64,000 nt of DNA from Rahnella aceris (GTDB lineage: Bacteria; Pseudomonadota; Gammaproteobacteria; Enterobacterales; Enterobacteriaceae). A program made the position numbers and the translations under genes. The DNA is taken from the NCBI RefSeq assembly GCF_011684115.1, contig NZ_JAADJV010000003.1:372001-436000 (forward strand). Reading direction: 5' to 3'. Under the pieces are notes generated by a model. It worked only from the letters and a program-made list of their open reading frames with translations, ran no database searches and was not told the DNA's origin. Below, one piece after another: positions 1-64,000 of the stretch (the stretch's first letter is position 1; each line of letters begins with the position of its first letter).

Positions 1-230
1 CCCACTCTGGCAATTACCGCTGGTGATGACAGGAAACCAGACAGACGCGGGTCACGTGAAAGCGACTGCGCTTCTGCCGGTACCACACCATCAGGCAGTT
101 TATGGAGTTCGGCTGGCTCGTTGGTGATCAGCAGGCGTTTACTGCTGAAGAACTTCACCATGTCAGCCGGCAGCGCGAACTGCACGATCCCCAGTTCTCG
201 CTGAGGATACGGTTTTAATAATGCTCTCAC
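1..230 (-). CDS. phage protein of unknown function, 3' part outside window
   Basis: The reverse strand is open from a GTG at 228-230 to the window edge, 76 codons (it begins MRALLKPYPQRELGIVQFAL). The GTG overlaps the TGA of the upstream antirepressor gene, the same coupling seen throughout this leftward prophage operon, which supports the start. The visible part is soluble, with no membrane segment or recognised domain. I do not recognise the family. Its place after rusA and the antirepressor fits the end of the early operon. Confidence 0.6.
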   Translation of the reverse strand, partial: MRALLKPYPQRELGIVQFALPADMVKFFSSKRLLITNEPAELHKLPDGVVPAEAQSLSRDPRLSGFLSSPAVIARV

Positions 231-922
231 GCGTGGGCCTCCTGTTTCTGTTGCAGATAACCAGCCCACAGCCCGGCAACCCACTCAACACCCTTCGCCG
301 TGAATCGCGCCTGGCGAAACGCGTGCTGATTCTGCGTGCTGGTACCAGTTTTCACCTGAAACCGGCCTGCCTCTAAATGATTGGCCTTTGGCGTCAACTG
401 GCCTTCCAACCGGTAAACAATGTCTTTCTCGAGCAGGAACATTCGGAATTCCGGTTCTTTCGCATGCAGCAATTTGCAGACAGCGCGGAATCCCATAGAG
501 CCCTTAGCCATAACGTACTGATCAACGAATTCCACTTTCGGGGCCGCCAGCGCCAGCTGTGATTCCAACGCCTGCTTTTCTTCGGCCAGATCAGCAGCCA
601 GTCGCAACGCTTCCGGCAATGACTGCGGAACCAGACTGCCTTCTTCTAATTTCTGCCACCGGTCGATAACAGCGGCAGTGAACTCAGGGGATAATTGTGC
701 GACCAGCACCAGAGAATCGCGCTTATTGAACCAGTACTCCTCATATTCCTGACCGTTCTGCTCATGGATATAGGGGGTGTGCGCCAACGGCGCGCTTAAA
801 ATTCCACCAGCCGCAAGCCTGTCAGCCGAGCGCTTCACGTCGCTGTGCTTACTCTTCACCAGCCCAGCAATCTCACGGCTCGACATTGTTACCACTTTTC
901 CTGACAGCAAACTGTTCGACAT
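227..922 (-). CDS. phage antirepressor, Rha N-terminal and KilAC-like C-terminal domains
   Basis: About 231 residues. Residues roughly 10-90 resemble the phage Rha regulatory domain (MSSREIAGLVKSKHSDVKRS start, then YEEYWFNKRDSLVLVAQLSPE). The last 110 residues resemble the KilAC antirepressor domain. Such proteins usually act against the phage repressor or regulate early functions; that role is inferred. ATG at 920-922 is preferred over the in-frame GTG at 926-928 because a GGAG ribosome site lies about six bases upstream of it. It lies between rusA and the partial distal gene. Confidence 0.8.
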   Translation of the reverse strand: MSNSLLSGKVVTMSSREIAGLVKSKHSDVKRSADRLAAGGILSAPLAHTPYIHEQNGQEYEEYWFNKRDSLVLVAQLSPEFTAAVIDRWQKLEEGSLVPQSLPEALRLAADLAEEKQALESQLALAAPKVEFVDQYVMAKGSMGFRAVCKLLHAKEPEFRMFLLEKDIVYRLEGQLTPKANHLEAGRFQVKTGTSTQNQHAFRQARFTAKGVEWVAGLWAGYLQQKQEAHA

Positions 923-936
923 AATCACTCCACACG

Positions 937-1311
937 TTAAACCGGCTGCACACCGGCGGCTTTGAAATCAGTAATCGTTATTTCTGCCTTACCACCCTTC
1001 GTTACCTCTCCCCATTCAACTGTCATGCGTTTGACCTGGCTGTCGTCCTTCCAGATCCCCGCATGGGTCAGGCCATCAAACAGCGCCTTCTGGAAATTAT
1101 CTAAATCGCGTTTTGCCCTGCTCGGCGGGAATAGAACCAGATGCACATCCAGTTCGGTGAGTAGCGCCGTCGGACGGCTGCGCAACTGCTGATAAATCGC
1201 CGCCAGCGCATTTGACCGGAAGATCCGCCCGCGCTCGCTGATTAGCACGCCCTTTCGGGTGGAGCGCCAGTAACCGTTGACGCTTGGCGGGAATGGCAAA
1301 ATCAGTCGCAT
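937..1311 (-). CDS. rusA: RusA-family Holliday junction resolvase
   Basis: A 124-residue protein, the usual RusA size. RusA dimers cut Holliday junctions made during phage recombination and replication. The family signature is visible: an N-terminal LPFPPSVNGYWR segment and an acidic core RAKRDLDNFQKALFDGLTHAGIWKDDSQV, which contains the conserved metal-binding Asp residues. The start is the ATG at 1309-1311, where family homology begins; the open frame runs further upstream but that part is the neighbouring gene in another frame. It follows the TGT-like gene with 5 bases between them. Confidence 0.9.
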   Translation of the reverse strand: MRLILPFPPSVNGYWRSTRKGVLISERGRIFRSNALAAIYQQLRSRPTALLTELDVHLVLFPPSRAKRDLDNFQKALFDGLTHAGIWKDDSQVKRMTVEWGEVTKGGKAEITITDFKAAGVQPV

Positions 1312-1316
1312 AAGCT

Positions 1317-2072
1317 TCAGACCTCCATCTGCAATTGCATGTTGAAGCGGTCCCGGATTTCGCAATATTCCAATGTGCCGGTGCTGTTGAAGGATTCGAT
1401 GCGCTCCGCCAACACATATGCGCGGGTTTCCTTTGACTGAGGTGAATACGTCCCTTTCCACGCACTATCAATTCCGATATTGCGGGCAATGTTGGTGCTG
1501 TCAGCTGACGCCAGCGGCAGTTTGGTGAAGATGTCCTTATTCAGCATGCGGAGACCATGCAGTTTGGTAATTGGCCGGCTATGAGCATCAACAACGTGAC
1601 GAATGATGTCCTTCATACGGGCCACGGCTTTAAGCGGTGATTTCACGTCATACTCACCACAACTGCCAATGGCTACACGCGGGTACTCATGGCAAAGCCG
1701 GATAAAACGCTCTTCGCTTTCGTTCATGTGCCAAACCGGGCAACCGGTAAATTTACTGTGTGGCCACTCAGCCAGCAGCGCATCATTCTCCGCCGCGCCG
1801 CCGTCTATAACGTCAGGAATGACGGCGAAATCGAGACCAGGGTGATTCTTCCAGCGCTCCACGAAGTCGTAATAATCTGACCAGTCGATTTTGTTTTTGC
1901 CTGCTTTCTTCCAGATAGAGAACGCGCCATTGTCTAAGGCGAATGACTGGCAGATTTCGGAAGCCAGCCCGAGCTGACTTGAATTGGCAAAAGAAATGAA
2001 TGCATGGCCACCTGACCAGGCCCGCATCGCGCAGGTATCCGGGGTGATAGGTCCGCCGTGATAGTGGATCAT
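1317..2072 (-). CDS. TGT/DpdA-like transglycosylase superfamily phage protein
   Basis: 251 residues. I place it in the tRNA-guanine transglycosylase superfamily from ordered motif matches: FALDNGAFS at 44-52 (TGT DSGGFQ), IPD at 85-87, RVAIGSCGEY at 132-141 (TGT AIGG..VGE), KLHGLRMLN at 170-178, and SADSTNIARNIG at 189-200 (TGT nucleophile region, D..PTRNARNG), making D191 the candidate nucleophile and D47 the candidate base-binding Asp. The C-terminal zinc-binding cysteines of bacterial Tgt are absent and it is shorter than Tgt. That combination is typical of DpdA-like enzymes that insert 7-deazaguanines into DNA. ATG overlaps the preceding TGA. Substrate and activity are inference. Confidence 0.65.
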   Translation of the reverse strand: MIHYHGGPITPDTCAMRAWSGGHAFISFANSSQLGLASEICQSFALDNGAFSIWKKAGKNKIDWSDYYDFVERWKNHPGLDFAVIPDVIDGGAAENDALLAEWPHSKFTGCPVWHMNESEERFIRLCHEYPRVAIGSCGEYDVKSPLKAVARMKDIIRHVVDAHSRPITKLHGLRMLNKDIFTKLPLASADSTNIARNIGIDSAWKGTYSPQSKETRAYVLAERIESFNSTGTLEYCEIRDRFNMQLQMEV

Positions 2073-2227
2073 CAGTTCACCTCCCCTGCTTTGATCAGGC
2101 TGTTCAGCACAGCATCAGCATGTTCCCGCGCCGCGGTGTAATCAGAGGGATGCAGCTCCCCTTCCGGGGAGACGGCTGTCAACCAACCGTTATAAGCAGC
2201 CAGCCAGATTTTCTGGAATTCGCTCAC
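2072..2227 (-). CDS. small phage protein of unknown function
   Basis: A 51-residue reading frame starting at GTG 2225-2227, which overlaps the TGA of the methyltransferase gene (GTGA), and ending in a TGA that overlaps the ATG of the TGT-like gene (ATGA). Double translational coupling on both sides is strong evidence that it is translated. The product begins SEFQKIWLAAYNGWLTAVSP and is probably helical and soluble. No family recognised. Confidence 0.6.
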   Translation of the reverse strand: MSEFQKIWLAAYNGWLTAVSPEGELHPSDYTAAREHADAVLNSLIKAGEVN

Positions 2228-2949
2228 GCAGCCACCTCCTTCAAGTTTTCAGCGCCAGCAGGAACAGCCAGGTAATGACCAGCCAGCACCTTGACTCGGG
2301 AGTTACGCGCCGGGGAGATCGTGGTAAAGGTCGCTGGTACCAGCTCGATATCGTTGAACGGGCTTTCATTGCCCCAGTGATGCCAGCCAGCAGCTTCACC
2401 GCGACTGAAAAGCTCGATGCGGGAAACCTGACCGTAAAGCTCTTCAAGACGGAAGCGTACTTCGGCAGGCTTTTCGCTATGTTCGCCACGGCAGCTGTAA
2501 ACGACCTGCTTAACGCTGGCGCTGAGGCGTTCAAGCCCGGCGCCGCGTGTGGCGATCAGAACATCTTCGCTATTGCCACGGGTGTAATTGCCGCCGTTCA
2601 TCACCGTTTCGGTGCTAAGCGCATCAAGAAAATCTTCAAAATCGAGCATGGTCTGATCTGCCAGCGCCCTTTCTATACGTCCGCGCGCCTGCTCGTAGAG
2701 CTTGACCCAAGTAAAAGCTTTCATGGTTTTGACCTTGAAGCCCCAGGCCTGCGCCAGCTCAACCGCTTCTGAGGCGAAGTTTCCGGTGTACCACATCGCA
2801 AGAATCGCGTTTTCATCAGCAATTGACCAAACCGGCAGGCGCTTCATTTCTTCGGTTGGCATGGTGCTGTAATGGTCACCCGCTGCGCCATTGCTTACTT
2901 TGTTGGAATACTGCCAGGCCGGATCTGCATAAATCAGTTGATAGCTCAT
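2224..2949 (-). CDS. MT-A70 family DNA N6-adenine methyltransferase
   Basis: 241 residues from the ATG at 2947-2949, which overlaps the stop of the replication gene. It begins MSYQLIYADPAWQY; DPAW at residues 9-12 is the catalytic (D/N)PPW-type motif of MT-A70 methyltransferases, which transfer a methyl group from SAM to adenine N6. STMPTEEM and the GNSEDVLIATRG block are also typical of phage members. Its position directly after the replication gene, where lambda has P, suggests it may protect new phage DNA or affect replication; that is inference. No helicase loader gene is visible. Confidence 0.85.
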   Translation of the reverse strand: MSYQLIYADPAWQYSNKVSNGAAGDHYSTMPTEEMKRLPVWSIADENAILAMWYTGNFASEAVELAQAWGFKVKTMKAFTWVKLYEQARGRIERALADQTMLDFEDFLDALSTETVMNGGNYTRGNSEDVLIATRGAGLERLSASVKQVVYSCRGEHSEKPAEVRFRLEELYGQVSRIELFSRGEAAGWHHWGNESPFNDIELVPATFTTISPARNSRVKVLAGHYLAVPAGAENLKEVAA

Positions 2950-3953
2950 GCTTTCACTCCCTGCTGGCGCTGGGCGCAGTCTTTCCAAATCTTGGCCCAC
3001 GTCGTAATGGCGAAATCAGCGCGCATGCTGCGGACGCTGGCTTTGCTGGCCTCTGTGCACACCATTTTTTCCAGCGTACTCGGTGCCTTCTTCGCCGCAA
3101 CGCCGCTGATGAACCGGCGGTATGCCGCGTCTCGCTCTGCGGTATCAACTGCAACGTCACTGCCAGAAGTCCACTTTCCGTTCACACAGCCCGGACGGCC
3201 ACTCTTCGCCCATTTGGTCGCGCTGAGCAGGTAGCCTTCAAACTTGGCTGGCTGGAACAGAGTTGCCGGGCGCAGATATTCAGCCATTTTTGGAGAGTCG
3301 CCCCAGTGAACCTGCTTGTATTCGATAACCAGTTGCAGTTCTTCCAGGGTGTGGCCTTCACGGAGACGGGCACGCATGTTTTCCAGTGAGCTATTAGCGG
3401 GCTGATAGCGTGAACCGGTGATTTGGTTCAGGTGTTTCAGTGCCTGTTTGGCTTGATCAGTAATTTCAACTTCGGCGTCGGTCTGCGCAGCAGGCTGACA
3501 AGAGGTTTTATTATCTGATGGATCTTGTTTTGAATTTACTAACGGATCCCCCCCAGATTCTGGCGGGTGAAAACCGGTATTCGTGTTGGTTTTTGATGCG
3601 TCGGATTTTGACCGGTCAGAATTTGATGTGTCAGATTTTGATGCGTCAGAATCTGACGGTTGAGCGGCAGCACGAAGCTTCGCAATATTCAGCTGGTACA
3701 TGTTCGACGTGTTGCGGTTTCCCTTACGGCGCTGAGTGCTGGTGATCCAGCCGTCAGCCTCAAGTTTGCCCAGCGTAGTGCGCACAGTGCTTTCACCAGC
3801 ACCCAACTGGCGGGCAATGGTGGTAATTGACGGCCAGCACAGGCCTTCGTCAGAACTGAAGTCAGCGAGGCGCGCCATGATGGCCACCGCCGATATTTTC
3901 AAACCGGCAGCAGCGCAACCATCCCAGACGTATGCGGATAACTTAACGCTCAT
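2946..3953 (-). CDS. phage replication protein, lambda O-like (winged HTH N-terminus)
   Basis: 335 residues. Residues about 15-95 form a helix-turn-helix domain (SITTIARQLGAGESTVRTTL) like those in phage origin-binding proteins. Residues 100-125 are a Ser/Asp/Lys-rich repeat linker encoded by tandem 15-bp DNA repeats. Residues about 170-245 match the conserved phage replication C-terminal domain (LNQITGSRYQPANSSLENMRARLREG region). The layout, with origin repeats inside the gene, matches lambda O. It is coupled upstream to the DUF4222 gene and downstream to the methyltransferase by ATGA overlaps. Confidence 0.85.
   Translation of the reverse strand: MSVKLSAYVWDGCAAAGLKISAVAIMARLADFSSDEGLCWPSITTIARQLGAGESTVRTTLGKLEADGWITSTQRRKGNRNTSNMYQLNIAKLRAAAQPSDSDASKSDTSNSDRSKSDASKTNTNTGFHPPESGGDPLVNSKQDPSDNKTSCQPAAQTDAEVEITDQAKQALKHLNQITGSRYQPANSSLENMRARLREGHTLEELQLVIEYKQVHWGDSPKMAEYLRPATLFQPAKFEGYLLSATKWAKSGRPGCVNGKWTSGSDVAVDTAERDAAYRRFISGVAAKKAPSTLEKMVCTEASKASVRSMRADFAITTWAKIWKDCAQRQQGVKA
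3592..3660. repeat. 15-bp tandem iterons, candidate prophage replication origin
   Basis: Four consecutive 15-bp units at 3592, 3607, 3622 and 3637 follow the form TTTGATGCGTCAGAT, with a degenerate fifth from 3652. Each contains a short dyad TGAnnnnTCA. They lie inside the O-like gene, in the part that encodes the flexible linker between its DNA-binding and C-terminal domains, exactly where lambdoid origins sit. Origin function is inferred from this arrangement. Confidence 0.7.
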
Positions 3954-4302
3954 AAGACCCTCTTAAATTTTCGCCGGAATTGTTCAGTAGGCTGGGCGCA
4001 TTCATGCGGGTAACCTGCACGCATGAAGATGACGCGATCCCCTGCTCTGTCGAAGCCCACGACGTGTACCACAACGCCCCGCCAATCTTTGTAGTGCCTG
4101 TCCAGCGTTTGGATTTCTTCAGACATGCAGTCACCTTCCGGCTTTTCACCCTGACGTAACCTACCCACCACCGGACGATCTGGTAGTTGCACGGTACCCA
4201 GTGGCCCGATACCATCACTTCGTACGACAAAGCTTGTTTGTTGCCGCCAGTCGCTTTGCAGCGCATTTGCGGGACGCCAGCTTTTATGAGTAAACTGTTC
4301 AT
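3943..4302 (-). CDS. overlapping phage reading frame, uncertain
   Basis: A 119-codon frame beginning ATG at 4300-4302, preceded by a TGGAGTAATTAACGC leader like the ones before the antirepressor and xis genes. Its first 60 codons cover DNA upstream of the DUF4222 start; the rest overlaps DUF4222 in another frame. The N-terminal part (MNSLLIKAGVPQMRCKATGG) looks protein-like, the C-terminal part less so. It may be a real gene, or the true gene may be shorter through a frameshift. I do not recognise it. Confidence 0.35.
   Translation of the reverse strand: MNSLLIKAGVPQMRCKATGGNKQALSYEVMVSGHWVPCNYQIVRWWVGYVRVKSRKVTACLKKSKRWTGTTKIGGALWYTSWASTEQGIASSSCVQVTRMNAPSLLNNSGENLRGSYER
3950..4126 (-). CDS. 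DUF4222 phage protein
   Basis: 58 residues from the ATG at 4124-4126, which has a GGAAGGTGA ribosome site; the frame is open back to 4192. The DRHYKDWRGVVVHVVGFD and RVIFMRAGYPHECAQP segments fit the DUF4222 family of small lambdoid early proteins, of unknown function. Its TGA overlaps the ATG of the replication gene. A second reading frame on the same strand (3943-4302) overlaps it almost entirely. Confidence 0.7.
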   Translation of the reverse strand: MSEEIQTLDRHYKDWRGVVVHVVGFDRAGDRVIFMRAGYPHECAQPTEQFRRKFKRVL

Positions 4303-4309
4303 GCGTTAA

Positions 4310-4816
4310 TTACTCCACACACGTTTTTAATGCGCCGACGCCTCGGGACTGCACTCCTGAGGCGTCAACCCTTTCATGCAAAGCCACAACTGACTTCACA
4401 TACTCATCGCGCGCAGATAAGTGCTTGAAATGCAACGCCATAATCTCGGCCTTCTCGTTCTGATCAATCACGCCGTCATCTGCAATAGACGTGTTGATTT
4501 GCTGATCCACCTTCCCGCTCTTTGCAGCCACCTTTACGCCCTTAATAAACAGATCAACGTGGTCCAGCTCATCGCGATTTGGGATTTCAACGAAAAAGCC
4601 ACCACGCCGCTGGGCGAAGTAATCCGCCAGGTGATTGGTGCCGCTGATGTCTTCCATCGCTTCCAGCTCGGCAATTTCGAAGAACCGGCAGCCGTTCTTT
4701 TCGTACAAATTGTTGTTGAACTGCGTTTCAGTCATGCCCAGAGCGCCAGCCATAGCAGACCGACCGCCGGGATAGGCTTTGCACATCGTTTTAACTACTG
4801 ATTTCAGGTCTACCAT
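4310..4816 (-). CDS. CII/YmfL-family phage regulator
   Basis: 168 residues from ATG at 4814-4816 (MVDLKSVVKTMCKAYPGGRS); the frame extends to 4852 but the family begins here. GGRSAMAGALGMTETQFNNNLYEKNG at residues 18-43 is the helix-turn-helix of the YmfL-type phage CII proteins, which activate repressor and integrase promoters on entry to lysogeny. Gene order cro, this gene, replication gene matches lambda cro-cII-O. The C-terminal 90 residues are helical and probably oligomerise. Confidence 0.75.
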   Translation of the reverse strand: MVDLKSVVKTMCKAYPGGRSAMAGALGMTETQFNNNLYEKNGCRFFEIAELEAMEDISGTNHLADYFAQRRGGFFVEIPNRDELDHVDLFIKGVKVAAKSGKVDQQINTSIADDGVIDQNEKAEIMALHFKHLSARDEYVKSVVALHERVDASGVQSRGVGALKTCVE

Positions 4817-4835
4817 GTTGTTTTCCCTTTGGTAG

Positions 4836-5051
4836 TTATGGTTGTTCGCCACTGGTGATAGCCTTTTTGTAAAGTGTTGGGTCGTATTTCAGTTCACCTT
4901 TGGTTCTATATGCAGCCTCGGCAGCTCGGCCTTTTGGGATCAGTTGGCCAGGGCGCTTTCTCCACAAATAAAATGCTTCAGGGGATATCCCAAAAAACTC
5001 AGCGACTTTACCGGGTTCGCCAAAATATTTTTCAAGGTCACTCGTCGTCAT
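4836..5051 (-). CDS. Cro-like repressor
   Basis: 71 residues, helix-turn-helix (KVAEFFGISPEAFYLWRK, residues 15-32) of the YdaS/Cro type. It is divergent from the cI gene and separated from it by 97 bases holding operator-like palindromes, so it occupies the lambda cro position. Expected role: shut-off of repressor synthesis and tuning of early transcription in lytic growth. A CACCTCC complement just upstream of the start gives a GGAGGTG ribosome site. Confidence 0.8.
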   Translation of the reverse strand: MTTSDLEKYFGEPGKVAEFFGISPEAFYLWRKRPGQLIPKGRAAEAAYRTKGELKYDPTLYKKAITSGEQP

Positions 5052-5064
5052 AACACCTCCGATT

Positions 5065-5128
5065 TCTAAATTAATTTAGATAGTATTATTTAATTTTATT
5101 TTGATCAATAAAAACTAAAATAACTTAG
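5065..5128. promoter_or_regulatory. OR-like operator sites between cro and cI
   Basis: A perfect 16-bp palindrome TCTAAATTAATTTAGA lies at 5065-5080 and a weaker copy CTAAAATAACTTAG at 5115-5128. The same CTAAA..TTTAG half-sites recur downstream of cI, as expected for OR and OL of a lambdoid repressor. The sites flank the start regions of both divergent genes. Confidence 0.75.
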
Positions 5129-5148
5129 GTTCATTAAGAGGATGGAAA

Positions 5149-5793
5149 ATGCTTACCCAAGGGCAGCGGATAAAAAACCTTCGTAAAGACAGGAAACTGA
5201 CTCAAGCTCAGGTCGCAAAGGCGTTAGGTGTTAGTGATGTGACTATTGGCTACTGGGAACGTGACCTGAATGAACCGGGTGGGAAGTCTTTGAGTAATTT
5301 GGCGGCTTTTTTCGGTGTTTCTGAGGCTTTCATTCTTTACGGTAAAGAAGAAATTTCTAACATCATTCCCGCATCATTTGGGACACGCCAGATCCCCATT
5401 ATCAGTTACGTTCAGGCTGGTATCTGGACATCCGCGTCGGACGCAAGCAACCTTGAAGGTAATATTGACTACATCCTAACTGACATAGGACTATCACCCC
5501 GTTCTTTTGCCTTAAAAATCAAAGGAAAGTCAATGGAGCCAGAGTTTACTGAAGGTGATCTAATTATCGTTGATCCGGACATAGGTCCGCTGCCTGGTGA
5601 TTACGTTGTAGCGAAGAATGGTGAACATGAAGCAACATTCAAAAAATACAGAGCACGTGGCAGAGATGCTGGGGGTAATGAGATTTTTTCCCTTGTGCCT
5701 CTAAATCAAGATTTCCCAACAAAACATTCTGACCAAGAACCCATATCAATAATTGGCGTAATGGTAGAGCACCGAAAATTCAGACGGCGTTGA
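5149..5793 (+). CDS. cI: prophage repressor CI, XRE HTH plus S24 autoprotease
   Basis: 214 residues. N-terminal XRE helix-turn-helix (LTQAQVAKALGVSDVTIGYWE, about 17-37); C-terminal LexA/CI S24 peptidase domain with a scissile Ala90-Gly91 (VQAGIW), nucleophile Ser128 (GKSMEP) and general base Lys165 (EATFKKY). The protein should hold the prophage silent and cleave itself when RecA is activated by DNA damage, so SOS induction is expected. A GAGGATGG leader precedes the ATG. All catalytic residues are present, so the switch looks intact. Confidence 0.92.
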   Translation: MLTQGQRIKNLRKDRKLTQAQVAKALGVSDVTIGYWERDLNEPGGKSLSNLAAFFGVSEAFILYGKEEISNIIPASFGTRQIPIISYVQAGIWTSASDASNLEGNIDYILTDIGLSPRSFALKIKGKSMEPEFTEGDLIIVDPDIGPLPGDYVVAKNGEHEATFKKYRARGRDAGGNEIFSLVPLNQDFPTKHSDQEPISIIGVMVEHRKFRRR

Positions 5794-5845
5794 TCCCCCC
5801 TTCCTACTAGCCCTACTTCATTCAAAACACCTTCCAGTTAAAAAT

Positions 5846-5894
5846 CTAAATATTTTTAGTTTTAACCGTTGCATTAAAAACTAAATTATTTTAG
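5846..5894. promoter_or_regulatory. OL-like operator pair downstream of cI
   Basis: CTAAATATTTTTAG at 5846-5859 and CTAAATTATTTTAG at 5881-5894 match the half-sites in the cro-cI interval, with centres 35 bp apart. Their place just beyond cI, ahead of the rightward small genes, equals lambda OL/PL. A rightward early promoter controlled by CI is inferred here. Confidence 0.7.
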
Positions 5895-6024
5895 ATTTAC
5901 ACCATCAGCAGTGATCAACGTGGATGCCCACGCAGTAGTTGCAGGTGGCAAAGAAGCATCGAATGATTCTCTCAGGTATCAGCAGCACGACGGCAAGAAC
6001 GCAGCAGCTTAATGAGGTATCAGG

Positions 6025-6183
6025 ATGGATAAGCAAGAACCGAAAATTATTGGTTTGGGATCTTCGAATGAAGAGTTAATTGAAGAAACTGTTTCTGAAA
6101 TATTGCAAAAGCATGCACACCAAGTGGCCGCCTTTTTGGAAGGCGGCGAGATTACCAAAATTAATCTCTTATCTTCGGATTGA
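6025..6183 (+). CDS. small prophage early protein
   Basis: 52 residues (begins MDKQEPKIIGLGSSNEELIE), acidic and helical, with no cysteine or membrane segment. It lies just downstream of the OL-like sites, where lambdoid phages carry N and other early genes. I do not recognise it; it lacks the arginine-rich N-terminus of N antiterminators. A weak purine-rich leader precedes the ATG. Confidence 0.4.
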   Translation: MDKQEPKIIGLGSSNEELIEETVSEILQKHAHQVAAFLEGGEITKINLLSSD

Positions 6184-6403
6184 AAGCTTCAATTCGGTTA
6201 ATAAGCAACTTGGTTGCCGAGGCAACGGCAGGATCCTTACCTTTATAAGCTTGAGCATGACGATTTAGATTTTCAATGACGTCGCTTTTTACTGTGGGTA
6301 AGGCGGTTGAAACGGAATGAAGCGCTACCGTGAATGCGTTCTCAAGAGCTTCAATCCTACGGGCTAAAGTGACTAAATTAGTCGAAGCGTTTTCCACCTT
6401 CAT
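6161..6403 (-). CDS. small prophage protein of unknown function
   Basis: 80 residues from the ATG at 6401-6403, which has an AAGGAA ribosome site; the open frame extends upstream to 6508 but without such a site. The product (MKVENASTNLVTLARRIEAL start) is helical and could form a coiled coil. Its 3' end overlaps convergently with the end of the small rightward gene at 6183. No family recognised. Confidence 0.5.
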   Translation of the reverse strand: MKVENASTNLVTLARRIEALENAFTVALHSVSTALPTVKSDVIENLNRHAQAYKGKDPAVASATKLLINRIEAFNPKIRD

Positions 6404-6560
6404 TTCCTTCTTGGCTGTGTGAGAACTACCAAGATAACACCGCCGCCTGAGGTGGAGAAGTGACCAGGCATACAACGGCAAGAACACTGGGGTTGAGGAG
6501 CTCATCAACCGAAGTCACTCATGACCACAGTTGAAAAGTGTTCTTGCCGATGTTTAGGGA

Positions 6561-6752
6561 TTAGTGGATCTGTAAGTCAGGGACTAGCGTCAGATATGGA
6601 ATTTCGCGGAAGGTTACAACTTCATGAACGTTAACTGGATGCTTACACACTGCACATACGATGGAGGAGATAGTCTCAGAGAATACGACGTCAGAAGTGA
6701 CATTGAATCTCTCAGAATTACATTTTTCGCAGATAAGTTTTATATCGGGCAT
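6561..6752 (-). CDS. small zinc-ribbon phage protein, ECs_2282-like
   Basis: 63 residues with two CxxC pairs (CEKC at residues 8-11 and CAVC at 33-36) that form a four-cysteine zinc ribbon. It resembles the ECs_2282-type small zinc-binding proteins found in lambdoid prophages, whose function is unknown. It lies on the strand opposite the flanking rightward early genes. Confidence 0.6.
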   Translation of the reverse strand: MPDIKLICEKCNSERFNVTSDVVFSETISSIVCAVCKHPVNVHEVVTFREIPYLTLVPDLQIH

Positions 6753-7375
6753 TTTTAACTCACGGATAAGTGATGATCTTAATCAGATTATTAAGAATTT
6801 TCTTATTCCAATGATAAGTATAGCAGACGTTTAGATTCTTGAATGAGTGCATAACGTAAAGAGCACTGACGGTGAGCAAGCTGGCAAAGCTTTCAACATC
6901 CTACAGTCCCGATAGTGCTCTCTCCGTTGTGGCCAGCATCAGGTGATGGTCGGGTTCCCTACCCGATTGCGGGTTCGACTCCCGCCGCCCATTCAGATCG
7001 ACGTGGAACCTCGATAATTGCTGTGTGTAGCTGTCTTTCGGCGGTGGCATGACTCTTCAACCATCCAACATCAGGGGGAGCGAAGATAATGTTCTGATCA
7101 TGACCACCGCCAATTTTTTCGCAGGCATAGACAAGGGCCGCTGGCACCCACCCAGCACGCCCTGTGCATTACCGGCCGCCCTTGTCTATGTGTGTGAGTA
7201 ATTTCTCGCGGTGTGCGCCGCGGTATCGGCGAATTCAAAGTCTGATAGCGCGGCCTTAAATGCCCTGGTCCACTGGGGCATTTAGTGAATCGTTATTACT
7301 GAAATTTAATTGCCAATGCTGGCAAGGGATTCGCTCACGCCGAAATCTGGAAATCACTTACTTAGGAATGCAGCC
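6753..7375. other. gene-poor prophage interval with RNA-like structures
   Basis: No convincing protein gene. It holds a tRNA-like T arm at 6969-6985, a 13-bp inverted repeat at 7126-7138/7178-7190 with a nested hairpin, and a 9-bp stem (TAAATGCCC) at 7257-7265/7276-7284. A 62-codon reverse frame at 6959-7147 crosses the T-arm and has no ribosome site. The interval may encode non-coding early RNA. Confidence 0.5.
6950..6990 (+). other. tRNA-like remnant (anticodon-like and T arms)
   Basis: TCGGG-TTCCCTA-CCCGA (6950-6966) could form a five-pair stem with a seven-base loop, followed after two bases by GCGGG-TTCGACT-CCCGC (6969-6985), a canonical T arm. No matching 5' acceptor strand or full variable loop is present, so it cannot be an ordinary tRNA. 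Confidence 0.35.
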
Positions 7376-7867
7376 ATGAAACTTATTCAACCGGTCACAC
7401 CAGAACGCAATGCCGATAACTTGGGATATTGGACTCACCCTGATTTCTTCGAACCGGCCAACGGTAACGAATACCCAGCGCCCGGCGAATTTGAAGCGTG
7501 GGCAAAAGCTCAGGGTGTCGAGGTTTATACCCTGTCACTTGATGCCGATCCAGCAGCTGACGATATTCAGGCCGCCTATGAAGTAGGCGAAGCTGATGTT
7601 TCTGCGTGGAACCCTACTCCGCCAATCGGTGAAGGCTGGTTCCTTGCCTCAATTCACGATACCGAGGACGGCCCTTATAGCGTTTGGTTCCGCCGCAATA
7701 CTGAAGAACAAGCCGAAATTGCGCGCCTTAAAACCGACTTTTTGGAAAAGCACCAGGTGGCGATCACCGCCGCTTATGAATATTTCAAAGCCTGCCCTGT
7801 GGGTAATGAACGCACTATCGCACACCAGATTTATCAGGTACTGCGCACGGCTACGAGGGTGGGCTGA
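7376..7867 (+). CDS. phage protein of unknown function
   Basis: 163 residues from ATG at 7376-7378, preceded by TAGGAATGCAGCC; the longer frame from 7310 has no ribosome site. The protein starts MKLIQPVTPERNADNLGYWT, is acidic and probably soluble, and ends in a helical region. Similar proteins occur in lambdoid prophages of enterobacteria, but no function is known to me. It is followed after one base by the DUF4406 gene. Confidence 0.6.
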   Translation: MKLIQPVTPERNADNLGYWTHPDFFEPANGNEYPAPGEFEAWAKAQGVEVYTLSLDADPAADDIQAAYEVGEADVSAWNPTPPIGEGWFLASIHDTEDGPYSVWFRRNTEEQAEIARLKTDFLEKHQVAITAAYEYFKACPVGNERTIAHQIYQVLRTATRVG

Positions 7868-7868
7868 A

Positions 7869-8165
7869 ATGAAAGTTTATATCGCCGGGCCAATGACAGG
7901 CCTGCCACATTTCAACCGCCCTGCTTTCAAACGGGCAGCTATAAACCTGTCATTTGAAAAGCATGTGCCACTGAATCCGGCAATCATGCCTGATGGCCTA
8001 ACAAAAGCTGATTACATGGCTATCGGCCTGACGATGCTGCAACGCGCCGAAGCGATTTACCTGCTTACCGGTTGGCAGTTCAGCGCAGGCGCCAGAGCTG
8101 AACATGCGCTGGCCTTAAAGTTGGGTTTGGAAGTAATCGAACAGAGGGAAAGAAGCCATGGCTGA
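7869..8165 (+). CDS. DUF4406 phage protein
   Basis: 98 residues beginning MKVYIAGPMTGLPHFNRPAF. The YIAGPMTG motif and the later GWQFSAGARAEHALALKLGL segment are typical of DUF4406, a family with a fold like nucleoside 2-deoxyribosyltransferase. The conserved residues suggest nucleotide or nucleoside binding, but no reaction has been established to my knowledge. The stop overlaps the next small gene's start (ATGGCTGA). Confidence 0.8.
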   Translation: MKVYIAGPMTGLPHFNRPAFKRAAINLSFEKHVPLNPAIMPDGLTKADYMAIGLTMLQRAEAIYLLTGWQFSAGARAEHALALKLGLEVIEQRERSHG

Positions 8166-8322
8166 GACAACCCGTTCACATTTCGTCAGGCGGTTTTGCG
8201 TGAAAAGAATGCTGAATCTGTGGTTTGTTCCGGTTGAGTTTGCGCCAGCAGTGCCGCCAGGTATGAAAATGCTCTGGTGGCGAGCTGGAAAATATTACGG
8301 CCGATTTCGGGTCAGTCAGTAA
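8158..8322 (+). CDS. small basic phage protein
   Basis: 54 residues (MAETTRSHFVRRFCVKRMLN start), basic and aromatic-rich. Its ATG overlaps the last codons of the DUF4406 gene, with an AGGGAAAGAAG ribosome site, so coupled translation is likely. No family recognised. Confidence 0.5.
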   Translation: MAETTRSHFVRRFCVKRMLNLWFVPVEFAPAVPPGMKMLWWRAGKYYGRFRVSQ

Positions 8323-8364
8323 ACCGGTGTGCAGCTGGCTATAATTAAACGTGTGGAGTGATAT

Positions 8365-8607
8365 ATGACGAGAACATTAACGCTTGATGAATGGGCTCTC
8401 GAAGAGTTTTCCGCGCCAATACCTAGCAGACCAACGCTGATGAGGTATGCGAAAAATGGAATGATATACCCCCTGCCCTTTAAAGCTGGGCGGTGCTGGC
8501 GTGTTGAAGCATCAGCGCGTTTCATTGGGATAGCTGAGAAGCCTGTGATCAACAAGGATATAGATCCACGTTTAATGAGGATTCTCGAAGATGGCACGTC
8601 CACGTAA
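8365..8607 (+). CDS. xis: excisionase (Xis)
   Basis: 80 residues with a winged-helix excisionase pattern: EWALEEF, then RPTLMRYAKNGMIYPLPFKAGRCWRVEA, the recognition helix and wing of lambda Xis-type proteins. Xis bends attachment-site DNA and steers integrase toward excision. A GTGGAGTGATAT leader precedes the ATG. Its 3' end overlaps the integrase start by 17 bases, as in many lambdoid phages. Confidence 0.85.
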   Translation: MTRTLTLDEWALEEFSAPIPSRPTLMRYAKNGMIYPLPFKAGRCWRVEASARFIGIAEKPVINKDIDPRLMRILEDGTST

Positions 8608-9715
8608 ATATAACGTGAATATTCCCGGGCTGTCGTGTTACATGGACGCCAGAACCAATAAGGTTTACTGGCGTTACAAGCATCCAGCCACAGGTAAGTT
8701 CCACGGTTTGGGGGACAACGAAGAGGAGGCAAAAGCAATCGCAATAGATGCGAATATGCAACTCAATCAGAGGAAAATGGCAAATCTCCTGAGAGTAAGA
8801 AATGAAATTAGCCGTGAAGTGAATAAAGGCATCACTACCAATGCATGGGTTGATAAATACAGAGCGATTCAGCTAGAAAGGGTTAAAGCTGGTGAAATAA
8901 AACCCGATACAGCGAAATTGCGGGAACCTTCTTTACGAGCATTAATTTCTCATTGCGGGATAAAACCATTGTCGGAAGTCGGTGCCAGAGATATTGCTGG
9001 GATCCTCGATATTTACATTGAAAAAGGTCAGGGAAGGATGGCGCAGATGGTGCGTTCGAATCTAAGTGATGTATTCAAAGAAGCTCAGCATGCAGGTGAA
9101 GTTCCGGCTGGTTATAACCCTGCGAAGGCAACAAAACAACCTCGGGCAAAAGTTTCACGACAGAGACTTTCATTTGATGAATGGAAAGCCATTTATTCGG
9201 CTGCATTAACGTTACCGGTGCATATTCCCAGGGCAATGCTATTGGCCTTAATTACAGGCCAACGGATAGGAGATATATCAAAGTTGAAATTTACTGATAT
9301 CTGGGATGACAAACTTCATGTAGTTCAGCAAAAAACCGGGGCTAAAGTAGCTATACCCCTTTCTTTGAAATGTGAGGCGTTGGGACTGTCTCTTCAGGAT
9401 GTGATAGCTGAATGCCGAGATTCTGTTTTGAGTCAGTGGATCTTGCATCATCACCGTTCACGAAGAAACTGTACCCGTGGTGGGCAGATAACTAAAAGCA
9501 CACTCTCAAAAGGATTTGCTGAAGCCCGAGATAAAAGTGGTCTGCTGTGGGAGGGAGAGAATCCTCCAACATTCCATGAACAGAGGTCATTGTCGGAACG
9601 CTTGTTCAGAGAGCAAGGAATAAACACGCAAGTTTTACTTGGACATAAAAATAGTCAAATGACGGAGAAGTATAACGACGACCGGGGGAAAGACTGGAAG
9701 GAAGTTGTTGTTTAA
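8591..9715 (+). CDS. int: lambda-type tyrosine integrase
   Basis: 374 residues. N-terminal arm-binding domain (MARPRKYNVNIPGLSCYMD, lambda Int type), core-binding domain, and C-terminal catalytic domain with Arg225 (ITGQRIGD), Lys248 (QQKTGAKV), His329 and Arg332 (FHEQRSL), His352 (LLGHKN) and nucleophile Tyr361 (TEKYND). All residues needed for recombination are present. It is the last prophage gene, about 75 bases from the porin remnant, so it probably catalysed insertion into that gene. Confidence 0.93.
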   Translation: MARPRKYNVNIPGLSCYMDARTNKVYWRYKHPATGKFHGLGDNEEEAKAIAIDANMQLNQRKMANLLRVRNEISREVNKGITTNAWVDKYRAIQLERVKAGEIKPDTAKLREPSLRALISHCGIKPLSEVGARDIAGILDIYIEKGQGRMAQMVRSNLSDVFKEAQHAGEVPAGYNPAKATKQPRAKVSRQRLSFDEWKAIYSAALTLPVHIPRAMLLALITGQRIGDISKLKFTDIWDDKLHVVQQKTGAKVAIPLSLKCEALGLSLQDVIAECRDSVLSQWILHHHRSRRNCTRGGQITKSTLSKGFAEARDKSGLLWEGENPPTFHEQRSLSERLFREQGINTQVLLGHKNSQMTEKYNDDRGKDWKEVVV

Positions 9716-9726
9716 TTAAGATGCCG

Positions 9727-9758
9727 TTTTGCAGAAGAATTTTGCAGGAGTTTTGCAG
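9727..9758. repeat. TTTTGCAG triplet, candidate integrase arm sites
   Basis: TTTTGCAG occurs three times at 9727, 9740 and 9751, between the int stop and the porin remnant. Closely spaced direct repeats next to the attachment core are typical of arm-type integrase sites. Binding is inferred. Confidence 0.45.
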
Positions 9759-9764
9759 GGATGA

Positions 9765-9806
9765 ACATTTACTCTTAAATAATAGTCAGTTAGCAGTTGA
9801 TACCCA
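9765..9806. other. prophage-host junction (attachment site region) in porin gene
   Basis: Porin homology on the reverse strand runs to about TYDFGMGI and then stops at a TAA at 9790-9792, where a full porin would continue for over 100 residues. The int gene ends at 9715. The crossover core should therefore lie about here; its exact limits need the other prophage end, outside the window. Confidence 0.6.
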
Positions 9807-10479
9807 TACCGAAGTCATAAGTGGTAGAAAGAGCATAGCCATCACCATTCTGATGACGAACGTCGCGGCCATTATTCGTGCCTTCACCTGCTGGTGTATA
9901 GTTAATGTCTTCGCTGTTGTTATCGCCATCATTCGCACCCTGATATTGCAGCGCAAAGTTCCAGCCTTTTACTTCACCAAAGAAGTCTGTATTACGGTAA
10001 GTCGCAACGCCATTAGTACGACCAACCATAAAGTTATCAGAAGAGGTGTAGGTATCGCCGCCGAACACTGGCAGCATATCGGTCCAGGCTTCAATGTCAT
10101 ACACAACGCCGTAGTTACGGCCGTAATCGAATGAACCGAAGTCAGCGAATTTCAGACCTGCAAAGCCCAGACGGGTGGCGTTGCCTGATGTACCTGTATT
10201 TTCAGAATTATTAGCCTGGACGTTGTATTCCCACTGGCCGTAACCGGTCAGTTGATCGGTAATTTGGGTTTCACCTTTAAAGCCTACACGAACATACGTT
10301 ACGTCGCCGTCCTGACCTGCATCATCTGAAAATTGGTGACGTGCATCAACTTTGCCATACAGGTCCAGTTTATTGCCGTCTTTATTATATATTTCTGCGG
10401 AATGAGCTGCGCCTGCAACCAGTAATGCCGGGATAATAAGTGCCAATGCTTTTAATTTCATGATGTATTCCTTTATCAT
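9790..10479 (-). pseudogene. OmpC/OmpF-type porin truncated by prophage insertion
   Basis: 229 codons against roughly 350-380 in intact general porins. It has a signal peptide ending [28 protein letters not shown], then beta-barrel strands and the constriction loop region ([10 protein letters not shown]). It ends [18 protein letters not shown] at the prophage junction, so at least a third of the barrel and the C-terminal Phe are missing; it cannot fold as a normal porin. The start may be the ATG six codons in ([15 protein letters not shown], 10461), which has an AGGAATACATC leader. A divergent micF-like RNA points to the ompC type. Confidence 0.85.
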
Positions 10480-10713
10480 TTAATTGGATACTTGAATTTA
10501 TTATATATATATTTTCAATGAGTTAGACTCGTATTAATATTACCTGCAGAGTTCCGTGGTTCTGTAGATAAATTATCGGTTTTAATTTTATTATTTATTA
10601 CTAATTATTTCTGTCGGTATTATCAATATTTCGAATGAATGTTATAGTTAATTTCATATAAAATATGTATTTATAATTATATATTTTTCTGTGGTACTTT
10701 ATTTCCGGGTTGT

Positions 10714-10834
10714 GGAATCATCACTGCAATCCTATTTACCCTTCCTTGGTTTTACTTATATTCTTTTTAGTCGCCGTTTTACCCCTGTTAACGGCGTTAG
10801 TATGTCGCCCCGCCTGACTGCGGGGCTTTTTTTT
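10714..10834 (+). ncRNA. micF: candidate micF antisense RNA
   Basis: Divergent from the porin, as micF is from ompC. The 5' segment GGAATCATCACTGCAATCC resembles the MicF 5' end (ATCATCA and a following TATTTACC), and GTTTTACCCCTGTTAACGG resembles its internal GTTTACCCC region. It ends in a clear terminator: stem GCCCCG/CGGGGC at 10807-10826 followed by eight T. At about 120 nt it is longer than the E. coli RNA (about 93). Expected target: ompF mRNA. Assignment is by recalled sequence similarity. Confidence 0.5.
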
Positions 10835-10838
10835 GCAT

Positions 10839-10869
10839 AAAAAAACCCATAACCGGCGAAAGTTATGGG
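10839..10869 (-). terminator. intrinsic terminator for the reverse-strand unit
   Basis: Stem CCCATAAC/GTTATGGG (10846-10853 and 10862-10869), followed on the reverse strand by seven T (A-run 10839-10845). It would stop transcription coming leftward from the small genes at 11.1-11.8 kb and insulate micF. Confidence 0.75.
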
Positions 10870-11070
10870 CTCAACAAATGAGAGAGAACTAAAATTTCTA
10901 CGACGAGGTCAGAGAGACTTTCCACAACAACCTGCATAACAGATGTCACGGTTGCGTTATCCGCAGCGGAAACACCGGCTATTCAGGGTACAGCACATAA
11001 TTTCAGGAGAAGGCTTCTCTCATGGCACAGCTCGTTCCAGTAACTGAACCGCAATAAACGGATATAACGA
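10870..11070. other. interval without a supported gene
   Basis: Between the terminator and the small gene at 11071. On the reverse strand there is only a 24-codon frame (10863-10937) with no ribosome site, ending in the terminator stem. It may be the 3' untranslated part of the upstream transcript. Confidence 0.4.
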
Positions 11071-11259
11071 TCAGGAGCGGCGAAACCAGGCCGGATCACT
11101 GTTCCCCACATCAATACCGTAAAGACAGCCTGTGGCGAGAAAGCTTTCCAGCAGACGGGATGTATCCTGCGCCCTCTCCGCTGGTGGATGACTGACCTTG
11201 CGGTGCGTGATACGTTGCCATAGCGAACGGCGCTCAGCAGTGTGTACAGTGATTGACAT
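11071..11259 (-). CDS. small protein of unknown function
   Basis: 62 residues (starts MSITVHTAERRSLWQRITHR). The ATG at 11257-11259 has a strong CCGGAGGCCTGT ribosome site, the main evidence that it is real. The N-terminal half is basic; the C-terminal half contains TSRLLESFLATGCLYGIDVG. No domain recognised. It may be transcribed with the putative regulator upstream and end at the terminator at 10839-10869. Confidence 0.5.
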   Translation of the reverse strand: MSITVHTAERRSLWQRITHRKVSHPPAERAQDTSRLLESFLATGCLYGIDVGNSDPAWFRRS

Positions 11260-11417
11260 ACAGGCCTCCGGTTAATCGCAGCTTCAAAATCAAAGCTTTC
11301 TTTAACGCTGGTTTCAAAATCGTGGCAAACGATGCCTGCCGCGGGAATGAACGTAGTAAACCTTTTATGAACGGCAAACTGAACCAACCATTTTTGCTTT
11401 CTTTATGAAGTTTTGAA

Positions 11418-11831
11418 CTATAACTCCCGCAGCCAAACGCCTTCGCAGAACAGTTTTGCACAGGCCAGACTTTGCTGATGACGTAATGCCGGATCTGCGG
11501 GATCTTGCGCGAATTGTACCAGCATGCCGGTAAAACATTGCGCGAGCATGACGGCAGAAATTTCTTTGCGGAAAAGTTTGCTTTGCTGATTTTGCACGAG
11601 GTTTTCTGCCATCAGGTTGATCAGCAAACGCTGTGTCTCTTGCGCCAGAGGTGGCAGCAAAAACACCTGCTGCGTCAGTTCATTGTTTTCAGCGAAAAAA
11701 TTCAGCAACTTGCGAAAGCAGAGCGCCATCCGGTCCAGTACCTGATTTTCGGCAACGTCAGGCGCAATCTGTAATGAACGCACCAGTGCAGTCAGGCGTT
11801 CACGGAAAAGAACAATATTATTGCCGGTCAT
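11418..11831 (-). CDS. helical protein resembling a TetR C-terminal domain
   Basis: 137 residues, all helical (FRERLTALVRSLQIAPDVAE, then LLINLMAENLVQNQQ, ending CAKLFCEGVWLREL). The pattern resembles the ligand-binding C-terminal domain of TetR/AcrR regulators, but the N-terminal helix-turn-helix is missing: there is no in-frame extension with such a motif. It could be a truncated regulator or an unrelated helical protein. An AAGGATGCAGAA leader precedes the ATG. It is divergent from the acetoin reductase gene. Confidence 0.45.
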   Translation of the reverse strand: MTGNNIVLFRERLTALVRSLQIAPDVAENQVLDRMALCFRKLLNFFAENNELTQQVFLLPPLAQETQRLLINLMAENLVQNQQSKLFRKEISAVMLAQCFTGMLVQFAQDPADPALRHQQSLACAKLFCEGVWLREL

Positions 11832-11904
11832 TTCTGCATCCTTACTCTCTTACACGTATGCCATTCTAAACGACTTGCTGGCAGGAACAGCCATTTGCGT
11901 TTGA

Positions 11905-12840
<936 letters not shown>

Positions 12841-12860
12841 TCCCCTTTCCCGCCCGTCAG

Positions 12861-12885
12861 GCCTCTCATAATGAGGGGCTTTTTT
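12861..12885 (+). terminator. terminator after the acetoin reductase gene
   Basis: GCCTCTCA (12861-12868) pairs with TGAGGGGC (12872-12879, one G-T pair), followed by six T. It ends the budC transcript before the convergent AraC gene. Confidence 0.75.
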
Positions 12886-12904
12886 GTTTCTCTTTTCTAC
12901 CTGA

Positions 12905-13792
12905 TCACTGTGTGGCCAGCGGAATATAGTATTCGCAGGTCACGCCTTTGAGCGCAGATTCACGCGAGTACTTCTCCAGGTCCGGTTGCATAATAAATTC
13001 AAGACCCAGCGTAGGCAAAAACACAGAATACAGATAAAGAATAAAATCGTTCAACCGGCTAAGATCGTACGGATAGTTGATCTTCAGATAACGGCTGGCC
13101 GGAACCAGGATGTTGTGGCTGTCGCTGGTGTGTACCTGATGCGCCACTGTATAATCCATCTGCAACGCATTCGCCACTTCATCATTCGTATCAGGCCGGC
13201 AGTCCGACAATCCCCAGACCGGTGCCCGCAGAGATTCCGGTGTTTCCAGATAACGCAGCAACTCCGCGCGGTGAACGTGATTCTTACTGTTGAATAAGGC
13301 TTCAATGGGGTAAGAATGCGAGATCGTATCCCCTTCAAACGCCATCACCGGTAACTCTACGATTTCATATTCCGGCTGCGGAAACTCATCGACGGTAAGC
13401 GGCGCGGTGATCCCGTTCATGGTCCATGATGCATTGCGGCGATACGTACCGGGAGTTTCGGCGAAATTCTTCTTGAACGATCGGGTGAACGTTTGCTGCG
13501 AATCGTACGAGTAGTACAACGAAATATCGAGGATAGGCATATTGGTCAGACGCAACGCGATAGCGGCCATCGTGAGACGGCGGTCACGAATGTATTTACC
13601 TAGTGCGTAACCCGTTTTACTTTTAAACAAACGCTGAAGATACCATGGTGAATAGCCGGTTTTTTTTGAGGCTTTTTCCATGGTCAGACGATCACTTAAG
13701 TTGACTTCGATCCAGTAGAGTAACTCTTTGATCAAATCGTCATGAAAATCAGGTTTTTGTTCGCTCTGCAAAATGAACTCCCTGTGCTGCAA
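12905..13792 (-). CDS. AraC-family regulator with GyrI-like C-terminal domain (Rob-like)
   Basis: 295 residues. An AraC/XylS DNA-binding domain lies at the N-terminus (about 20-118: MEKASKKTGYSPWYLQRLFKSKTG, then DISLYYSYDSQQTFTRSFKKNF). The rest is a GyrI/effector-binding-like domain. This order matches Rob, the constitutive activator related to MarA and SoxS that controls efflux, porin and stress genes. It is convergent with budC. Whether it is the Rob orthologue or a paralogue cannot be told from one window. Confidence 0.8.
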   Translation of the reverse strand: MQHREFILQSEQKPDFHDDLIKELLYWIEVNLSDRLTMEKASKKTGYSPWYLQRLFKSKTGYALGKYIRDRRLTMAAIALRLTNMPILDISLYYSYDSQQTFTRSFKKNFAETPGTYRRNASWTMNGITAPLTVDEFPQPEYEIVELPVMAFEGDTISHSYPIEALFNSKNHVHRAELLRYLETPESLRAPVWGLSDCRPDTNDEVANALQMDYTVAHQVHTSDSHNILVPASRYLKINYPYDLSRLNDFILYLYSVFLPTLGLEFIMQPDLEKYSRESALKGVTCEYYIPLATQ

Positions 13793-14191
13793 TAAAGTCG
13801 CGTGATTAGGACGCGACAGATTTTGAAATCATATGCACTACAATGGCATCCGCGCTCTGGCTAACGTTTTTTAGACATCAGAGGTTTCCTCACATACCGT
13901 TCGGCAGGCGTAAAGCTCATTTTCGATGGCGCGGTTAAGATTGTATTCTGCACAGTCTGCGCTCAGCCCGAGCGTTTCCAGGCGTGACATGGCATCCATG
14001 CTGCTTTACACAGATAAGCCACAGGAGTAACCGAAGAAAAGTAGATAGCTGAGGATAATGCCAAGACTTGAACGGATGTTCAAGTTATTTGAGAACGCTC
14101 ATTCACCTGTGAATTTATATAGGTAAATGACTTGCAATCTCCTGCAAAAGCATACCCGCCGAGGCAGGCAGAAAAGTGAATATGAGAAATA
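13793..14191. other. intergenic interval, one possible tiny gene
   Basis: Between the AraC gene start and the esterase stop. On the reverse strand 13871-13999 encodes 42 residues (MDAMSRLETLGLSADCAEYN start) that look protein-like but have no clear ribosome site, so it may be a relic. Otherwise I see nothing. Confidence 0.35.
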
Positions 14192-15790
14192 TTATCTGGC
14201 GGAACAGGTAAAACTGGAGGCCATTTTCGTGTCACCCTGTCCGTTGTATCGTGGGAATAACGGATAATCACACAACGGCATTTCGCGCCCGGCAGTTGCT
14301 TTGTTTGTATCAATCATCACTTGCTGACCCGGATCTATCCCATGAACAACCCATTTATCCAGGGTTCCTAATGAATCCCAACTCACCCGATATGTCCCGC
14401 TGCTGTGCGTGAAACCCGGTGCCAGGTAGAAACGGGCAAACTGATGAAGTTCTTGCTCACCAAATTCAGCTTTCAGCTTCTCGTAATACGCTACGGTGTT
14501 TCCCGGCGGAACAGCCATATCCGCCGTGCCATGCATCAGTAAAAGTTTGCCTCCATGCTGCACAAAAGTGTGAATATCGGCACTATCATTATCGATTTGT
14601 GCCGCCAGTTCTTTCAGCCTCGTCTCATGGGCTGCGGGATTAAACTGAAGAGAGTCGTAATTTGCATCTCGCATCACTTCGTAGCGGACAGCTTGATCGC
14701 CCATCATGTAAGGGAATGAAATAATGATATTACTGGCTTCTGGTTTTGGCTTGTTTGCACCGGAACCAAAAACACTGACTAACGCAGAAGCGTCTGCACC
14801 ACGTAAAATTGGCCATGGGGCAAAGTGATCGCCAGTTAGCAGGTTGACACCCAGAGGCACCGGTTTATTAAGCATCTGGACCAGCGCGATTTGCGTATCT
14901 GAAAGGCAGTTGGCGCCTATATCTTTCCCATCCGGGCAGCGCAGATGAGCCAGTTTAAATGTCGAACTGCAGGCATCCGGATTGGCGACTACACCATCAG
15001 CCAGACCATCCAGTTTGTCACAGGCACCGGTAACGGCATTGGCAATCAGTGCGGCTTTGGCCGGCGAAATCCACGCGCCCGGCGTGTTGTAGATTGCCTT
15101 CCCGATACTGATCCCGGCCATGTGCAGTTCAACGACGTTATACACCGGATGAATGGCAATCGCGCCGTCATAGTCAAGCGGGAAGCGCTGGATCGCCGCA
15201 AGCGCTTCGTGGCCGCCTTGCGAATTACCCTGAAAATACATGTGAGCAGGTTTTCGACCATAAGCCTGTTGGATCAAGGCAACGGCCACATCGTGTGTTT
15301 TCTTGATTTGCGCACCGGCAAAGTTATCCCAGGCTTCCCCGTTAAGGGTAAAGGAAGCATCGGATACTCCGCCCTGATGGCCTGAATCACTGCCAAACGT
15401 GGCATAACCTTGCTTTATTGCGCCGGGTGTTGCTGCCGGCGCCAGACGTGCTGTATCAGCGTCTTTAATCGCACCGTCAAAACCACTGCCACCCAGTTGC
15501 AGGGCTTTACCATTCCAGTCAAGCGGCAGGTAAAGCTGAAAATTAATATCGGGCGCGTTGAGATCGACGGGCCTGATCTGCCCTTCAATCTTGCAATGTT
15601 GATTACCCGGATGGCCCGCCATTGCCACTGTGGTGACCCGCGCCCCCCTTGTCGGAAGCCCGATTGCGTCTGCATTGATATGCACATTTTTTAAGGCGAC
15701 GCACTGTGCTTCGGTGAGGCCTTTTTCAGGGGCAGCTAAAACAGTAGCGGTGAACAGCATAAGCAAGCAGAGGCAGAAGGGAGCTTTCAT
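14192..15790 (-). CDS. secreted tannase/feruloyl esterase family protein
   Basis: 532 residues. Signal peptide (MKAPFCLCLLMLFTATVLAA). Tannase/feruloyl esterase fold with candidate triad Ser190 (FQGNSQGGHEA), Asp424 (MHGTADMAVPP) and His462 (GFTHSSGT), and a lid calcium-loop pattern DKLDGLADGVVANPDAC at 258-274. Family enzymes hydrolyse gallate or hydroxycinnamate esters of plant material in the periplasm or outside the cell. The family's usual Cys before the nucleophile and Cys after the His are replaced here by Asn189 and Ser463. Substrate unknown; monocistronic. Confidence 0.85.
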   Translation of the reverse strand: MKAPFCLCLLMLFTATVLAAPEKGLTEAQCVALKNVHINADAIGLPTRGARVTTVAMAGHPGNQHCKIEGQIRPVDLNAPDINFQLYLPLDWNGKALQLGGSGFDGAIKDADTARLAPAATPGAIKQGYATFGSDSGHQGGVSDASFTLNGEAWDNFAGAQIKKTHDVAVALIQQAYGRKPAHMYFQGNSQGGHEALAAIQRFPLDYDGAIAIHPVYNVVELHMAGISIGKAIYNTPGAWISPAKAALIANAVTGACDKLDGLADGVVANPDACSSTFKLAHLRCPDGKDIGANCLSDTQIALVQMLNKPVPLGVNLLTGDHFAPWPILRGADASALVSVFGSGANKPKPEASNIIISFPYMMGDQAVRYEVMRDANYDSLQFNPAAHETRLKELAAQIDNDSADIHTFVQHGGKLLLMHGTADMAVPPGNTVAYYEKLKAEFGEQELHQFARFYLAPGFTHSSGTYRVSWDSLGTLDKWVVHGIDPGQQVMIDTNKATAGREMPLCDYPLFPRYNGQGDTKMASSFTCSAR

Positions 15791-16127
15791 CAGACAACGT
15801 TCATTCCGGCGGCTAAGTAGCGGCAGTTTGTCATTAAATGACCTGTTAAAGAAGTCTTTTGACTATTCAGTGTTTAAAAAAATGGTCACAATATGCATTA
15901 ATTATATATCTGATGAATATTAATCTCTCGCAAAATTATCGACATCATTGAGTTTATAAACATATTAATAATGAATATCTTAAAATAAAGCAAGGCAGGG
16001 TAATATTAAAAATGCGCAGTGATGGGTATTTATTTGCCTGTTATGGATGTTAAGCGTATATTCGCGTTTGCCTGAATTTAAAATGACGGCCTATATACAT
16101 AATCATCTATTTTAAAAAGGAATTTAT
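15791..16127. other. AT-rich divergent promoter interval
   Basis: Lies between the divergent esterase and YhfL-like lipoprotein genes. No reading frame with a ribosome site; AT-rich, as expected for promoters of both genes. No distinct operator identified. Confidence 0.5.
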
Positions 16128-16295
16128 ATGAAAAACTTATTTAAGTTAGCTCTTCTCGCTGCGGTAGTTACGACACTTTCAGGCTGTACCGGTAGCGTTT
16201 TTAATAAAGAGAAAAATTGTGACTATACTTATTTGCTGCACCCTGCGATTTCAATTTCTAAAATGATCGGGGGTTGTGGTCCGGCAGAGAAATAA
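16128..16295 (+). CDS. yhfL: small lipoprotein, YhfL-like
   Basis: 55 residues. Lipoprotein signal with lipobox LSGC (cysteine at residue 20), then a short conserved tail NCDYTYLLHPAISISKMIGG ending in GCGPAEK. Length and tail closely match the E. coli YhfL lipoprotein as I recall it. Function unknown. AAAAAGGAATTTAT ribosome site. A hairpin follows the stop. Confidence 0.8.
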   Translation: MKNLFKLALLAAVVTTLSGCTGSVFNKEKNCDYTYLLHPAISISKMIGGCGPAEK

Positions 16296-16310
16296 GTAGC
16301 GAGTTTTGTC

Positions 16311-16334
16311 ATGCCGGACCTCAGTGTCCGGCAT
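16311..16334 (+). terminator. hairpin after the YhfL-like gene
   Basis: ATGCCGGAC (16311-16319) pairs perfectly with GTCCGGCAT (16326-16334), followed by a weak T-rich stretch. Probably a terminator. Confidence 0.6.
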
Positions 16335-16592
16335 TTGCTATTCTGCAACGCCTGAATTCATAATCTTTACCGTTTCCCCCTTTTTTCATTACCGAGCCAT
16401 AAGATCATACCAGCCAATTTTAGTTACAACATACATATATTCAGATAAATCAAAACACCAAAAACTTAACCAAAAGTGTCTTCTGTATTTCTTCAGGACG
16501 AACGTGTCTTAGATTTATTGACCAGCCTCCATCAGCACGGATAAAAAAATGGCCGCATAAGCGACCATTAACCTCTTTCAGAAATAGAGAAT

Positions 16593-18734
16593 TTACCGCT
16601 TACGCCACAGTGTAAGTTCCGCTACGGTATGCTGGAATTTCCTCGCCGTTTCACGGATCACAAACGGAACATCTGCCGGTTGCCTAACCTCTTCAAATCC
16701 ACTCGCCAGCAAACGTTTCAACGCCTGATGCGTCGTAACAGCTTCACCATTTTCCCGGAACCCGCCCAGCCAGTGCTCTTTCGGTGTAAACTCTTCGAGC
16801 CAGGTGTAAGGTGAAGAAAGCATGAGTAAGCCGCCAGAACGAATCATTGGCGTAATATCTGTCAGAAAACGTGCAGGTTCACGCAGTCGATCCAGCAAAT
16901 TAGCCGCCAGGACCAGATCGTATAATTCCGCCTGCGGCTTCAGGTTACAGGCATCACCCTGCACAAAATTCACCCGCACTGTCTGCTCTGCTGAGATATT
17001 GACATCAGCGAGCGAAGCCTGGCAATAATCCACCAGTTCGCCCTCCTCCGGGATTACATACCGACAGGCTTCACCGCGTGCCAGAGCCAGAGCGACATCA
17101 ATAAATCGCGCGGAATAATCCATTCCAACCACAGAGTCGAAATGACGTGCAAGTTCAAAACTGGCACGTCCCGTAGCACACCCGATATCCAGCGCCCTGC
17201 CACGATTAACTGTATTTTCAACTGCAATATCAACCAGTTGAACTGCATAATTCGTTACGTCGAAATGACGCGGACCGTACTGGAAATCAAGATACTGCGC
17301 CACCAGCCCGTCAGTTTCATAAGGATTCACTTTCACCACTTCCTGATGGCTGGAAATCACATAGCGGAAACCGGCATGCTGGAAAAAGTGGCGACGAAAA
17401 GCATAACGCGAAGATTTTAGCGCTTCATTGCCCGTTGAAATCCAGCTTCCGCCTTTGATCATGGAATGTTTACCATCGAATGTTGGCGTCGAAAAATCAT
17501 CATATAAAGGATGAACACGAAAGCCGTCAAATCCACTGATCGGCGTAGACGCCCATTGCCAGACATTCCCCACAACATCATAAAAATCACCTTGTTCGAA
17601 ATGATCAACCGGACAGGATGATGCCCACCATGCGAGGTTGATATTTCCCGGTGCTGTTTCCCAGTCTGGCTGATCACCCTGCACCTGATTACGCAGAATC
17701 ATCCATTCAGCTTCAGTCGGCAACTGTACTGATTCACCGGTCTGCGCCGCTTTCCAGCGACAGAATGCTGCCGCTTCCAGTTGATTAACTTCAGCAGGCC
17801 AGTCCCATGGCATCGGTACTTCTTCAGTCATCAGGCGAAGTTTCAGCCGTTCAGGTTCGCGGGGCGAACCCACCCAGAAAGTGGGCATTTCAGCCCGCGC
17901 AAAATCCCGCCAGCCAAGCCCTTCCTCATCCCACCACTGGGCATCGTGATAGCCGTCCGCCTGTATAAAAGTATAAAATTCAGCGTTACTGACCAGCATC
18001 TTACTGGCACTAAATGCCTGAATTTTCTGTTGAGATGTGCCGTATTCGTTATCCCAGCCGTAGGTATCATCCTGCTTACCCAACGTGACAATGTCACCTT
18101 TCACCGCCAGCATAGTGTTATCAGGTACGCTGTTGCGGTCATGACGGGCGATTCCACACACAGGCCAGTGAGATTGTGGCTTAACCCATTCCACCGGCAA
18201 CTGACGGATCAATACACTGGATGTTTCCAGATGAATGCGCTCATGTTCAATGCCCATCAGAATCACCCAGGCAGGGCTGTCCCATCCGATGGGTAAACTC
18301 AGCGCCATGGTGTCAATAATACCGAGCACTTCTTCACGTACTTTGTCGCGGTATTGACGCAAGTTAACAACAGATGGCCAGTTATAGTTCTGATCGTCGA
18401 GATCATCCCAGCTCATTTCATCCACACCGATCGCCAGCATCGCTTCGATGTGTGAATCAACACGTTGAGGAATCAGCCCTGCAGCCATCAGCTTATTAAT
18501 ATAAAAAGTGGCGGTATGACCGAAATAAAAAATCAGCGGGTGGCGAAGCGAAATTGCCTTATTGAAATAGGCTCTTTCATCCGCGAGACAATCAAACAGG
18601 CTCTCGTACAGCTCCCAGGTTTGAATGAAATAATCGCGAATTTCCTGACGTTTTTCTTCCGCTGTTCCGGTGCTTAGCAAAATGGTCTGCGTCGGTTCTG
18701 GCAACCCGATAGCCTTGTTTTGTGTTGAAAGCAT
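16593..18734 (-). CDS. ovoA: OvoA, 5-histidylcysteine sulfoxide synthase with methyltransferase domain
   Basis: 713 residues from ATG 18732-18734 (GAGGACTAATA leader). N-terminal DinB-like iron domain with His73 and the HX3HXE motif HERIHLE (His164, His168, Glu170) that binds non-haem iron; formylglycine-generating-enzyme fold in the middle (LPTEAEWMI, GGSWISTGNEA); C-terminal SAM methyltransferase (ALDIGCATG at about 514-522). OvoA joins cysteine to histidine as a sulfoxide with oxygen, and the C-terminal domain makes the later N-methylation of 5-thiohistidine to ovothiol A. No ovoB-like lyase gene is adjacent. Confidence 0.92.
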   Translation of the reverse strand: MLSTQNKAIGLPEPTQTILLSTGTAEEKRQEIRDYFIQTWELYESLFDCLADERAYFNKAISLRHPLIFYFGHTATFYINKLMAAGLIPQRVDSHIEAMLAIGVDEMSWDDLDDQNYNWPSVVNLRQYRDKVREEVLGIIDTMALSLPIGWDSPAWVILMGIEHERIHLETSSVLIRQLPVEWVKPQSHWPVCGIARHDRNSVPDNTMLAVKGDIVTLGKQDDTYGWDNEYGTSQQKIQAFSASKMLVSNAEFYTFIQADGYHDAQWWDEEGLGWRDFARAEMPTFWVGSPREPERLKLRLMTEEVPMPWDWPAEVNQLEAAAFCRWKAAQTGESVQLPTEAEWMILRNQVQGDQPDWETAPGNINLAWWASSCPVDHFEQGDFYDVVGNVWQWASTPISGFDGFRVHPLYDDFSTPTFDGKHSMIKGGSWISTGNEALKSSRYAFRRHFFQHAGFRYVISSHQEVVKVNPYETDGLVAQYLDFQYGPRHFDVTNYAVQLVDIAVENTVNRGRALDIGCATGRASFELARHFDSVVGMDYSARFIDVALALARGEACRYVIPEEGELVDYCQASLADVNISAEQTVRVNFVQGDACNLKPQAELYDLVLAANLLDRLREPARFLTDITPMIRSGGLLMLSSPYTWLEEFTPKEHWLGGFRENGEAVTTHQALKRLLASGFEEVRQPADVPFVIRETARKFQHTVAELTLWRKR

Positions 18735-18880
18735 TATTAGTCCTCTGTCTTCTTGCGTTGCCAAATCAATACACAATTGTAGCAGGTCACATCTTTGGCT
18801 TATTCCCGGTCTGGTTTTTACCGGCTTTATATTCTCAATCGTCAGACATTAACATAACCTTAAAATCGGGCCTATGCTCG

Positions 18881-20005
18881 CTATCTCTCCATAAACAACA
18901 GCGAACTTTCACGAACATGCAGAGATTCGCCCTCAAAATGATGACGTAAATCGTAGTAATCTGGTGCATCAATGATGCCCTGAATATTGTCAGAAAATGC
19001 TTCCAGCGCCTGTTTCATCTGCGGCAGATAATCGTGAGTGTCATAAACACGGTCGATCCCTTCAAGCGAATGATTCATAATTTTGCGCGCAACATCATTC
19101 GGCACATTCAGGGAGGATAACTTGGAACGCGCCGTACGGCGTAAATCGCGGGTGGTAAAAGCATCAATCCCCGGCCCCCGTTCCGCGCGTAGCAGGCGGC
19201 GTATAACCTGTGTCACCGCACCGCGTGATAACGGCCTTTGTGCATCGAGCGGTGAAGGCACCAGCCAGGGACTGTGTTTCGGACTGGCTGATAGAAGAGC
19301 ATTGATGCAGGTGATCATTAATGGCGTCAGCGGCAGGCTGTGATCACGGGCCGATTTATTTCGCGTACCCTGTCGCCAGATGCCGATCTGCAAATGAAAC
19401 TCATCTTTTCTGGCGCGCACCACTTCATCTGGTCGTCGTGCAGTCAGCAGGCACAACCGCAATGCCCAGCGACATTGTTCAGAAATATCCCATAAATCAA
19501 GGCCATGCCAGAAAACCCAGATTTCAGCATCGGTTAACGTTCGTTCGCGTGGCGGGGTATTCCGACCGCCGACGTCGCGGCGCTTCATGGTACTTAGTGG
19601 CGAATGTGCCAGATATCCCTGGGTTTCTGCCCAGCCAAAAAATTGCTTACAAAGCGCGAATACCCGTTTTGCTTCTGAAACTTTCCCGTCCGCCAGCAGT
19701 ACATTAAACAAACGGTTCAGTCGTAAACGGGTGATTTTATTCAGAGGCACTTCGCCGATCACTGGCAACACATGTTTCATCAGGGATGAAACAGCAATTT
19801 CTGGCCGACGTCGTGTCAGGATCAGTGAAAGCCGGATCCAGATATTGATCACCTGCCCGACCGTCGCATTGCCCTCCTCATCAAAATCATCCAGTTTGGC
19901 AAGCGGTGTCATTTTCACATTCTGCAGATAAGCCAAAACATGCTGACCAACATTTCCGGCAGCAAAATCTCCTTCGACTATTGTTACGGATCCGATCTTA
20001 CTCAT
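18881..20005 (-). CDS. orphan phage-type tyrosine recombinase
   Basis: 374 residues. Catalytic domain with Arg191 (LTARRPDEV), TTRDLRRTARSKLS at 284-297 supplying box II Arg289, His312 (KIMNHSLEG) and nucleophile Tyr321 (DRVYDTHDY). The first box II His of most members is Arg286 here. The N-terminal 150 residues fit the SAM-like core-binding domain. There is no excisionase, island cargo or second phage gene next to it, so it is either a relic of an excised element or a domesticated recombinase. An 11-bp hairpin lies 71 bases upstream of its start. Confidence 0.85.
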   Translation of the reverse strand: MSKIGSVTIVEGDFAAGNVGQHVLAYLQNVKMTPLAKLDDFDEEGNATVGQVINIWIRLSLILTRRRPEIAVSSLMKHVLPVIGEVPLNKITRLRLNRLFNVLLADGKVSEAKRVFALCKQFFGWAETQGYLAHSPLSTMKRRDVGGRNTPPRERTLTDAEIWVFWHGLDLWDISEQCRWALRLCLLTARRPDEVVRARKDEFHLQIGIWRQGTRNKSARDHSLPLTPLMITCINALLSASPKHSPWLVPSPLDAQRPLSRGAVTQVIRRLLRAERGPGIDAFTTRDLRRTARSKLSSLNVPNDVARKIMNHSLEGIDRVYDTHDYLPQMKQALEAFSDNIQGIIDAPDYYDLRHHFEGESLHVRESSLLFMER

Positions 20006-20410
20006 CTGCCCAATTCACCTCAAAAATCACAGGCCGGAGTTATAACAAGCCTGAGGATCTTAGGCAAAAGGTTTATGACTCCAGACCTATTAAGTCTGGA
20101 GTCACACAGATCACTAATAACGAAAAATAGAGCGATTATGAAGGGGAATTATGGTGAGCCAGCCGTTGTGTGTTGTTCATAAAATCGACAGACATAATGA
20201 TATAACGCATATTTTTTACTCATATCTTCGTTATACGTTATGGATTGGCGAAAAAATCGACGTTTTCACCCGTATGCATTCGCCCTAATAACGATTGTCG
20301 TCATAAATAACGTCATGTTTCCCTAAAGAAAATTTTGCTTATGCCGAAATGTTAATAGTTAAGGATCCTTAATCTCACTTAAACCGCAGTCTGGCCATGG
20401 AAATGTCACT
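20006..20410. other. interval between recombinase and aer
   Basis: No gene. It holds an 11-bp perfect inverted repeat at 20076-20086/20094-20104 (TGACTCCAGAC and its complement, 7-base loop, no T-run) and a sigma-28 type promoter for aer. Confidence 0.6.
20324..20350 (+). promoter_or_regulatory. sigma-28 (FliA) type promoter for aer
   Basis: TAAA (20324-20327), 15 bases, then GCCGAAAT (20343-20350), against the flagellar consensus TAAA-N15-GCCGATAA. It lies 61 bases upstream of the aer start and would place the gene in the late flagellar regulon. Confidence 0.7.
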
Positions 20411-21947
20411 ATGCGCAATAATCAGCCAATATCACAACGGGAATATCAATACCCTGACGACGCAACATTGATGTCAACGACAGATGCCGAAAGCCGTATT
20501 ACCTACGCCAACGATGCATTTATAGAAGTTAGCGGTTTTGCCAGTGAAGATATTATCGGGCAGCCTCACAATGTTGTGCGCGCCTCCTTCGGCATTCAAA
20601 GATATGTGGGCTACATTACAACAGGGTTTCCCCTGGACAGCACTGGTGAAAAACCGCCGCAGCAATGGCGATCATTATTGGGTTCGTGCCAACGTCGTAC
20701 CGATCATTCGTGGTGGTAAAACCAAAGGTTACCTTTCTGTCCGCACCAAACCGACTACTGCAGAGATTAATGCGACCCAGGCGCTTTATGACAAAATGAA
20801 TCGCGGCGAACTGAACAACCGCCGCTTGCATCGGGGGTTGTTGATCCGTACCGGCATTACCCGCAGTTTTTCTATTTTAAAAACACTTTCTGTGCGCTGG
20901 CGGATCCGCAGCGGTTTGCTGGTTTTACTCGTCCTTAACTCACTCGTCATTTCTGCGCTGACTACCCTGCCCGTGATACAGATGAATACCGCATTGGCAC
21001 TCAATGCATTTTTCATTCTGTTGCTGAATTTCTGGATGGAATGGCAGATTACCCGCCCGGTCGAACAGCTTTGCAGTCAGACCTTGCGTGTTGCCAGCGG
21101 CGCGAGTCATACGATCACGCCAATGGAGCGGGTCGATGAAATTGGTATGACGTTACGATCTGTTGGCCAGCTCGGATTGATTTGCCGTTGGATGGTGGAT
21201 GATGTCAACGACCAGGCGCACAAAGTCCGCACGGCCAGTGAGTCACTGGCGAATGGTAATGAAGCCCTGAGTCAACGTACTGAACAAACTGCCGCTAACG
21301 TTGGACAAACTGCTGCAGCAATGAATGAGATGAGCACGACAGTTGAAAGCAACACACAGACGGCAGCCGAAGCCGACAAACTTTCACTGATAGCAAGTGC
21401 GGCGGCAGAAAAAGGCAGCAATGCTATGCAGGAAGTTGTCGGCACTATGCAGGAAATCACCGGCAGTTCGCGACAAATTGCCACCATCACCAATGTTATT
21501 GATGGCATCGCTTTCCAGACGAACATTCTGGCGCTCAATGCCGCTGTTGAAGCGGCTCGCGCGGGTGAACAAGGCAAAGGCTTCGCCGTGGTTGCCGGAG
21601 AAGTGCGCAGCCTGGCGCAACGAAGTGCCAGCGCAGCCAGCGAAATCAAACGCCTGATCGACAGCAGTGTGGAAACGGTAGTGTCGGGATCGAAGCAGGT
21701 TGATCAGGCAGGGAAAACGATGGCCGACATCGTCTCTCAGGTGCGAAATGTGACGTCACTGATCGGGCAAATCCGAAGTGCCACTGGCGAACAAAATCAG
21801 GGATTACTGGATATTGCTAAAGCCATTGAAGAACTGGACCGCATCACACATCAAAATTCAATTCAGGTTCAGGAAGGTGCCAATGCTTCTTCAGGTCTGA
21901 AGCAACAGGCCGACCGTCTGGTTGAAGCCGTGGGGGTGTTCCGGTAA
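20411..21947 (+). pseudogene. aer: aerotaxis receptor Aer, frameshifted by a small deletion
   Basis: Two overlapping frames together encode Aer. The first frame (from 20411, MRNNQPISQREYQYPDDATL) carries the start of the PAS domain to GQPHNVVR; the second (in frame to 21947) resumes at [15 protein letters not shown] and continues through the PAS end, a hydrophobic membrane segment, HAMP and the signalling hairpin ([20 protein letters not shown]). The expected HPDMP segment is missing at about 20581, consistent with loss of 11 bases. As written, only about 100 residues would be made from the start. Aer normally senses redox state through FAD bound by PAS. Confidence 0.85.
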
Positions 21948-22019
21948 CGTTATTGAGTAAAATAGAGGCGGCTAATCACCGCATCTATTTCAATAAGCTA
22001 TGTCATTACAACGATCTGA

Positions 22020-23567
22020 TTACACTGTTGCCAATCTGAAAGCTGATACTGAGCGGGTCAGATGAAGAACCTGTTCTTCCAGCGAGGCCGCTGCGGCAGC
22101 TGATTCCTGAACCAGCGCTGCGTTTTGTTGCGTCACGCCATCAATTTCTGTCACCGCCTGTTCAATCTGGCTAATCCCGCGGCTTTGTTCATCAGAGGCT
22201 ATCGAGATATGTTCCATTAATATATTAATCTGAGTGACAGAGGAAATGATCGCTGAAATGGAATCGCCGGTGCGCGAGACCTCATCCGAACCTTCGCGAA
22301 TATTCGCCACCGATTCAGAAATCAGACTTTCGATTTCTTTTGCTGCCATGGCGCTGCGCTGCGCCAGACTGCGCACTTCACTGGCCACCACTGCAAATCC
22401 ACGCCCCTGCTCACCCGCGCGTGCCGCTTCAACAGCGGCATTGAGCGCCAGAATGTTTGTCTGGAAAGCGATACTATTGATCACACCTGTAATATCTTCG
22501 ATTTTTTTCGAACTGCTGTTAATACGCCCCATCGTACCAATCACGTCCTGAGCGACTTTCTCGCCTGCGCGCGCGTTTTGGACAGCTTCACGTGTCAGAC
22601 TGCTTGCCCGGGAGACATTTTCGGTATTTTGTTTTACCGTCGCACCAAGTTCTTCCATGCTGGCGGCGGTTTGTGTCAGCGCAGCGGCCTGTTGTTCAGT
22701 GCGGGAAGCCAGATCAATATTACCTGCGGAGATTTCCTGCGATGCATGCGCCACGGTATGGCTGGTGTCGCGTACCTGCCTTATAATTCTGGTCAGCGAC
22801 TGGCGCATATGTTCTATCGACTGCATCAACTCTTCAATCTCACTGCGGGATTTGGCTTTCACCGGTACTGGCGTATCGAGATAACCTTCAGCAATCTGAC
22901 GGCAGTGATCGCGAGAACTCAGCAGCGGTAGCAGAACAAAGCGCTTCATTAACACCAGAACACTGATAATGATGATCAGAAATAACAAACCAAAACCGAC
23001 CGTCAAACCGATACCAAATTTGAAATGACTTTGTGCAACATTATTAAGATTTTTTGCGTACTGTTCATGGAGGGCCAACACTTTATCCAACACGATTTCA
23101 TACTGACGATCGAGTTTCACCACCGCAGGGATCCGGGCTTTGAACGCTACCTGATCACCGGACTTTGCAGCGTCAATCAAGGGCTGGATACCGTTCTGGC
23201 GATAGTCCTGGTACGTATTGCGGTATTCATCGGCCAGTTCACTTTCACCAGGCAATTTCGGCACATCAAGATACGTCTGAAACGCCGCATCGGCTTTACC
23301 GATGACCTCAGTGACTCTGTCCAGAGCAGATTTTGACTGCTGACCGTCTCCATTTTCAATTTCTTTCATATATTCCATCACGCGAACACGCGAGGTTCGG
23401 CTGTGGTTAATGGGGTCGATAATAGAAAGCACCACACGGATTTCCTTGTTCACATCATCCAGTGAATGATTACTCCGGATGAGCAGCCAAACATTCGAAA
23501 GCATACTGGTGAAAAAGAGTGCGAAAAGAATAACAAGAACAAGTAAAGACGACTTTTTAAGCGACAT
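22020..23567 (-). CDS. methyl-accepting chemotaxis protein
   Basis: 515 residues from ATG 23565-23567 ([20 protein letters not shown]). Two membrane segments (about 7-30 and 189-211) enclose a periplasmic helical ligand domain; then HAMP and the signalling domain with the invariant hairpin [20 protein letters not shown]. There is no C-terminal NWETF-type pentapeptide, so it is a low-abundance-type receptor that would need help for methylation. The longer frame from 23609 is rejected because its proposed start codon overlaps the -10 element of the promoter. Ligand unknown. Confidence 0.9.
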
Positions 23568-23599
23568 CGGGAGATTCTCAAAATAAAGCGGGAATCTGT

Positions 23600-23626
23600 T
23601 TATCGGCATTCCTGTTCAAATGTTTA
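23600..23626 (-). promoter_or_regulatory. sigma-28 (FliA) promoter for the chemoreceptor gene
   Basis: On the reverse strand TAAA (23623-23626), exactly 15 bases, then GCCGATAA (23600-23607): a perfect match to the flagellar sigma-28 consensus, 33 bases upstream of the chosen ATG. Confidence 0.85.
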
Positions 23627-24413
23627 ATATTTCCAGCGCACTATCTGCAATTTGTGGCACGATGATCGATCGTAGGAGAAATTTCCGAACATGTTTAAAG
23701 ACGTTTACTGCAGTCAAAACACCTGTGAGTAATCTGAGTGTTTCCCAAAAAAATTATTGCTAACACTTATATTAAAGATATGAATATGACCTCATGCAGG
23801 ATACTTACCCCCCTGCTTATCGTTATTAATACAACTAACCCCACTAAAAATGAAAAAATTTTCATGGAACTATTTTTGAAAATTAATTGTAAACATTACC
23901 ACCGTGAATACTATTATTGTTTTTATAGAGAAATGATTATGAATTAAATACGATACTGAGTTAAGTTGAATGGTTTTAATGAAGCAATTTAAAAGAATAG
24001 TTAATTTATTTTTTGTCACTTTTCACTTGAATCTGCATACCCTCATAAAATTTTACTTAAGTCACACCCGCATTCTATAAGGCCTGCTGAAAGTTTGGAT
24101 AAAACTCCTATATATCAATGAACATAAGCGAATATGTCACGCCGCACCAATAGAAATGTTTTGTTACACCATTTAAATGTCAATGCTGCGTAATATTTAC
24201 CTAAAATGTCACCACAGGTATTTACCTGCAATATTATTTTCAGAAAAATTCAAAACACACTGCGAAATGTTTCTCATAAATATTTTGAATCGCTTGTGAC
24301 CCTGAATTATTCCGACGTTTTCCTCGGAAAAGGATGTAGTTTTGGCAGGGTTGCCAATATCATATTTTAAGAATCATTGGCAGCGTTTATCACTCTATAA
24401 GTAAGGGATAAGC
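23627..24413. other. long AT-rich leader of the type VI locus
   Basis: About 790 bases with no supported gene; a 69-codon forward frame at 23738-23947 has no ribosome site. Close to tssB are two inverted repeats: TTCCGA/TCGGAA at about 24311-24329 and TTGGCA-GGGT-TGCCAA at 24342-24357. AT-richness suggests H-NS type silencing; promoters not resolved. Confidence 0.5.
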
Positions 24414-24908
24414 ATGTCTAATAGCTTCCAGAATGAAATTCCGAAAACGCGCGTTAACATAAAACTTGATCTACACACTGGCGGCGCACAGAAGAAAGTC
24501 GAATTACCGTTAAAATTGATGGTAATGGGTGATTACAGTAATGGAAAAGAGAACCGTCCGTTATCTGAACGCGAAAAAGTTAACATTAATAAGAATAACT
24601 TTAACAGCGTACTGGCTGAATTCAGCCCTTCACTGAACCTGACTGTGGAAAATACGCTAACAGGTGATCGCAGCGAAGAAAATATCTCTCTCAATTTCAA
24701 TGAAATGAAAGATTTTGAGCCAGAACAGGTTGCCCGTCAGATCCCCCAACTGCGCGCGATGCTGGCAATGCGTAACTTATTACGTGACCTCAAATCCAAT
24801 CTGCTCGACAACGTCACCTTCCGTAAAGAGCTCGAAGCCATTCTAAAAGATCCTGCGCTGAGCAATGAACTGCGCACTGAACTTAATGCCCTGGCGCCAA
24901 AGGCGTAA
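24414..24908 (+). CDS. tssB: TssB, contractile sheath small subunit
   Basis: 164 residues, the usual VipA/TssB size, with the N-terminal FQNEIPKTRVNIKLDLHTGG segment and the C-terminal helix region of the family. TssB and TssC co-assemble into the cytoplasmic contractile sheath around the Hcp tube. GTAAGGGATAAGC leader before the ATG. First gene of the locus, 37 bases before tssC. Confidence 0.95.
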   Translation: MSNSFQNEIPKTRVNIKLDLHTGGAQKKVELPLKLMVMGDYSNGKENRPLSEREKVNINKNNFNSVLAEFSPSLNLTVENTLTGDRSEENISLNFNEMKDFEPEQVARQIPQLRAMLAMRNLLRDLKSNLLDNVTFRKELEAILKDPALSNELRTELNALAPKA

Positions 24909-24945
24909 TTGCCTCCACTTAATGGATTAATGCGAGATAATGCTC

Positions 24946-26487
24946 ATGTCAGTCAACACTGAAAACTCTTCTTCCAGCCAGACAACGGTTCTGGATCGCC
25001 CTGAAGCCGGTACGGTATACGCTTCCCTGTTTGATAAAATCAACCTGACGCCTGTGTCCTCACTGGGTGATCTGAACGATTTTCAGGATACGTCTGCGCT
25101 GGCAGATGTTACCGCTGATCAGCGTGTCACTGCCGCTGTACAGGTCTTCCTTGAGCGCCTGAAGTTGTCAGGCCAAACCGTTGAACGGCTGGACAAAACC
25201 CTGCTCGATCATCATATCGCCGAACTCGACAGCCAGATCAGCCGTCAGTTAGATGTGGTCATGCATCACCCGGAATTTCAGCGTATTGAATCCGGCTGGC
25301 GTGGCCTGAAGTTCCTGGTTGATCGTACTGATTTCCGCCAGAACGTAAAAATCGAAGTGCTGGATGTATCTAAAGACGACCTGCGTCAGGACTTCGAAGA
25401 TTGTCCTGAGATCATCCAGAGCGGCCTGTACCGTCATACCTACATTCAGGAATATGACACACCGGGCGGCGAGCCAATCGGTTCTGTGATTTCCAACTAC
25501 GAGTTTGACGCGTCGGCGCAAGATGTCGCCCTGCTGCGTAACATTTCTAAAGTATCTGCCGCTGCGCATATGCCATTCGTCGGTGCGGTCGGCCCTAAAT
25601 TCTTCCTGAAAGATTCCATGGAAGAAGTGGCGGCGATTAAAGATATCGGCAACTACTTTGACCGTGCGGAATACATCAAGTGGAAATCCTTCCGCGATTC
25701 TGACGATTCCCGCTATATCGGTCTGACCATGCCGCGCGTACTCGGTCGCCTGCCGTATGGTCCGGATACCGTTCCTGTTCGCAGCTTCAACTACGTTGAA
25801 GAAGTGAAAGGTCCGGATCACGAGAAATATCTTTGGACAAACGCGGCGTTCGCCTTTGCGGCCAACATGGTGAAAAGCTTCATCAAAAATGGCTGGTGTG
25901 TGCAAATCCGCGGCCCGCAGGCGGGCGGTGCAGTGACTGATCTGCCGATCCATCTGTACGATCTCGGCACCGGCAATCAGGTGAAAATCCCGTCAGAAGT
26001 GATGATCCCTGAAACCCGCGAATTTGAATTTGCCAATCTGGGCTTTATCCCGCTGTCTTACTACAAAAACCGCGATTATTCCTGCTTCTTCTCCGCCAAC
26101 TCCGCACAGAAACCGGCGCTGTATGACACTGCTGATGCCACAGCAAACAGCCGCATCAATGCGCGTCTGCCGTACATCTTCCTGCTGTCACGCATCGCGC
26201 ATTATCTGAAGCTAATTCAGCGTGAAAATATCGGTACCACCAAAGATCGCCGTCTGCTGGAACTGGAACTGAACACCTGGATCCGTACGCTGGTCACTGA
26301 AATGACTGACCCGGGCGACGACCTGCAAGCCTCTCACCCGCTGCGTGACGCCAAAGTGACCGTCGAAGATATCGAAGACAACCCTGGCTTCTTCCGTGTG
26401 AAACTCTACGCCGTGCCGCACTTCCAGGTGGAAGGTATGGACGTGAATCTTTCACTGGTTTCTCAGATGCCTAAAGCTAAGGCATAA
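24946..26487 (+). CDS. tssC: TssC, contractile sheath large subunit
   Basis: 513 residues (or 515 from an in-frame ATG at 24940). Family blocks include ESGWRGLKFLVDRTDF, the PFVGAVGPKFF region and LGFIPLSYYKNRDYSCFFSA near the C-terminus. It forms most of the sheath with TssB; the N-terminal strands interlock neighbouring subunits. It ends 11 bases before tssK. Confidence 0.95.
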   Translation: MSVNTENSSSSQTTVLDRPEAGTVYASLFDKINLTPVSSLGDLNDFQDTSALADVTADQRVTAAVQVFLERLKLSGQTVERLDKTLLDHHIAELDSQISRQLDVVMHHPEFQRIESGWRGLKFLVDRTDFRQNVKIEVLDVSKDDLRQDFEDCPEIIQSGLYRHTYIQEYDTPGGEPIGSVISNYEFDASAQDVALLRNISKVSAAAHMPFVGAVGPKFFLKDSMEEVAAIKDIGNYFDRAEYIKWKSFRDSDDSRYIGLTMPRVLGRLPYGPDTVPVRSFNYVEEVKGPDHEKYLWTNAAFAFAANMVKSFIKNGWCVQIRGPQAGGAVTDLPIHLYDLGTGNQVKIPSEVMIPETREFEFANLGFIPLSYYKNRDYSCFFSANSAQKPALYDTADATANSRINARLPYIFLLSRIAHYLKLIQRENIGTTKDRRLLELELNTWIRTLVTEMTDPGDDLQASHPLRDAKVTVEDIEDNPGFFRVKLYAVPHFQVEGMDVNLSLVSQMPKAKA

Positions 26488-26498
26488 GCGGAGAAACG

Positions 26499-27836
26499 AT
26501 GAAAATTTATCGCCCATTATGGAGCGACGGGGCCTTTTTGGCCCCGCAACAGTTCCAGCAACAAGCCCGTTGGGATGCTTTTGTGTCTGACAGGGTTGCT
26601 CATATGGCTCTGGCAAATCCCTGGGGAGTGATTGATGCAACATTCGACATCGGCTCATTAGCCCTTTCCAGGTTGAATGCTTTACGCCTGAAGGTTCGTT
26701 TTCCTGATGGGACGCTGATTGATACCGAGCTGGCGGATAATTTGCCTCCAGCTTGCGATTTATCTGCAATTTCTGACCGGGACAGCGTTGATGTCGTGCT
26801 GGCATTACCTCTGCTTTCAGCCAATGGCGGCAATCTGGATGACGGTCAGGACAGTGAACGTCCACGTCGTTGGCAGCAGGAATGGGTCACCGTGCAGGAG
26901 TTATCAGGGCATGAACGGACAGAACTGGCTATTCAGCGTTATGCGATAACGCTCCGTTTTGCCCATCAGGAAAACAGCGCGTATCTGACCTGCCCTGTTG
27001 TACGTCTTGTGCGTAATGCACAAGGCCAATGGACACCGGATGCAGAGTTCATTCCGCCAATGCTCTCGTTGTCGTCCTCTCCGGCAGTCCTGACGGAACT
27101 CGGTGATTTAATTCACCGCCTTCAGGCCCGCCGTCGACGCCTGATGGCGATGCGCCGCGAAAGCAATGAGCGAATGGCCGACTTTGCAGTAGCCGACGTA
27201 TCGTTGTTCTGGTTACTGAACGCACTGAACAGTGCCGAACCTGTGCTGATGGAGCTTTATCAGTCCCCTGCCCGCCATCCTGAACTGTTCTATCGTGAAC
27301 TGGTGCGTCTGGCGGGCAGTCTGCTGACGTTTTCCCTCGAGCATAAGGCAGAAGATATTCCTCTGTATCAGCATAATGCGCCGGAAAACGTTTTCCCTCC
27401 GCTGTTTACCCTGCTGGATGCCCTGCTCGAAGCCAGTCTGCCATCACGTATGGTCGCGATTGAACTGACGCATGAAGGCCAGTTCTGGACCGGATCGCTG
27501 CATGATTCCCGTCTGCGCGACGGCGCTGATTTCTATCTTTCCGTGCGCTCATCCATTCCAAACCACCTGCTGCAAACTCAGTTCCCGCTGCTCTGCAAAG
27601 CAGGGAGTTTTGAGGATGTTTCTGACGTGGTCAACGTGGCATTGAATGGTGTCGTAATGAGGGCGCTGTCTCATGTACCGGCCGCTATCCCGTTGCGCCT
27701 TGAAAACCAATATTTTGCATTGGACCTGAACAGTGCTGCCGCCCAGGCAATGCTGGATGCTGGAAACTGCGCTTTCTATACCCCAGGTTCACTGGGTGAA
27801 ATCAAACTTGAACTATTTGCGGTGTTGCGCTCATGA
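26499..27836 (+). CDS. tssK: TssK, baseplate subunit
   Basis: 445 residues, starting MKIYRPLWSDGAFLAPQQFQ, the typical TssK N-terminus. TssK trimers link the TssF/TssG baseplate wedges to the TssL/TssM membrane complex. AGCGGAGAAACG leader. Its TGA overlaps the ATG of tssL. Confidence 0.95.
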   Translation: MKIYRPLWSDGAFLAPQQFQQQARWDAFVSDRVAHMALANPWGVIDATFDIGSLALSRLNALRLKVRFPDGTLIDTELADNLPPACDLSAISDRDSVDVVLALPLLSANGGNLDDGQDSERPRRWQQEWVTVQELSGHERTELAIQRYAITLRFAHQENSAYLTCPVVRLVRNAQGQWTPDAEFIPPMLSLSSSPAVLTELGDLIHRLQARRRRLMAMRRESNERMADFAVADVSLFWLLNALNSAEPVLMELYQSPARHPELFYRELVRLAGSLLTFSLEHKAEDIPLYQHNAPENVFPPLFTLLDALLEASLPSRMVAIELTHEGQFWTGSLHDSRLRDGADFYLSVRSSIPNHLLQTQFPLLCKAGSFEDVSDVVNVALNGVVMRALSHVPAAIPLRLENQYFALDLNSAAAQAMLDAGNCAFYTPGSLGEIKLELFAVLRS

Positions 27837-28486
27837 GCAAGATAAATGGATCAATTGTTGATGAAGTTTTTTATCCCTGCTGGTTGATGGTCAGCCAGTT
27901 GCGTAACGGCCAGAAAATCGAAGATGGTGAGGCTCTTTACCGCCGCGCCTGCGACTGGATTGATGGCGCGAGAGAATCCTTATCACGCGCAGGATTCAGC
28001 GAATCTAGTTGCGACCACATGCTTTATACGCAATGTGCCTTATTAGATGAAAGTGTACTTAACCGCCAGGAACCCGATAGCGGAAACACCAAATGGCTTA
28101 AAGACCCACTTCAGGCACGCTACTTCAATACTCTGAATGCCGGGGAAGAGTTATGGGAACGTATTCGCAATGTGCTCCATGAACCTGCTCCTGATATTGC
28201 GGTGCTCACCTGCTTTTACCGTGCGCTGACGTTGGGTTTCTCTGGCCGTTATCGCGAACAAGGGGATGAGCGCAGAGAAGATGTGGTTCGCAAGCTAAAT
28301 CAGTTAGTGCCGCCTTTCGCCTCGGCTCAGGAAATGCCCATTGTTTCACGTTCGCTGCGATTGCGCTCCGGACGCAGAACCTACTGGTTTTCATGGGTTG
28401 CAGGCATCGTGATTCTGATTGCGCTCTGGTTCGTCCTAAATACGCAATTGACACGTATGGTCTCTCAGTTGACAGGGAACCACTGA
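27833..28486 (+). CDS. tssL: TssL (DotU-type), inner-membrane subunit
   Basis: 217 residues. Cytoplasmic DotU/IcmH domain (DEVFYPCWLMVSQLRNGQ, later QCALLDESVLNR) followed by a single C-terminal membrane anchor (YWFSWVAGIVILIALWFVLN, about 182-201) and a very short periplasmic end. It has no peptidoglycan-binding domain of its own; the next gene supplies one. ATGA overlap with tssK. Confidence 0.94.
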   Translation: MSKINGSIVDEVFYPCWLMVSQLRNGQKIEDGEALYRRACDWIDGARESLSRAGFSESSCDHMLYTQCALLDESVLNRQEPDSGNTKWLKDPLQARYFNTLNAGEELWERIRNVLHEPAPDIAVLTCFYRALTLGFSGRYREQGDERREDVVRKLNQLVPPFASAQEMPIVSRSLRLRSGRRTYWFSWVAGIVILIALWFVLNTQLTRMVSQLTGNH

Positions 28487-28489
28487 CGG

Positions 28490-30184
28490 ATGCGCGGATT
28501 AACACAGCTAATACTGCTGCTTCTGGCGACCTGTTTGTCCTTATGGCTGATTCTCGGCTTCTGGCCGCTCGGCACAGGAAGCCGTATGGCACTGAGCATG
28601 CTGGTGGTCATCATTAGTGGTGCTACGGGCTATATTCAGTGGCGTAAAAATCACCGTAATGAAATTGCACATGCACATATTTCGGACGCTGTTCTTCCGC
28701 CTGAGGATTTTCAGGGCGCTGTTGTGCTGGTTTGTGGCGACAGTGCTCCGCTGTTCTCCGACTCGGTCCCTTTCCGTGAAACAGGTCAGGGCTGGTATCT
28801 GCCGGTCACTTTTCCAGAGCACTTGCCTTTGTTGGCAAAGCATCTCGCGGCAGAACGCCCGGCGCTAATCGCCCAGATCTCCATTCTTCTGGCCATAGTC
28901 CCCGAGCAACATCAGAATAAGGACGACTTCGCACAAAAACTCCATGTCTGGCACCGTGCCATTGTGCAATGCAAAAACTGGCTGGCTGGAATTCCCCCCG
29001 TCTGGGTCAGCACCTGGCTATCTCCGCCTGTGGTAACAGACACCCTGGCTGAGCGGTGGTTTACCATCATTCCGGGAAATAAGAACGTTCAGGTTCATGA
29101 AGCAGGGGCAGGCGTCATACCGCTGATGGATTGGAGCCAGCAACTGGATATCAGAAACACTCAGGAAAGGTTGAGCACGGTCTTCTGGATAGAAAGCCTG
29201 CTGCCCTGGCTTGAAACTCACGTCAGCAGCATTCTGACGCGTCAGCAAAGCGATGTCCCCTCGCTGACCCCTTGCGCATGGGGTGCTTGTTTTACGCCCG
29301 TCGCCGGGAGTCTGGACAATCTGTGGCAAGCGCACATAGGTGACGTGACTACGCTAACCCCCGGCGTTGTCCATTCACAAGAATGCCTGCCATTGCCGGA
29401 GGTGTTGCTGCCCTATCTGCCGCAACGTCATGGCGTTTCCCGGCTGATGCAAGCCTGTCAGTTGGCAGGGCTGCTATGTGGTGTTTTCCTGCTCTTCGCC
29501 CTGCTGGCGTCTTTTGTAAATAACCAGCGTCTGGTGCAAAGCGTGGGTGACCATCTCGCCCTGTATAACCGTCTCACCGGCACACCCTCCTCGCCAAAGC
29601 TCATTGCTCAGCAACAATTACGCACCGACGCCGGTTTACTGGATGGTTGGCTGCGCAGCGGAGCACCAATGCGTATGTCATTGGGCTTATATCAGGGGAT
29701 GCGGTTGGTCGCACCACTGGAGACCGCCATCAATAGCTGGACTCCCCCCCCTCCGCCTCCGCCGGTGATCAATCAAATTGTTCAGGGGCCGAAAACGATC
29801 CGGCTAGATTCCCTGTCACTTTTTGACGTGGGTAAATCCGAACTTAAAACAAGCTCCACCAAAGTGCTGATCAACGCGCTGGTTGGGATCAAAGCCAAAC
29901 CGGGCTGGCTGATAGTGGTAGCGGGTCACACTGATGACACAGGTGATGATAAATCCAATCAAATGTTATCACTCAGACGTGCAGAGTCAGTACGCAACTG
30001 GATGCGTGATACCGGCGACGTGTCCGAAAGCTGCTTTGCCGTACAGGGCTACGGCGCAACACGCCCTGTTGCAACAAACGATACCCCGGAAGGCCGTGCG
30101 GCTAACCGTCGTGTCGAAATCAGTCTGGTGCCACAGGCAGATGCCTGCAAAGCATCAGCAACCCCAAGTTCATCAAATGATTGA
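28490..30184 (+). CDS. OmpA-domain peptidoglycan-binding protein of the T6SS (TagL-like)
   Basis: 564 residues. N-terminal membrane segments (about 4-27 and 32-50), a large middle region, another membrane segment near 325-345 (LAGLLCGVFLLFALLASFV), a proline run near 419-425, and an OmpA C-terminal domain (FDVGKSELK, then GHTDDTGDDKSNQMLSLRRAESV near 480-502). The OmpA domain should anchor the secretion membrane complex to the cell wall. It begins 3 bases after tssL, so the two probably act together. Confidence 0.85.
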   Translation: MRGLTQLILLLLATCLSLWLILGFWPLGTGSRMALSMLVVIISGATGYIQWRKNHRNEIAHAHISDAVLPPEDFQGAVVLVCGDSAPLFSDSVPFRETGQGWYLPVTFPEHLPLLAKHLAAERPALIAQISILLAIVPEQHQNKDDFAQKLHVWHRAIVQCKNWLAGIPPVWVSTWLSPPVVTDTLAERWFTIIPGNKNVQVHEAGAGVIPLMDWSQQLDIRNTQERLSTVFWIESLLPWLETHVSSILTRQQSDVPSLTPCAWGACFTPVAGSLDNLWQAHIGDVTTLTPGVVHSQECLPLPEVLLPYLPQRHGVSRLMQACQLAGLLCGVFLLFALLASFVNNQRLVQSVGDHLALYNRLTGTPSSPKLIAQQQLRTDAGLLDGWLRSGAPMRMSLGLYQGMRLVAPLETAINSWTPPPPPPPVINQIVQGPKTIRLDSLSLFDVGKSELKTSSTKVLINALVGIKAKPGWLIVVAGHTDDTGDDKSNQMLSLRRAESVRNWMRDTGDVSESCFAVQGYGATRPVATNDTPEGRAANRRVEISLVPQADACKASATPSSSND

Positions 30185-30216
30185 TGAATGTTTACCTTAG
30201 AAATGGAGAACTACCC

Positions 30217-30708
30217 ATGGCAATTCCTGTTTATCTGTGGCTGAAAGACGACGGCGGTGCGGACATTAAAGGCTCCGTAGACGTTAAAGATCGCGAAGGC
30301 AGCATCGAAGTGGTTGCACAGGATCACAACCTGTATATCCCGACCGATAACAACACCGGCAAACTGACGGGTACTCGTATTCACACCCCGTTCCTGTTTA
30401 CCAAAGAAATCGATTCCTCCAGCCCGTACCTGTACAAAGCGGTGACCACTGGCCAGACCCTGAAATCTGCTGAGTTCAAATGGTATCGCATCAATGACGC
30501 GGGCCAGGAAGTGGAGTATTTCAACACTAAACTGGAAAACGTCAAGCTGGTAAAAGTCGCGCCAAAAATGCACGACATCAAAGATCCGGCTAAAGAGAAA
30601 CACAACCACCTCGAAGCTATCGAGTTGCGTTACGAAAAAATCACCTGGACCTACAAAGACGGCAACATCATTCATTCCGATTCCTGGAACGAACGTACTA
30701 CCGCGTAA
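30217..30708 (+). CDS. hcp: Hcp (TssD), tube protein
   Basis: 163 residues beginning MAIPVYLWLKDDGGADIKGS; beta-barrel Hcp family with the conserved KITWTY..GNI..SDSW end. Hexameric rings stack into the inner tube expelled by the sheath. The ATG at 30217 has a TGGAGAACTACC leader; the frame extends upstream without homology. It is followed by a strong terminator, which probably lets hcp mRNA accumulate over the distal genes. Confidence 0.95.
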   Translation: MAIPVYLWLKDDGGADIKGSVDVKDREGSIEVVAQDHNLYIPTDNNTGKLTGTRIHTPFLFTKEIDSSSPYLYKAVTTGQTLKSAEFKWYRINDAGQEVEYFNTKLENVKLVKVAPKMHDIKDPAKEKHNHLEAIELRYEKITWTYKDGNIIHSDSWNERTTA

Positions 30709-30716
30709 GACCTTAT

Positions 30717-30745
30717 CAGCAGACGGTTCACCGTCTGCTGTTTTT
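30717..30745 (+). terminator. terminator after hcp
   Basis: Near-perfect inverted repeat CAGCAGACGGT/ACCGTCTGCTG (30717-30740) followed by five T. It divides the locus after hcp. Confidence 0.8.
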
Positions 30746-30870
30746 GTTTCCTGAGCCGCTGCCTGGCGGTTGAGCAAACAAAAACACCACCGGACATCGA
30801 CCTTATGGGCCTGGGTTTCCTGCAACGGAAAAGGCTAAGGGCGGTAGCGTACCTAAAAAAGGAATTTAGC

Positions 30871-33528
30871 ATGGAACATCAGTCAGCTGTCTTACTTCGC
30901 CGCTTAAATCCGTACTGCGCGAAAGCGCTGGAAGCCGCCGCGACGCTCTGCCAGACCCGCGCCCACAATGAAATTACCGTTGAGCACTGGCTGCTCAAAC
31001 TGCTGGAACTGGGCGAAGGCGACATCACCGTGCTGGCCCGCCGCTATGAATGGGATATGGATGCGCTGTGGCAAAGCCTGCTGGCACATCTCGATGCCCT
31101 GCCGCGTTCAGTACATTCGCGTCCTCAACTTTCTCAGGATTTGCAATCGCTGATGAAAGCGGGCTGGCTGGCGGCATCACTGCAGGATGACAACCAGAGC
31201 ATCCGCAGTGTCAATTTGCTGGAGGCGCTGATGGCGCAACCGCGTCTGCTGCGCTGCGAAGGGTTATGGCCGCTGTTCAGCCTGAGCGAAGAACATATCC
31301 GTCGCCTCAAGCCCGTGCTGGATGCCTTGTCCGAAGAGCGCCCGGAGTTGCAACAACAGGAAAGCCTTAGCCGCACACCTTCCGCGCTTTCTGAAAACTC
31401 AGCGACACAAAAAGCAGAGTCTGGTGTTACCGGCCAGTCGTTAAGCGAAGCGCTGCAGGCCGCGCTGGATAAATTCACGCTGGATGTCACGGCAAAAGCC
31501 AAAGCGGGTCAGATTGATCCGGTGTTTGGCCGCGACAATGAAATCCGTCAGATGGTGGATATTCTCTCCCGTCGTCGTAAAAACAACCCGATTCTGGTCG
31601 GTGAACCGGGCGTCGGTAAAACCGCGCTGGTGGAAGGTCTTGCACTGCGCATCAGTGAAGGCAACGTGCCGGACAGCCTGAAAACTGTCAGCCTGCGCAC
31701 CTTAGACCTCGGTCTGTTGCAGGCCGGTGCCGGTGTGAAAGGTGAGTTTGAGCAGCGTCTGAAAAATGTTATCGATGCCGTACAGCAATCGCCGACGCCG
31801 GTGCTGCTGTTCATCGACGAGGCGCACACTATTATTGGCGCGGGCAATCAGGCCGGTGGCGCGGACGCCGCTAACCTGCTGAAACCGGCCCTGGCCCGTG
31901 GCGAACTGCGCACCATTGCTGCGACAACATGGAGCGAGTACAAACAATATTTTGAGCGCGATGCCGCCCTTGAACGCCGCTTCCAGATCGTTAAGGTCGA
32001 TGAGCCGGACGACGAGATGGCGTGCCTGATGTTACGCGGTCTGAAATCCCGTTACGCACAACACCACGGCGTACACATCACCGACAAAGCGGTAAAAGCC
32101 GCCGTCAGCCTTTCGCGACGTTATATCACCGGTCGTCAGTTGCCGGACAAAGCCGTCGACCTGTTAGATACCGCTTCTGCCCGTGTACGCATGAGTCTGG
32201 ATACGCTGCCGGAAGATCTGACCCGTCTGAAGGCGCAAATCACCGCGCTGGAAATGGAAGAGCAGGCACTGCTGGAAGACATCGCGCTGGGCAGCCAGAG
32301 CCACTGCGAACGTCTGGAGAAAATTGGCGAACTTGACCGCGAACTCAATGCCCAGCTTTCCGCTCTCGAAGCGCAGTACGAAGCCGAAAAAGCCCTGACG
32401 CATAAGCTGCTGGAAATCCGTCAGGACATCAGCCGTCAGGAAGATATTCACGCGCTGCAGCAAGAACTGGCCCAGTTGCAGGGCAGCGCCCCGCTGCTGT
32501 CTCTTGACGTGGACGTCCGCACCGTTGCGACAGTCATTGCCGACTGGACCGGCGTGCCGCTGACCAGCCTGCTGAAAGATGAGCAGACCGATTTACTGCA
32601 ACTGGAAAATCACCTGAACAAACGGGTCGTCGGACAGGATCATGCCCTGACCGACATGGCACAACGTCTGCGCGCCGCCAAAACCGGTCTGACGTCCGAG
32701 AACGGCCCGCTGGGCGTATTCCTGCTGGTCGGTCCGAGCGGCGTGGGTAAAACGGAGACTGCACTTTCCCTTGCTGACTGCCTGTTCGGCGGCGAAAAAT
32801 CCCTTATCACCATTAACCTCAGCGAATACCAGGAAGCGCATACCGTATCCCAGCTGAAAGGCTCACCTCCGGGCTACGTCGGTTATGGTCAGGGCGGTAT
32901 TCTCACCGAAGCCGTGCGTAAACGTCCGTACAGCGTCGTCCTGCTCGATGAAGTGGAAAAAGCCCACCGTGATGTCATCAACCTGTTCTATCAGGTGTTC
33001 GACCGCGGCTTTATGCGCGACGGCGAAGGACGTGAAATCGACTTCCGCAATACCGTGATCCTGATGACCGCCAATCTCGGCAGCGACCACCTGATGCAAC
33101 TGCTGGATGAACAGCCGGAAACCACTGACAGCGATTTACAGGAACTGCTGCGCCCGATCCTGCGCGATCATTTCCAGCCCGCCCTGCTCGCCCGCTTCCA
33201 GACACTGATTTATCGTCCGCTGAACGCCGTCGCACTGCGCACTATCGTTGAGATGAAACTGGCACAAGTCGCGAAACGTCTGAACAAGCACTATGGCCTG
33301 ACCTGCTCCATCGAAGAAAGTCTGTACGACACGCTGGTCGCTGCCTGCCTGCTGCCGGATACCGGTGCGCGCAACATCGACAGCCTGCTCAATCAGCAAA
33401 TCCTGCCGGTACTGAGCCAGCAACTGTTGCAACGCATGGCATCGCAACAACGCACCACGGCGCTGGCACTGGGCTGGGATGAGGACGAAGGGATCACGCT
33501 GGAATTTGACGATGCTGCCGCAGAATAA
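30871..33528 (+). CDS. clpV: ClpV (TssH), sheath-recycling AAA+ ATPase
   Basis: 885 residues from ATG 30871 (AAAAAAGGAATTTAGC leader). ClpN domain, then two AAA+ modules: Walker [11 protein letters not shown] near 244 with [12 protein letters not shown], and [10 protein letters not shown] near 621 with LLDEVEKAH. ClpV disassembles contracted TssBC sheath for reuse. Start in the longer frame from 30805 has no ribosome site. Confidence 0.95.
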
Positions 33529-33597
33529 AGATCGGTAATGGAGCGCCGGGTAATCCGGCGTAAAATAGTTTCCAGATTCTCAATGGGGAAAATCATT

Positions 33598-33717
33598 ATG
33601 GAAGGTGCAAAAGAGATTGCACGCGACATGCTTGATGCTATCAATGTAGATAGCGATGGATTTTGGGGTGCTGTTGGAAAAGATTTTACTTCGCTGCCCG
33701 TAACTTTTGTTATTTAG
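33598..33717 (+). CDS. tiny reading frame, possible effector fragment
   Basis: 39 residues (MEGAKEIARDMLDAINVDSD start), preceded by a weak AATGGGGAAAATCATT leader. It looks protein-like and resembles the N-terminus of something longer cut off by the TAG. It directly precedes a decayed membrane-protein gene, so it may be a remnant of an effector/immunity cassette after clpV. Not recognised. Confidence 0.35.
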   Translation: MEGAKEIARDMLDAINVDSDGFWGAVGKDFTSLPVTFVI

Positions 33718-33722
33718 GCATT

Positions 33723-33949
33723 ATGAACATAATAAGAATTGTAGTCACTTTTATTTATAAAATTGCCGGCGCGATAGGTTCAACAATGGTTATTTCCGGA
33801 GCGATTCTTTGTGCATGATTTTTCTTTATTTCCGATGGCGAATATAGTTTTTCTGGGGTGAATGTTCTATTTTATTAATTACCATTGGATATTTAATCTA
33901 CTGATATGCATTCCCCAACCTTCACCAAAGGTGGGATAACTACTACTAA
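33723..33949 (+). pseudogene. decayed small membrane protein (two TGA stops and a frameshift)
   Basis: Reading through, the DNA encodes MNIIRIVVTFIYKIAGAIGS, a hydrophobic stretch to GAILCA, TGA, FFFISDGEYSFSGVNVLFY, then after a one-base shift ITIGYLIY, TGA, YAFPNLHQRWDNYY and stop. The pieces join into a plausible two-helix membrane protein of about 75 residues, and both TGA could derive from TGG. Possible former immunity gene. Confidence 0.55.
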
Positions 33950-34168
33950 CCACACATGAAAAACTCATGTTTTATTGAATCCCAAGACAATCATAAAAAT
34001 AGTAATTAAATTAGATTACCGTTAATACATGAGTAACACTTTTGAATCGAGTGAAAGTGAATATAAAAAACTTCTTCCTCATAATTATTCCCCGACTCGT
34101 TACGGGAATTGGCATGACGCTAGGTTTAGTAAGTACATACGATTTTAATTTCTATTAAGGAGATACCT
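33950..34168. other. AT-rich gap before the metallopeptidase gene
   Basis: A 39-codon frame (34029-34148, MSNTFESSESEYKKLLPHNY start) has no ribosome site but looks protein-like; it may be a further fragment. Nothing else seen. Confidence 0.35.
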
Positions 34169-34714
34169 ATGTCGGAAGGAGAGGGAAAGCTTAGGATAAT
34201 GACACCAGGAGAAATCGCATTAGCTCAGAGCTTATACAGCAACCAAATAAATTACTCAAGCGTTTGGATCCATTGTGACAGCTATCTTCCTTTCGGTTTA
34301 CAGTCAAAAAACGTGGCGATGACACCAAATGGTGAAATCTATTTTCGCGAAGGTTATTACTTACCTGATTTTTCAGCCAAAAATGTAAGTATAGACAGCA
34401 AACATGTTTATCTTCATGAATTATGTCATGTCTGGCAGTACCAACATGGCATGATGGTTAAGATATGTGGATTATTCAGTTGGGCTGCCGATTATCATTA
34501 TAATTTGGTTAAACACCGGCTTTCAGACTACTCAATGGAGCAACAAGCATCCATCGTATCAGACTACTTTATCCTTCGGGAATTCGGATACAGCGTCTGG
34601 CAAGATCTCTGGGGGAACAATTTCATAAATAAAGATAGTTATTATGCAGAAGGTGACCTTTTACGTATGTATGAAAATATATTAGGTTCTTTCCCCTCCC
34701 CGGAGGCTTTATGA
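34169..34714 (+). CDS. putative zinc metallopeptidase, T6SS-associated effector
   Basis: 181 residues with the zinc-protease motif HELCH at 83-87 in the context YLHELCHVWQYQHG, like small Vgr-linked metallopeptidases. The start has a strong AAGGAGATACCT leader. No signal peptide, as expected for a T6SS cargo. It overlaps by four bases a lipoprotein gene that looks like its immunity partner, and lies just upstream of vgrG1. AT-rich compared with the tss genes. Target unknown; a periplasmic substrate is inferred from the lipoprotein. Confidence 0.65.
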   Translation: MSEGEGKLRIMTPGEIALAQSLYSNQINYSSVWIHCDSYLPFGLQSKNVAMTPNGEIYFREGYYLPDFSAKNVSIDSKHVYLHELCHVWQYQHGMMVKICGLFSWAADYHYNLVKHRLSDYSMEQQASIVSDYFILREFGYSVWQDLWGNNFINKDSYYAEGDLLRMYENILGSFPSPEAL

Positions 34715-35055
34715 AAAAAATAATTATCATCTGTGTTTTTTTACTAACTGGGTGTTTGGGTGACAAAATCCCCTGGGATCCTGCTGAGGTTAGACAATCC
34801 GGGCAAGAAGTCTGCTTGCTTGCCCCTGGAATAAACAGTGATTTTATTTACGAGAAGATGAAAATACAAAAATCAGGCGAGAAAGTAGAATTCAAGGCCA
34901 ACATTCCTGGTCAACAACATGCAAAAAATAGATGCCTACCTTTGATGGGATATAAATTCATTAGTGGCATTGAATATAATGTCAGTTTCTCCGTTGTGAA
35001 AATTAACGCTGGGGAAAGAAAAGTATACGCAGCCAGATTAATTTATAAATATTAA
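34711..35055 (+). CDS. putative T6SS immunity lipoprotein
   Basis: 114 residues, lipoprotein signal with lipobox LLTGC (MKKIIIICVFLLTGCLGDKI). The body fits the small periplasmic lipoproteins often found beside T6SS effectors. ATGA overlap with the metallopeptidase gene suggests it protects the producer from that effector in the periplasm. Confidence 0.65.
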   Translation: MKKIIIICVFLLTGCLGDKIPWDPAEVRQSGQEVCLLAPGINSDFIYEKMKIQKSGEKVEFKANIPGQQHAKNRCLPLMGYKFISGIEYNVSFSVVKINAGERKVYAARLIYKY

Positions 35056-35128
35056 CTATTTAAAGGAATGCATATTACCGGAGCTCATCTTTCTGCTTCC
35101 GGATAAATACAGTGCAGGAGGAAGAACA

Positions 35129-37675
35129 ATGAATATTACCGACACATTATCCGATGCAAAAAAAACCGTTTCCATAAGTCTCAATCGTTACCATCTTGAT
35201 GTTCAGGGTTGCGAAGCATGCCTGGATGTTGAGTCTTTTTCTGGTCAAGAATTCGTAAGCTCAGGATATCGCTATAAAATAGACTTTACTAGTACCAACC
35301 AGGACATTAGCCAGCAAGCAATGCTTAACCGCAGCACTACATTGATAATGCAAACAGCGGGTGCACTGATGCCAGGTCTGTCGGCAGCCCAAGTTCAAAA
35401 AGTAGTCCACGGGGTAGTAACAAATTTCACTCGAGTGTCAGGTTCCGCTGATGAAGCACATTATCAAATAACTGTTGAACCTTTTTTTGCATTATTAGAT
35501 AAGCAAAAACGCACTCATCGCTTTTTTCTCAATAAATCAATTCCAGAAGTCATAGAGCAAATATTATGTGAGCACAATTTTAAAGGCTGGGAATTTGAGT
35601 TCAAGCTAAAGCAGAGTTATCCGATACGTGAACAAATCAACCAAATCGGAGAAAGCGACAGAGATTTTATCGAGCGCCTGATGTCTGAAGTAGGAATTTT
35701 CTATACTTTTGCATTACAACAAGACACACAGACCGAAGTACTTATTCTGGGAGATAAGCAAAGCTGTTATGTGTTTGGTAAAACACTTCCGCTGGGTAAT
35801 CCGGCAGGAATGAACGATAACGGCGTCGAGTCTGTTTGGGGGCTGTCCCAGCGACATCAAGTAGTTGAATCCTCAGTGCAAGCTAAAGATTACAACCACC
35901 GTGAGGCTCAACTTTCTCTGCTTTCTTCTCGAGCGGATATGACCAGAGGAGATGGGGATGGAATAACGTATGGCGACGTGTACCAGTACCAGCCCCGTCA
36001 CTTAACACGTGGAGATGCAACGACGCCAGCACCAGAAAGTGGTAATTTCTGGGCACGCCTTGAACATGAAAGATTTTTGGCTGCACAAACTCAATTACAG
36101 GGGAGCAGTACAGATGCTTCACTGCGTTTGTTAGAGGTTCTGACTGTGATGGATAGCGATATTCCATCTTCACTTCCTTCTGTATGGCAAACACCGGTCG
36201 TCATCACTGGATTACGGTTTTCGGCCAGTCGCTCTACGCCACTGCATGTAGGGTTTAGCGCAGTCCCTTACAGCGAAACCCTGTGCTGGCGCCCTGCTCT
36301 TAAGCCGCGCCCAAAAGTCAGCGGCACGATGATGGCACGCGTCACCAGCGCGAAAACCAACGATATCTACGCCTGGCAGGATGCGTCCGGTTTATACCGT
36401 GTTAAATTCGATGCCGATCAGGATGATAAAGCACAGGGCCAGGAAAGCATGCCTGTCCGCCTCGCCAAACCTTACGGTGGCGATGTGTATGGTATTCACT
36501 TCCCGCTGATCCAGGGCACCGAAGTGGCGATCGCGTTTCATGACGGTGACCCCGACCGCCCTTATATCGCCCATGCCCTGCACGATTCACGCCACACCGA
36601 CCATGTGACAGAAGCCAATAATACCCGCAACGTTATCCGTACCCCTGCAAATAACAAGCTGCGTATGGAAGATAAACGCGGCGAAGAGCATATAAAACTC
36701 AGTACGGAATACGGCGGCAAAACCCAGCTGAACCTTGGGCATAACGTCGATGCAAACAAAACACAACGCGGTGAAGGGTTTGAGCTGAGAACCGATAAAT
36801 GGGGGGCGATACGCGGCGGGAAGGGTTTATTTATTAGTGCTGATACGCAGCCGGGAGCCAGCGGTCAAATGCTGGAAATGGACGATGCGATAGCCCAGCT
36901 TGAGCAGGCGCTCACACTAGCCCGGAGCATGTCGAAAGCAGCACAAACAGCAAAGGCAACGCCAGGTGATACAGATTTCCAGCAGGCACTGAATAAGTCG
37001 CTCAGCAAGATGAAAGCTCCGGGTATTGTCATATCAGCCCCAGACGGCATTGGCCTCGTAAGTCCAAAAGCCATACGTGTGGCATCGGGCAATGAAAGCA
37101 TTGCCGTGGTGTCGGGCGGAAACACGGATATAAGCAGCGGTAAGTCCTTCACAGTTTCAGCCCGGGATACCGTAAGCCTATTTGCGCAGAGTACAGGAAT
37201 GCAGTTTTTTGCCGGTAATGGCAAAGTCGATATTCGGGCACTGGCGGATGAACTCGCTGCATCAGCTCAAAAAGATGTGACTATCACCAGCACGGAAGGA
37301 AAAGTGACGGTGAATGCCAGCCAGGAATTGATACTTAACTGCGCAGGGGCCTACATCAAGATTAGCGGTGGTAATATCGAGCTGGGTGCGCCGGGTAATA
37401 TTCTTTTGAAAGCCGCTAATGTACAGAAAATGGGCTCCTCAAGTCTCGACTCTCCTAAGCTTGAATTCCCAAAAGGTTATAGCGGAGGATTTACTCTTAA
37501 AGATCCTGAATCCGGTGAAATAAAGCCCTTCACGAAATATAAAATTACCACAGGTGAAGGTGAGATATTTGAAGGATTCTCAGACGCAGCAGGAAAGACG
37601 CCTGATATAAATTCAGTTGCCCCTACAAGTATCCAGGTAAGTTTTCCTGATGAAATCCCCACAGAAGGTCCCTGA
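35129..37675 (+). CDS. vgrG: VgrG1 (TssI), spike protein
   Basis: 848 residues. gp27-like N-terminal region (LNRYHLDVQGCEACLDVESF), gp5-like OB and needle region (GTMMARVTSA, then YGIHFPLIQGTEVAIAFHDGDPDRPYI), DUF2345 beta-helix, and a C-terminal segment (TKYKITTGEGEIFEGFSDAAG) like a small beta-sandwich adaptor. VgrG trimers tip the Hcp tube and carry effectors. The AT-rich first 370 codons contrast with a GC-rich middle nearly identical in protein sequence to vgrG2. An open in-frame stretch continues after its TGA. Confidence 0.93.
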   Translation: MNITDTLSDAKKTVSISLNRYHLDVQGCEACLDVESFSGQEFVSSGYRYKIDFTSTNQDISQQAMLNRSTTLIMQTAGALMPGLSAAQVQKVVHGVVTNFTRVSGSADEAHYQITVEPFFALLDKQKRTHRFFLNKSIPEVIEQILCEHNFKGWEFEFKLKQSYPIREQINQIGESDRDFIERLMSEVGIFYTFALQQDTQTEVLILGDKQSCYVFGKTLPLGNPAGMNDNGVESVWGLSQRHQVVESSVQAKDYNHREAQLSLLSSRADMTRGDGDGITYGDVYQYQPRHLTRGDATTPAPESGNFWARLEHERFLAAQTQLQGSSTDASLRLLEVLTVMDSDIPSSLPSVWQTPVVITGLRFSASRSTPLHVGFSAVPYSETLCWRPALKPRPKVSGTMMARVTSAKTNDIYAWQDASGLYRVKFDADQDDKAQGQESMPVRLAKPYGGDVYGIHFPLIQGTEVAIAFHDGDPDRPYIAHALHDSRHTDHVTEANNTRNVIRTPANNKLRMEDKRGEEHIKLSTEYGGKTQLNLGHNVDANKTQRGEGFELRTDKWGAIRGGKGLFISADTQPGASGQMLEMDDAIAQLEQALTLARSMSKAAQTAKATPGDTDFQQALNKSLSKMKAPGIVISAPDGIGLVSPKAIRVASGNESIAVVSGGNTDISSGKSFTVSARDTVSLFAQSTGMQFFAGNGKVDIRALADELAASAQKDVTITSTEGKVTVNASQELILNCAGAYIKISGGNIELGAPGNILLKAANVQKMGSSSLDSPKLEFPKGYSGGFTLKDPESGEIKPFTKYKITTGEGEIFEGFSDAAGKTPDINSVAPTSIQVSFPDEIPTEGP

Positions 37676-37726
37676 CATTGGGTTAAAGTAAGCTATGACT
37701 ACCACGCCTTAAAAAATGCAGGTCTT

Positions 37727-38011
37727 ATGCTTGGTAATCGCCTGACGTCTATGGGAGATGAAGGAAGAGTGTTTGGTTCTGATGGGAAGGACTATATGAA
37801 TACTAAAAGGGACATGGTCCTGGAATGGAAACCTATGCCCACAGATGCTGCAGAAGAGTTAATCGAAAAATCGGCTGTTTACAAATACGGTAAACAAAAG
37901 ATCGTCACTCAGACCTTCCTTGGGGGTGATGATAACTGGGCACCTGAAGGGAAATCCTGGCACTGGCAGCCGGTAATGGCTGATGATATCTATGAAAGCA
38001 AGGGCAAATAA
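37727..38011 (+). CDS. protein of unknown function downstream of vgrG1
   Basis: 94 residues from ATG 37727 (MLGNRLTSMGDEGRVFGSDG). It is in the same frame as vgrG1 and the frame is open all the way back to the vgrG1 TGA; the 17 upstream codons (HWVKVSYDYHALKNAG...) look coding, and there is no good ribosome site at the ATG. So it may be the C-terminal part of a longer protein. It ends three bases before a membrane-protein gene. No family recognised. Confidence 0.5.
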   Translation: MLGNRLTSMGDEGRVFGSDGKDYMNTKRDMVLEWKPMPTDAAEELIEKSAVYKYGKQKIVTQTFLGGDDNWAPEGKSWHWQPVMADDIYESKGK

Positions 38012-38013
38012 AA

Positions 38014-38436
38014 ATGAAAAATAAATTTAACAACATCTACTTGTTCTGGGCAGCAATGGATTTTTTATACATCGTGAGATTTGTCTGGCTGAATATACTA
38101 CAAGGAAGAATTCCACTTATAGATGACATCCTTTCCTTTAGTAAAATTTATCCTGAGCATGGCGTTTCATCGGTTATCATATTTTCCACATCCCTTCTTC
38201 TTAACATTTCTATTATATTCTCCTTTATTCTTCTAGTTAAGAAATGGAAAAGGGTTAATTTTTTTATTTATCTGCAAACCCCTTTCCGCCTGTTATTGCT
38301 CACGCCATCGTTGTCTTTTCTTCCCTGGCTATTCAAAAGCCTCAGCATTAGTAGTGCGCTAGTTTTGATTTTAGCAGTCATTGTTTCAGAAATAATAAAG
38401 GTGTATTCATTAAAAATTGCACAAAAAAGCGTTTAA
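38014..38436 (+). CDS. four-helix membrane protein, candidate immunity protein
   Basis: 140 residues, basic, with predicted membrane helices near 8-29, 53-75, 92-108 and 114-134. It begins three bases after the 94-residue gene. Inner-membrane proteins in this position often protect against pore-forming or membrane-acting T6SS toxins, but nothing here identifies the partner. AT-rich. Confidence 0.55.
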   Translation: MKNKFNNIYLFWAAMDFLYIVRFVWLNILQGRIPLIDDILSFSKIYPEHGVSSVIIFSTSLLLNISIIFSFILLVKKWKRVNFFIYLQTPFRLLLLTPSLSFLPWLFKSLSISSALVLILAVIVSEIIKVYSLKIAQKSV

Positions 38437-38482
38437 GAATTAAACGGAAATAACGATAACAAAACAGGGAGTGAAAAAATCT

Positions 38483-40432
38483 ATGGCAACGCAACAAGCA
38501 TACACTTCAGCGTCTCCTCAAAACCAGAATGCATACACTGGTAAGCAGAAACCCTATTGGGTTGAAATACAATTGGTCGATGAAGAAGGGAAGGCCGTCG
38601 CCAATATGCCATGGCAGGCAGAAAACAGCGCAACGCCAGGAGGTTATGAGAAAGAACTCAAAGGGACCAGCGATGCAACTGGCCTGATAAGAATAGAGCC
38701 TCGCTATGGCAGCGAACTACGATTATTTATCGATGCCCAACCGCTGGCTAAAGAAATGGAACAACGCTCACTGCGGGTTAGTCGCGAACTCAATGATTCT
38801 ACCGTGCGCAATGATGCTGAAGAAAACGGGCATATCTGGCATTATGCGGTTATTGGTGAATTATGCCGGACGGTTCCGGATATTGAACAGCGAGAAGGTG
38901 AGCCTTTTCCACCTCCATTCCATTTCCCTGCAGATAAATCATTTAAAGGTTTTAAAATAAGAACCAATGAGCTTGAACAACGGCATGTCATTGAGATTTG
39001 TCCCTTCAGAGCCTGGGAACTGGTTTTGCATCATCAGAAAGACTATTCGATGGCGAATGCCATTAATTTAGGGGCCGCAGCGTCACTGGCCTATGCGGAT
39101 GATAGTAGTATTGACGAAGCCTCTATTAGCCATTTTTTTATTAATCAGTGTCAAAACTTATCCAGATTACCACAATTACATAAGGGCGATTATTCAACTA
39201 ACGCCTTAGTCAAAGATGTTTCATTTAGCAAAAGGTATTTTCCACCTGTCTATATGGATTCTACAAAAGCAGCAGAACCCGATGGAGATACTCAGCTTTT
39301 TTATGTATACAATGATGACAATGTCATTGTGGCGTGGCGTGGTACAGCCAGTTTCTGGGACGGGGTTGCTGATGGTTCTTTCCGCCCAGTAGAATCTGAG
39401 TCGTGTGATATCAAATTGCAGTGCACAGAGCTGGTGTCGAAAGGCAAGGTGCACTATGGTTTTTGGGATGGATATAGCGTAGTTGAACGTAAGTTTCAAA
39501 ATGAAATTAAAAAATTGCAGACAGTTATAAAAGGTAGATACTTATATATTTGTGGTCATAGTCTCGGAGGCGCACTAGCCCTGATACATGCGGCAAGTTT
39601 AAAATCGCAAATGCCTATTTTATACACCTACGGAATGCCAAGGACTTTTACTCGCGATGCTGTGAGTCAATTATCTGATATCACACATTACCGACACGTT
39701 AACGAAACTGATCCTGTCCCAGCGTTGCCACCAGAAGCTAATCTGGACAACTGGTTTTATAATTTATGGGGACCATTGGGAGTAGTATTAGGAGGGGTAT
39801 GGTCCACTCTTGAATTAGGTGCATATCAGCTTAAAGAGTGGGGAGACTGCTTCTGGCATCATGGAAATACAGTTGCCTTTCTGGATACAACACAGAGTAG
39901 GGTATGGAAAGAGTGTAAAGTAACATTACCCTATCCTCATAATTGTATGACCATTCGTAAGCGATTGCCTCTCAGCGTAACCTTATACCTGGCACCCTGT
40001 CTTGCGGAGGGCTCTGCGCTAGCTGCGGGTGAACAACAAAAAGAGTTTAAGAATAAATTGACAAGAGAAGACTTGCTGGAGTTTTTCCCTAAAGGTACAA
40101 ATCCTGCGAGGGGAACAGCTCTTAATATATTTAAACATTTCATGACTTCTTACATGCCATATATTAACAATAAATTGCTTGAATTAATTTATCAGGAAGA
40201 ATTAAGTCTAGGGGATTCATTTAGCGAGCATCAAGATAGAATCGAAGCCTTTAAAAATCAAATAAATGAGAACCTCACTGAAATACCTGAAAATGAGTTA
40301 AAAAGAAATAGATTATTTTTGGAACTTGAAGAATTACTAAAAGTGTCAATTACTCCAACTCTAAGTTCTGAAAAAGGTAATATTATCATGCAAAGATTTT
40401 CCCTTTACGGAGAAGAGGAGATTGAACAATGA
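38483..40432 (+). CDS. class 3 lipase-type T6SS phospholipase effector (Tle)
   Basis: 649 residues from ATG 38483 (a GTG at 38471 is in frame but abuts the GGGAG site). N-terminal beta domain about 20-110 (PYWVEIQLVDEEGKAVANMP), then a lipase class 3 core with Ser360 (CGHSLGGALA), Asp410 (NETDPVPAL) and His459/460 (FWHHGNTV). The fold and site fit Tle-type effectors that attack phospholipids of rival cells. Its stop overlaps the first of a set of lipoprotein genes that are probably its immunity proteins. AT-rich. Confidence 0.75.
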   Translation: MATQQAYTSASPQNQNAYTGKQKPYWVEIQLVDEEGKAVANMPWQAENSATPGGYEKELKGTSDATGLIRIEPRYGSELRLFIDAQPLAKEMEQRSLRVSRELNDSTVRNDAEENGHIWHYAVIGELCRTVPDIEQREGEPFPPPFHFPADKSFKGFKIRTNELEQRHVIEICPFRAWELVLHHQKDYSMANAINLGAAASLAYADDSSIDEASISHFFINQCQNLSRLPQLHKGDYSTNALVKDVSFSKRYFPPVYMDSTKAAEPDGDTQLFYVYNDDNVIVAWRGTASFWDGVADGSFRPVESESCDIKLQCTELVSKGKVHYGFWDGYSVVERKFQNEIKKLQTVIKGRYLYICGHSLGGALALIHAASLKSQMPILYTYGMPRTFTRDAVSQLSDITHYRHVNETDPVPALPPEANLDNWFYNLWGPLGVVLGGVWSTLELGAYQLKEWGDCFWHHGNTVAFLDTTQSRVWKECKVTLPYPHNCMTIRKRLPLSVTLYLAPCLAEGSALAAGEQQKEFKNKLTREDLLEFFPKGTNPARGTALNIFKHFMTSYMPYINNKLLELIYQEELSLGDSFSEHQDRIEAFKNQINENLTEIPENELKRNRLFLELEELLKVSITPTLSSEKGNIIMQRFSLYGEEEIEQ

Positions 40433-41202
40433 TTGACCGATTAAAGATTTTAATAATCCTTCTGCCAATGCTATTCAGCAGCGGTTGCGCCAGCAAAGCT
40501 GACCGTACATTATCACCACCGACTGATACACAATGGGTTAATGTGGAAATCAAAAATCCTTCACCCTATACAAAACCGTTTCCACTTGAGGTCGTTTACA
40601 TTTCTCATAAGTGCATGAAAATTAGCATAAACGGAGTTGATGGTTCCCGAGAAGAAAAGCCAAGTTACAATGGTGTTAAAGTCCCTATCTTGCAACAGGG
40701 GAACAGTAATGACTGGCATGCAAAAGTAGCAATGAAGGGTGGAGGGTCATGTGAATGGACATTGAGTGAGTTTAATCTCGGAATTGAATATACTGATGCC
40801 ACACATCTCGGTAAAGATTTGGTACCAGGTACAGCGGTTGGAGCAACGTTCGCTTTTGATGATATTGCTGCTCGCAATGGGAAATTTGATAATTTTTCAG
40901 GGAACATTAGTATTTCACCCTTATACTTCCCCGTAATACAGGAAGAAATCAACCCAAATAAAAAAACATTAAATCTCTTCGGGAAGAAAGATTTTTTATC
41001 TCTGAAAAGCTTAAAAAGCCCTGAGAATGTAAACATTCAATATAAACCGCTTTTAAACGAAAAAAAAATAACAAGAATGGTTGCGCCAAAAGAAAATAAA
41101 CATGGTGTTTTTTACAGTTTTGTATACCCGGACGGTTCAGTAATCTCCGATGGTAGTATTAATCCGAGCTTTGATAAAATTAATAATTCCGAAATCAAAT
41201 AA
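40429..41202 (+). CDS. immunity-type lipoprotein, copy A
   Basis: 257 residues, lipobox SSGC (FSSGCASKAD), periplasmic beta-rich body with NPSPYTKPFPLEVVYISHKC. It overlaps the lipase gene by four bases (ATGA), the arrangement of effector/immunity pairs. First of an A-B-A'-B' array. Family not recognised beyond its paralogues here. Confidence 0.65.
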   Translation: MIDRLKILIILLPMLFSSGCASKADRTLSPPTDTQWVNVEIKNPSPYTKPFPLEVVYISHKCMKISINGVDGSREEKPSYNGVKVPILQQGNSNDWHAKVAMKGGGSCEWTLSEFNLGIEYTDATHLGKDLVPGTAVGATFAFDDIAARNGKFDNFSGNISISPLYFPVIQEEINPNKKTLNLFGKKDFLSLKSLKSPENVNIQYKPLLNEKKITRMVAPKENKHGVFYSFVYPDGSVISDGSINPSFDKINNSEIK

Positions 41203-41233
41203 TTAACACATCCTGTTTTACAAGGATTACAAA

Positions 41234-41992
41234 ATGAATAACAAATCAATAATTCTCATGACTTTTGTTTTATCAAACTGCGGCTGTGTTAGCAACACCG
41301 ACCATACATTATCACCACCCTCTGATACTCAATGGGTTAATGTGGAAGTTCAAAATCCGTCACCTTATACAAAACCGTTTCCACTTGAGGTCAGATATAT
41401 TTCTCATAAATGTTTGAAAAAAAGAGTAAGCGGTGTTGATGGTTCTGTCATTACCGAACCAAGCTATAACGTCATTAAAATCCCGCTGCAGCAAAGAGAT
41501 AATGATCTCTGGAAGGCAAAGGTTGCGATGACCGGCGGTGGATCCTGCAACTGGACGTTGAGTGCCCTAAATCTGGGGATAGAATATATTGATGCGACTC
41601 ATCTGGGAAAGGATCTCGTACCTGGCACAGCCGTGGGTGCTAGCATTGCTTTTGATGATGATGCTTCTCGCAATGGGAAGTTTACCGCTGTACAGGGAGA
41701 TATATGGATTTCAGAGAAATATTACCCATACATAAGAGAAAGAAATATTTCTGAAAAAATAAAAACCCTTTCACTCTTAGGTAAAAAAAGTTTTGTTTCT
41801 TATCGTGAAATCAATGCTAATAATATTTTATTTAACCCCAAGGTAGATGAAAGTAAAATTGTTAAATTTATCGAGCCTGAAAAAAAAATTGATGGCGCCC
41901 ATGCAAAAATAGTTTATCCCGATGGAAGCATTGCTCCTGAAAGAACGCTTTTTCCTGATTTTAACTTGGTTGATAAAATGAAGGTTGAATAA
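41234..41992 (+). CDS. immunity-type lipoprotein, copy B
   Basis: 252 residues, paralogous to copy A over its whole length, with the same TQWVNVEVQNPSPYTKPFPL block but a diverged C-terminus. The signal ends in SNCGC, a poor lipobox beside the SSGC of copy A. ACAAGGATTACAAA leader. Divergence from copy A may widen the set of lipases resisted; that is inference. Confidence 0.6.
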   Translation: MNNKSIILMTFVLSNCGCVSNTDHTLSPPSDTQWVNVEVQNPSPYTKPFPLEVRYISHKCLKKRVSGVDGSVITEPSYNVIKIPLQQRDNDLWKAKVAMTGGGSCNWTLSALNLGIEYIDATHLGKDLVPGTAVGASIAFDDDASRNGKFTAVQGDIWISEKYYPYIRERNISEKIKTLSLLGKKSFVSYREINANNILFNPKVDESKIVKFIEPEKKIDGAHAKIVYPDGSIAPERTLFPDFNLVDKMKVE

Positions 41993-42015
41993 TTGATAAC
42001 TTAAGTGACTCCAGA

Positions 42016-42775
42016 ATGAACAATAAAACATTAGTCCTTCTGACTTTTTACCAAAAAGTGGCTGTGCAGTTACAGCAGACCGTACCTTATTACCCCACTC
42101 TGACACTCAATGGGTTAATGTGGAAGTTCAAAACCCGTCACCTTATACAAAACCGTTTCCACTTGAAGTAGTTTATAGTTCTCATAAATGCATGAAAATT
42201 AGCATAAACAGAGTTGATGGCTCCCGTGAAGCAAAGCCAAGTTATAATGGTATTAAAGTCCCTCTCCTGCAACAGGGGAACACTAATGACTGGCATGCAA
42301 AAGTGGCAGTGAAGGGTGGAGGATCATGCGAATGGACACTGAGTGAGTTTAATCTCGGCATTGAATATATCGATGCCACACATCTCGGTAAGATTTGGTA
42401 CCGGGTACAGCGGTTGGAGCAACGATCGCTTTTGATGATATTGCTGCTCGCAATGGGAAATTTGATAATTTTTCAGGGAACATTAGTATTTCACCCTTAT
42501 AATTCCCCGTAATACAGGAAGAAATCAACCCAAATAAAAAAACATTAAATCTCTTCGGGAAGAAAGATTTTTTATCTCTGAAAAGCTTAAAAAGCCCTGA
42601 GAATGTAAACATTCAATACAAACCGCTTTTAAACGAAAAAAATAACAAGAATGGTTGCGCCAAAAGAAAATAAACATGGTGTTTTTTACAGTTTTGTATA
42701 CCCGGACGGTTCAGTAATCTCCGATGGTAGCATTAATCCGAGCTTTGATAAAATTAATAATTCCGAAATCAAATA
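42016..42775 (+). pseudogene. immunity-type lipoprotein copy A', frameshifted
   Basis: Its start resembles copy B (MNNKT..), while from about 42160 it follows copy A closely. Disruptions relative to copy A: a shift within the signal region, loss of one A in GGTAAAGATTTGG (near 42388), TAC to TAA at about 42499-42501, and two A fewer in the A-run near 42636. A mosaic of A and B that can no longer encode the full protein. Confidence 0.8.
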
Positions 42776-42807
42776 ATTAACACATCCTGTTTTACAAGGA
42801 TTACAAA

Positions 42808-42984
42808 ATGAATAACAAATCAATAATTCTCATGACTTTTGTTTTATCAAACTGCGGCTGTGTTAGCAACACCGACCATACATTATCACCACCCTCTGAT
42901 ACTCAATGGGTTAATGTGGAAGTTCAAAACCCGTCACCTTATACAAAACCGTTTCCACTTGAGGTCGCCAGTATTTTTATATAG
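42808..42984 (+). pseudogene. immunity-type lipoprotein copy B', truncated
   Basis: The first 53 codons, and the 30 bases upstream, repeat copy B almost exactly (repeat distance 1,574 bases). After FPLEV the homology ends and a short tail ASIFI and stop follow, so about four fifths of the protein is missing. Confidence 0.8.
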
Positions 42985-43132
42985 ATGAATAAATGAGAAG
43001 TAGAATCCATGGGCATTATATTTATTAACTCCGGCGTGGACACTTTACGTAAAAACAGACCTCAAGAATATTAATAAAATTACGTAACTTCTCCCGACAA
43101 AAAAAATTAAACCAAATTTAAGATTCGTACAT

Positions 43133-43158
43133 TTAAAGGTACTTTAAAGTACCTTTAA
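43133..43158. repeat. 26-bp perfect palindrome upstream of PAAR gene
   Basis: Half-site TTAAAGGTACTTT followed directly by its exact complement, ending 46 bases before the PAAR ATG. No T-run follows. Candidate operator, or a cruciform at the end of the effector island. Confidence 0.7.
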
Positions 43159-43204
43159 CGTTATTTCATCAATGTTATTTGAACATCAAATAAAAGGAAT
43201 TTTC

Positions 43205-43471
43205 ATGCCAAAAGGCTTCGTATTACTCGGCGACAAAACCACACACGGTGGCTCTGTTATTTCAGCCTCTTCAACCATGATTGTAAACGGAAAACCTGTC
43301 GCGTTAGTCGGTGACAAAGTCAGTTGCCCGGTTCCCTTCCACGGTGTTAACCCTATTGTAGAAGGTTCACCCGAATGGTCATCAGACGGTAAAGCAGTTG
43401 TGGTGGATGGCTGCAAATGTCTTTGCGGTTGTCAGGTCATCTCCGGTGCACCGGATTGCGCAATAGGATAA
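43205..43471 (+). CDS. PAAR-domain spike tip protein
   Basis: 88 residues from ATG 43205 (AAAAGGAATTTTC leader): MPKGFVLLGDKTTHGGSVIS, then GDKVSCPVPFHGVNPIVEGS and cysteine-rich CKCLCGC. PAAR proteins bind zinc and sharpen the VgrG spike. No C-terminal toxin extension. It follows the lipase/immunity island and precedes the tssM group by three bases. Confidence 0.92.
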   Translation: MPKGFVLLGDKTTHGGSVISASSTMIVNGKPVALVGDKVSCPVPFHGVNPIVEGSPEWSSDGKAVVVDGCKCLCGCQVISGAPDCAIG

Positions 43472-43474
43472 GTC

Positions 43475-44638
43475 ATGGGCTGGGAACGTCAAAAACCCTT
43501 TACGACTGAACAACCCTCACCTCCCTCTTCCGGTGGCTGGTTAATCAGTGGTGTGCTGGCGGTGATTGCCGGTGTGTTGTTATTTGTTTTACATGCATCA
43601 GGAACATTCAGTGCACTGAAAGCCATAAATATCTGGTTATTCGCGCTGATACCCATAGTGCTCTGGATACTGACTTTCAGTACCTGTGGTTATCTTTATG
43701 GCCGCGAAATGGAGCGTTTCCAGTTCTTCCAGCGTGAGGCTGAACACGCTCAGCAACAATGGACCGCATGGGCCGAACGTTATATCGCGCTCTCAGCAAG
43801 TTGCGTCATGCTGCCGGACAGTATTTCAGCGGCCTTATTAAAGCAAAACCTCAGAGGGTTACCACAGCAGCAAGGGCTGGTTCGCCACATTGATTATTTG
43901 AAAGATAACAAGTCGGTCATTAATACGTTGCTGGAAGGTATTCAGAGTGCCCTGCGGATACTCCCCCCTGAGTTAGCACTTCAGGTCACGGTATTAACCG
44001 ATGAACCTGAATCAGGCAGGCAGAAATTATTCGCACTGTTTGATGAGTGCTGGCAGACCCGTGCGCCTGAAAACCTTCGTCCTGCATCGCTGAATATCAT
44101 CGATCAGCTTTCATTCCGTTCACTTGATGAAAGGCTCGGACAACCGGAATCCACAGTCCAGTTGATTTTGGTGATACAGATGAACGGGAATACTCATTAT
44201 TCCGACGGTCTGGCCGCATTGTTGTTCACTAGTGATGATGTCGCGCAAGAACATGCTTTACCTCACATCGTCCGCGTACTGCGGCCTATGCCACTGGATG
44301 TGGGTAATCTCAACGAAGAGCTGACTTTACTTCTTACGACACAAACGCAGGCCTGCCGGACTGCCCGCGTCCTGGGTGATCACCAGAAATGGACCGGGTC
44401 CTCCGCCGCACTTATCACCATTGGAAATGCGCTGGGTACTCAATGGGAGGCCGAAAATATTCTGACTATCGAAACATATTGCGGCATTCAGGGGCCATTC
44501 TCCCCATGGTTAACCCTCGCGCTGGGGGCTGATTTTGTTCATATCGGACAACAATCTTGGTTAGCGTTATCCACAACAGGAGCAGAAAATTTTGTTTACA
44601 CCATCGCATCAGGGAGTGGGGATGAGCGTATTAAGTAG
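43475..44638 (+). CDS. T6SS-associated membrane protein of unknown function
   Basis: 387 residues with two N-terminal membrane helices (about 22-41 and 49-72) and a large soluble domain with STVQLILVIQMNG and alternating strands and helices. Genes of this kind sit between PAAR and tssM in some enterobacterial T6SS loci; no role is known to me. It overlaps the start of tssM by 17 bases. Confidence 0.65.
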   Translation: MGWERQKPFTTEQPSPPSSGGWLISGVLAVIAGVLLFVLHASGTFSALKAINIWLFALIPIVLWILTFSTCGYLYGREMERFQFFQREAEHAQQQWTAWAERYIALSASCVMLPDSISAALLKQNLRGLPQQQGLVRHIDYLKDNKSVINTLLEGIQSALRILPPELALQVTVLTDEPESGRQKLFALFDECWQTRAPENLRPASLNIIDQLSFRSLDERLGQPESTVQLILVIQMNGNTHYSDGLAALLFTSDDVAQEHALPHIVRVLRPMPLDVGNLNEELTLLLTTQTQACRTARVLGDHQKWTGSSAALITIGNALGTQWEAENILTIETYCGIQGPFSPWLTLALGADFVHIGQQSWLALSTTGAENFVYTIASGSGDERIK

Positions 44639-47600
44639 GCTCTGGCGTTTTGGGGGCCTGACGGTTCTGCTATTGGCTTTGCTTAGCCTCATTGGATGGA
44701 CTATATGGCATCACGGTGATTTCTTCGGCCTCGATACCACGGGCAAAAAAGCCGGAGCCTTCCTTATGATCTGCGTACTCGGTGCAGCGCTGCGTTTTGG
44801 CCCTGCACTGCTGCGACTGGTGCGACAACTCATGCATCGCGAAGAAGAAAAGCAGCAGAACATACTGCCGGGAAGCGAAGAGCGCCTGGTACAAACTGCA
44901 CCACGCCACGTCACGGTAACTGAACTGCGGGAAGCCCTGCGCCAGACCTACGGCCGTTTCTGGCCCCGCAAAGTCCGCATTCTGCTGCTCACCGGCAGCG
45001 CTGCTGACGTTGAGCGTCTGACGCCCGGTCTGACATCGCAATACTGGCAGGAAGATAGCGGTACCGTGTTGGTGTGGGGGGGAGATTTGGGCGCACAGGC
45101 CGACAGCGCGTGGCTTAACGCATTGCGCAATCTGCGCCGTCGCTCGCTGGATGGTGTGATTTGGGTGACATCTGCGCTGGCGCAACATACCGCGAACGGT
45201 CAGTTGCAGACTCAGCCCCCCCTCACTGCCGACATGATGGACAGCGCCGCGAAAGCCTTTGCCGTTCGCTTTGATCTGCTGGGATGGCGGTTGCCGCTGT
45301 ATGTATGGTCGCTGCATCCGGCCGAGGGTGATAATAAAGATCGCATCACCCAGCCCGTCGGCTGCCTGCTGCCTGCTGCCTGCAAACCTGATGAACTCAA
45401 AATCCAGCTCACCGCGCTGGTACCGAGGCTGATCGCGCAAGGTACACAACAAATCAGCGCCAGCACACGCAATCAGTTCCTGTTGCAGCTTGCCGACCAG
45501 CTGGCGCAAGCACCGGGCGTTATTATTGAACCTGTCGCCGCATTGCTGAATCCTTACCGCCCTTCTCCCCTTGCGGGCATCATGTTCAGCCCGGTGTCGG
45601 TGAATGCTCAGCGCACCGTGAAACATCACTGGGGTAAGGATAATCGCTGGGATGTTCTGCTTAATTCGCTGCCGTCATTACCCGCAGGGTTGTCGGCCAA
45701 GAAACTCGGGTTCGCCTGGGGCAAAACGTTCGGCGCAATTGCCGCAGGTGTGATGGTGTTATGGGGTGCAGGAATGGTCATGTCCTTCCTGGTTAACCGC
45801 CAGACAATAAATACCAGCGAAGCACAAGTGAAACAGGCTGCGGATGTGAAGCAAGTGCTTCCCGTGCGACTCAAAGCCCAACGCGAACTGCAAAATACGC
45901 TCGGTAAGCTTCAGTATCGCCAGCAGCATGCCCCGTGGTACAGCAGTTTTGGACTGAATCAGACTGACCCTTTGCTGACTGCACTTTGGCCTCAGTATGC
46001 CGCCAGTGCAATGCCACTGTTGCGTGACGCTGCCGCTCAGCACCTGGAAGACCGTCTCACCACCTTCGCAGGGCTTCCTCCGGGCGATCCGCGTCGGGAT
46101 GCAATGGTAAAGCCCGCTTACGATCAGCTAAAACTCTATCTGATGCTGTCACGTCCTGCAAAAATGGACCCCACCTGGTTTAGCAGAACACTGCTGAGCG
46201 ACTGGTCACAGCGTAAAGATGTGCCCGATGGTGTATGGCAGGGTGAGGGGCCTGTTCTGTTGGATTTTTATGCCCGTAACCTTTCCCGCCATCCTGAATG
46301 GCAGCTTTCTGTTGACGAAAATCTGGTCAGTCAGGTTCGAACTTTACTCATCCGCCTGATGGGCGCACGTAACAGTGAATCTTCGTTGTATCAGAAGATG
46401 CTTCGTCAGGTCGCACACCAGTATGCAGATATGACTCTGTCCGATATGACGGGTGATACCGATACTGACAGGATTTTTACCACCGATGCCGTGGTGCCGG
46501 GCATGTTCACCCGGAAAGCCTGGGATGAGTCTGTCAAACCGGCGATTGAGAAAGTGGTTAACGGCCGGCGTGAAGAAATGGACTGGGTGCTGAGTGATAA
46601 CAAAACTGCAGTGTTGCAGCAGGACTCACCGGAAGCGTTGCAGGCACGCCTGAAAGAACGTTATTTCGCAGACTTCTCCTCAAGTTGGCTGGAATTTTTA
46701 AACAGCCTGCACTGGCAACAGGCACAAACCCTGTCAGATGCTATCGATCAACTGACCCTGATGGCGGACGTACGTCAGTCGCCGCTGGTGGCGCTGATGA
46801 ATACCCTGAGCATACAAGGTAAAACCGGTCAGAGCGGAGAAGCGCTCTCTGACTCGCTGGTGAAATCTGCCAAAAATCTTTTAAACCGCGAAGAACAACC
46901 GGCGATTGACCAGCAAGCCGGTGCCCGTGGTCCGCTGGATGCGACATTTGGTCCGGTACTGGCACTGATGGACAACAAAAGCAGTGGGCAAAGTAATACC
47001 AGCCTCAGTCTGCAGACTTTCCTGACACGGGTTACACAGGTGCGTCTGAAACTCCAGCAGGTTGTTAATGCCGCCGATCCACAGGCGATGACCCAAACAC
47101 TCGCTCAAACGGTATTTCAGGGCAAAGCGGTGGATCTGACTGAAACCCGTGATTACGGCAGCCTGGTGGCGGCAAGTCTGGGTCAGGAATGGAGCGGATT
47201 CGGGCAGACAATTTTTGTTCAGCCAATGGAACAGGCATGGCAGCAGGTGCTGACTCCTGCCGCAGAGAGCCTGAATGTGCAATGGCAGACGGCGATTGTC
47301 GATGACTGGAACAGCGCATTCGGTGGCCGTTATCCATTAAAAAATACCAGCAGCGAAGTGTCACTGCCGCTGATGGCCCGCTATCTCAACAGCGACAGCG
47401 GTCGCATCGCCCGTTTCCTGCAAACTCGTCTGAACGGCGTCCTGCATAAAGAAGGCAGTCACTGGGTACCTGACAGTATCAATGCGCAAGGACTGACCTT
47501 CAGCCCGCAATTCCTCAAAGCCATGGATACCCTGAGTTACCTCTCTGATGTGGTTTTCACCAATGGCGAAGCGGGGATGCATTTTGAGCTGCGTCCGGGC

Positions 47601-48038
47601 ACTGCTAAAGATGTCATGCAAACGGATCTGGTGATCGACAGCCAGAAGCTCAGTTATTACAACCAGCTGCCTGCCTGGAAGCGCTTCACCTGGCCAAATG
47701 ATACCGAAGCACCGGGCGCCAGCCTGAGCTGGATCAGCACGCAAGCAGGCACACGACAGTTTGCCGATCTGCCGGGAGCCTGGGGGCTGATCCGCCTGCT
47801 CGATAAAGCGTCAGTTACGCCGTATCAGGGTGTGAGCAGCAGCTTTAATATCACCTGGAAAGCACCGGACAGCAGACTGCTGAATTACACCCTGCGCACC
47901 GAAGCGGGTGAAGGTCCTCTGGCTTTACTGAGACTGCGTGATTTCACCCTCCCCGCGCAGATTTTCCAGATTCAGGCCGTACCGCTTGTACCTGCAGAAA
48001 AACCTTTTGATCCTGACGCTATCGCTGAGGAGCCGTAA
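44622..48038 (+). CDS. tssM: TssM (IcmF-type), inner-membrane complex subunit
   Basis: 1,138 residues from ATG 44622 (AGGGAGTGGGG leader). Membrane helices near 8-30, 44-60 and 369-390, a cytoplasmic domain between them, and a long periplasmic region ending in the TssJ-binding part. The usual Walker A motif of IcmF proteins is not visible: at the expected place (about 115-130) the sequence reads RILLLTGSAADVERL. This suggests a variant that does not hydrolyse NTP. Its TAA overlaps the tssA ATG. Confidence 0.93.
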   Translation: MSVLSRLWRFGGLTVLLLALLSLIGWTIWHHGDFFGLDTTGKKAGAFLMICVLGAALRFGPALLRLVRQLMHREEEKQQNILPGSEERLVQTAPRHVTVTELREALRQTYGRFWPRKVRILLLTGSAADVERLTPGLTSQYWQEDSGTVLVWGGDLGAQADSAWLNALRNLRRRSLDGVIWVTSALAQHTANGQLQTQPPLTADMMDSAAKAFAVRFDLLGWRLPLYVWSLHPAEGDNKDRITQPVGCLLPAACKPDELKIQLTALVPRLIAQGTQQISASTRNQFLLQLADQLAQAPGVIIEPVAALLNPYRPSPLAGIMFSPVSVNAQRTVKHHWGKDNRWDVLLNSLPSLPAGLSAKKLGFAWGKTFGAIAAGVMVLWGAGMVMSFLVNRQTINTSEAQVKQAADVKQVLPVRLKAQRELQNTLGKLQYRQQHAPWYSSFGLNQTDPLLTALWPQYAASAMPLLRDAAAQHLEDRLTTFAGLPPGDPRRDAMVKPAYDQLKLYLMLSRPAKMDPTWFSRTLLSDWSQRKDVPDGVWQGEGPVLLDFYARNLSRHPEWQLSVDENLVSQVRTLLIRLMGARNSESSLYQKMLRQVAHQYADMTLSDMTGDTDTDRIFTTDAVVPGMFTRKAWDESVKPAIEKVVNGRREEMDWVLSDNKTAVLQQDSPEALQARLKERYFADFSSSWLEFLNSLHWQQAQTLSDAIDQLTLMADVRQSPLVALMNTLSIQGKTGQSGEALSDSLVKSAKNLLNREEQPAIDQQAGARGPLDATFGPVLALMDNKSSGQSNTSLSLQTFLTRVTQVRLKLQQVVNAADPQAMTQTLAQTVFQGKAVDLTETRDYGSLVAASLGQEWSGFGQTIFVQPMEQAWQQVLTPAAESLNVQWQTAIVDDWNSAFGGRYPLKNTSSEVSLPLMARYLNSDSGRIARFLQTRLNGVLHKEGSHWVPDSINAQGLTFSPQFLKAMDTLSYLSDVVFTNGEAGMHFELRPGTAKDVMQTDLVIDSQKLSYYNQLPAWKRFTWPNDTEAPGASLSWISTQAGTRQFADLPGAWGLIRLLDKASVTPYQGVSSSFNITWKAPDSRLLNYTLRTEAGEGPLALLRLRDFTLPAQIFQIQAVPLVPAEKPFDPDAIAEEP

Positions 48039-49642
48039 TGGCCACATTAAATACACTGCAGAACGCGTGTTCTGCAGAACCTGCGTTTCTGCTGGAACAG
48101 GCACAACAGCAAGCCTCGCTTTGGGATAACTGGCTACAGCCGGTTACGCAGGACATGCCTGCCGGAGAAGACCCCGGCTATGACGACAACTTCCAGCAAA
48201 TGCGCGAAGAGGTTAACAAACTGTCCGGTGCGGATACGTCCCTGACCTGCGAGCTGGCTGAAAATCTGCTTGTCTCACACTGCAAAGATGTCCGCGTTGC
48301 GACCTATTACATCTGGGCACGTTTGCATCGTGACGGAGAAACCGGTCTGGCCGACGGCCTTTCTTTGCTGGCCGGGCTAATTACACGCTTTGGTGAAACC
48401 CTGCATCCGTTGCGGTCTACCAGCCGGAAAGCCGCGCTGGAGTGGCTGGCAGCCTCACGTGTCCTCGACAGCCTGTCGCTTTTCCCTGAAGTGGACAAGA
48501 ATGATTTTTCACGCATCGTCGGTGCACTGTCGCTCATCGAACAGGGATTAAATTCCTGGGAACCCGCCACCCGTCCGCAGTTTGGGGTGCTTTATGGTGC
48601 GCTGGAAAACCGGCTTGCGCAGTCCGGTGGCTTTGATGCGGTTATCCCGCAGAACAGCAGCGCAGCAACAACCGGCCACACGTCAAACACGTCTGCTGAG
48701 TCCCCGACACTTAAACCGGTGACTTCAGGACGCGACCTGCTCGACCAGGCAAAACTGCTGGCGAAATACCTGCGTGATCAGCCATCCGGCTGGCTCTCAG
48801 GTCATCATCTGATTAAAAGCATCCGGCTGGATACTCTGCATGAATTGCCTCCGCTGGCTGCCGACGGACGTACCCGTTTGTCGCCGCCGAAACCCGAACA
48901 CCGCGCCCTGCTCAAGCGACTTTATCTGCAGCAAAGCTGGCTGGAGCTGCTGGAGCAAACCGACAGTCTGTTTGCTCTGGGGGTGAATCATCTCTGGCTG
49001 GATCTGCAATGGTACATCCATCAGGCGCTTGTCAAAGCAGGCGCCCCCTATGAAACCTGGGCTGACATCATTAAGCAGGATCTGAACGGATTACTCACTC
49101 GTTTACCCGGTCTTGAAGGGCTGGCATTTGATGATGGCACACCATTCGCCGATGAGGTCACGCTCAACTGGATTAACCAGCAGGTGATGACGTCCTCCGG
49201 CAACTGGGGCAATGAACCTTCCGCATCAGCCACGACGGCGGGTGATGACGATATCCTTCAGCTGGAACCGGAAGCGCTGGCTCAGGCCGACAGCGGCGGC
49301 GTGGAAGCCGCGCTGAACTGGCTTCAGAACCGTCCCGGCACCCGCACACCGCGCCATCTATGGCTTTTACGCCTGCTAATGGCGCGCGTTGCCGAACAAT
49401 ATGGCAAAAATGACATGGCGCTGCATCTGCTGGGAGAACTGGACAACAATGGTTCGACGCTCACTCTCACGCAGTGGGAACCAGAATTGTTGTTTGAAGT
49501 GAAAGCCAGACGCCTGAAACTGCTGCGCATGAAAGCCAGCCGCGCAGACACCGATAAATCCCGCCTGCACGGTGACATGGAATATCTGCTGGCCGGACTC
49601 ATCGCCCTCGACCCGGCACGCGCTGCGGTACTGTGTGGCTAA
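48038..49642 (+). CDS. tssA: TssA-family protein (ImpA_N, VasJ-type)
   Basis: 534 residues. ImpA_N domain in the first 180 residues (PVTQDMPAGEDPGYDDNFQQ), a linker rich in Thr and Ser, and a VasJ-like C-terminal part ending in a DxxRLHGDMEYLLAGLIALDP helix. TssA proteins start baseplate assembly and cap the growing sheath. TAATG overlap with tssM. A second ImpA protein occurs at 60.6 kb. Confidence 0.88.
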   Translation: MATLNTLQNACSAEPAFLLEQAQQQASLWDNWLQPVTQDMPAGEDPGYDDNFQQMREEVNKLSGADTSLTCELAENLLVSHCKDVRVATYYIWARLHRDGETGLADGLSLLAGLITRFGETLHPLRSTSRKAALEWLAASRVLDSLSLFPEVDKNDFSRIVGALSLIEQGLNSWEPATRPQFGVLYGALENRLAQSGGFDAVIPQNSSAATTGHTSNTSAESPTLKPVTSGRDLLDQAKLLAKYLRDQPSGWLSGHHLIKSIRLDTLHELPPLAADGRTRLSPPKPEHRALLKRLYLQQSWLELLEQTDSLFALGVNHLWLDLQWYIHQALVKAGAPYETWADIIKQDLNGLLTRLPGLEGLAFDDGTPFADEVTLNWINQQVMTSSGNWGNEPSASATTAGDDDILQLEPEALAQADSGGVEAALNWLQNRPGTRTPRHLWLLRLLMARVAEQYGKNDMALHLLGELDNNGSTLTLTQWEPELLFEVKARRLKLLRMKASRADTDKSRLHGDMEYLLAGLIALDPARAAVLCG

Positions 49643-49667
49643 CGGAATATAAGGAAATACCCGCATG

Positions 49668-52172
49668 ATGGATATTGCACAAGACTTGCTGTCGCTGTCG
49701 AAAACGACCCTGAACCGCTACCGCCTGAGCGTGCCGTCCTGCCAGGCAGAACTGGATGTGGAAAGCTTCACCGGCAGCGAGGCCATGAGCCAGCTTTACC
49801 GCTACAACGTGACGTTTACCAGCACGGCCAAAGATATCGATTCCGGCGAACTTCTCCGCCAGCCAGCGACGTTCACCATGAGCTCCGGCCCGCTGGCAAG
49901 TCTGTCAGAACAAAAAGTCGTTCACGGCGTGATCACGGATTTTCGCCGCATCTCAGGCTCCGCTGACCAGGTGCAATATCAGATTACGCTCGAGCCCTTT
50001 CTGGCACTGCTCGCAAAGCAGTTTCGTACCCACCGATTCTTTGTGAACAAATCTGTCCCTGACGTGATTGAACAGGTGCTGACCGAACATGGCCTGAAGG
50101 GATGGGAGTTTGAGTTTTCGCTGAAACTGACTTACCCGAAACGCGAGCAAATCAACCAGTATCAGGAAAGCGATCTGGCCTTTATTGAACGTCTGCTTTC
50201 AGAACTGGGGATCTTTTATTTTTTCTCCCTGCAACCCGATGCACAGACCGAAGTCATCCATTTTGCCGACAAGCAAAGCGCTTATCAGTTCGGTAAAACC
50301 CTGCCGCTGAACAGCCCGTCCGGGATGAGCGACAGCGGTGCGGATTCTGTCTGGGGAGTGAACATTCAGCACAGCGTGGTACAAGCAGGCGTCTCCAGCA
50401 AAGATTATAACCATCGGCAAGCGCAGCAGGTTTTACAGTCTGCCAGAGCAGACATGACGCGCGGAGCGGGCGAAGGCATCACTTACGGCGAGGTGTATCA
50501 CTATAAACCGCGCCATCCGGAAACCGGCGGCAAAACCGATCCGGCGGCTGAAACCGCCAACTTTATGGCGCGCCTCGACCACGAACGCTTTTTGTCACAA
50601 CAAACGACCCTTTCCTTTTTCAGTAACGATGCCACGCTGCAACCCGCGCAGGTGCTGACGATTACCGACAGTGCGATCCCCTCAACGCTGCCGGAATTGC
50701 TGACATCTCCTGTCGTATTGATCCACGCCCACTTCAGCGGCAGCCGCAAAGATGCCCTGAAAGTCCGGCTGATGGCAGTACCTTACAGTGAAACTTTATG
50801 CTGGCGCCCTGCTCTGCTGCCGCGTCCCGTGGTCAGCGGCACCCTGATGGCGCGCGTCACCAGCGCCAAGGCCAATGATATTTACGCCTGGCAGGATGTG
50901 TCGGGGCTGTACCGGGTCAGATTCGATGCCGACCAGGATGATAAAGCACAGGGTCAGGAAAGCATGCCGGTGCGCTTCGCCAAACCTTACGGCGGCGATA
51001 AGTATGGCATCCACTTCCCGCTGATACAGGGCACGGAAGTCGCGATTGCGTTCCACGACGGCGATCCGGACAGGCCGTATATCGCGCACGCGCTGCATGA
51101 TTCGCGCCACACGGATCACGTCACGGAGCAAAACAACACCCGTAATGTCATCCGCACCCCGGCTAACAATAAGCTGCGGATGGAGGACAAACGCGGCGAA
51201 GAACATATCAAGCTCAGCACGGAATACGGCAGCAAGACGCAGCTCAACCTCGGGCATAACGTGGATGCCAGCCGTGCGTTACGTGGTGAAGGTTTTGAAC
51301 TGCGCACCGATGAATGGGGCGCAATTCGGGCCGGAAAAGGCATATTCATCAGCGCCGACGAGCAACCGGCAGCCGGTGGTAAGCAGCTCGAGATGGACGA
51401 TGCCATTGCGCAGCTTGAACAGGCGCTGACACTGGCACGCAGTCTGGCGAAGGTGGCGGAAATAGCCAAAGCCACGCCGGGCGATACCGACAGCCAGAAA
51501 GCGCTCAATACGTCACTGAAAAAACTGGAAGCGGCAGGCATTCTGATGTCTGCGCCACAAGGCATCGGTATCGTCAGCCCGTCTGCGGTACGCGTTGCCT
51601 CCGGCAGTCAGAGCGTCGGCGTAATGTCCGGCAGCAATACCGACATCAGCAGCGGCAAGTCCTTTACTGCCGCAGCGGGTGAAAGCGTCAGCCTGTTTGC
51701 CCAAAAATCCGGGATGAAACTCTTCGCCGGGAAAGGAAAAGTCGACATTCAGGCGCAGGGTGACGAATTATCGGCGCTGGCCAAAAACGACATCACCGTG
51801 ACCAGCACGGAAAGCACCGTCACGATCACCGCCGCCAAAGAGCTGATCCTGACCTGCGGTGGCGGTTACATCAAACTCAGTGACGGCAATATTGAAATCG
51901 CCGATCCACAAAACATCCTGTTTAAGTCAGCCAACTGGCAAAAGATGGGACCGGCGAGCGTAAATACTCCGCCAGTTGTGTTCCCTAAAGGTTACGGTGC
52001 GGTTTACGCCTTACAGGATGAAGAAGGAAACACCATTCCTTCAACGGAATACCGCATCACCACCGCTGAAGGCACAATTTATACAGGTGTTTCTGATGAA
52101 AACGGCAAGACCATGAAGGTTTACACCAATGCGCCTGAAAGAATGAATATAGAAATTCTGGGCACCAGGTAG
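49668..52172 (+). CDS. vgrG: VgrG2 (TssI), spike protein
   Basis: 834 residues (ATG at 49665 or 49668). Same domain order as VgrG1, with almost the same protein sequence from about residue 370 to 560 (LMARVTSAKANDIYAWQD, YGIHFPLIQG, NNTRNVIRTPANNKLRMEDK). Its C-terminal adaptor (ALQDEEGNTIPSTEYRITTA) differs. It precedes the Tle1 gene, so it likely carries Tle1. It is GC-rich throughout, unlike the 5' part of vgrG1. Confidence 0.94.
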   Translation: MDIAQDLLSLSKTTLNRYRLSVPSCQAELDVESFTGSEAMSQLYRYNVTFTSTAKDIDSGELLRQPATFTMSSGPLASLSEQKVVHGVITDFRRISGSADQVQYQITLEPFLALLAKQFRTHRFFVNKSVPDVIEQVLTEHGLKGWEFEFSLKLTYPKREQINQYQESDLAFIERLLSELGIFYFFSLQPDAQTEVIHFADKQSAYQFGKTLPLNSPSGMSDSGADSVWGVNIQHSVVQAGVSSKDYNHRQAQQVLQSARADMTRGAGEGITYGEVYHYKPRHPETGGKTDPAAETANFMARLDHERFLSQQTTLSFFSNDATLQPAQVLTITDSAIPSTLPELLTSPVVLIHAHFSGSRKDALKVRLMAVPYSETLCWRPALLPRPVVSGTLMARVTSAKANDIYAWQDVSGLYRVRFDADQDDKAQGQESMPVRFAKPYGGDKYGIHFPLIQGTEVAIAFHDGDPDRPYIAHALHDSRHTDHVTEQNNTRNVIRTPANNKLRMEDKRGEEHIKLSTEYGSKTQLNLGHNVDASRALRGEGFELRTDEWGAIRAGKGIFISADEQPAAGGKQLEMDDAIAQLEQALTLARSLAKVAEIAKATPGDTDSQKALNTSLKKLEAAGILMSAPQGIGIVSPSAVRVASGSQSVGVMSGSNTDISSGKSFTAAAGESVSLFAQKSGMKLFAGKGKVDIQAQGDELSALAKNDITVTSTESTVTITAAKELILTCGGGYIKLSDGNIEIADPQNILFKSANWQKMGPASVNTPPVVFPKGYGAVYALQDEEGNTIPSTEYRITTAEGTIYTGVSDENGKTMKVYTNAPERMNIEILGTR

Positions 52173-52201
52173 AACGATTGTTAATTCAAGGAATATACAG
52201 A

Positions 52202-53785
52202 ATGGCGCAACGCAATACATGGGAAGTCAGTGATGGGCAACATACAACTGACGTAAACGTTTCAGAAAAAATCGTGATTTGTAAGCGTAAAGAAGTCCCC
52301 GGCATCACGCTTACCATCGGTATGTTTTTCGATGGCACTGGTAATAATGTGTTTAATACTGATAAACGTCTTCTGGAAACCTGCACCAGTCTGGATGTGG
52401 GAATGAAAACCGAAGATGCCGCATCCTGTGTTGAAAAATTAGGTAAAAGCGGCAACGGTGCGGGGAGCTATCTTGGGTATTATTCGAATGTGCATTGGCT
52501 TCATACTCTTTATTCTCAGGACAATAAAATCACTGATGATAAAGAGCAGTATCAGCGTGCTATTTATGTTCAGGGGATTGGTACGTCAAGAGATAAGGAT
52601 GACAGCCTTATTGGGATGGGGATAGGTGTGTGGTTTGATGGCGTAGTCGATAAAACAAATGAAGGCGTTGCATTAATTACTGAACAAATTCAATTACTAC
52701 TCAAAGAAAGCAAAAGTAATTCATGTGCGATTGAAAAAATCCAGTTTGATATCTTCGGCTTCAGTCGTGGTGCCGCTGCTGCCCGTCACTTTGCGAACCG
52801 TGTCAGAAACAACGATCAGGCAATACAGGAAGCCATCACGAAAGGGCTGGATGGCCGGAATCAACATGGCAAACCTGCAGGGGAAGTTCGCTTTCTGGGG
52901 CTGTTTGATACTGTCTGCGCGGTCGGTGCGGTAACAAATTTGTTTGACGTCCACGGCGGTGTAAACCCCGGCATTGAGCTGGCGCTTCCAAAAGATATTG
53001 CACAAAAAGTCTTTCAGATTACCGCAATGCATGAATGCCGCTATAACTTCAGCCTGAACAGCATTAAAGAATCGTGGCCAGAACTGGCCTTGCCCGGTGT
53101 ACATTCGGATATTGGCGGTGGCTATAATCCGCAGGAAAAAGAATACCTGTTCCTCTCTGAACCTGGATTTGAGACCGTCAGGGATAGCATTCCCGTCGAG
53201 ATGACGAATATTTATCGCAGTTCCGCAGCGGAAATACCTGACCTGCGGGTATTGCCAAATCTGAGCCCCCTCATGCTTTCCGGGGAGATTACACTGGGAA
53301 CATGGTATGACTATTTGGTCAATCCGAATAAAAATCGTATGGGTGTGACGGAAAAGCGTGTTGGCGCGGCGGTGACAATGGAACGTACCGTCACTAATGA
53401 CTGGTCAAAGGTAAGTTTACGCGTGATGCTAGCCGCCGCTCAAAGCGCTGGATGTATATTTGATCCAATTCGCGATACGAATATCGCATTAAGATTGCCA
53501 CAAGAATTAGAACCGTTGAGTCAAAAAGCCATTAACCAGGGAAAAGCAGTTATAACTGGAGGTAACTCAGCTCCCTTCACTTATGAAGAAATACAATTGA
53601 TTGGGAAATACATCCACTGTTCTGCAAACTGGAACGCAGTGGTATTTAAACACGTCTGGCTCGATGGCAATAAGGTCAAGGCAATTTACGGCGCGGTAAA
53701 ACCGGCAGAACTTGTCGGTTTTGTTAACCGTCCTAATCCCGGCTGGGTGCGCGCCGTATGGAATATGCAAGGAGCAAAGGCATGA
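52202..53785 (+). CDS. tle1: Tle1-type phospholipase effector (DUF2235)
   Basis: 527 residues from ATG 52202 (CAAGGAATATACAG leader). DUF2235 alpha/beta hydrolase: MFFDGTGNN near 42-50, nucleophile Ser188 in GFSRGAAAARHF, LGLFDTVCAVG, and HSDIGGGY at 301-308. Tle1 enzymes cut membrane phospholipids (usually phospholipase A2 type) in the periplasm of target cells. Adjacent upstream vgrG2 and downstream DUF2931 lipoproteins give the standard vgrG-tle1-tli1 order. Confidence 0.9.
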   Translation: MAQRNTWEVSDGQHTTDVNVSEKIVICKRKEVPGITLTIGMFFDGTGNNVFNTDKRLLETCTSLDVGMKTEDAASCVEKLGKSGNGAGSYLGYYSNVHWLHTLYSQDNKITDDKEQYQRAIYVQGIGTSRDKDDSLIGMGIGVWFDGVVDKTNEGVALITEQIQLLLKESKSNSCAIEKIQFDIFGFSRGAAAARHFANRVRNNDQAIQEAITKGLDGRNQHGKPAGEVRFLGLFDTVCAVGAVTNLFDVHGGVNPGIELALPKDIAQKVFQITAMHECRYNFSLNSIKESWPELALPGVHSDIGGGYNPQEKEYLFLSEPGFETVRDSIPVEMTNIYRSSAAEIPDLRVLPNLSPLMLSGEITLGTWYDYLVNPNKNRMGVTEKRVGAAVTMERTVTNDWSKVSLRVMLAAAQSAGCIFDPIRDTNIALRLPQELEPLSQKAINQGKAVITGGNSAPFTYEEIQLIGKYIHCSANWNAVVFKHVWLDGNKVKAIYGAVKPAELVGFVNRPNPGWVRAVWNMQGAKA

Positions 53786-54429
53786 AAACAATAACAGGTC
53801 TGCTATCCCTGCTTCTGTTAGCGGGGTGCACCGGCAGTAAAGCGCACGAACAACAAAGAAACATTAAAGCCCCCTGGGATGAATGGTACTTTGCATTTAC
53901 TACCCCTAAGGCCCTGCCTGCTCAGGTTACTCTGGTAAAATTACTCGACACCGAAGGCTATGGTTATGTGTTCGAAACAATAAACCAACCACAGGGCATC
54001 AGTGTGGGAAAATGGGATGACCAAAACTCAGCTGGCGGAACCCAGTTCAATAAAGCAAAGTCCCCACCTCAAATGATTGTTTTTTGTTGGGACTCTATTA
54101 TTGACAAGAAAACTTATGAAACCACTTTATTCTTTTATTCTGATACCTGGGAGAAAATGATTACCCCTTATCCAACCCCCCTCACTCCTTCAAAAAGTGC
54201 CTACCGGCAAACGATGTTAATAGGCCTGGCTCCGGAAGGTATCGTGCATACCTGGTTAAGACAGTATGGCCATCCTGATATTTTATTAACTAGCACAAAA
54301 ATAACCACTGTTTCAGGCAAGGATTTGGATATGTGCGCTGGGGTAACTAACAGTGACTTTAGCTATGGGTACGATGACGACATTAAAGAATTCATAAAAG
54401 ATAAGAAATATCCCTACGGCAGTTGGTGA
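53782..54429 (+). CDS. Tli1-type immunity lipoprotein (DUF2931), copy 1
   Basis: 215 residues; lipobox LLAGC; DUF2931 body starting KAPWDEWYFAFTTPKALPAQ. ATGA overlap with tle1. DUF2931 lipoproteins neutralise Tle1 in the periplasm in described systems. It diverges from copies 2 and 3 in the middle but shares its C-terminal 40 residues exactly with copy 2. Confidence 0.85.
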   Translation: MKTITGLLSLLLLAGCTGSKAHEQQRNIKAPWDEWYFAFTTPKALPAQVTLVKLLDTEGYGYVFETINQPQGISVGKWDDQNSAGGTQFNKAKSPPQMIVFCWDSIIDKKTYETTLFFYSDTWEKMITPYPTPLTPSKSAYRQTMLIGLAPEGIVHTWLRQYGHPDILLTSTKITTVSGKDLDMCAGVTNSDFSYGYDDDIKEFIKDKKYPYGSW

Positions 54430-54468
54430 TGAGTTTCAAGGACATAAATATATGCAAGGAACTAAGGC

Positions 54469-55116
54469 ATGAAAACAATAACAAGTCTCCTATCCCTTCT
54501 TCTGTTAACAGGTTGCACCAGTGGCAATGCGCAAGAACAACACGGAACTATTAAAGCGCCCTGGGATGAATGGTATTTCACGTTCTCAACCCCTAAGGCC
54601 CTGCCTGCTCAGGTCACCCTTGTGAAGTTACTGGATACCGACGGTTACGGTTACGTTTTCCAGACTATCGATCAGCCACAAGGCGACAGCGTTGGAAAAT
54701 GGGATACCCACAATGGTCTGGGATCTTCACCTTTTAATAAGGCAAAATCTCCACCGCAGATGATTAAGTTTTGCTGGGACTCTATTATTGACAAAAAAGT
54801 GTATGAAACCACCTTATATTTCTCTTTGGACACACAACATAAAATGGTGAGTTCAGAGCCTGACTGGTCAAATCCGAAGGAGACTTATTACTTCCGGTAT
54901 ATGGTGATTGGCCTGGCACCGGAGGGAAAAGTCAGAGTTTGGCTAAAGAACAATGGAGACCCTGACGTGCTCCAGACGAGCACCCAAATAACTACTGTAT
55001 CAGGGAAGGATTTAGATATGTGCGCTGGGGTAACTAACAGTGATTTTAGTTATGGGTACGATGACGATATTAAAGAATTCATTAAAGATAAAAAATATCC
55101 CTACGGCAGTTGGTGA
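54469..55116 (+). CDS. Tli1-type immunity lipoprotein (DUF2931), copy 2
   Basis: 215 residues; lipobox LLTGC. The first 185 or so residues are nearly identical to copy 3 and the last 40 identical to copy 1, so it is a mosaic. An upstream segment AAGGACATAAATATATGCAAGGAACTAAGGC-type leader, shared by copies 2 and 3, supplies the ribosome site. Confidence 0.85.
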   Translation: MKTITSLLSLLLLTGCTSGNAQEQHGTIKAPWDEWYFTFSTPKALPAQVTLVKLLDTDGYGYVFQTIDQPQGDSVGKWDTHNGLGSSPFNKAKSPPQMIKFCWDSIIDKKVYETTLYFSLDTQHKMVSSEPDWSNPKETYYFRYMVIGLAPEGKVRVWLKNNGDPDVLQTSTQITTVSGKDLDMCAGVTNSDFSYGYDDDIKEFIKDKKYPYGSW

Positions 55117-55155
55117 TGAGTTAGAAGGACATAAATATATGCAAGGAACTAAGGC

Positions 55156-55803
55156 ATGAAAACAATAACAAGTCTCCTATCCCTTTTTCTGTTAACAGGT
55201 TGCACCAGTGGCAATGCGCAAGAACAACACGGAACTATTAAAGCGCCCTGGGATGAATGGTATTTCACGTTCTCAACCCCTAAGGCCCTGCCTGCTCAGG
55301 TCACCCTTGTGAAGTTACTGGATACCGACGGTTACGGTTACGTTTTCCAGACTATCGATCAGCCACAAGGCGACAGCGTTGGAAAATGGGATACCCACAA
55401 TGGTCTGGGATCTTCACCTTTTAATAAGGCAAAATCTCCACCGCAGATGATTAAGTTTTGCTGGGACTCTATTATTGACAAAAAAGTGTATGAAACCACC
55501 TTATATTTCTCTTTGGACACACAACATAAAATGGTGAGTTCAGAGCCTGACTGGTCAAATCCGAAGGAGACTTATTACTTCCGGTATATGGTGATTGGCC
55601 TGGCACCGGAGGGAAAAGTCAGAGTTTGGCTAAAGAACAATGGAGACCCTGACGTACTCCAGACGAGCACCCAAATAACCACTGTTTCAGGTAAAGAGTT
55701 AGCAATGTGCAAAAACGAAACGAATTTCCCGGATGGTTACGAATACAGCGAAGGTATGAAAACCTTCATTAAAGATAAAAAATATCCCTACGGCAGTTGG
55801 TGA
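55156..55803 (+). CDS. Tli1-type immunity lipoprotein (DUF2931), copy 3
   Basis: 215 residues; lipobox LLTGC. Repeats copy 2 at a distance of 687 bases with only a few base changes until about codon 185, then ends ELAMCKNETNFPDGYEYSEG instead of the shared tail. No frameshift or stop, so all three copies look functional. Confidence 0.85.
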   Translation: MKTITSLLSLFLLTGCTSGNAQEQHGTIKAPWDEWYFTFSTPKALPAQVTLVKLLDTDGYGYVFQTIDQPQGDSVGKWDTHNGLGSSPFNKAKSPPQMIKFCWDSIIDKKVYETTLYFSLDTQHKMVSSEPDWSNPKETYYFRYMVIGLAPEGKVRVWLKNNGDPDVLQTSTQITTVSGKELAMCKNETNFPDGYEYSEGMKTFIKDKKYPYGSW

Positions 55804-56000
55804 TGAGTTTAAATAAAATAAATATGACTTTAATAAATGTCTGACATCCACTTCCCGCCGGCGCATTGCACCAAAATAATCACACCTTACCCATCCTTAT
55901 GTCAGTCAGAGATTTTATATGTCATAATTCCTCACCCCAAAGAATATTATTAGAGGTGGGTAGGGTTAATGCGAAGTTTTTTTTAAAATAAGGAAATCAC

Positions 56001-56486
56001 GTGCTGAAAAAAATCATTTTACTACTGAGTTCAATTTCATTTTTTGCCTTAGCAAATGAACCCACCCCATGCAGTAAAATGCAAGGGGAATATCAACGTG
56101 TAAAATCCAGTCACGGCATTCAAGATGATAACACCATCACGTTATATCTTAATAAAATCAGCAATACGAATAATGGATACTATGGACTACTCTATTCTGC
56201 ATCTTTCCAGCAATTATTGCAGCCGCTGGTGAGAGAAAACCCTCAGTGCAGCATAATTTTTGAGAATGTCACCCTGCGCTTCACTACAGACACCAAAAAA
56301 TACAACTGCCATTACATTTTAAGCGACAATACTGACAATTCTAAATTCTACTGCATGAAGAAAACCTCTGACACGCTCACTAATGACATTATTCAAATTT
56401 TTAAAAGTAATAAAAATGAACCTTTCTATAATGACATGTCAGACATAGAGGGTGTTATTAAATGGAGTAATGAATCTGACAATTAA
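56001..56486 (+). CDS. exported protein of unknown function in the T6SS locus
   Basis: 161 residues from a GTG with an AAGGAAATCAC leader. Signal peptide (MLKKIILLLSSISFFALANE, cleavage after ALA). The mature protein has six cysteines (CSKM, CSII, CHYI, CMKK and others) and no lipobox. Very AT-rich. Its place after the DUF2931 set suggests an orphan immunity protein, but this is a guess; no family recognised. Confidence 0.55.
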   Translation: MLKKIILLLSSISFFALANEPTPCSKMQGEYQRVKSSHGIQDDNTITLYLNKISNTNNGYYGLLYSASFQQLLQPLVRENPQCSIIFENVTLRFTTDTKKYNCHYILSDNTDNSKFYCMKKTSDTLTNDIIQIFKSNKNEPFYNDMSDIEGVIKWSNESDN

Positions 56487-56795
56487 AGGCCCTGGATGCC
56501 GTTTGAATTTTCTTAAGCAACACATGTTTTATGTGTGATTACGAAATAAACCCTCGCAAGTCCTGTACACTCGGGAGTAAGTATTTACACTCAATATCTT
56601 GTTGATCAGCATGAAGTAAACCTCAGAGTTACTAATTCAGCGGTTGACACATCATGTAATTACACAGCCGGAGTTTTAACAGTGCATTTAAAATCTAATC
56701 TAATGACACTGGTTAATTAAAAACCTGATGGGCATGAGTAAAAATAGAACAACCTTCTGATGTGAAAAATAAATTACTCAAGGATTTTTATTTCA
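56487..56795. other. AT-rich gap before tssF
   Basis: No reading frame with a ribosome site. It marks the return from the AT-rich island to the GC-rich tss genes, and probably holds a promoter for tssF onward. Confidence 0.5.
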
Positions 56796-58559
56796 ATGAA
56801 AGACCAAACCCTGCGTTATTACGATGCCGAGTTGCGCTATTTGCGTGATGCGGCGAAAGAGTTTGCGCAAACTCATCCTGATCGCGCCGCGATGCTCGAT
56901 CTCGATAAACCCGGCACACCTGATCCTTACGTTGAACGTCTGTTTGAGGGCTTTGCCTTCTCAATGGGAAGACTGCGCGAAAAAATTGACGACGACCTGC
57001 CGGAATTCACCGAAGGGCTGGTGAGCATGTTATGGCCACACTATCTGCGCACCATTCCTTCACTTTCCATTGTGTCGCTGAGCCCCGACGTGCCGTCGAT
57101 GAAAATGGCAGAAACTGTGCCCGCGGGAATGGAAATCTATTCCCGCCCTGTCGGCCCTAAAAATACTGTCTGCCAGTACCGCACCACGCGTGATATGACG
57201 CTTAATCCGCTGGCCGTTTCGAAAGTGGTAATGGCGACTGAGCCGGACGGACGTTCAGTATTGCGCCTGCGTCTCTCATGCAGCACGCAGACTGACTGGT
57301 CACAGGTTGATCTGCGTCGTCTGTGTTTTTATCTGGCAGGTGAGGCACCGGTTAGCAGTGCGCTGCATCTGGCCCTTACCCGCCGTCAGGCGGCGCTGTA
57401 TATCCGCCTTCCCAATCAGGCTGACCGCATCAAACTGGATGGCTGGTTCTCGCCGGGCGGATTCGCGGATGAAGATTTGCTGTGGCCAAAAGGCGAAAGT
57501 GCGTTCAGTGGCTATCAGTTGCTGCTGGAGTATTTCACTTTCCGCGAAAAATTCATGTTCGTGCATCTTAACGGGCTGGAATCAGTGACCTTGCCCGCAG
57601 GCATCGCATTCTTTGACCTGGAAGTCGTATTCAACAGCCAGTGGCAAAGTGATCTGCCTGTTACCGATGAAGCCATGGCGCTGCATTGTGTGCCGGTGAT
57701 CAACCTTTTCACGCTGGAAGCAGATCCGCTGCTTATTAACGGACTGGAGAATGAGTACCTGCTGCGTCCGCGCCGTTTACAGGACGGTCATACCGAAATT
57801 TATTCGGTCGATTCTGTTACAGGCTCACAACGCACGTCGGATGCGACTTACGTGCCCTTCACCAGCTTCCGTCACCGCGGCGGGATGCAGAGACGCCATG
57901 CGCCGGAGCGTTATTTTCACACCCGTGTTAAACGCGGTGTGACCGGGCTGCATGATACGTGGCTAATTCTCGGCGGTCAGCAATGGGAAGTGGATCGCGA
58001 ATTCACCCGCGAGCCCGTCTCCCTGAAAATTACCGGCACCAACGGTCAGTTACCACGCAAAGCGTTACAAAGCACCTTACTTGATCGCTGTGAGGCCGTA
58101 TTACAGACGTCGCTGAAAGTCCGAAATCTCAGCAAGCCGACGCTGCCTTCTTATCCTCCGGCAGAAGATCACTTCCAGTGGCGCGTGCTCAGTCATCTTG
58201 GCTCCAGTTATCTTAATCTGATGAGCAATGCAGACGTGTTACGCGGGACGCTTGAGCTCTATAACTGGCAGAGCGATGAACTGAACAACCGCCGCCTGGA
58301 TGCCATTCAGCAGGTGCAACATCATCAAATCCAACGTTTTGAGAAGGGATTTTTGCTGCGCGGCATTGATATCGAAGTCACGCTAGATGGCAATGGCTTT
58401 ACCGGTGAAGGCGATATTCATCTGTTCGGGGAAATGCTCAACCGCTTCTTTGCGCTTTACGCTGATATTCATTTATTCAATCAGTTAACCCTTATCGTTC
58501 AGCCTGCCGGGAAATGCATCCGATGGAAAGAGAATCACAATCAGCGCCTGCCCGGCTGA
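56796..58559 (+). CDS. tssF: TssF, baseplate wedge subunit
   Basis: 587 residues beginning MKDQTLRYYDAELRYLRDAA, the family N-terminus; FAFSMGRLREKIDDDLPEFT and the central and C-terminal blocks follow. TssF2-TssG forms the baseplate wedge. Its 3' end overlaps tssG by 37-46 bases. Confidence 0.95.
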   Translation: MKDQTLRYYDAELRYLRDAAKEFAQTHPDRAAMLDLDKPGTPDPYVERLFEGFAFSMGRLREKIDDDLPEFTEGLVSMLWPHYLRTIPSLSIVSLSPDVPSMKMAETVPAGMEIYSRPVGPKNTVCQYRTTRDMTLNPLAVSKVVMATEPDGRSVLRLRLSCSTQTDWSQVDLRRLCFYLAGEAPVSSALHLALTRRQAALYIRLPNQADRIKLDGWFSPGGFADEDLLWPKGESAFSGYQLLLEYFTFREKFMFVHLNGLESVTLPAGIAFFDLEVVFNSQWQSDLPVTDEAMALHCVPVINLFTLEADPLLINGLENEYLLRPRRLQDGHTEIYSVDSVTGSQRTSDATYVPFTSFRHRGGMQRRHAPERYFHTRVKRGVTGLHDTWLILGGQQWEVDREFTREPVSLKITGTNGQLPRKALQSTLLDRCEAVLQTSLKVRNLSKPTLPSYPPAEDHFQWRVLSHLGSSYLNLMSNADVLRGTLELYNWQSDELNNRRLDAIQQVQHHQIQRFEKGFLLRGIDIEVTLDGNGFTGEGDIHLFGEMLNRFFALYADIHLFNQLTLIVQPAGKCIRWKENHNQRLPG

Positions 58560-59620
58560 TCGAGCAACTTCAAGATAAACTGCCCTACACCCAGTTTTAT
58601 CGATTTTGTCAGTTGCTGGAGCAAAGCCAGCCAGATGCCCCTGCTCTGGGCAGCCAGTGGCAAGTCAGACACGACCCCGTACGTTTTCGTCCACATCCGG
58701 GGATGGGATTTCCCGCCAGCGAGTTTAAACGGGTGGAAATGCCGGAGCATCCGCATCTTCCACCGACCATCCGCACGACGTTTATCGGGTTGTACGGTGT
58801 CGAATCGCCGCTTCCTACATCCTATATCGATGACATTACACAGCGTCGCGATGGTTACGAAGCCGTCGCCGATTTTCTGGATATCTTCAACCACCGGCTG
58901 ACCACGCAGTATTACCGGATCTGGCGTAAATACTCATATCCCGCCACGTTTGCCCCCGGCGGGATGGATAAAACCTCGAAATATCTGCTGAGCCTGTGCG
59001 GGCTGGGCATAGAGGGATGTACGCAAGATATTGCCACGCCGGTTTCCCGTTTTCTGGCACTCACCAGCATGATGCGGCTACCGACACGCACCAGCGAAGG
59101 CATTATCGCACTGGTTCAGTTGCTGGCACCGGATACACAGGCGCAGGTACTGGCGCATGACCGCTGCAATATTCCCCTGCGCAAGCAATTGACCATGAGC
59201 GCCAGCGCGCCGGTCAGTATGAGCAGCAGCCCGGTGATGGGGCGCCAGACCGTCGATGTGAACTGTCAGGTTTTGCTGAAACTGAAAACTGAAAATCCGG
59301 ATGAAGCCCGTGAATGGCTTCCGGGTGGCCAGCTTTACACCGATTTGCTGGCGTTGTTGCAGGTGTATCTCGGCTCCCGGTTGCACGTCCGTTTACAACT
59401 GTCGGTGTCACGCGCGCTGCTGCCCGATGCAAAGCTTTCCTGCCGCCCGGAAAAATCCGGTGTGCTGCTGGGAAGAACCGCAGTGATGCGCAGGTTAAGG
59501 ATTACGTCTGCACCCCAAAATAAAACTGAAATGATCACTATTAATCTGGGCCGCTATCAGCGCGTTCAGGAAAATCTTCACAGAAGGGAAACTGATGAAT
59601 ATGGCGACTACCGCTGGTAA
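58523..59620 (+). CDS. tssG: TssG, baseplate wedge subunit
   Basis: 365 residues from ATG 58523 (368 from ATG 58514). DKLPYTQFYRFCQLLEQSQP and the PPTIRTTFIGLYGVESPLPTSY block are typical TssG. It completes the wedge with TssF and binds TssK. It overlaps tssF upstream and tssJ downstream, so the three are translationally linked. Confidence 0.94.
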   Translation: MERESQSAPARLIEQLQDKLPYTQFYRFCQLLEQSQPDAPALGSQWQVRHDPVRFRPHPGMGFPASEFKRVEMPEHPHLPPTIRTTFIGLYGVESPLPTSYIDDITQRRDGYEAVADFLDIFNHRLTTQYYRIWRKYSYPATFAPGGMDKTSKYLLSLCGLGIEGCTQDIATPVSRFLALTSMMRLPTRTSEGIIALVQLLAPDTQAQVLAHDRCNIPLRKQLTMSASAPVSMSSSPVMGRQTVDVNCQVLLKLKTENPDEAREWLPGGQLYTDLLALLQVYLGSRLHVRLQLSVSRALLPDAKLSCRPEKSGVLLGRTAVMRRLRITSAPQNKTEMITINLGRYQRVQENLHRRETDEYGDYRW

Positions 59621-60137
59621 AACCCGTTTTACATTACTGATGCTGGCAATGGTAACGACCCTGAGCGGATGCGGGCTGACCCAGAAAGTCAGCGACGGTA
59701 CGGTTGCTGTGACCAAATCCATTTTTTACAAGCAGGTGAAAACGCTGCATCTGGATATCACAGCACGCGACGCTATCAACAACAATGCCAGCGGCGCTCC
59801 GCTTTCAACGGTGGTGCGTATCTATCAGCTGAAAGACAGAAAAGTCTTTGACGATACCGATTATCCGTCGCTGTTTACTGAAGACAGTCAGGCGATAAAA
59901 GCCGATCTGCTGGAGCAAAAAGATATCCGGGTTCTTCCGGGGGCAGCAGTGACTATCGACGTGCCGATGAATGAAAAAGCACAGTTTGTGGCGGTCGCGG
60001 GTATGTTCCTTTCACCGGATATTACCAACAATACCTGGCGTATCGTGCTAAGCCGTAACGATCTGGATCCGGAAAAGGCGCGCCAGATCGAACTGAATAA
60101 TCAGGGAATGAAACTGCTGCCACTGAAGGATAAGTGA
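59595..60137 (+). CDS. tssJ: TssJ, outer-membrane lipoprotein
   Basis: 180 residues. Lipoprotein signal with lipobox LSGC (VTTLSGCGLTQ), then a beta-sandwich with VRIYQLKDRKVFDDTDYPSL. TssJ tethers TssM to the outer membrane. It starts within the last codons of tssG; tssE follows after one base. Confidence 0.93.
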   Translation: MNMATTAGKTRFTLLMLAMVTTLSGCGLTQKVSDGTVAVTKSIFYKQVKTLHLDITARDAINNNASGAPLSTVVRIYQLKDRKVFDDTDYPSLFTEDSQAIKADLLEQKDIRVLPGAAVTIDVPMNEKAQFVAVAGMFLSPDITNNTWRIVLSRNDLDPEKARQIELNNQGMKLLPLKDK

Positions 60138-60138
60138 T

Positions 60139-60567
60139 ATGTCGCAACCCTCACTTTACGAAATGCTGCTCGGCAACTTTGCTGGCGGCCTCGATCTGCA
60201 CAACGTCAGCGAAGAAAATCAGGTGATCCTCTCCGTACTCGACAACATGCAGCGCATCCTCAATTGCCGAGCCGGAACGCTTACCCATCTGCCGGATTAC
60301 GGTCTGCCGGACATGAGCAAAATCCTGCAAGGAATGCCCGGTACGGCGCATTCACTCCTGGATGTCTTGTCAGAGACCTTGCTGAAATACGAGCCACGCA
60401 TCAAAAAACTGCACGTTATTTTATTGCCCCAGTCCAGCCCCGGACATCTCGAATACGCCATTGACGCCGAACTGAAAGAGCTTGGCTTAGTGCGATTCGG
60501 TACCGAGTTTATGCCGGAAGGCCGCGTGCTGATGCGCCATATGAAACAGCAGAATTACGTCAGTTAA
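60139..60567 (+). CDS. tssE: TssE, gp25-like baseplate protein
   Basis: 142 residues; gp25/lysozyme-like baseplate family: ILNCRAGTLTHLPDYGLPDM and the C-terminal helix with HLEYAIDAELKELG. It joins the wedge to the first sheath ring. One base after tssJ. Confidence 0.93.
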   Translation: MSQPSLYEMLLGNFAGGLDLHNVSEENQVILSVLDNMQRILNCRAGTLTHLPDYGLPDMSKILQGMPGTAHSLLDVLSETLLKYEPRIKKLHVILLPQSSPGHLEYAIDAELKELGLVRFGTEFMPEGRVLMRHMKQQNYVS

Positions 60568-60578
60568 GGAAAACAACC

Positions 60579-61964
60579 ATGTCTATTGAACGCCAGTTGC
60601 GCACCGGGGATGACCCGCGTGCGCTGGCTGATTACGCGGTTTTACGCGAAGAACTGAGCAAATTAACCCATCCGGCGCGTCCGGATGTGGACTGGAAAAA
60701 GGTGGAACACCTGTGTCTGAACCTGTTCCAGCAAAACGGTATCGAGCTGCAAACGGCCTCCTGGTACACACAGGCCAGAGCGCGGCTAGCGGGCATGCCG
60801 GGATTAAATGAAGGGCTGGCGATCCTCGAGGCATTAATTTCACGTCAGTGGCCGGGACTGTGGCCGCAGCCGGTGCACGCGCGGATGGAAATTCTTTCGG
60901 GTCTGAGTCAGCGTCTTCAGCAAATATTGCGCGGTATGTCACTGGAATATCATGATTTATCGCAGATTTATCAGGCAGAAAAACTGATCGCTTCGCTTTG
61001 CAATGTGTTGCAACGCCTTGAACTGAAACACGTCAGCCAGCTGGAAGCACTGACTAGTTTCATGCATGGTACTGCCGTCAGGCTGGAGAATATGCACGCG
61101 ACCAGCGATGCAGCAATCGTTTTACCGGCGGCAGCGGCAGAAAAAGCGGAAAAAGAGTGGACCGCGCAACCCGGTGAACAATGGGTGTATGTTGCGCAGA
61201 GCGGACCTGCCGAACCGCAGTTGATTGCACCGCCTTCGCCAGTGAAACGTCCGGTGCAGTGGAAAGGGTTTATCGCAGGTATCGTGGTGACGGCATTGGC
61301 CGGTACCGGTTTTAAAGCCGGGATAGATGCTTTTTATCATCCGCAAACGGCAGAGCAACTGATGGCGACGCTGCCGGTATTACCAAAATCGCTGAACGCA
61401 CAGACGCTGGAAACACTTAAGAACCAACAGGCTGAGATGCTCCACCGCGAGGCACCGGCATTTCTGGCCGCCACCCAACAGCAAACACGCCAGCTGGCAG
61501 CATTGCCACCGCGCTGGGCACAGGACACCGGAGCACAACTGGTAAAACAGGCGCAAATCCTCTGGCCGGATAACCCCGCATCTCAACAACTGGCAAAAAA
61601 CTGGACACAGCAGCTTAACGCCAGTGCGATACCGCTGGAAAACCTCGATGGCTGGCAACAGGCGAATACGCAGTTACAGCAACTGGCGGACAAACTCAAC
61701 GGGCTGGATGAACAACGCGGTAAATACATGACCGTCTCACAGCTAAAATCCTCGGTATTCGCCATCCAGCAGGCGCTGAACAGTTCGCCGCCAGTCGAAG
61801 AATCGCTGCGCAAGCTGGCGCAGGATAAACAACAGCAAAAAGGCATATCCCCGCAGCGGATTATGCAACTGGATAACCAGTTCACGCAGTTGCTGAACAG
61901 GTATGTGTTGCTCATCCAGAACTTACCGGCGACAACCGAAAAAAATGGTCAGGCAGATCACTAA
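60579..61964 (+). CDS. second ImpA-domain protein, VasL-type
   Basis: 461 residues. ImpA_N region (1-150: DWKKVEHLCLNLFQQNGIEL, WPGLWPQPVHARMEIL), a membrane helix near 228-246 (WKGFIAGIVVTALAGTGFKA), and a VasL-like helical C-terminus. Such TagA/VasL proteins can anchor the sheath end at the membrane; role here inferred. AAGGAAAACAACC leader. Confidence 0.85.
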   Translation: MSIERQLRTGDDPRALADYAVLREELSKLTHPARPDVDWKKVEHLCLNLFQQNGIELQTASWYTQARARLAGMPGLNEGLAILEALISRQWPGLWPQPVHARMEILSGLSQRLQQILRGMSLEYHDLSQIYQAEKLIASLCNVLQRLELKHVSQLEALTSFMHGTAVRLENMHATSDAAIVLPAAAAEKAEKEWTAQPGEQWVYVAQSGPAEPQLIAPPSPVKRPVQWKGFIAGIVVTALAGTGFKAGIDAFYHPQTAEQLMATLPVLPKSLNAQTLETLKNQQAEMLHREAPAFLAATQQQTRQLAALPPRWAQDTGAQLVKQAQILWPDNPASQQLAKNWTQQLNASAIPLENLDGWQQANTQLQQLADKLNGLDEQRGKYMTVSQLKSSVFAIQQALNSSPPVEESLRKLAQDKQQQKGISPQRIMQLDNQFTQLLNRYVLLIQNLPATTEKNGQADH

Positions 61965-62013
61965 CTGATGTTTGTGGCGGCGGACGTCAGCCATCTTAAA
62001 TTACAGAGGAAGT

Positions 62014-62484
62014 ATGTCAGCAAAAGAACGGTTTCTAAAAAAATTACAAGACAGCCAGCCTCGCACTGGCTCTTTTGAAAATAAAGGTCAGGCGGATATC
62101 GCCGAGTTCCGGCAGCGGATCAGCCTGCTGCAGGAAAACATGGAAGAATGGCTGGAAGGCACCGGTATACGGATCGAAGGCACCACTATCTCACTGGTTG
62201 AATGTCTGATGGGCGGGAAATCATTCAGCGTTCCGGGTATACGGCTGTTTTATGAAGACAGGCAGGTGAAATTCACGCCGGTCTATTTATATGGCCAGGG
62301 CGTCACAGGCTGTGTGGAATCCAGTCTTTGCGTTCAGGGTCGCGTGACTGTCCTGTGCCGGTTGTTTATGCGTGCTGGCGAAAACAGGGACTGGACATGG
62401 CGCCCTGCAAATCCCTTCACCGGGCCAGAGCGGGCGTTTAGTGAAGATGCCTTTTTTGAGCTGATAGAAGGCTTATTACCCTGA
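62014..62484 (+). CDS. last gene of the T6SS locus, unknown function
   Basis: 156 residues from ATG 62014 (AGAGGAAGT leader). MSAKERFLKKLQDSQPRTGS start, then a beta-rich domain (GIRIEGTTISLVECLMGGKS, FTPVYLYGQGVTGCV). No membrane segment. Found here only by linkage; a conserved accessory role is inferred. The locus terminator follows. Confidence 0.6.
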   Translation: MSAKERFLKKLQDSQPRTGSFENKGQADIAEFRQRISLLQENMEEWLEGTGIRIEGTTISLVECLMGGKSFSVPGIRLFYEDRQVKFTPVYLYGQGVTGCVESSLCVQGRVTVLCRLFMRAGENRDWTWRPANPFTGPERAFSEDAFFELIEGLLP

Positions 62485-62504
62485 CGCCTGCGGGCGTCTT
62501 TTTT
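62483..62504 (+). terminator. terminator at the end of the T6SS locus
   Basis: GACGCC (62483-62488) pairs with GGCGTC (62493-62498), followed by six T. It overlaps the last gene's stop. Confidence 0.8.
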
Positions 62505-63031
62505 CCTCAGTCACCCGGGCAGACTTCCGTTAAAATGTAAAAAAATGCTACAAAAATTACCTTCCGGCTGCATTTTTCACCAAAACCGATGACATAAATT
62601 TACATTGCATTAAAAATAAGAATGCGCTGCCGCTCCTGCAAATTTAACTTTCTTGTTACCAATTTTGCACACAACAAGCCATTACCGAATGCAGGGAAAT
62701 TACATTTGAAAAACATCACAACTTTTTGATACAGATCAATGCAACAACATGACCTCTCACTTTTTGTGGTTAATTCCCTTCCCCCGCTTTTCTCCGAATT
62801 TAGTTTTCCCTCCCCTGCTTTTTACCCGTACTGAAAGTGTTTCAGCGACTAATTTCCCCACGGAACGGTCCCTGTTAATCCCTTCGCGCGATGTGCTTAA
62901 ATCGGTTTCTCGCAAAACCCCGGCAGTCCCACCCTTTCATTCATGACTTCACCTGCGAATGTCATACATCGCCGGTTCCCGTACCGGTATTGCTGTTTGG
63001 AAGGGTAACCTGACACACAAAAGAGGTTGTT
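62505..63031. other. long leader of the bd oxidase operon
   Basis: About 530 bases without a supported gene; a 65-codon forward frame at 62749-62946 has no ribosome site. It holds the FNR-type site listed separately and pyrimidine-rich stretches downstream of it. Confidence 0.55.
62726..62739. promoter_or_regulatory. FNR-type binding site upstream of the bd oxidase gene
   Basis: TTGATACAGATCAA, an exact fit to the FNR/CRP-family consensus TTGAT-N4-ATCAA, 293 bases upstream of the cioA-like ATG. Oxygen-responsive control is inferred. Confidence 0.75.
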
Positions 63032-64000
63032 ATGTTTGGTCTTGATGCGCTAGAACTGGCCCGGATCCAGTTTGCCTTCACCGTCTCTTTTCACATCATT
63101 TTTCCCGCTATTACTATCGGGCTTGCCAGTTTTCTGGCTGTTCTGGAAGGCATGTGGCTGAAAACAAAAAAAGAGGCATATCGCGACCTGTATCATTTCT
63201 GGTCGAAAATCTTTGCCGTTAACTTCGGTATGGGCGTGGTCTCCGGTCTGGTGATGGCTTACCAGTTCGGCACCAACTGGAGTATGTTCTCGTCATTCGC
63301 GGGCAGCATTACCGGTCCGCTGCTGACGTACGAAGTGTTAACTGCATTTTTCCTCGAAGCTGGCTTCCTCGGCGTGATGCTGTTCGGCTGGAACCGCGTC
63401 GGACCGGGCCTGCACTTCTTCTCTACCTGCATGGTGGCGCTCGGCACACTGATGTCGACGTTCTGGATCCTCGCTTCCAACAGCTGGATGCAAACCCCGC
63501 AGGGCTACGAGATTGTTAACAACCTGGTGGTGCCGGTCAGCTGGATGAAGGTTATCTTCAACCCGTCCTTCCCGTTCCGCTTAATGCACATGACTACCGC
63601 CGCGTTTCTGGCGTCTGCCTTCTTCGTGGGTTCTGCTGCGGCATGGCATTTGCTGCGCGGTCGCGATACGCCAGCCATCCGTACCATGTTGTCGATGGCA
63701 ATGTGGATGGCGCTGATCGTCTCGCCAATTCAGGCATTCCTGGGCGATGCGCACGGCCTGAATACCCTGAAATATCAGCCTGCTAAAATCGCGGCCATCG
63801 AAGGCCACTGGGAAAATAAAGACAACAAACCTTCCCCGCTGGTGCTGATCGGCTATCCCGATATGAACCGTGAAGAAACCCGTTACGCGATTGAAATCCC
63901 GTATCTGGGCAGCCTGATCCTGACGCACAGCCTGACGCATCAGATCCCGGCGCTGAAATCCTTCCCGAAAGAAGACCGCCCGAACTCTTCCGTCATCTTC
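63032..64000 (+). CDS. cioA: CioA-type cytochrome bd oxidase subunit I, 5' part
   Basis: 323 codons before the window edge. MFGLDALELARIQFAFTVSF with the haem-ligand His of SFHIIFP, later FGTNWSMFSSFAG, YEVLTAFFLEAGFLGVMLFG with the buried Glu residues, and SWMQTPQGYEI. The first lines fit the cyanide-insensitive CioA group rather than CydA. Subunit I oxidises quinol and carries haems b and d. AAGAGGTTGTT leader. cioB is expected just outside. Confidence 0.9.
   Translation, partial: MFGLDALELARIQFAFTVSFHIIFPAITIGLASFLAVLEGMWLKTKKEAYRDLYHFWSKIFAVNFGMGVVSGLVMAYQFGTNWSMFSSFAGSITGPLLTYEVLTAFFLEAGFLGVMLFGWNRVGPGLHFFSTCMVALGTLMSTFWILASNSWMQTPQGYEIVNNLVVPVSWMKVIFNPSFPFRLMHMTTAAFLASAFFVGSAAAWHLLRGRDTPAIRTMLSMAMWMALIVSPIQAFLGDAHGLNTLKYQPAKIAAIEGHWENKDNKPSPLVLIGYPDMNREETRYAIEIPYLGSLILTHSLTHQIPALKSFPKEDRPNSSVIF

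Follow-up and report, generated by a model that had tools for sequence, protein, structure and literature searches.

Disruption of host genes by prophages is well documented. In Staphylococcus aureus, a phiSa3int prophage splits and inactivates hlb, and its excision restores the gene (PMC6597384). A lambdoid phage within a general porin gene is represented by lambda at a secondary site in ompF of E. coli, where the resistance of the lysogen to tetracycline was raised; the site in question is a rare, laboratory-selected one (PMC5605937). In the PPompW prophages of E. coli, the attachment site lies in ompW, which likewise encodes an outer-membrane protein, and the repeat measures 121 bp (PMC8112680; LC567828). 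Phages of the phage 21 type form a fourth point of comparison, with a target gene that is convergent with the integrase gene.

The locus considered here is a split OmpC-type porin gene of Rahnella aceris. It was analysed in a window, meaning the whole stretch of 64,000 nucleotides at C3:372001-436000, taken from a draft genome of 5.23 Mb in 10 contigs. A preliminary description had placed a prophage inside an outer-membrane porin gene, which is confirmed by the finding of both halves flanking the prophage and of an uninterrupted gene in relatives. The 5' piece occupies 9790..10479 on the minus strand as an open reading frame of 229 codons, and it covers positions 1-176 of 337 of the Porin_1 profile (Pfam, E 3.5e-73). 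The 229-codon stump at the prophage border had thus been described correctly, whereas the span of 9715-10479 given for it was too long, as the bases from the integrase stop (9715) to 9790 contain no porin sequence. The stump comprises a signal peptide (recognised by eye), approximately 225 host codons and then 2-3 codons of phage DNA followed by a stop. Translation probably starts at the second ATG (10461), because nine of ten intact orthologs begin there at MKLKA; among the ten, the longer start is common to the stump and G001 only. The missing 3' part, which had been predicted at the other prophage end together with a duplicated core, was found at C3:339330-339938 (L008:7330-7938), with an exact 19-bp core and a C-terminus normal for a porin (VGVGLQYQF). 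The Porin_1 matches of the 5' piece (C3:381796-382383) and the 3' piece (C3:339333-339947) lie on the same strand of one contig, and the halves are 41,974 bp apart from core to core. Outside the 5' piece lie its upstream region, a 137-aa open reading frame that matches no Pfam family, and a gene for a short-chain dehydrogenase; outside the 3' piece lie a gene for an Rrf2-type regulator and a large RND-pump-like gene (the latter named by eye).

The profile match assigns the split gene to the OmpC/OmpF-type (Porin_1) family. The closest solved structures to the stump are OmpK37, OmpK36 and OmpC, and the intact ortholog of G001 exceeds the cut-off of the NCBIfam OmpC subfamily (540.8 vs 484 bits). 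A genome-wide Porin_1 search gave seven places, namely five full-length porins, all on contig C1, and the 5' and 3' pieces; it revealed no further porin sequence in the prophage. In a tree of 27 porins, the five full-length proteins belong to other clades than the split ortholog. An intact copy, which would have marked the stump as an unrelated duplicate, is therefore absent from this genome according to the search and the tree. A porin end supplied by the phage is ruled out, given that the stump closes in phage codons and a stop and the prophage holds no other porin.

The attachment core, TGATACCCATACCGAAGTC, is 19 bp long, lies at 9798..9816, begins 82 bases past the integrase stop codon and falls at about codons 222-228 of the 391 of the porin. 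It is repeated exactly at C3:339824-339842 (L008:7824-7842), with no other match at up to two mismatches in the regions scanned (the window, L007 and L008). A direct repeat at both junctions and a host gene in two pieces are the features of a gene-disrupting prophage, the basis of negative lysogenic conversion. Three direct repeats of TTTTGCAG lie between the integrase gene and the core at 9727..9758 on the plus strand (starting at 9727, 9740 and 9751); they are probably arm-binding sites of the integrase, and similar repeats occur 3' of the integrase gene in the relatives examined. An attP pattern built from the two prophage ends, which would miss variants, gave no matches in the IMG/VR viral contigs.

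The integrase-side end of the prophage occupies 1..9797 of the window, and the remainder extends left of it to C3:339824. The tyrosine integrase (8591..9715, plus strand, 374 aa) possesses lambda-type arm-binding and catalytic domains and shares 50-54% identity with its counterparts in several phages, phage 21 and PPompW among them. It is accompanied by an excisionase gene (8365..8607, plus strand; phrog_629, E 7.4e-26), and the int and xis frames are both open. A CI-type repressor with helix-turn-helix and S24 peptidase domains (5149..5793, plus strand) was identified by domain and PHROGs matches, and a CII-like activator is encoded at 4310..4852 on the minus strand (phrog_101, E 3.4e-38). 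A PHROGs scan of 20 prophage open reading frames returned 17 clear matches, one weak match and two without a match. The structural matches include both terminase subunits, the portal, the major head protein, the tape measure, a minor tail protein, J and a tail fibre; excisionase, CI-type repressor, CII, endolysin and spanin were also matched. The lambdoid prophage looks complete by these matches.

Two further genes of the prophage may act in modification. A glycosyltransferase gene at C3:364021-365475 (L007:12021-13475, minus strand; phrog_1579, E 3e-223; Glycos_transf_2) is possibly a surface-sugar modification gene. An open reading frame at 1317-2072 of the window (minus strand), which matches the queuine tRNA-ribosyltransferase group phrog_887 (E 7e-94) and no Pfam family, is perhaps a DNA-base modification gene.

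These features are very probably explained by a lambdoid Rahnella phage that uses a 19-bp stretch in an OmpC-type porin gene as its attachment site and breaks the gene in doing so, with precise excision expected to restore the frame. Integration requires Int and the core, and excision requires Xis as well. Recombination by the phage integrase at the porin stretch would separate a 5' half, which retains the promoter and the signal peptide, from a 3' half now 42 kb distant, and no replacement porin end comes with the phage. At most, the lysogen would make an exported, truncated protein of some 223-229 residues that bears the signal peptide (judged by eye). Assembly of the porin barrel depends on the C-terminal strand and its motif, and a working pore is very unlikely because the fragment lacks the later strands and this motif. 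Loss of this porin in lysogens is thus well supported at the sequence level, and we infer that the porin protein is absent. Precise excision by Int and Xis should rejoin a single porin reading frame; clean restoration of the gene is expected because the cores match and int and xis are intact. The five other porins may soften any effect on drugs, solutes or phage adsorption.

The likeness to phiSa3int in hlb lies in the site-specific prophage that splits a host gene, and excision restoring the gene, shown there, is what we infer here (PMC6597384); the phage, the host and the gene differ. The likeness to lambda in ompF is the lambdoid phage within a general porin gene, whereas the secondary site in ompF is rare and was obtained by laboratory selection (PMC5605937) and the Rahnella site is natural and repeatedly used. 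The PPompW integrase is 49.5% identical to that of the Rahnella prophage, but OmpW belongs to another family and the repeat is 19 bp in Rahnella rather than 121 bp (PMC8112680; LC567828). Among the open-access matches listed for the terms searched, none reports a naturally occurring attachment site within an OmpC/OmpF-type porin gene; as far as these searches reach, a mid-gene site of this kind in an OmpC-type porin, natural and repeatedly used, seems to be new.

The porin frame runs uninterrupted across the insertion point in ten of 13 other Rahnella genomes (G001, G002, G003, G004, G005, G006, G009, G010, G011 and G013) and is split in one; the remaining two (G007 and G012) could not be scored, as their contigs end at the upstream region of the porin. 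The AT-rich sequence that precedes the porin contains or lies close to a contig end in three genomes (G007:C275, G008:C2 and G012:C40). In the nearest relative, G001, a single frame of 391 codons continues across the insertion point, and the flanking sequences align to the left and to the right of it. The right flank is alignable in all ten intact genomes and the Rrf2-side flank in eight; the two remaining loci carry other DNA (L022) and a transposase gene (L025) there. The split gene belongs to R. rivi (G008), in which the porin is divided at the identical point into pieces approximately 42 kb apart. Its cores agree at 18 of 19 bases, and the re-joined gene there would therefore not match its parent exactly.

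The upstream region of the porin (10480..10835, minus strand) is kept in the lysogen and is alignable in the ten intact orthologs. Beyond it, the segment at 10836-10960 (minus strand) is nearly invariant in the R. aceris genome and the ten intact orthologs and ends in a 12-pair hairpin followed by a T run. It gives a weak RybB match (21.7 bits; cut-off 40) and is possibly a small RNA gene. At 10735-10826 on the plus strand, divergent from the porin, a promoter-like site is followed by a G+C-rich hairpin and a T run, with an Rfam anti-hemB match under the cut-off (29.4 vs 49.5 bits). Small RNA genes adjoin porin genes in E. coli, and the arrangement at 10735-10826 is reminiscent of this.

Occupied sites were also sought among viral contigs, taking the best 80 of 599 confirmed integrase loci in IMG/VR, of which 49 end within 300 bases of the integrase gene and could not be scored. 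Nine of the 80 encode integrases 91-100% identical to that of the Rahnella prophage: the porin stump is present in seven of them, and the other two records terminate at the core and at the integrase stop, respectively. No 3' porin pieces were found for the IMG/VR records, which end early. Misassembly, or a partial duplicate of unrelated origin, could mimic a split gene, and the junctions do sit in a draft assembly; however, the flanks on both sides join up with the intact ortholog in G001, and the identical junction recurs in seven IMG/VR records as well as in R. rivi. Such an artefact is ruled out on these grounds, its probability being practically nil.

The phages at this site are clearly different. 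The aligned pieces of the R. aceris and R. rivi prophages total about 10.5 of 42 kb (summed by hand), and the identity of J to that of the R. aceris prophage is 94% in G088, 84% in G087, 51% in G085, 50% in G084 and 51% in R. rivi. The porin stump is present in G084, G085 and G087, and the G088 record ends exactly at the core. Because different phages sit at the same point, the attachment site is in repeated use rather than the relic of one old event. The variation in J bears on another reading, in which insertion breaks the gene for the receptor that the phage itself uses and so shuts out its relatives. Some lambdoid phages use OmpC-type porins as receptors, as that reading would require, but N15 and HK225 are FhuA users, and N15 gp21 and HK225 J each share 84% identity with the J of the Rahnella prophage. 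Since J is N15/HK225-like and varies among the phages at the site, removal of the receptor is a most unlikely reason for the choice of this gene.

Relatives of the integrase in genome contigs adjoin many other genes. Among the best 80 of 159 confirmed relatives, a set from which records near the R. aceris genome may be missing, a porin piece adjoins the integrase gene in two, R. rivi and Ewingella americana, and five loci end within 300 bases of it. Genome searches yielded another 45 loci, including some repeats, and among these a porin was present only in R. aceris and R. rivi. The R. rivi integrase is 91% identical to that of R. aceris, and both form a well-supported group with the R. laticis integrase (100/99, tree of 23 rows), which sits in an enolase-superfamily gene that appears to be cut short (L067:5203-5883). 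A Pantoea relative adjoins a chemotaxis receptor gene that seems to lack its start (L068:5226-7067).

In E. americana the break in the porin falls at profile position 319 of 337 and the porin tail lies 44 kb away, and the prophage ends have about eight bases in common, CTTTATAG (by eye). This porin joins the Rahnella ortholog group with support of 100/100 in the tree of 27 porins, and its gene neighbours are unlike those of the Rahnella ortholog. The Ewingella integrase is 57% identical to that of R. aceris and falls outside the group with R. rivi and R. laticis. As judged from sequence, two integrase lineages have struck one porin ortholog, each at a different point, which can be a coincidence because there are about six porins per genome. 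A neutral choice of site, in which porin DNA is conserved enough to serve and losing one of the six porins has little consequence, is reasonably likely. It fits the diversity of genes beside the integrase relatives (the enolase-superfamily and chemotaxis receptor genes among them), the two porin loci among the best 80 in genome contigs and the six porin genes per genome, whereas the second strike on the ortholog in Ewingella, if not coincidental, speaks against it.

A hairpin with a T run lies 3' of the porin gene in all ten intact orthologs scanned. In nine it contains the same CCCATC/GATGGG terminator element, with a different element in L025, and this element also follows the 3' porin pieces of R. 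aceris and R. rivi. By those criteria, the porin strand of both lysogens lacks a terminator within int and in the interval that separates int from the stump. As the insertion has displaced the terminator by 42 kb, porin transcription in the lysogen may run antisense through int. A general scanner found weak terminator-like sites on the porin strand at 9857-9838, 9486-9472 and 8753-8739, which count against full read-through. A terminator beside int was found in seven of eight icd-type loci compared with none of six other loci scanned; other terminator criteria gave one match among those six (L083). The R. aceris integrase is 50.5% identical to that of phage 21, and the target gene is convergent with int in both cases. 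However, all eight icd-type loci have a full-length-sized frame beside int, which we take from its sequence to be icd, and seven of them a terminator; the porin phages restore neither. An icd phage of the phage 21 type is rejected for this locus, where the target is a porin and is left truncated.

From these observations a coupled switch can be imagined, in which antisense transcription from the porin, its terminator moved 42 kb away, brakes excision by passing through int, prophage and porin form one reversible switch and the Ewingella hit reflects selection for porin loss; we regard this as quite unlikely. A switch in regular use (active lysogeny), with excision and re-entry, or loss from some of the cells, toggling the porin as a regulated or selected trait in the way reported for phiSa3 and hlb, is unlikely to a lesser degree. 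The open int and xis frames, the matching cores, the preserved frames of both porin halves and the use of the site by clearly different phages all accord with it, but five other full-length porins are present, and a recent insertion alone predicts intact halves equally well.

General porins govern entry into the enterobacterial cell, and some of them are phage receptors. With a lambdoid phage integrating into an OmpC-type porin gene, lysogeny alone can alter the porin content of Rahnella, perhaps reversibly. The site would also provide a clean case for testing neutral against selected site choice by phages through the gene that is broken.
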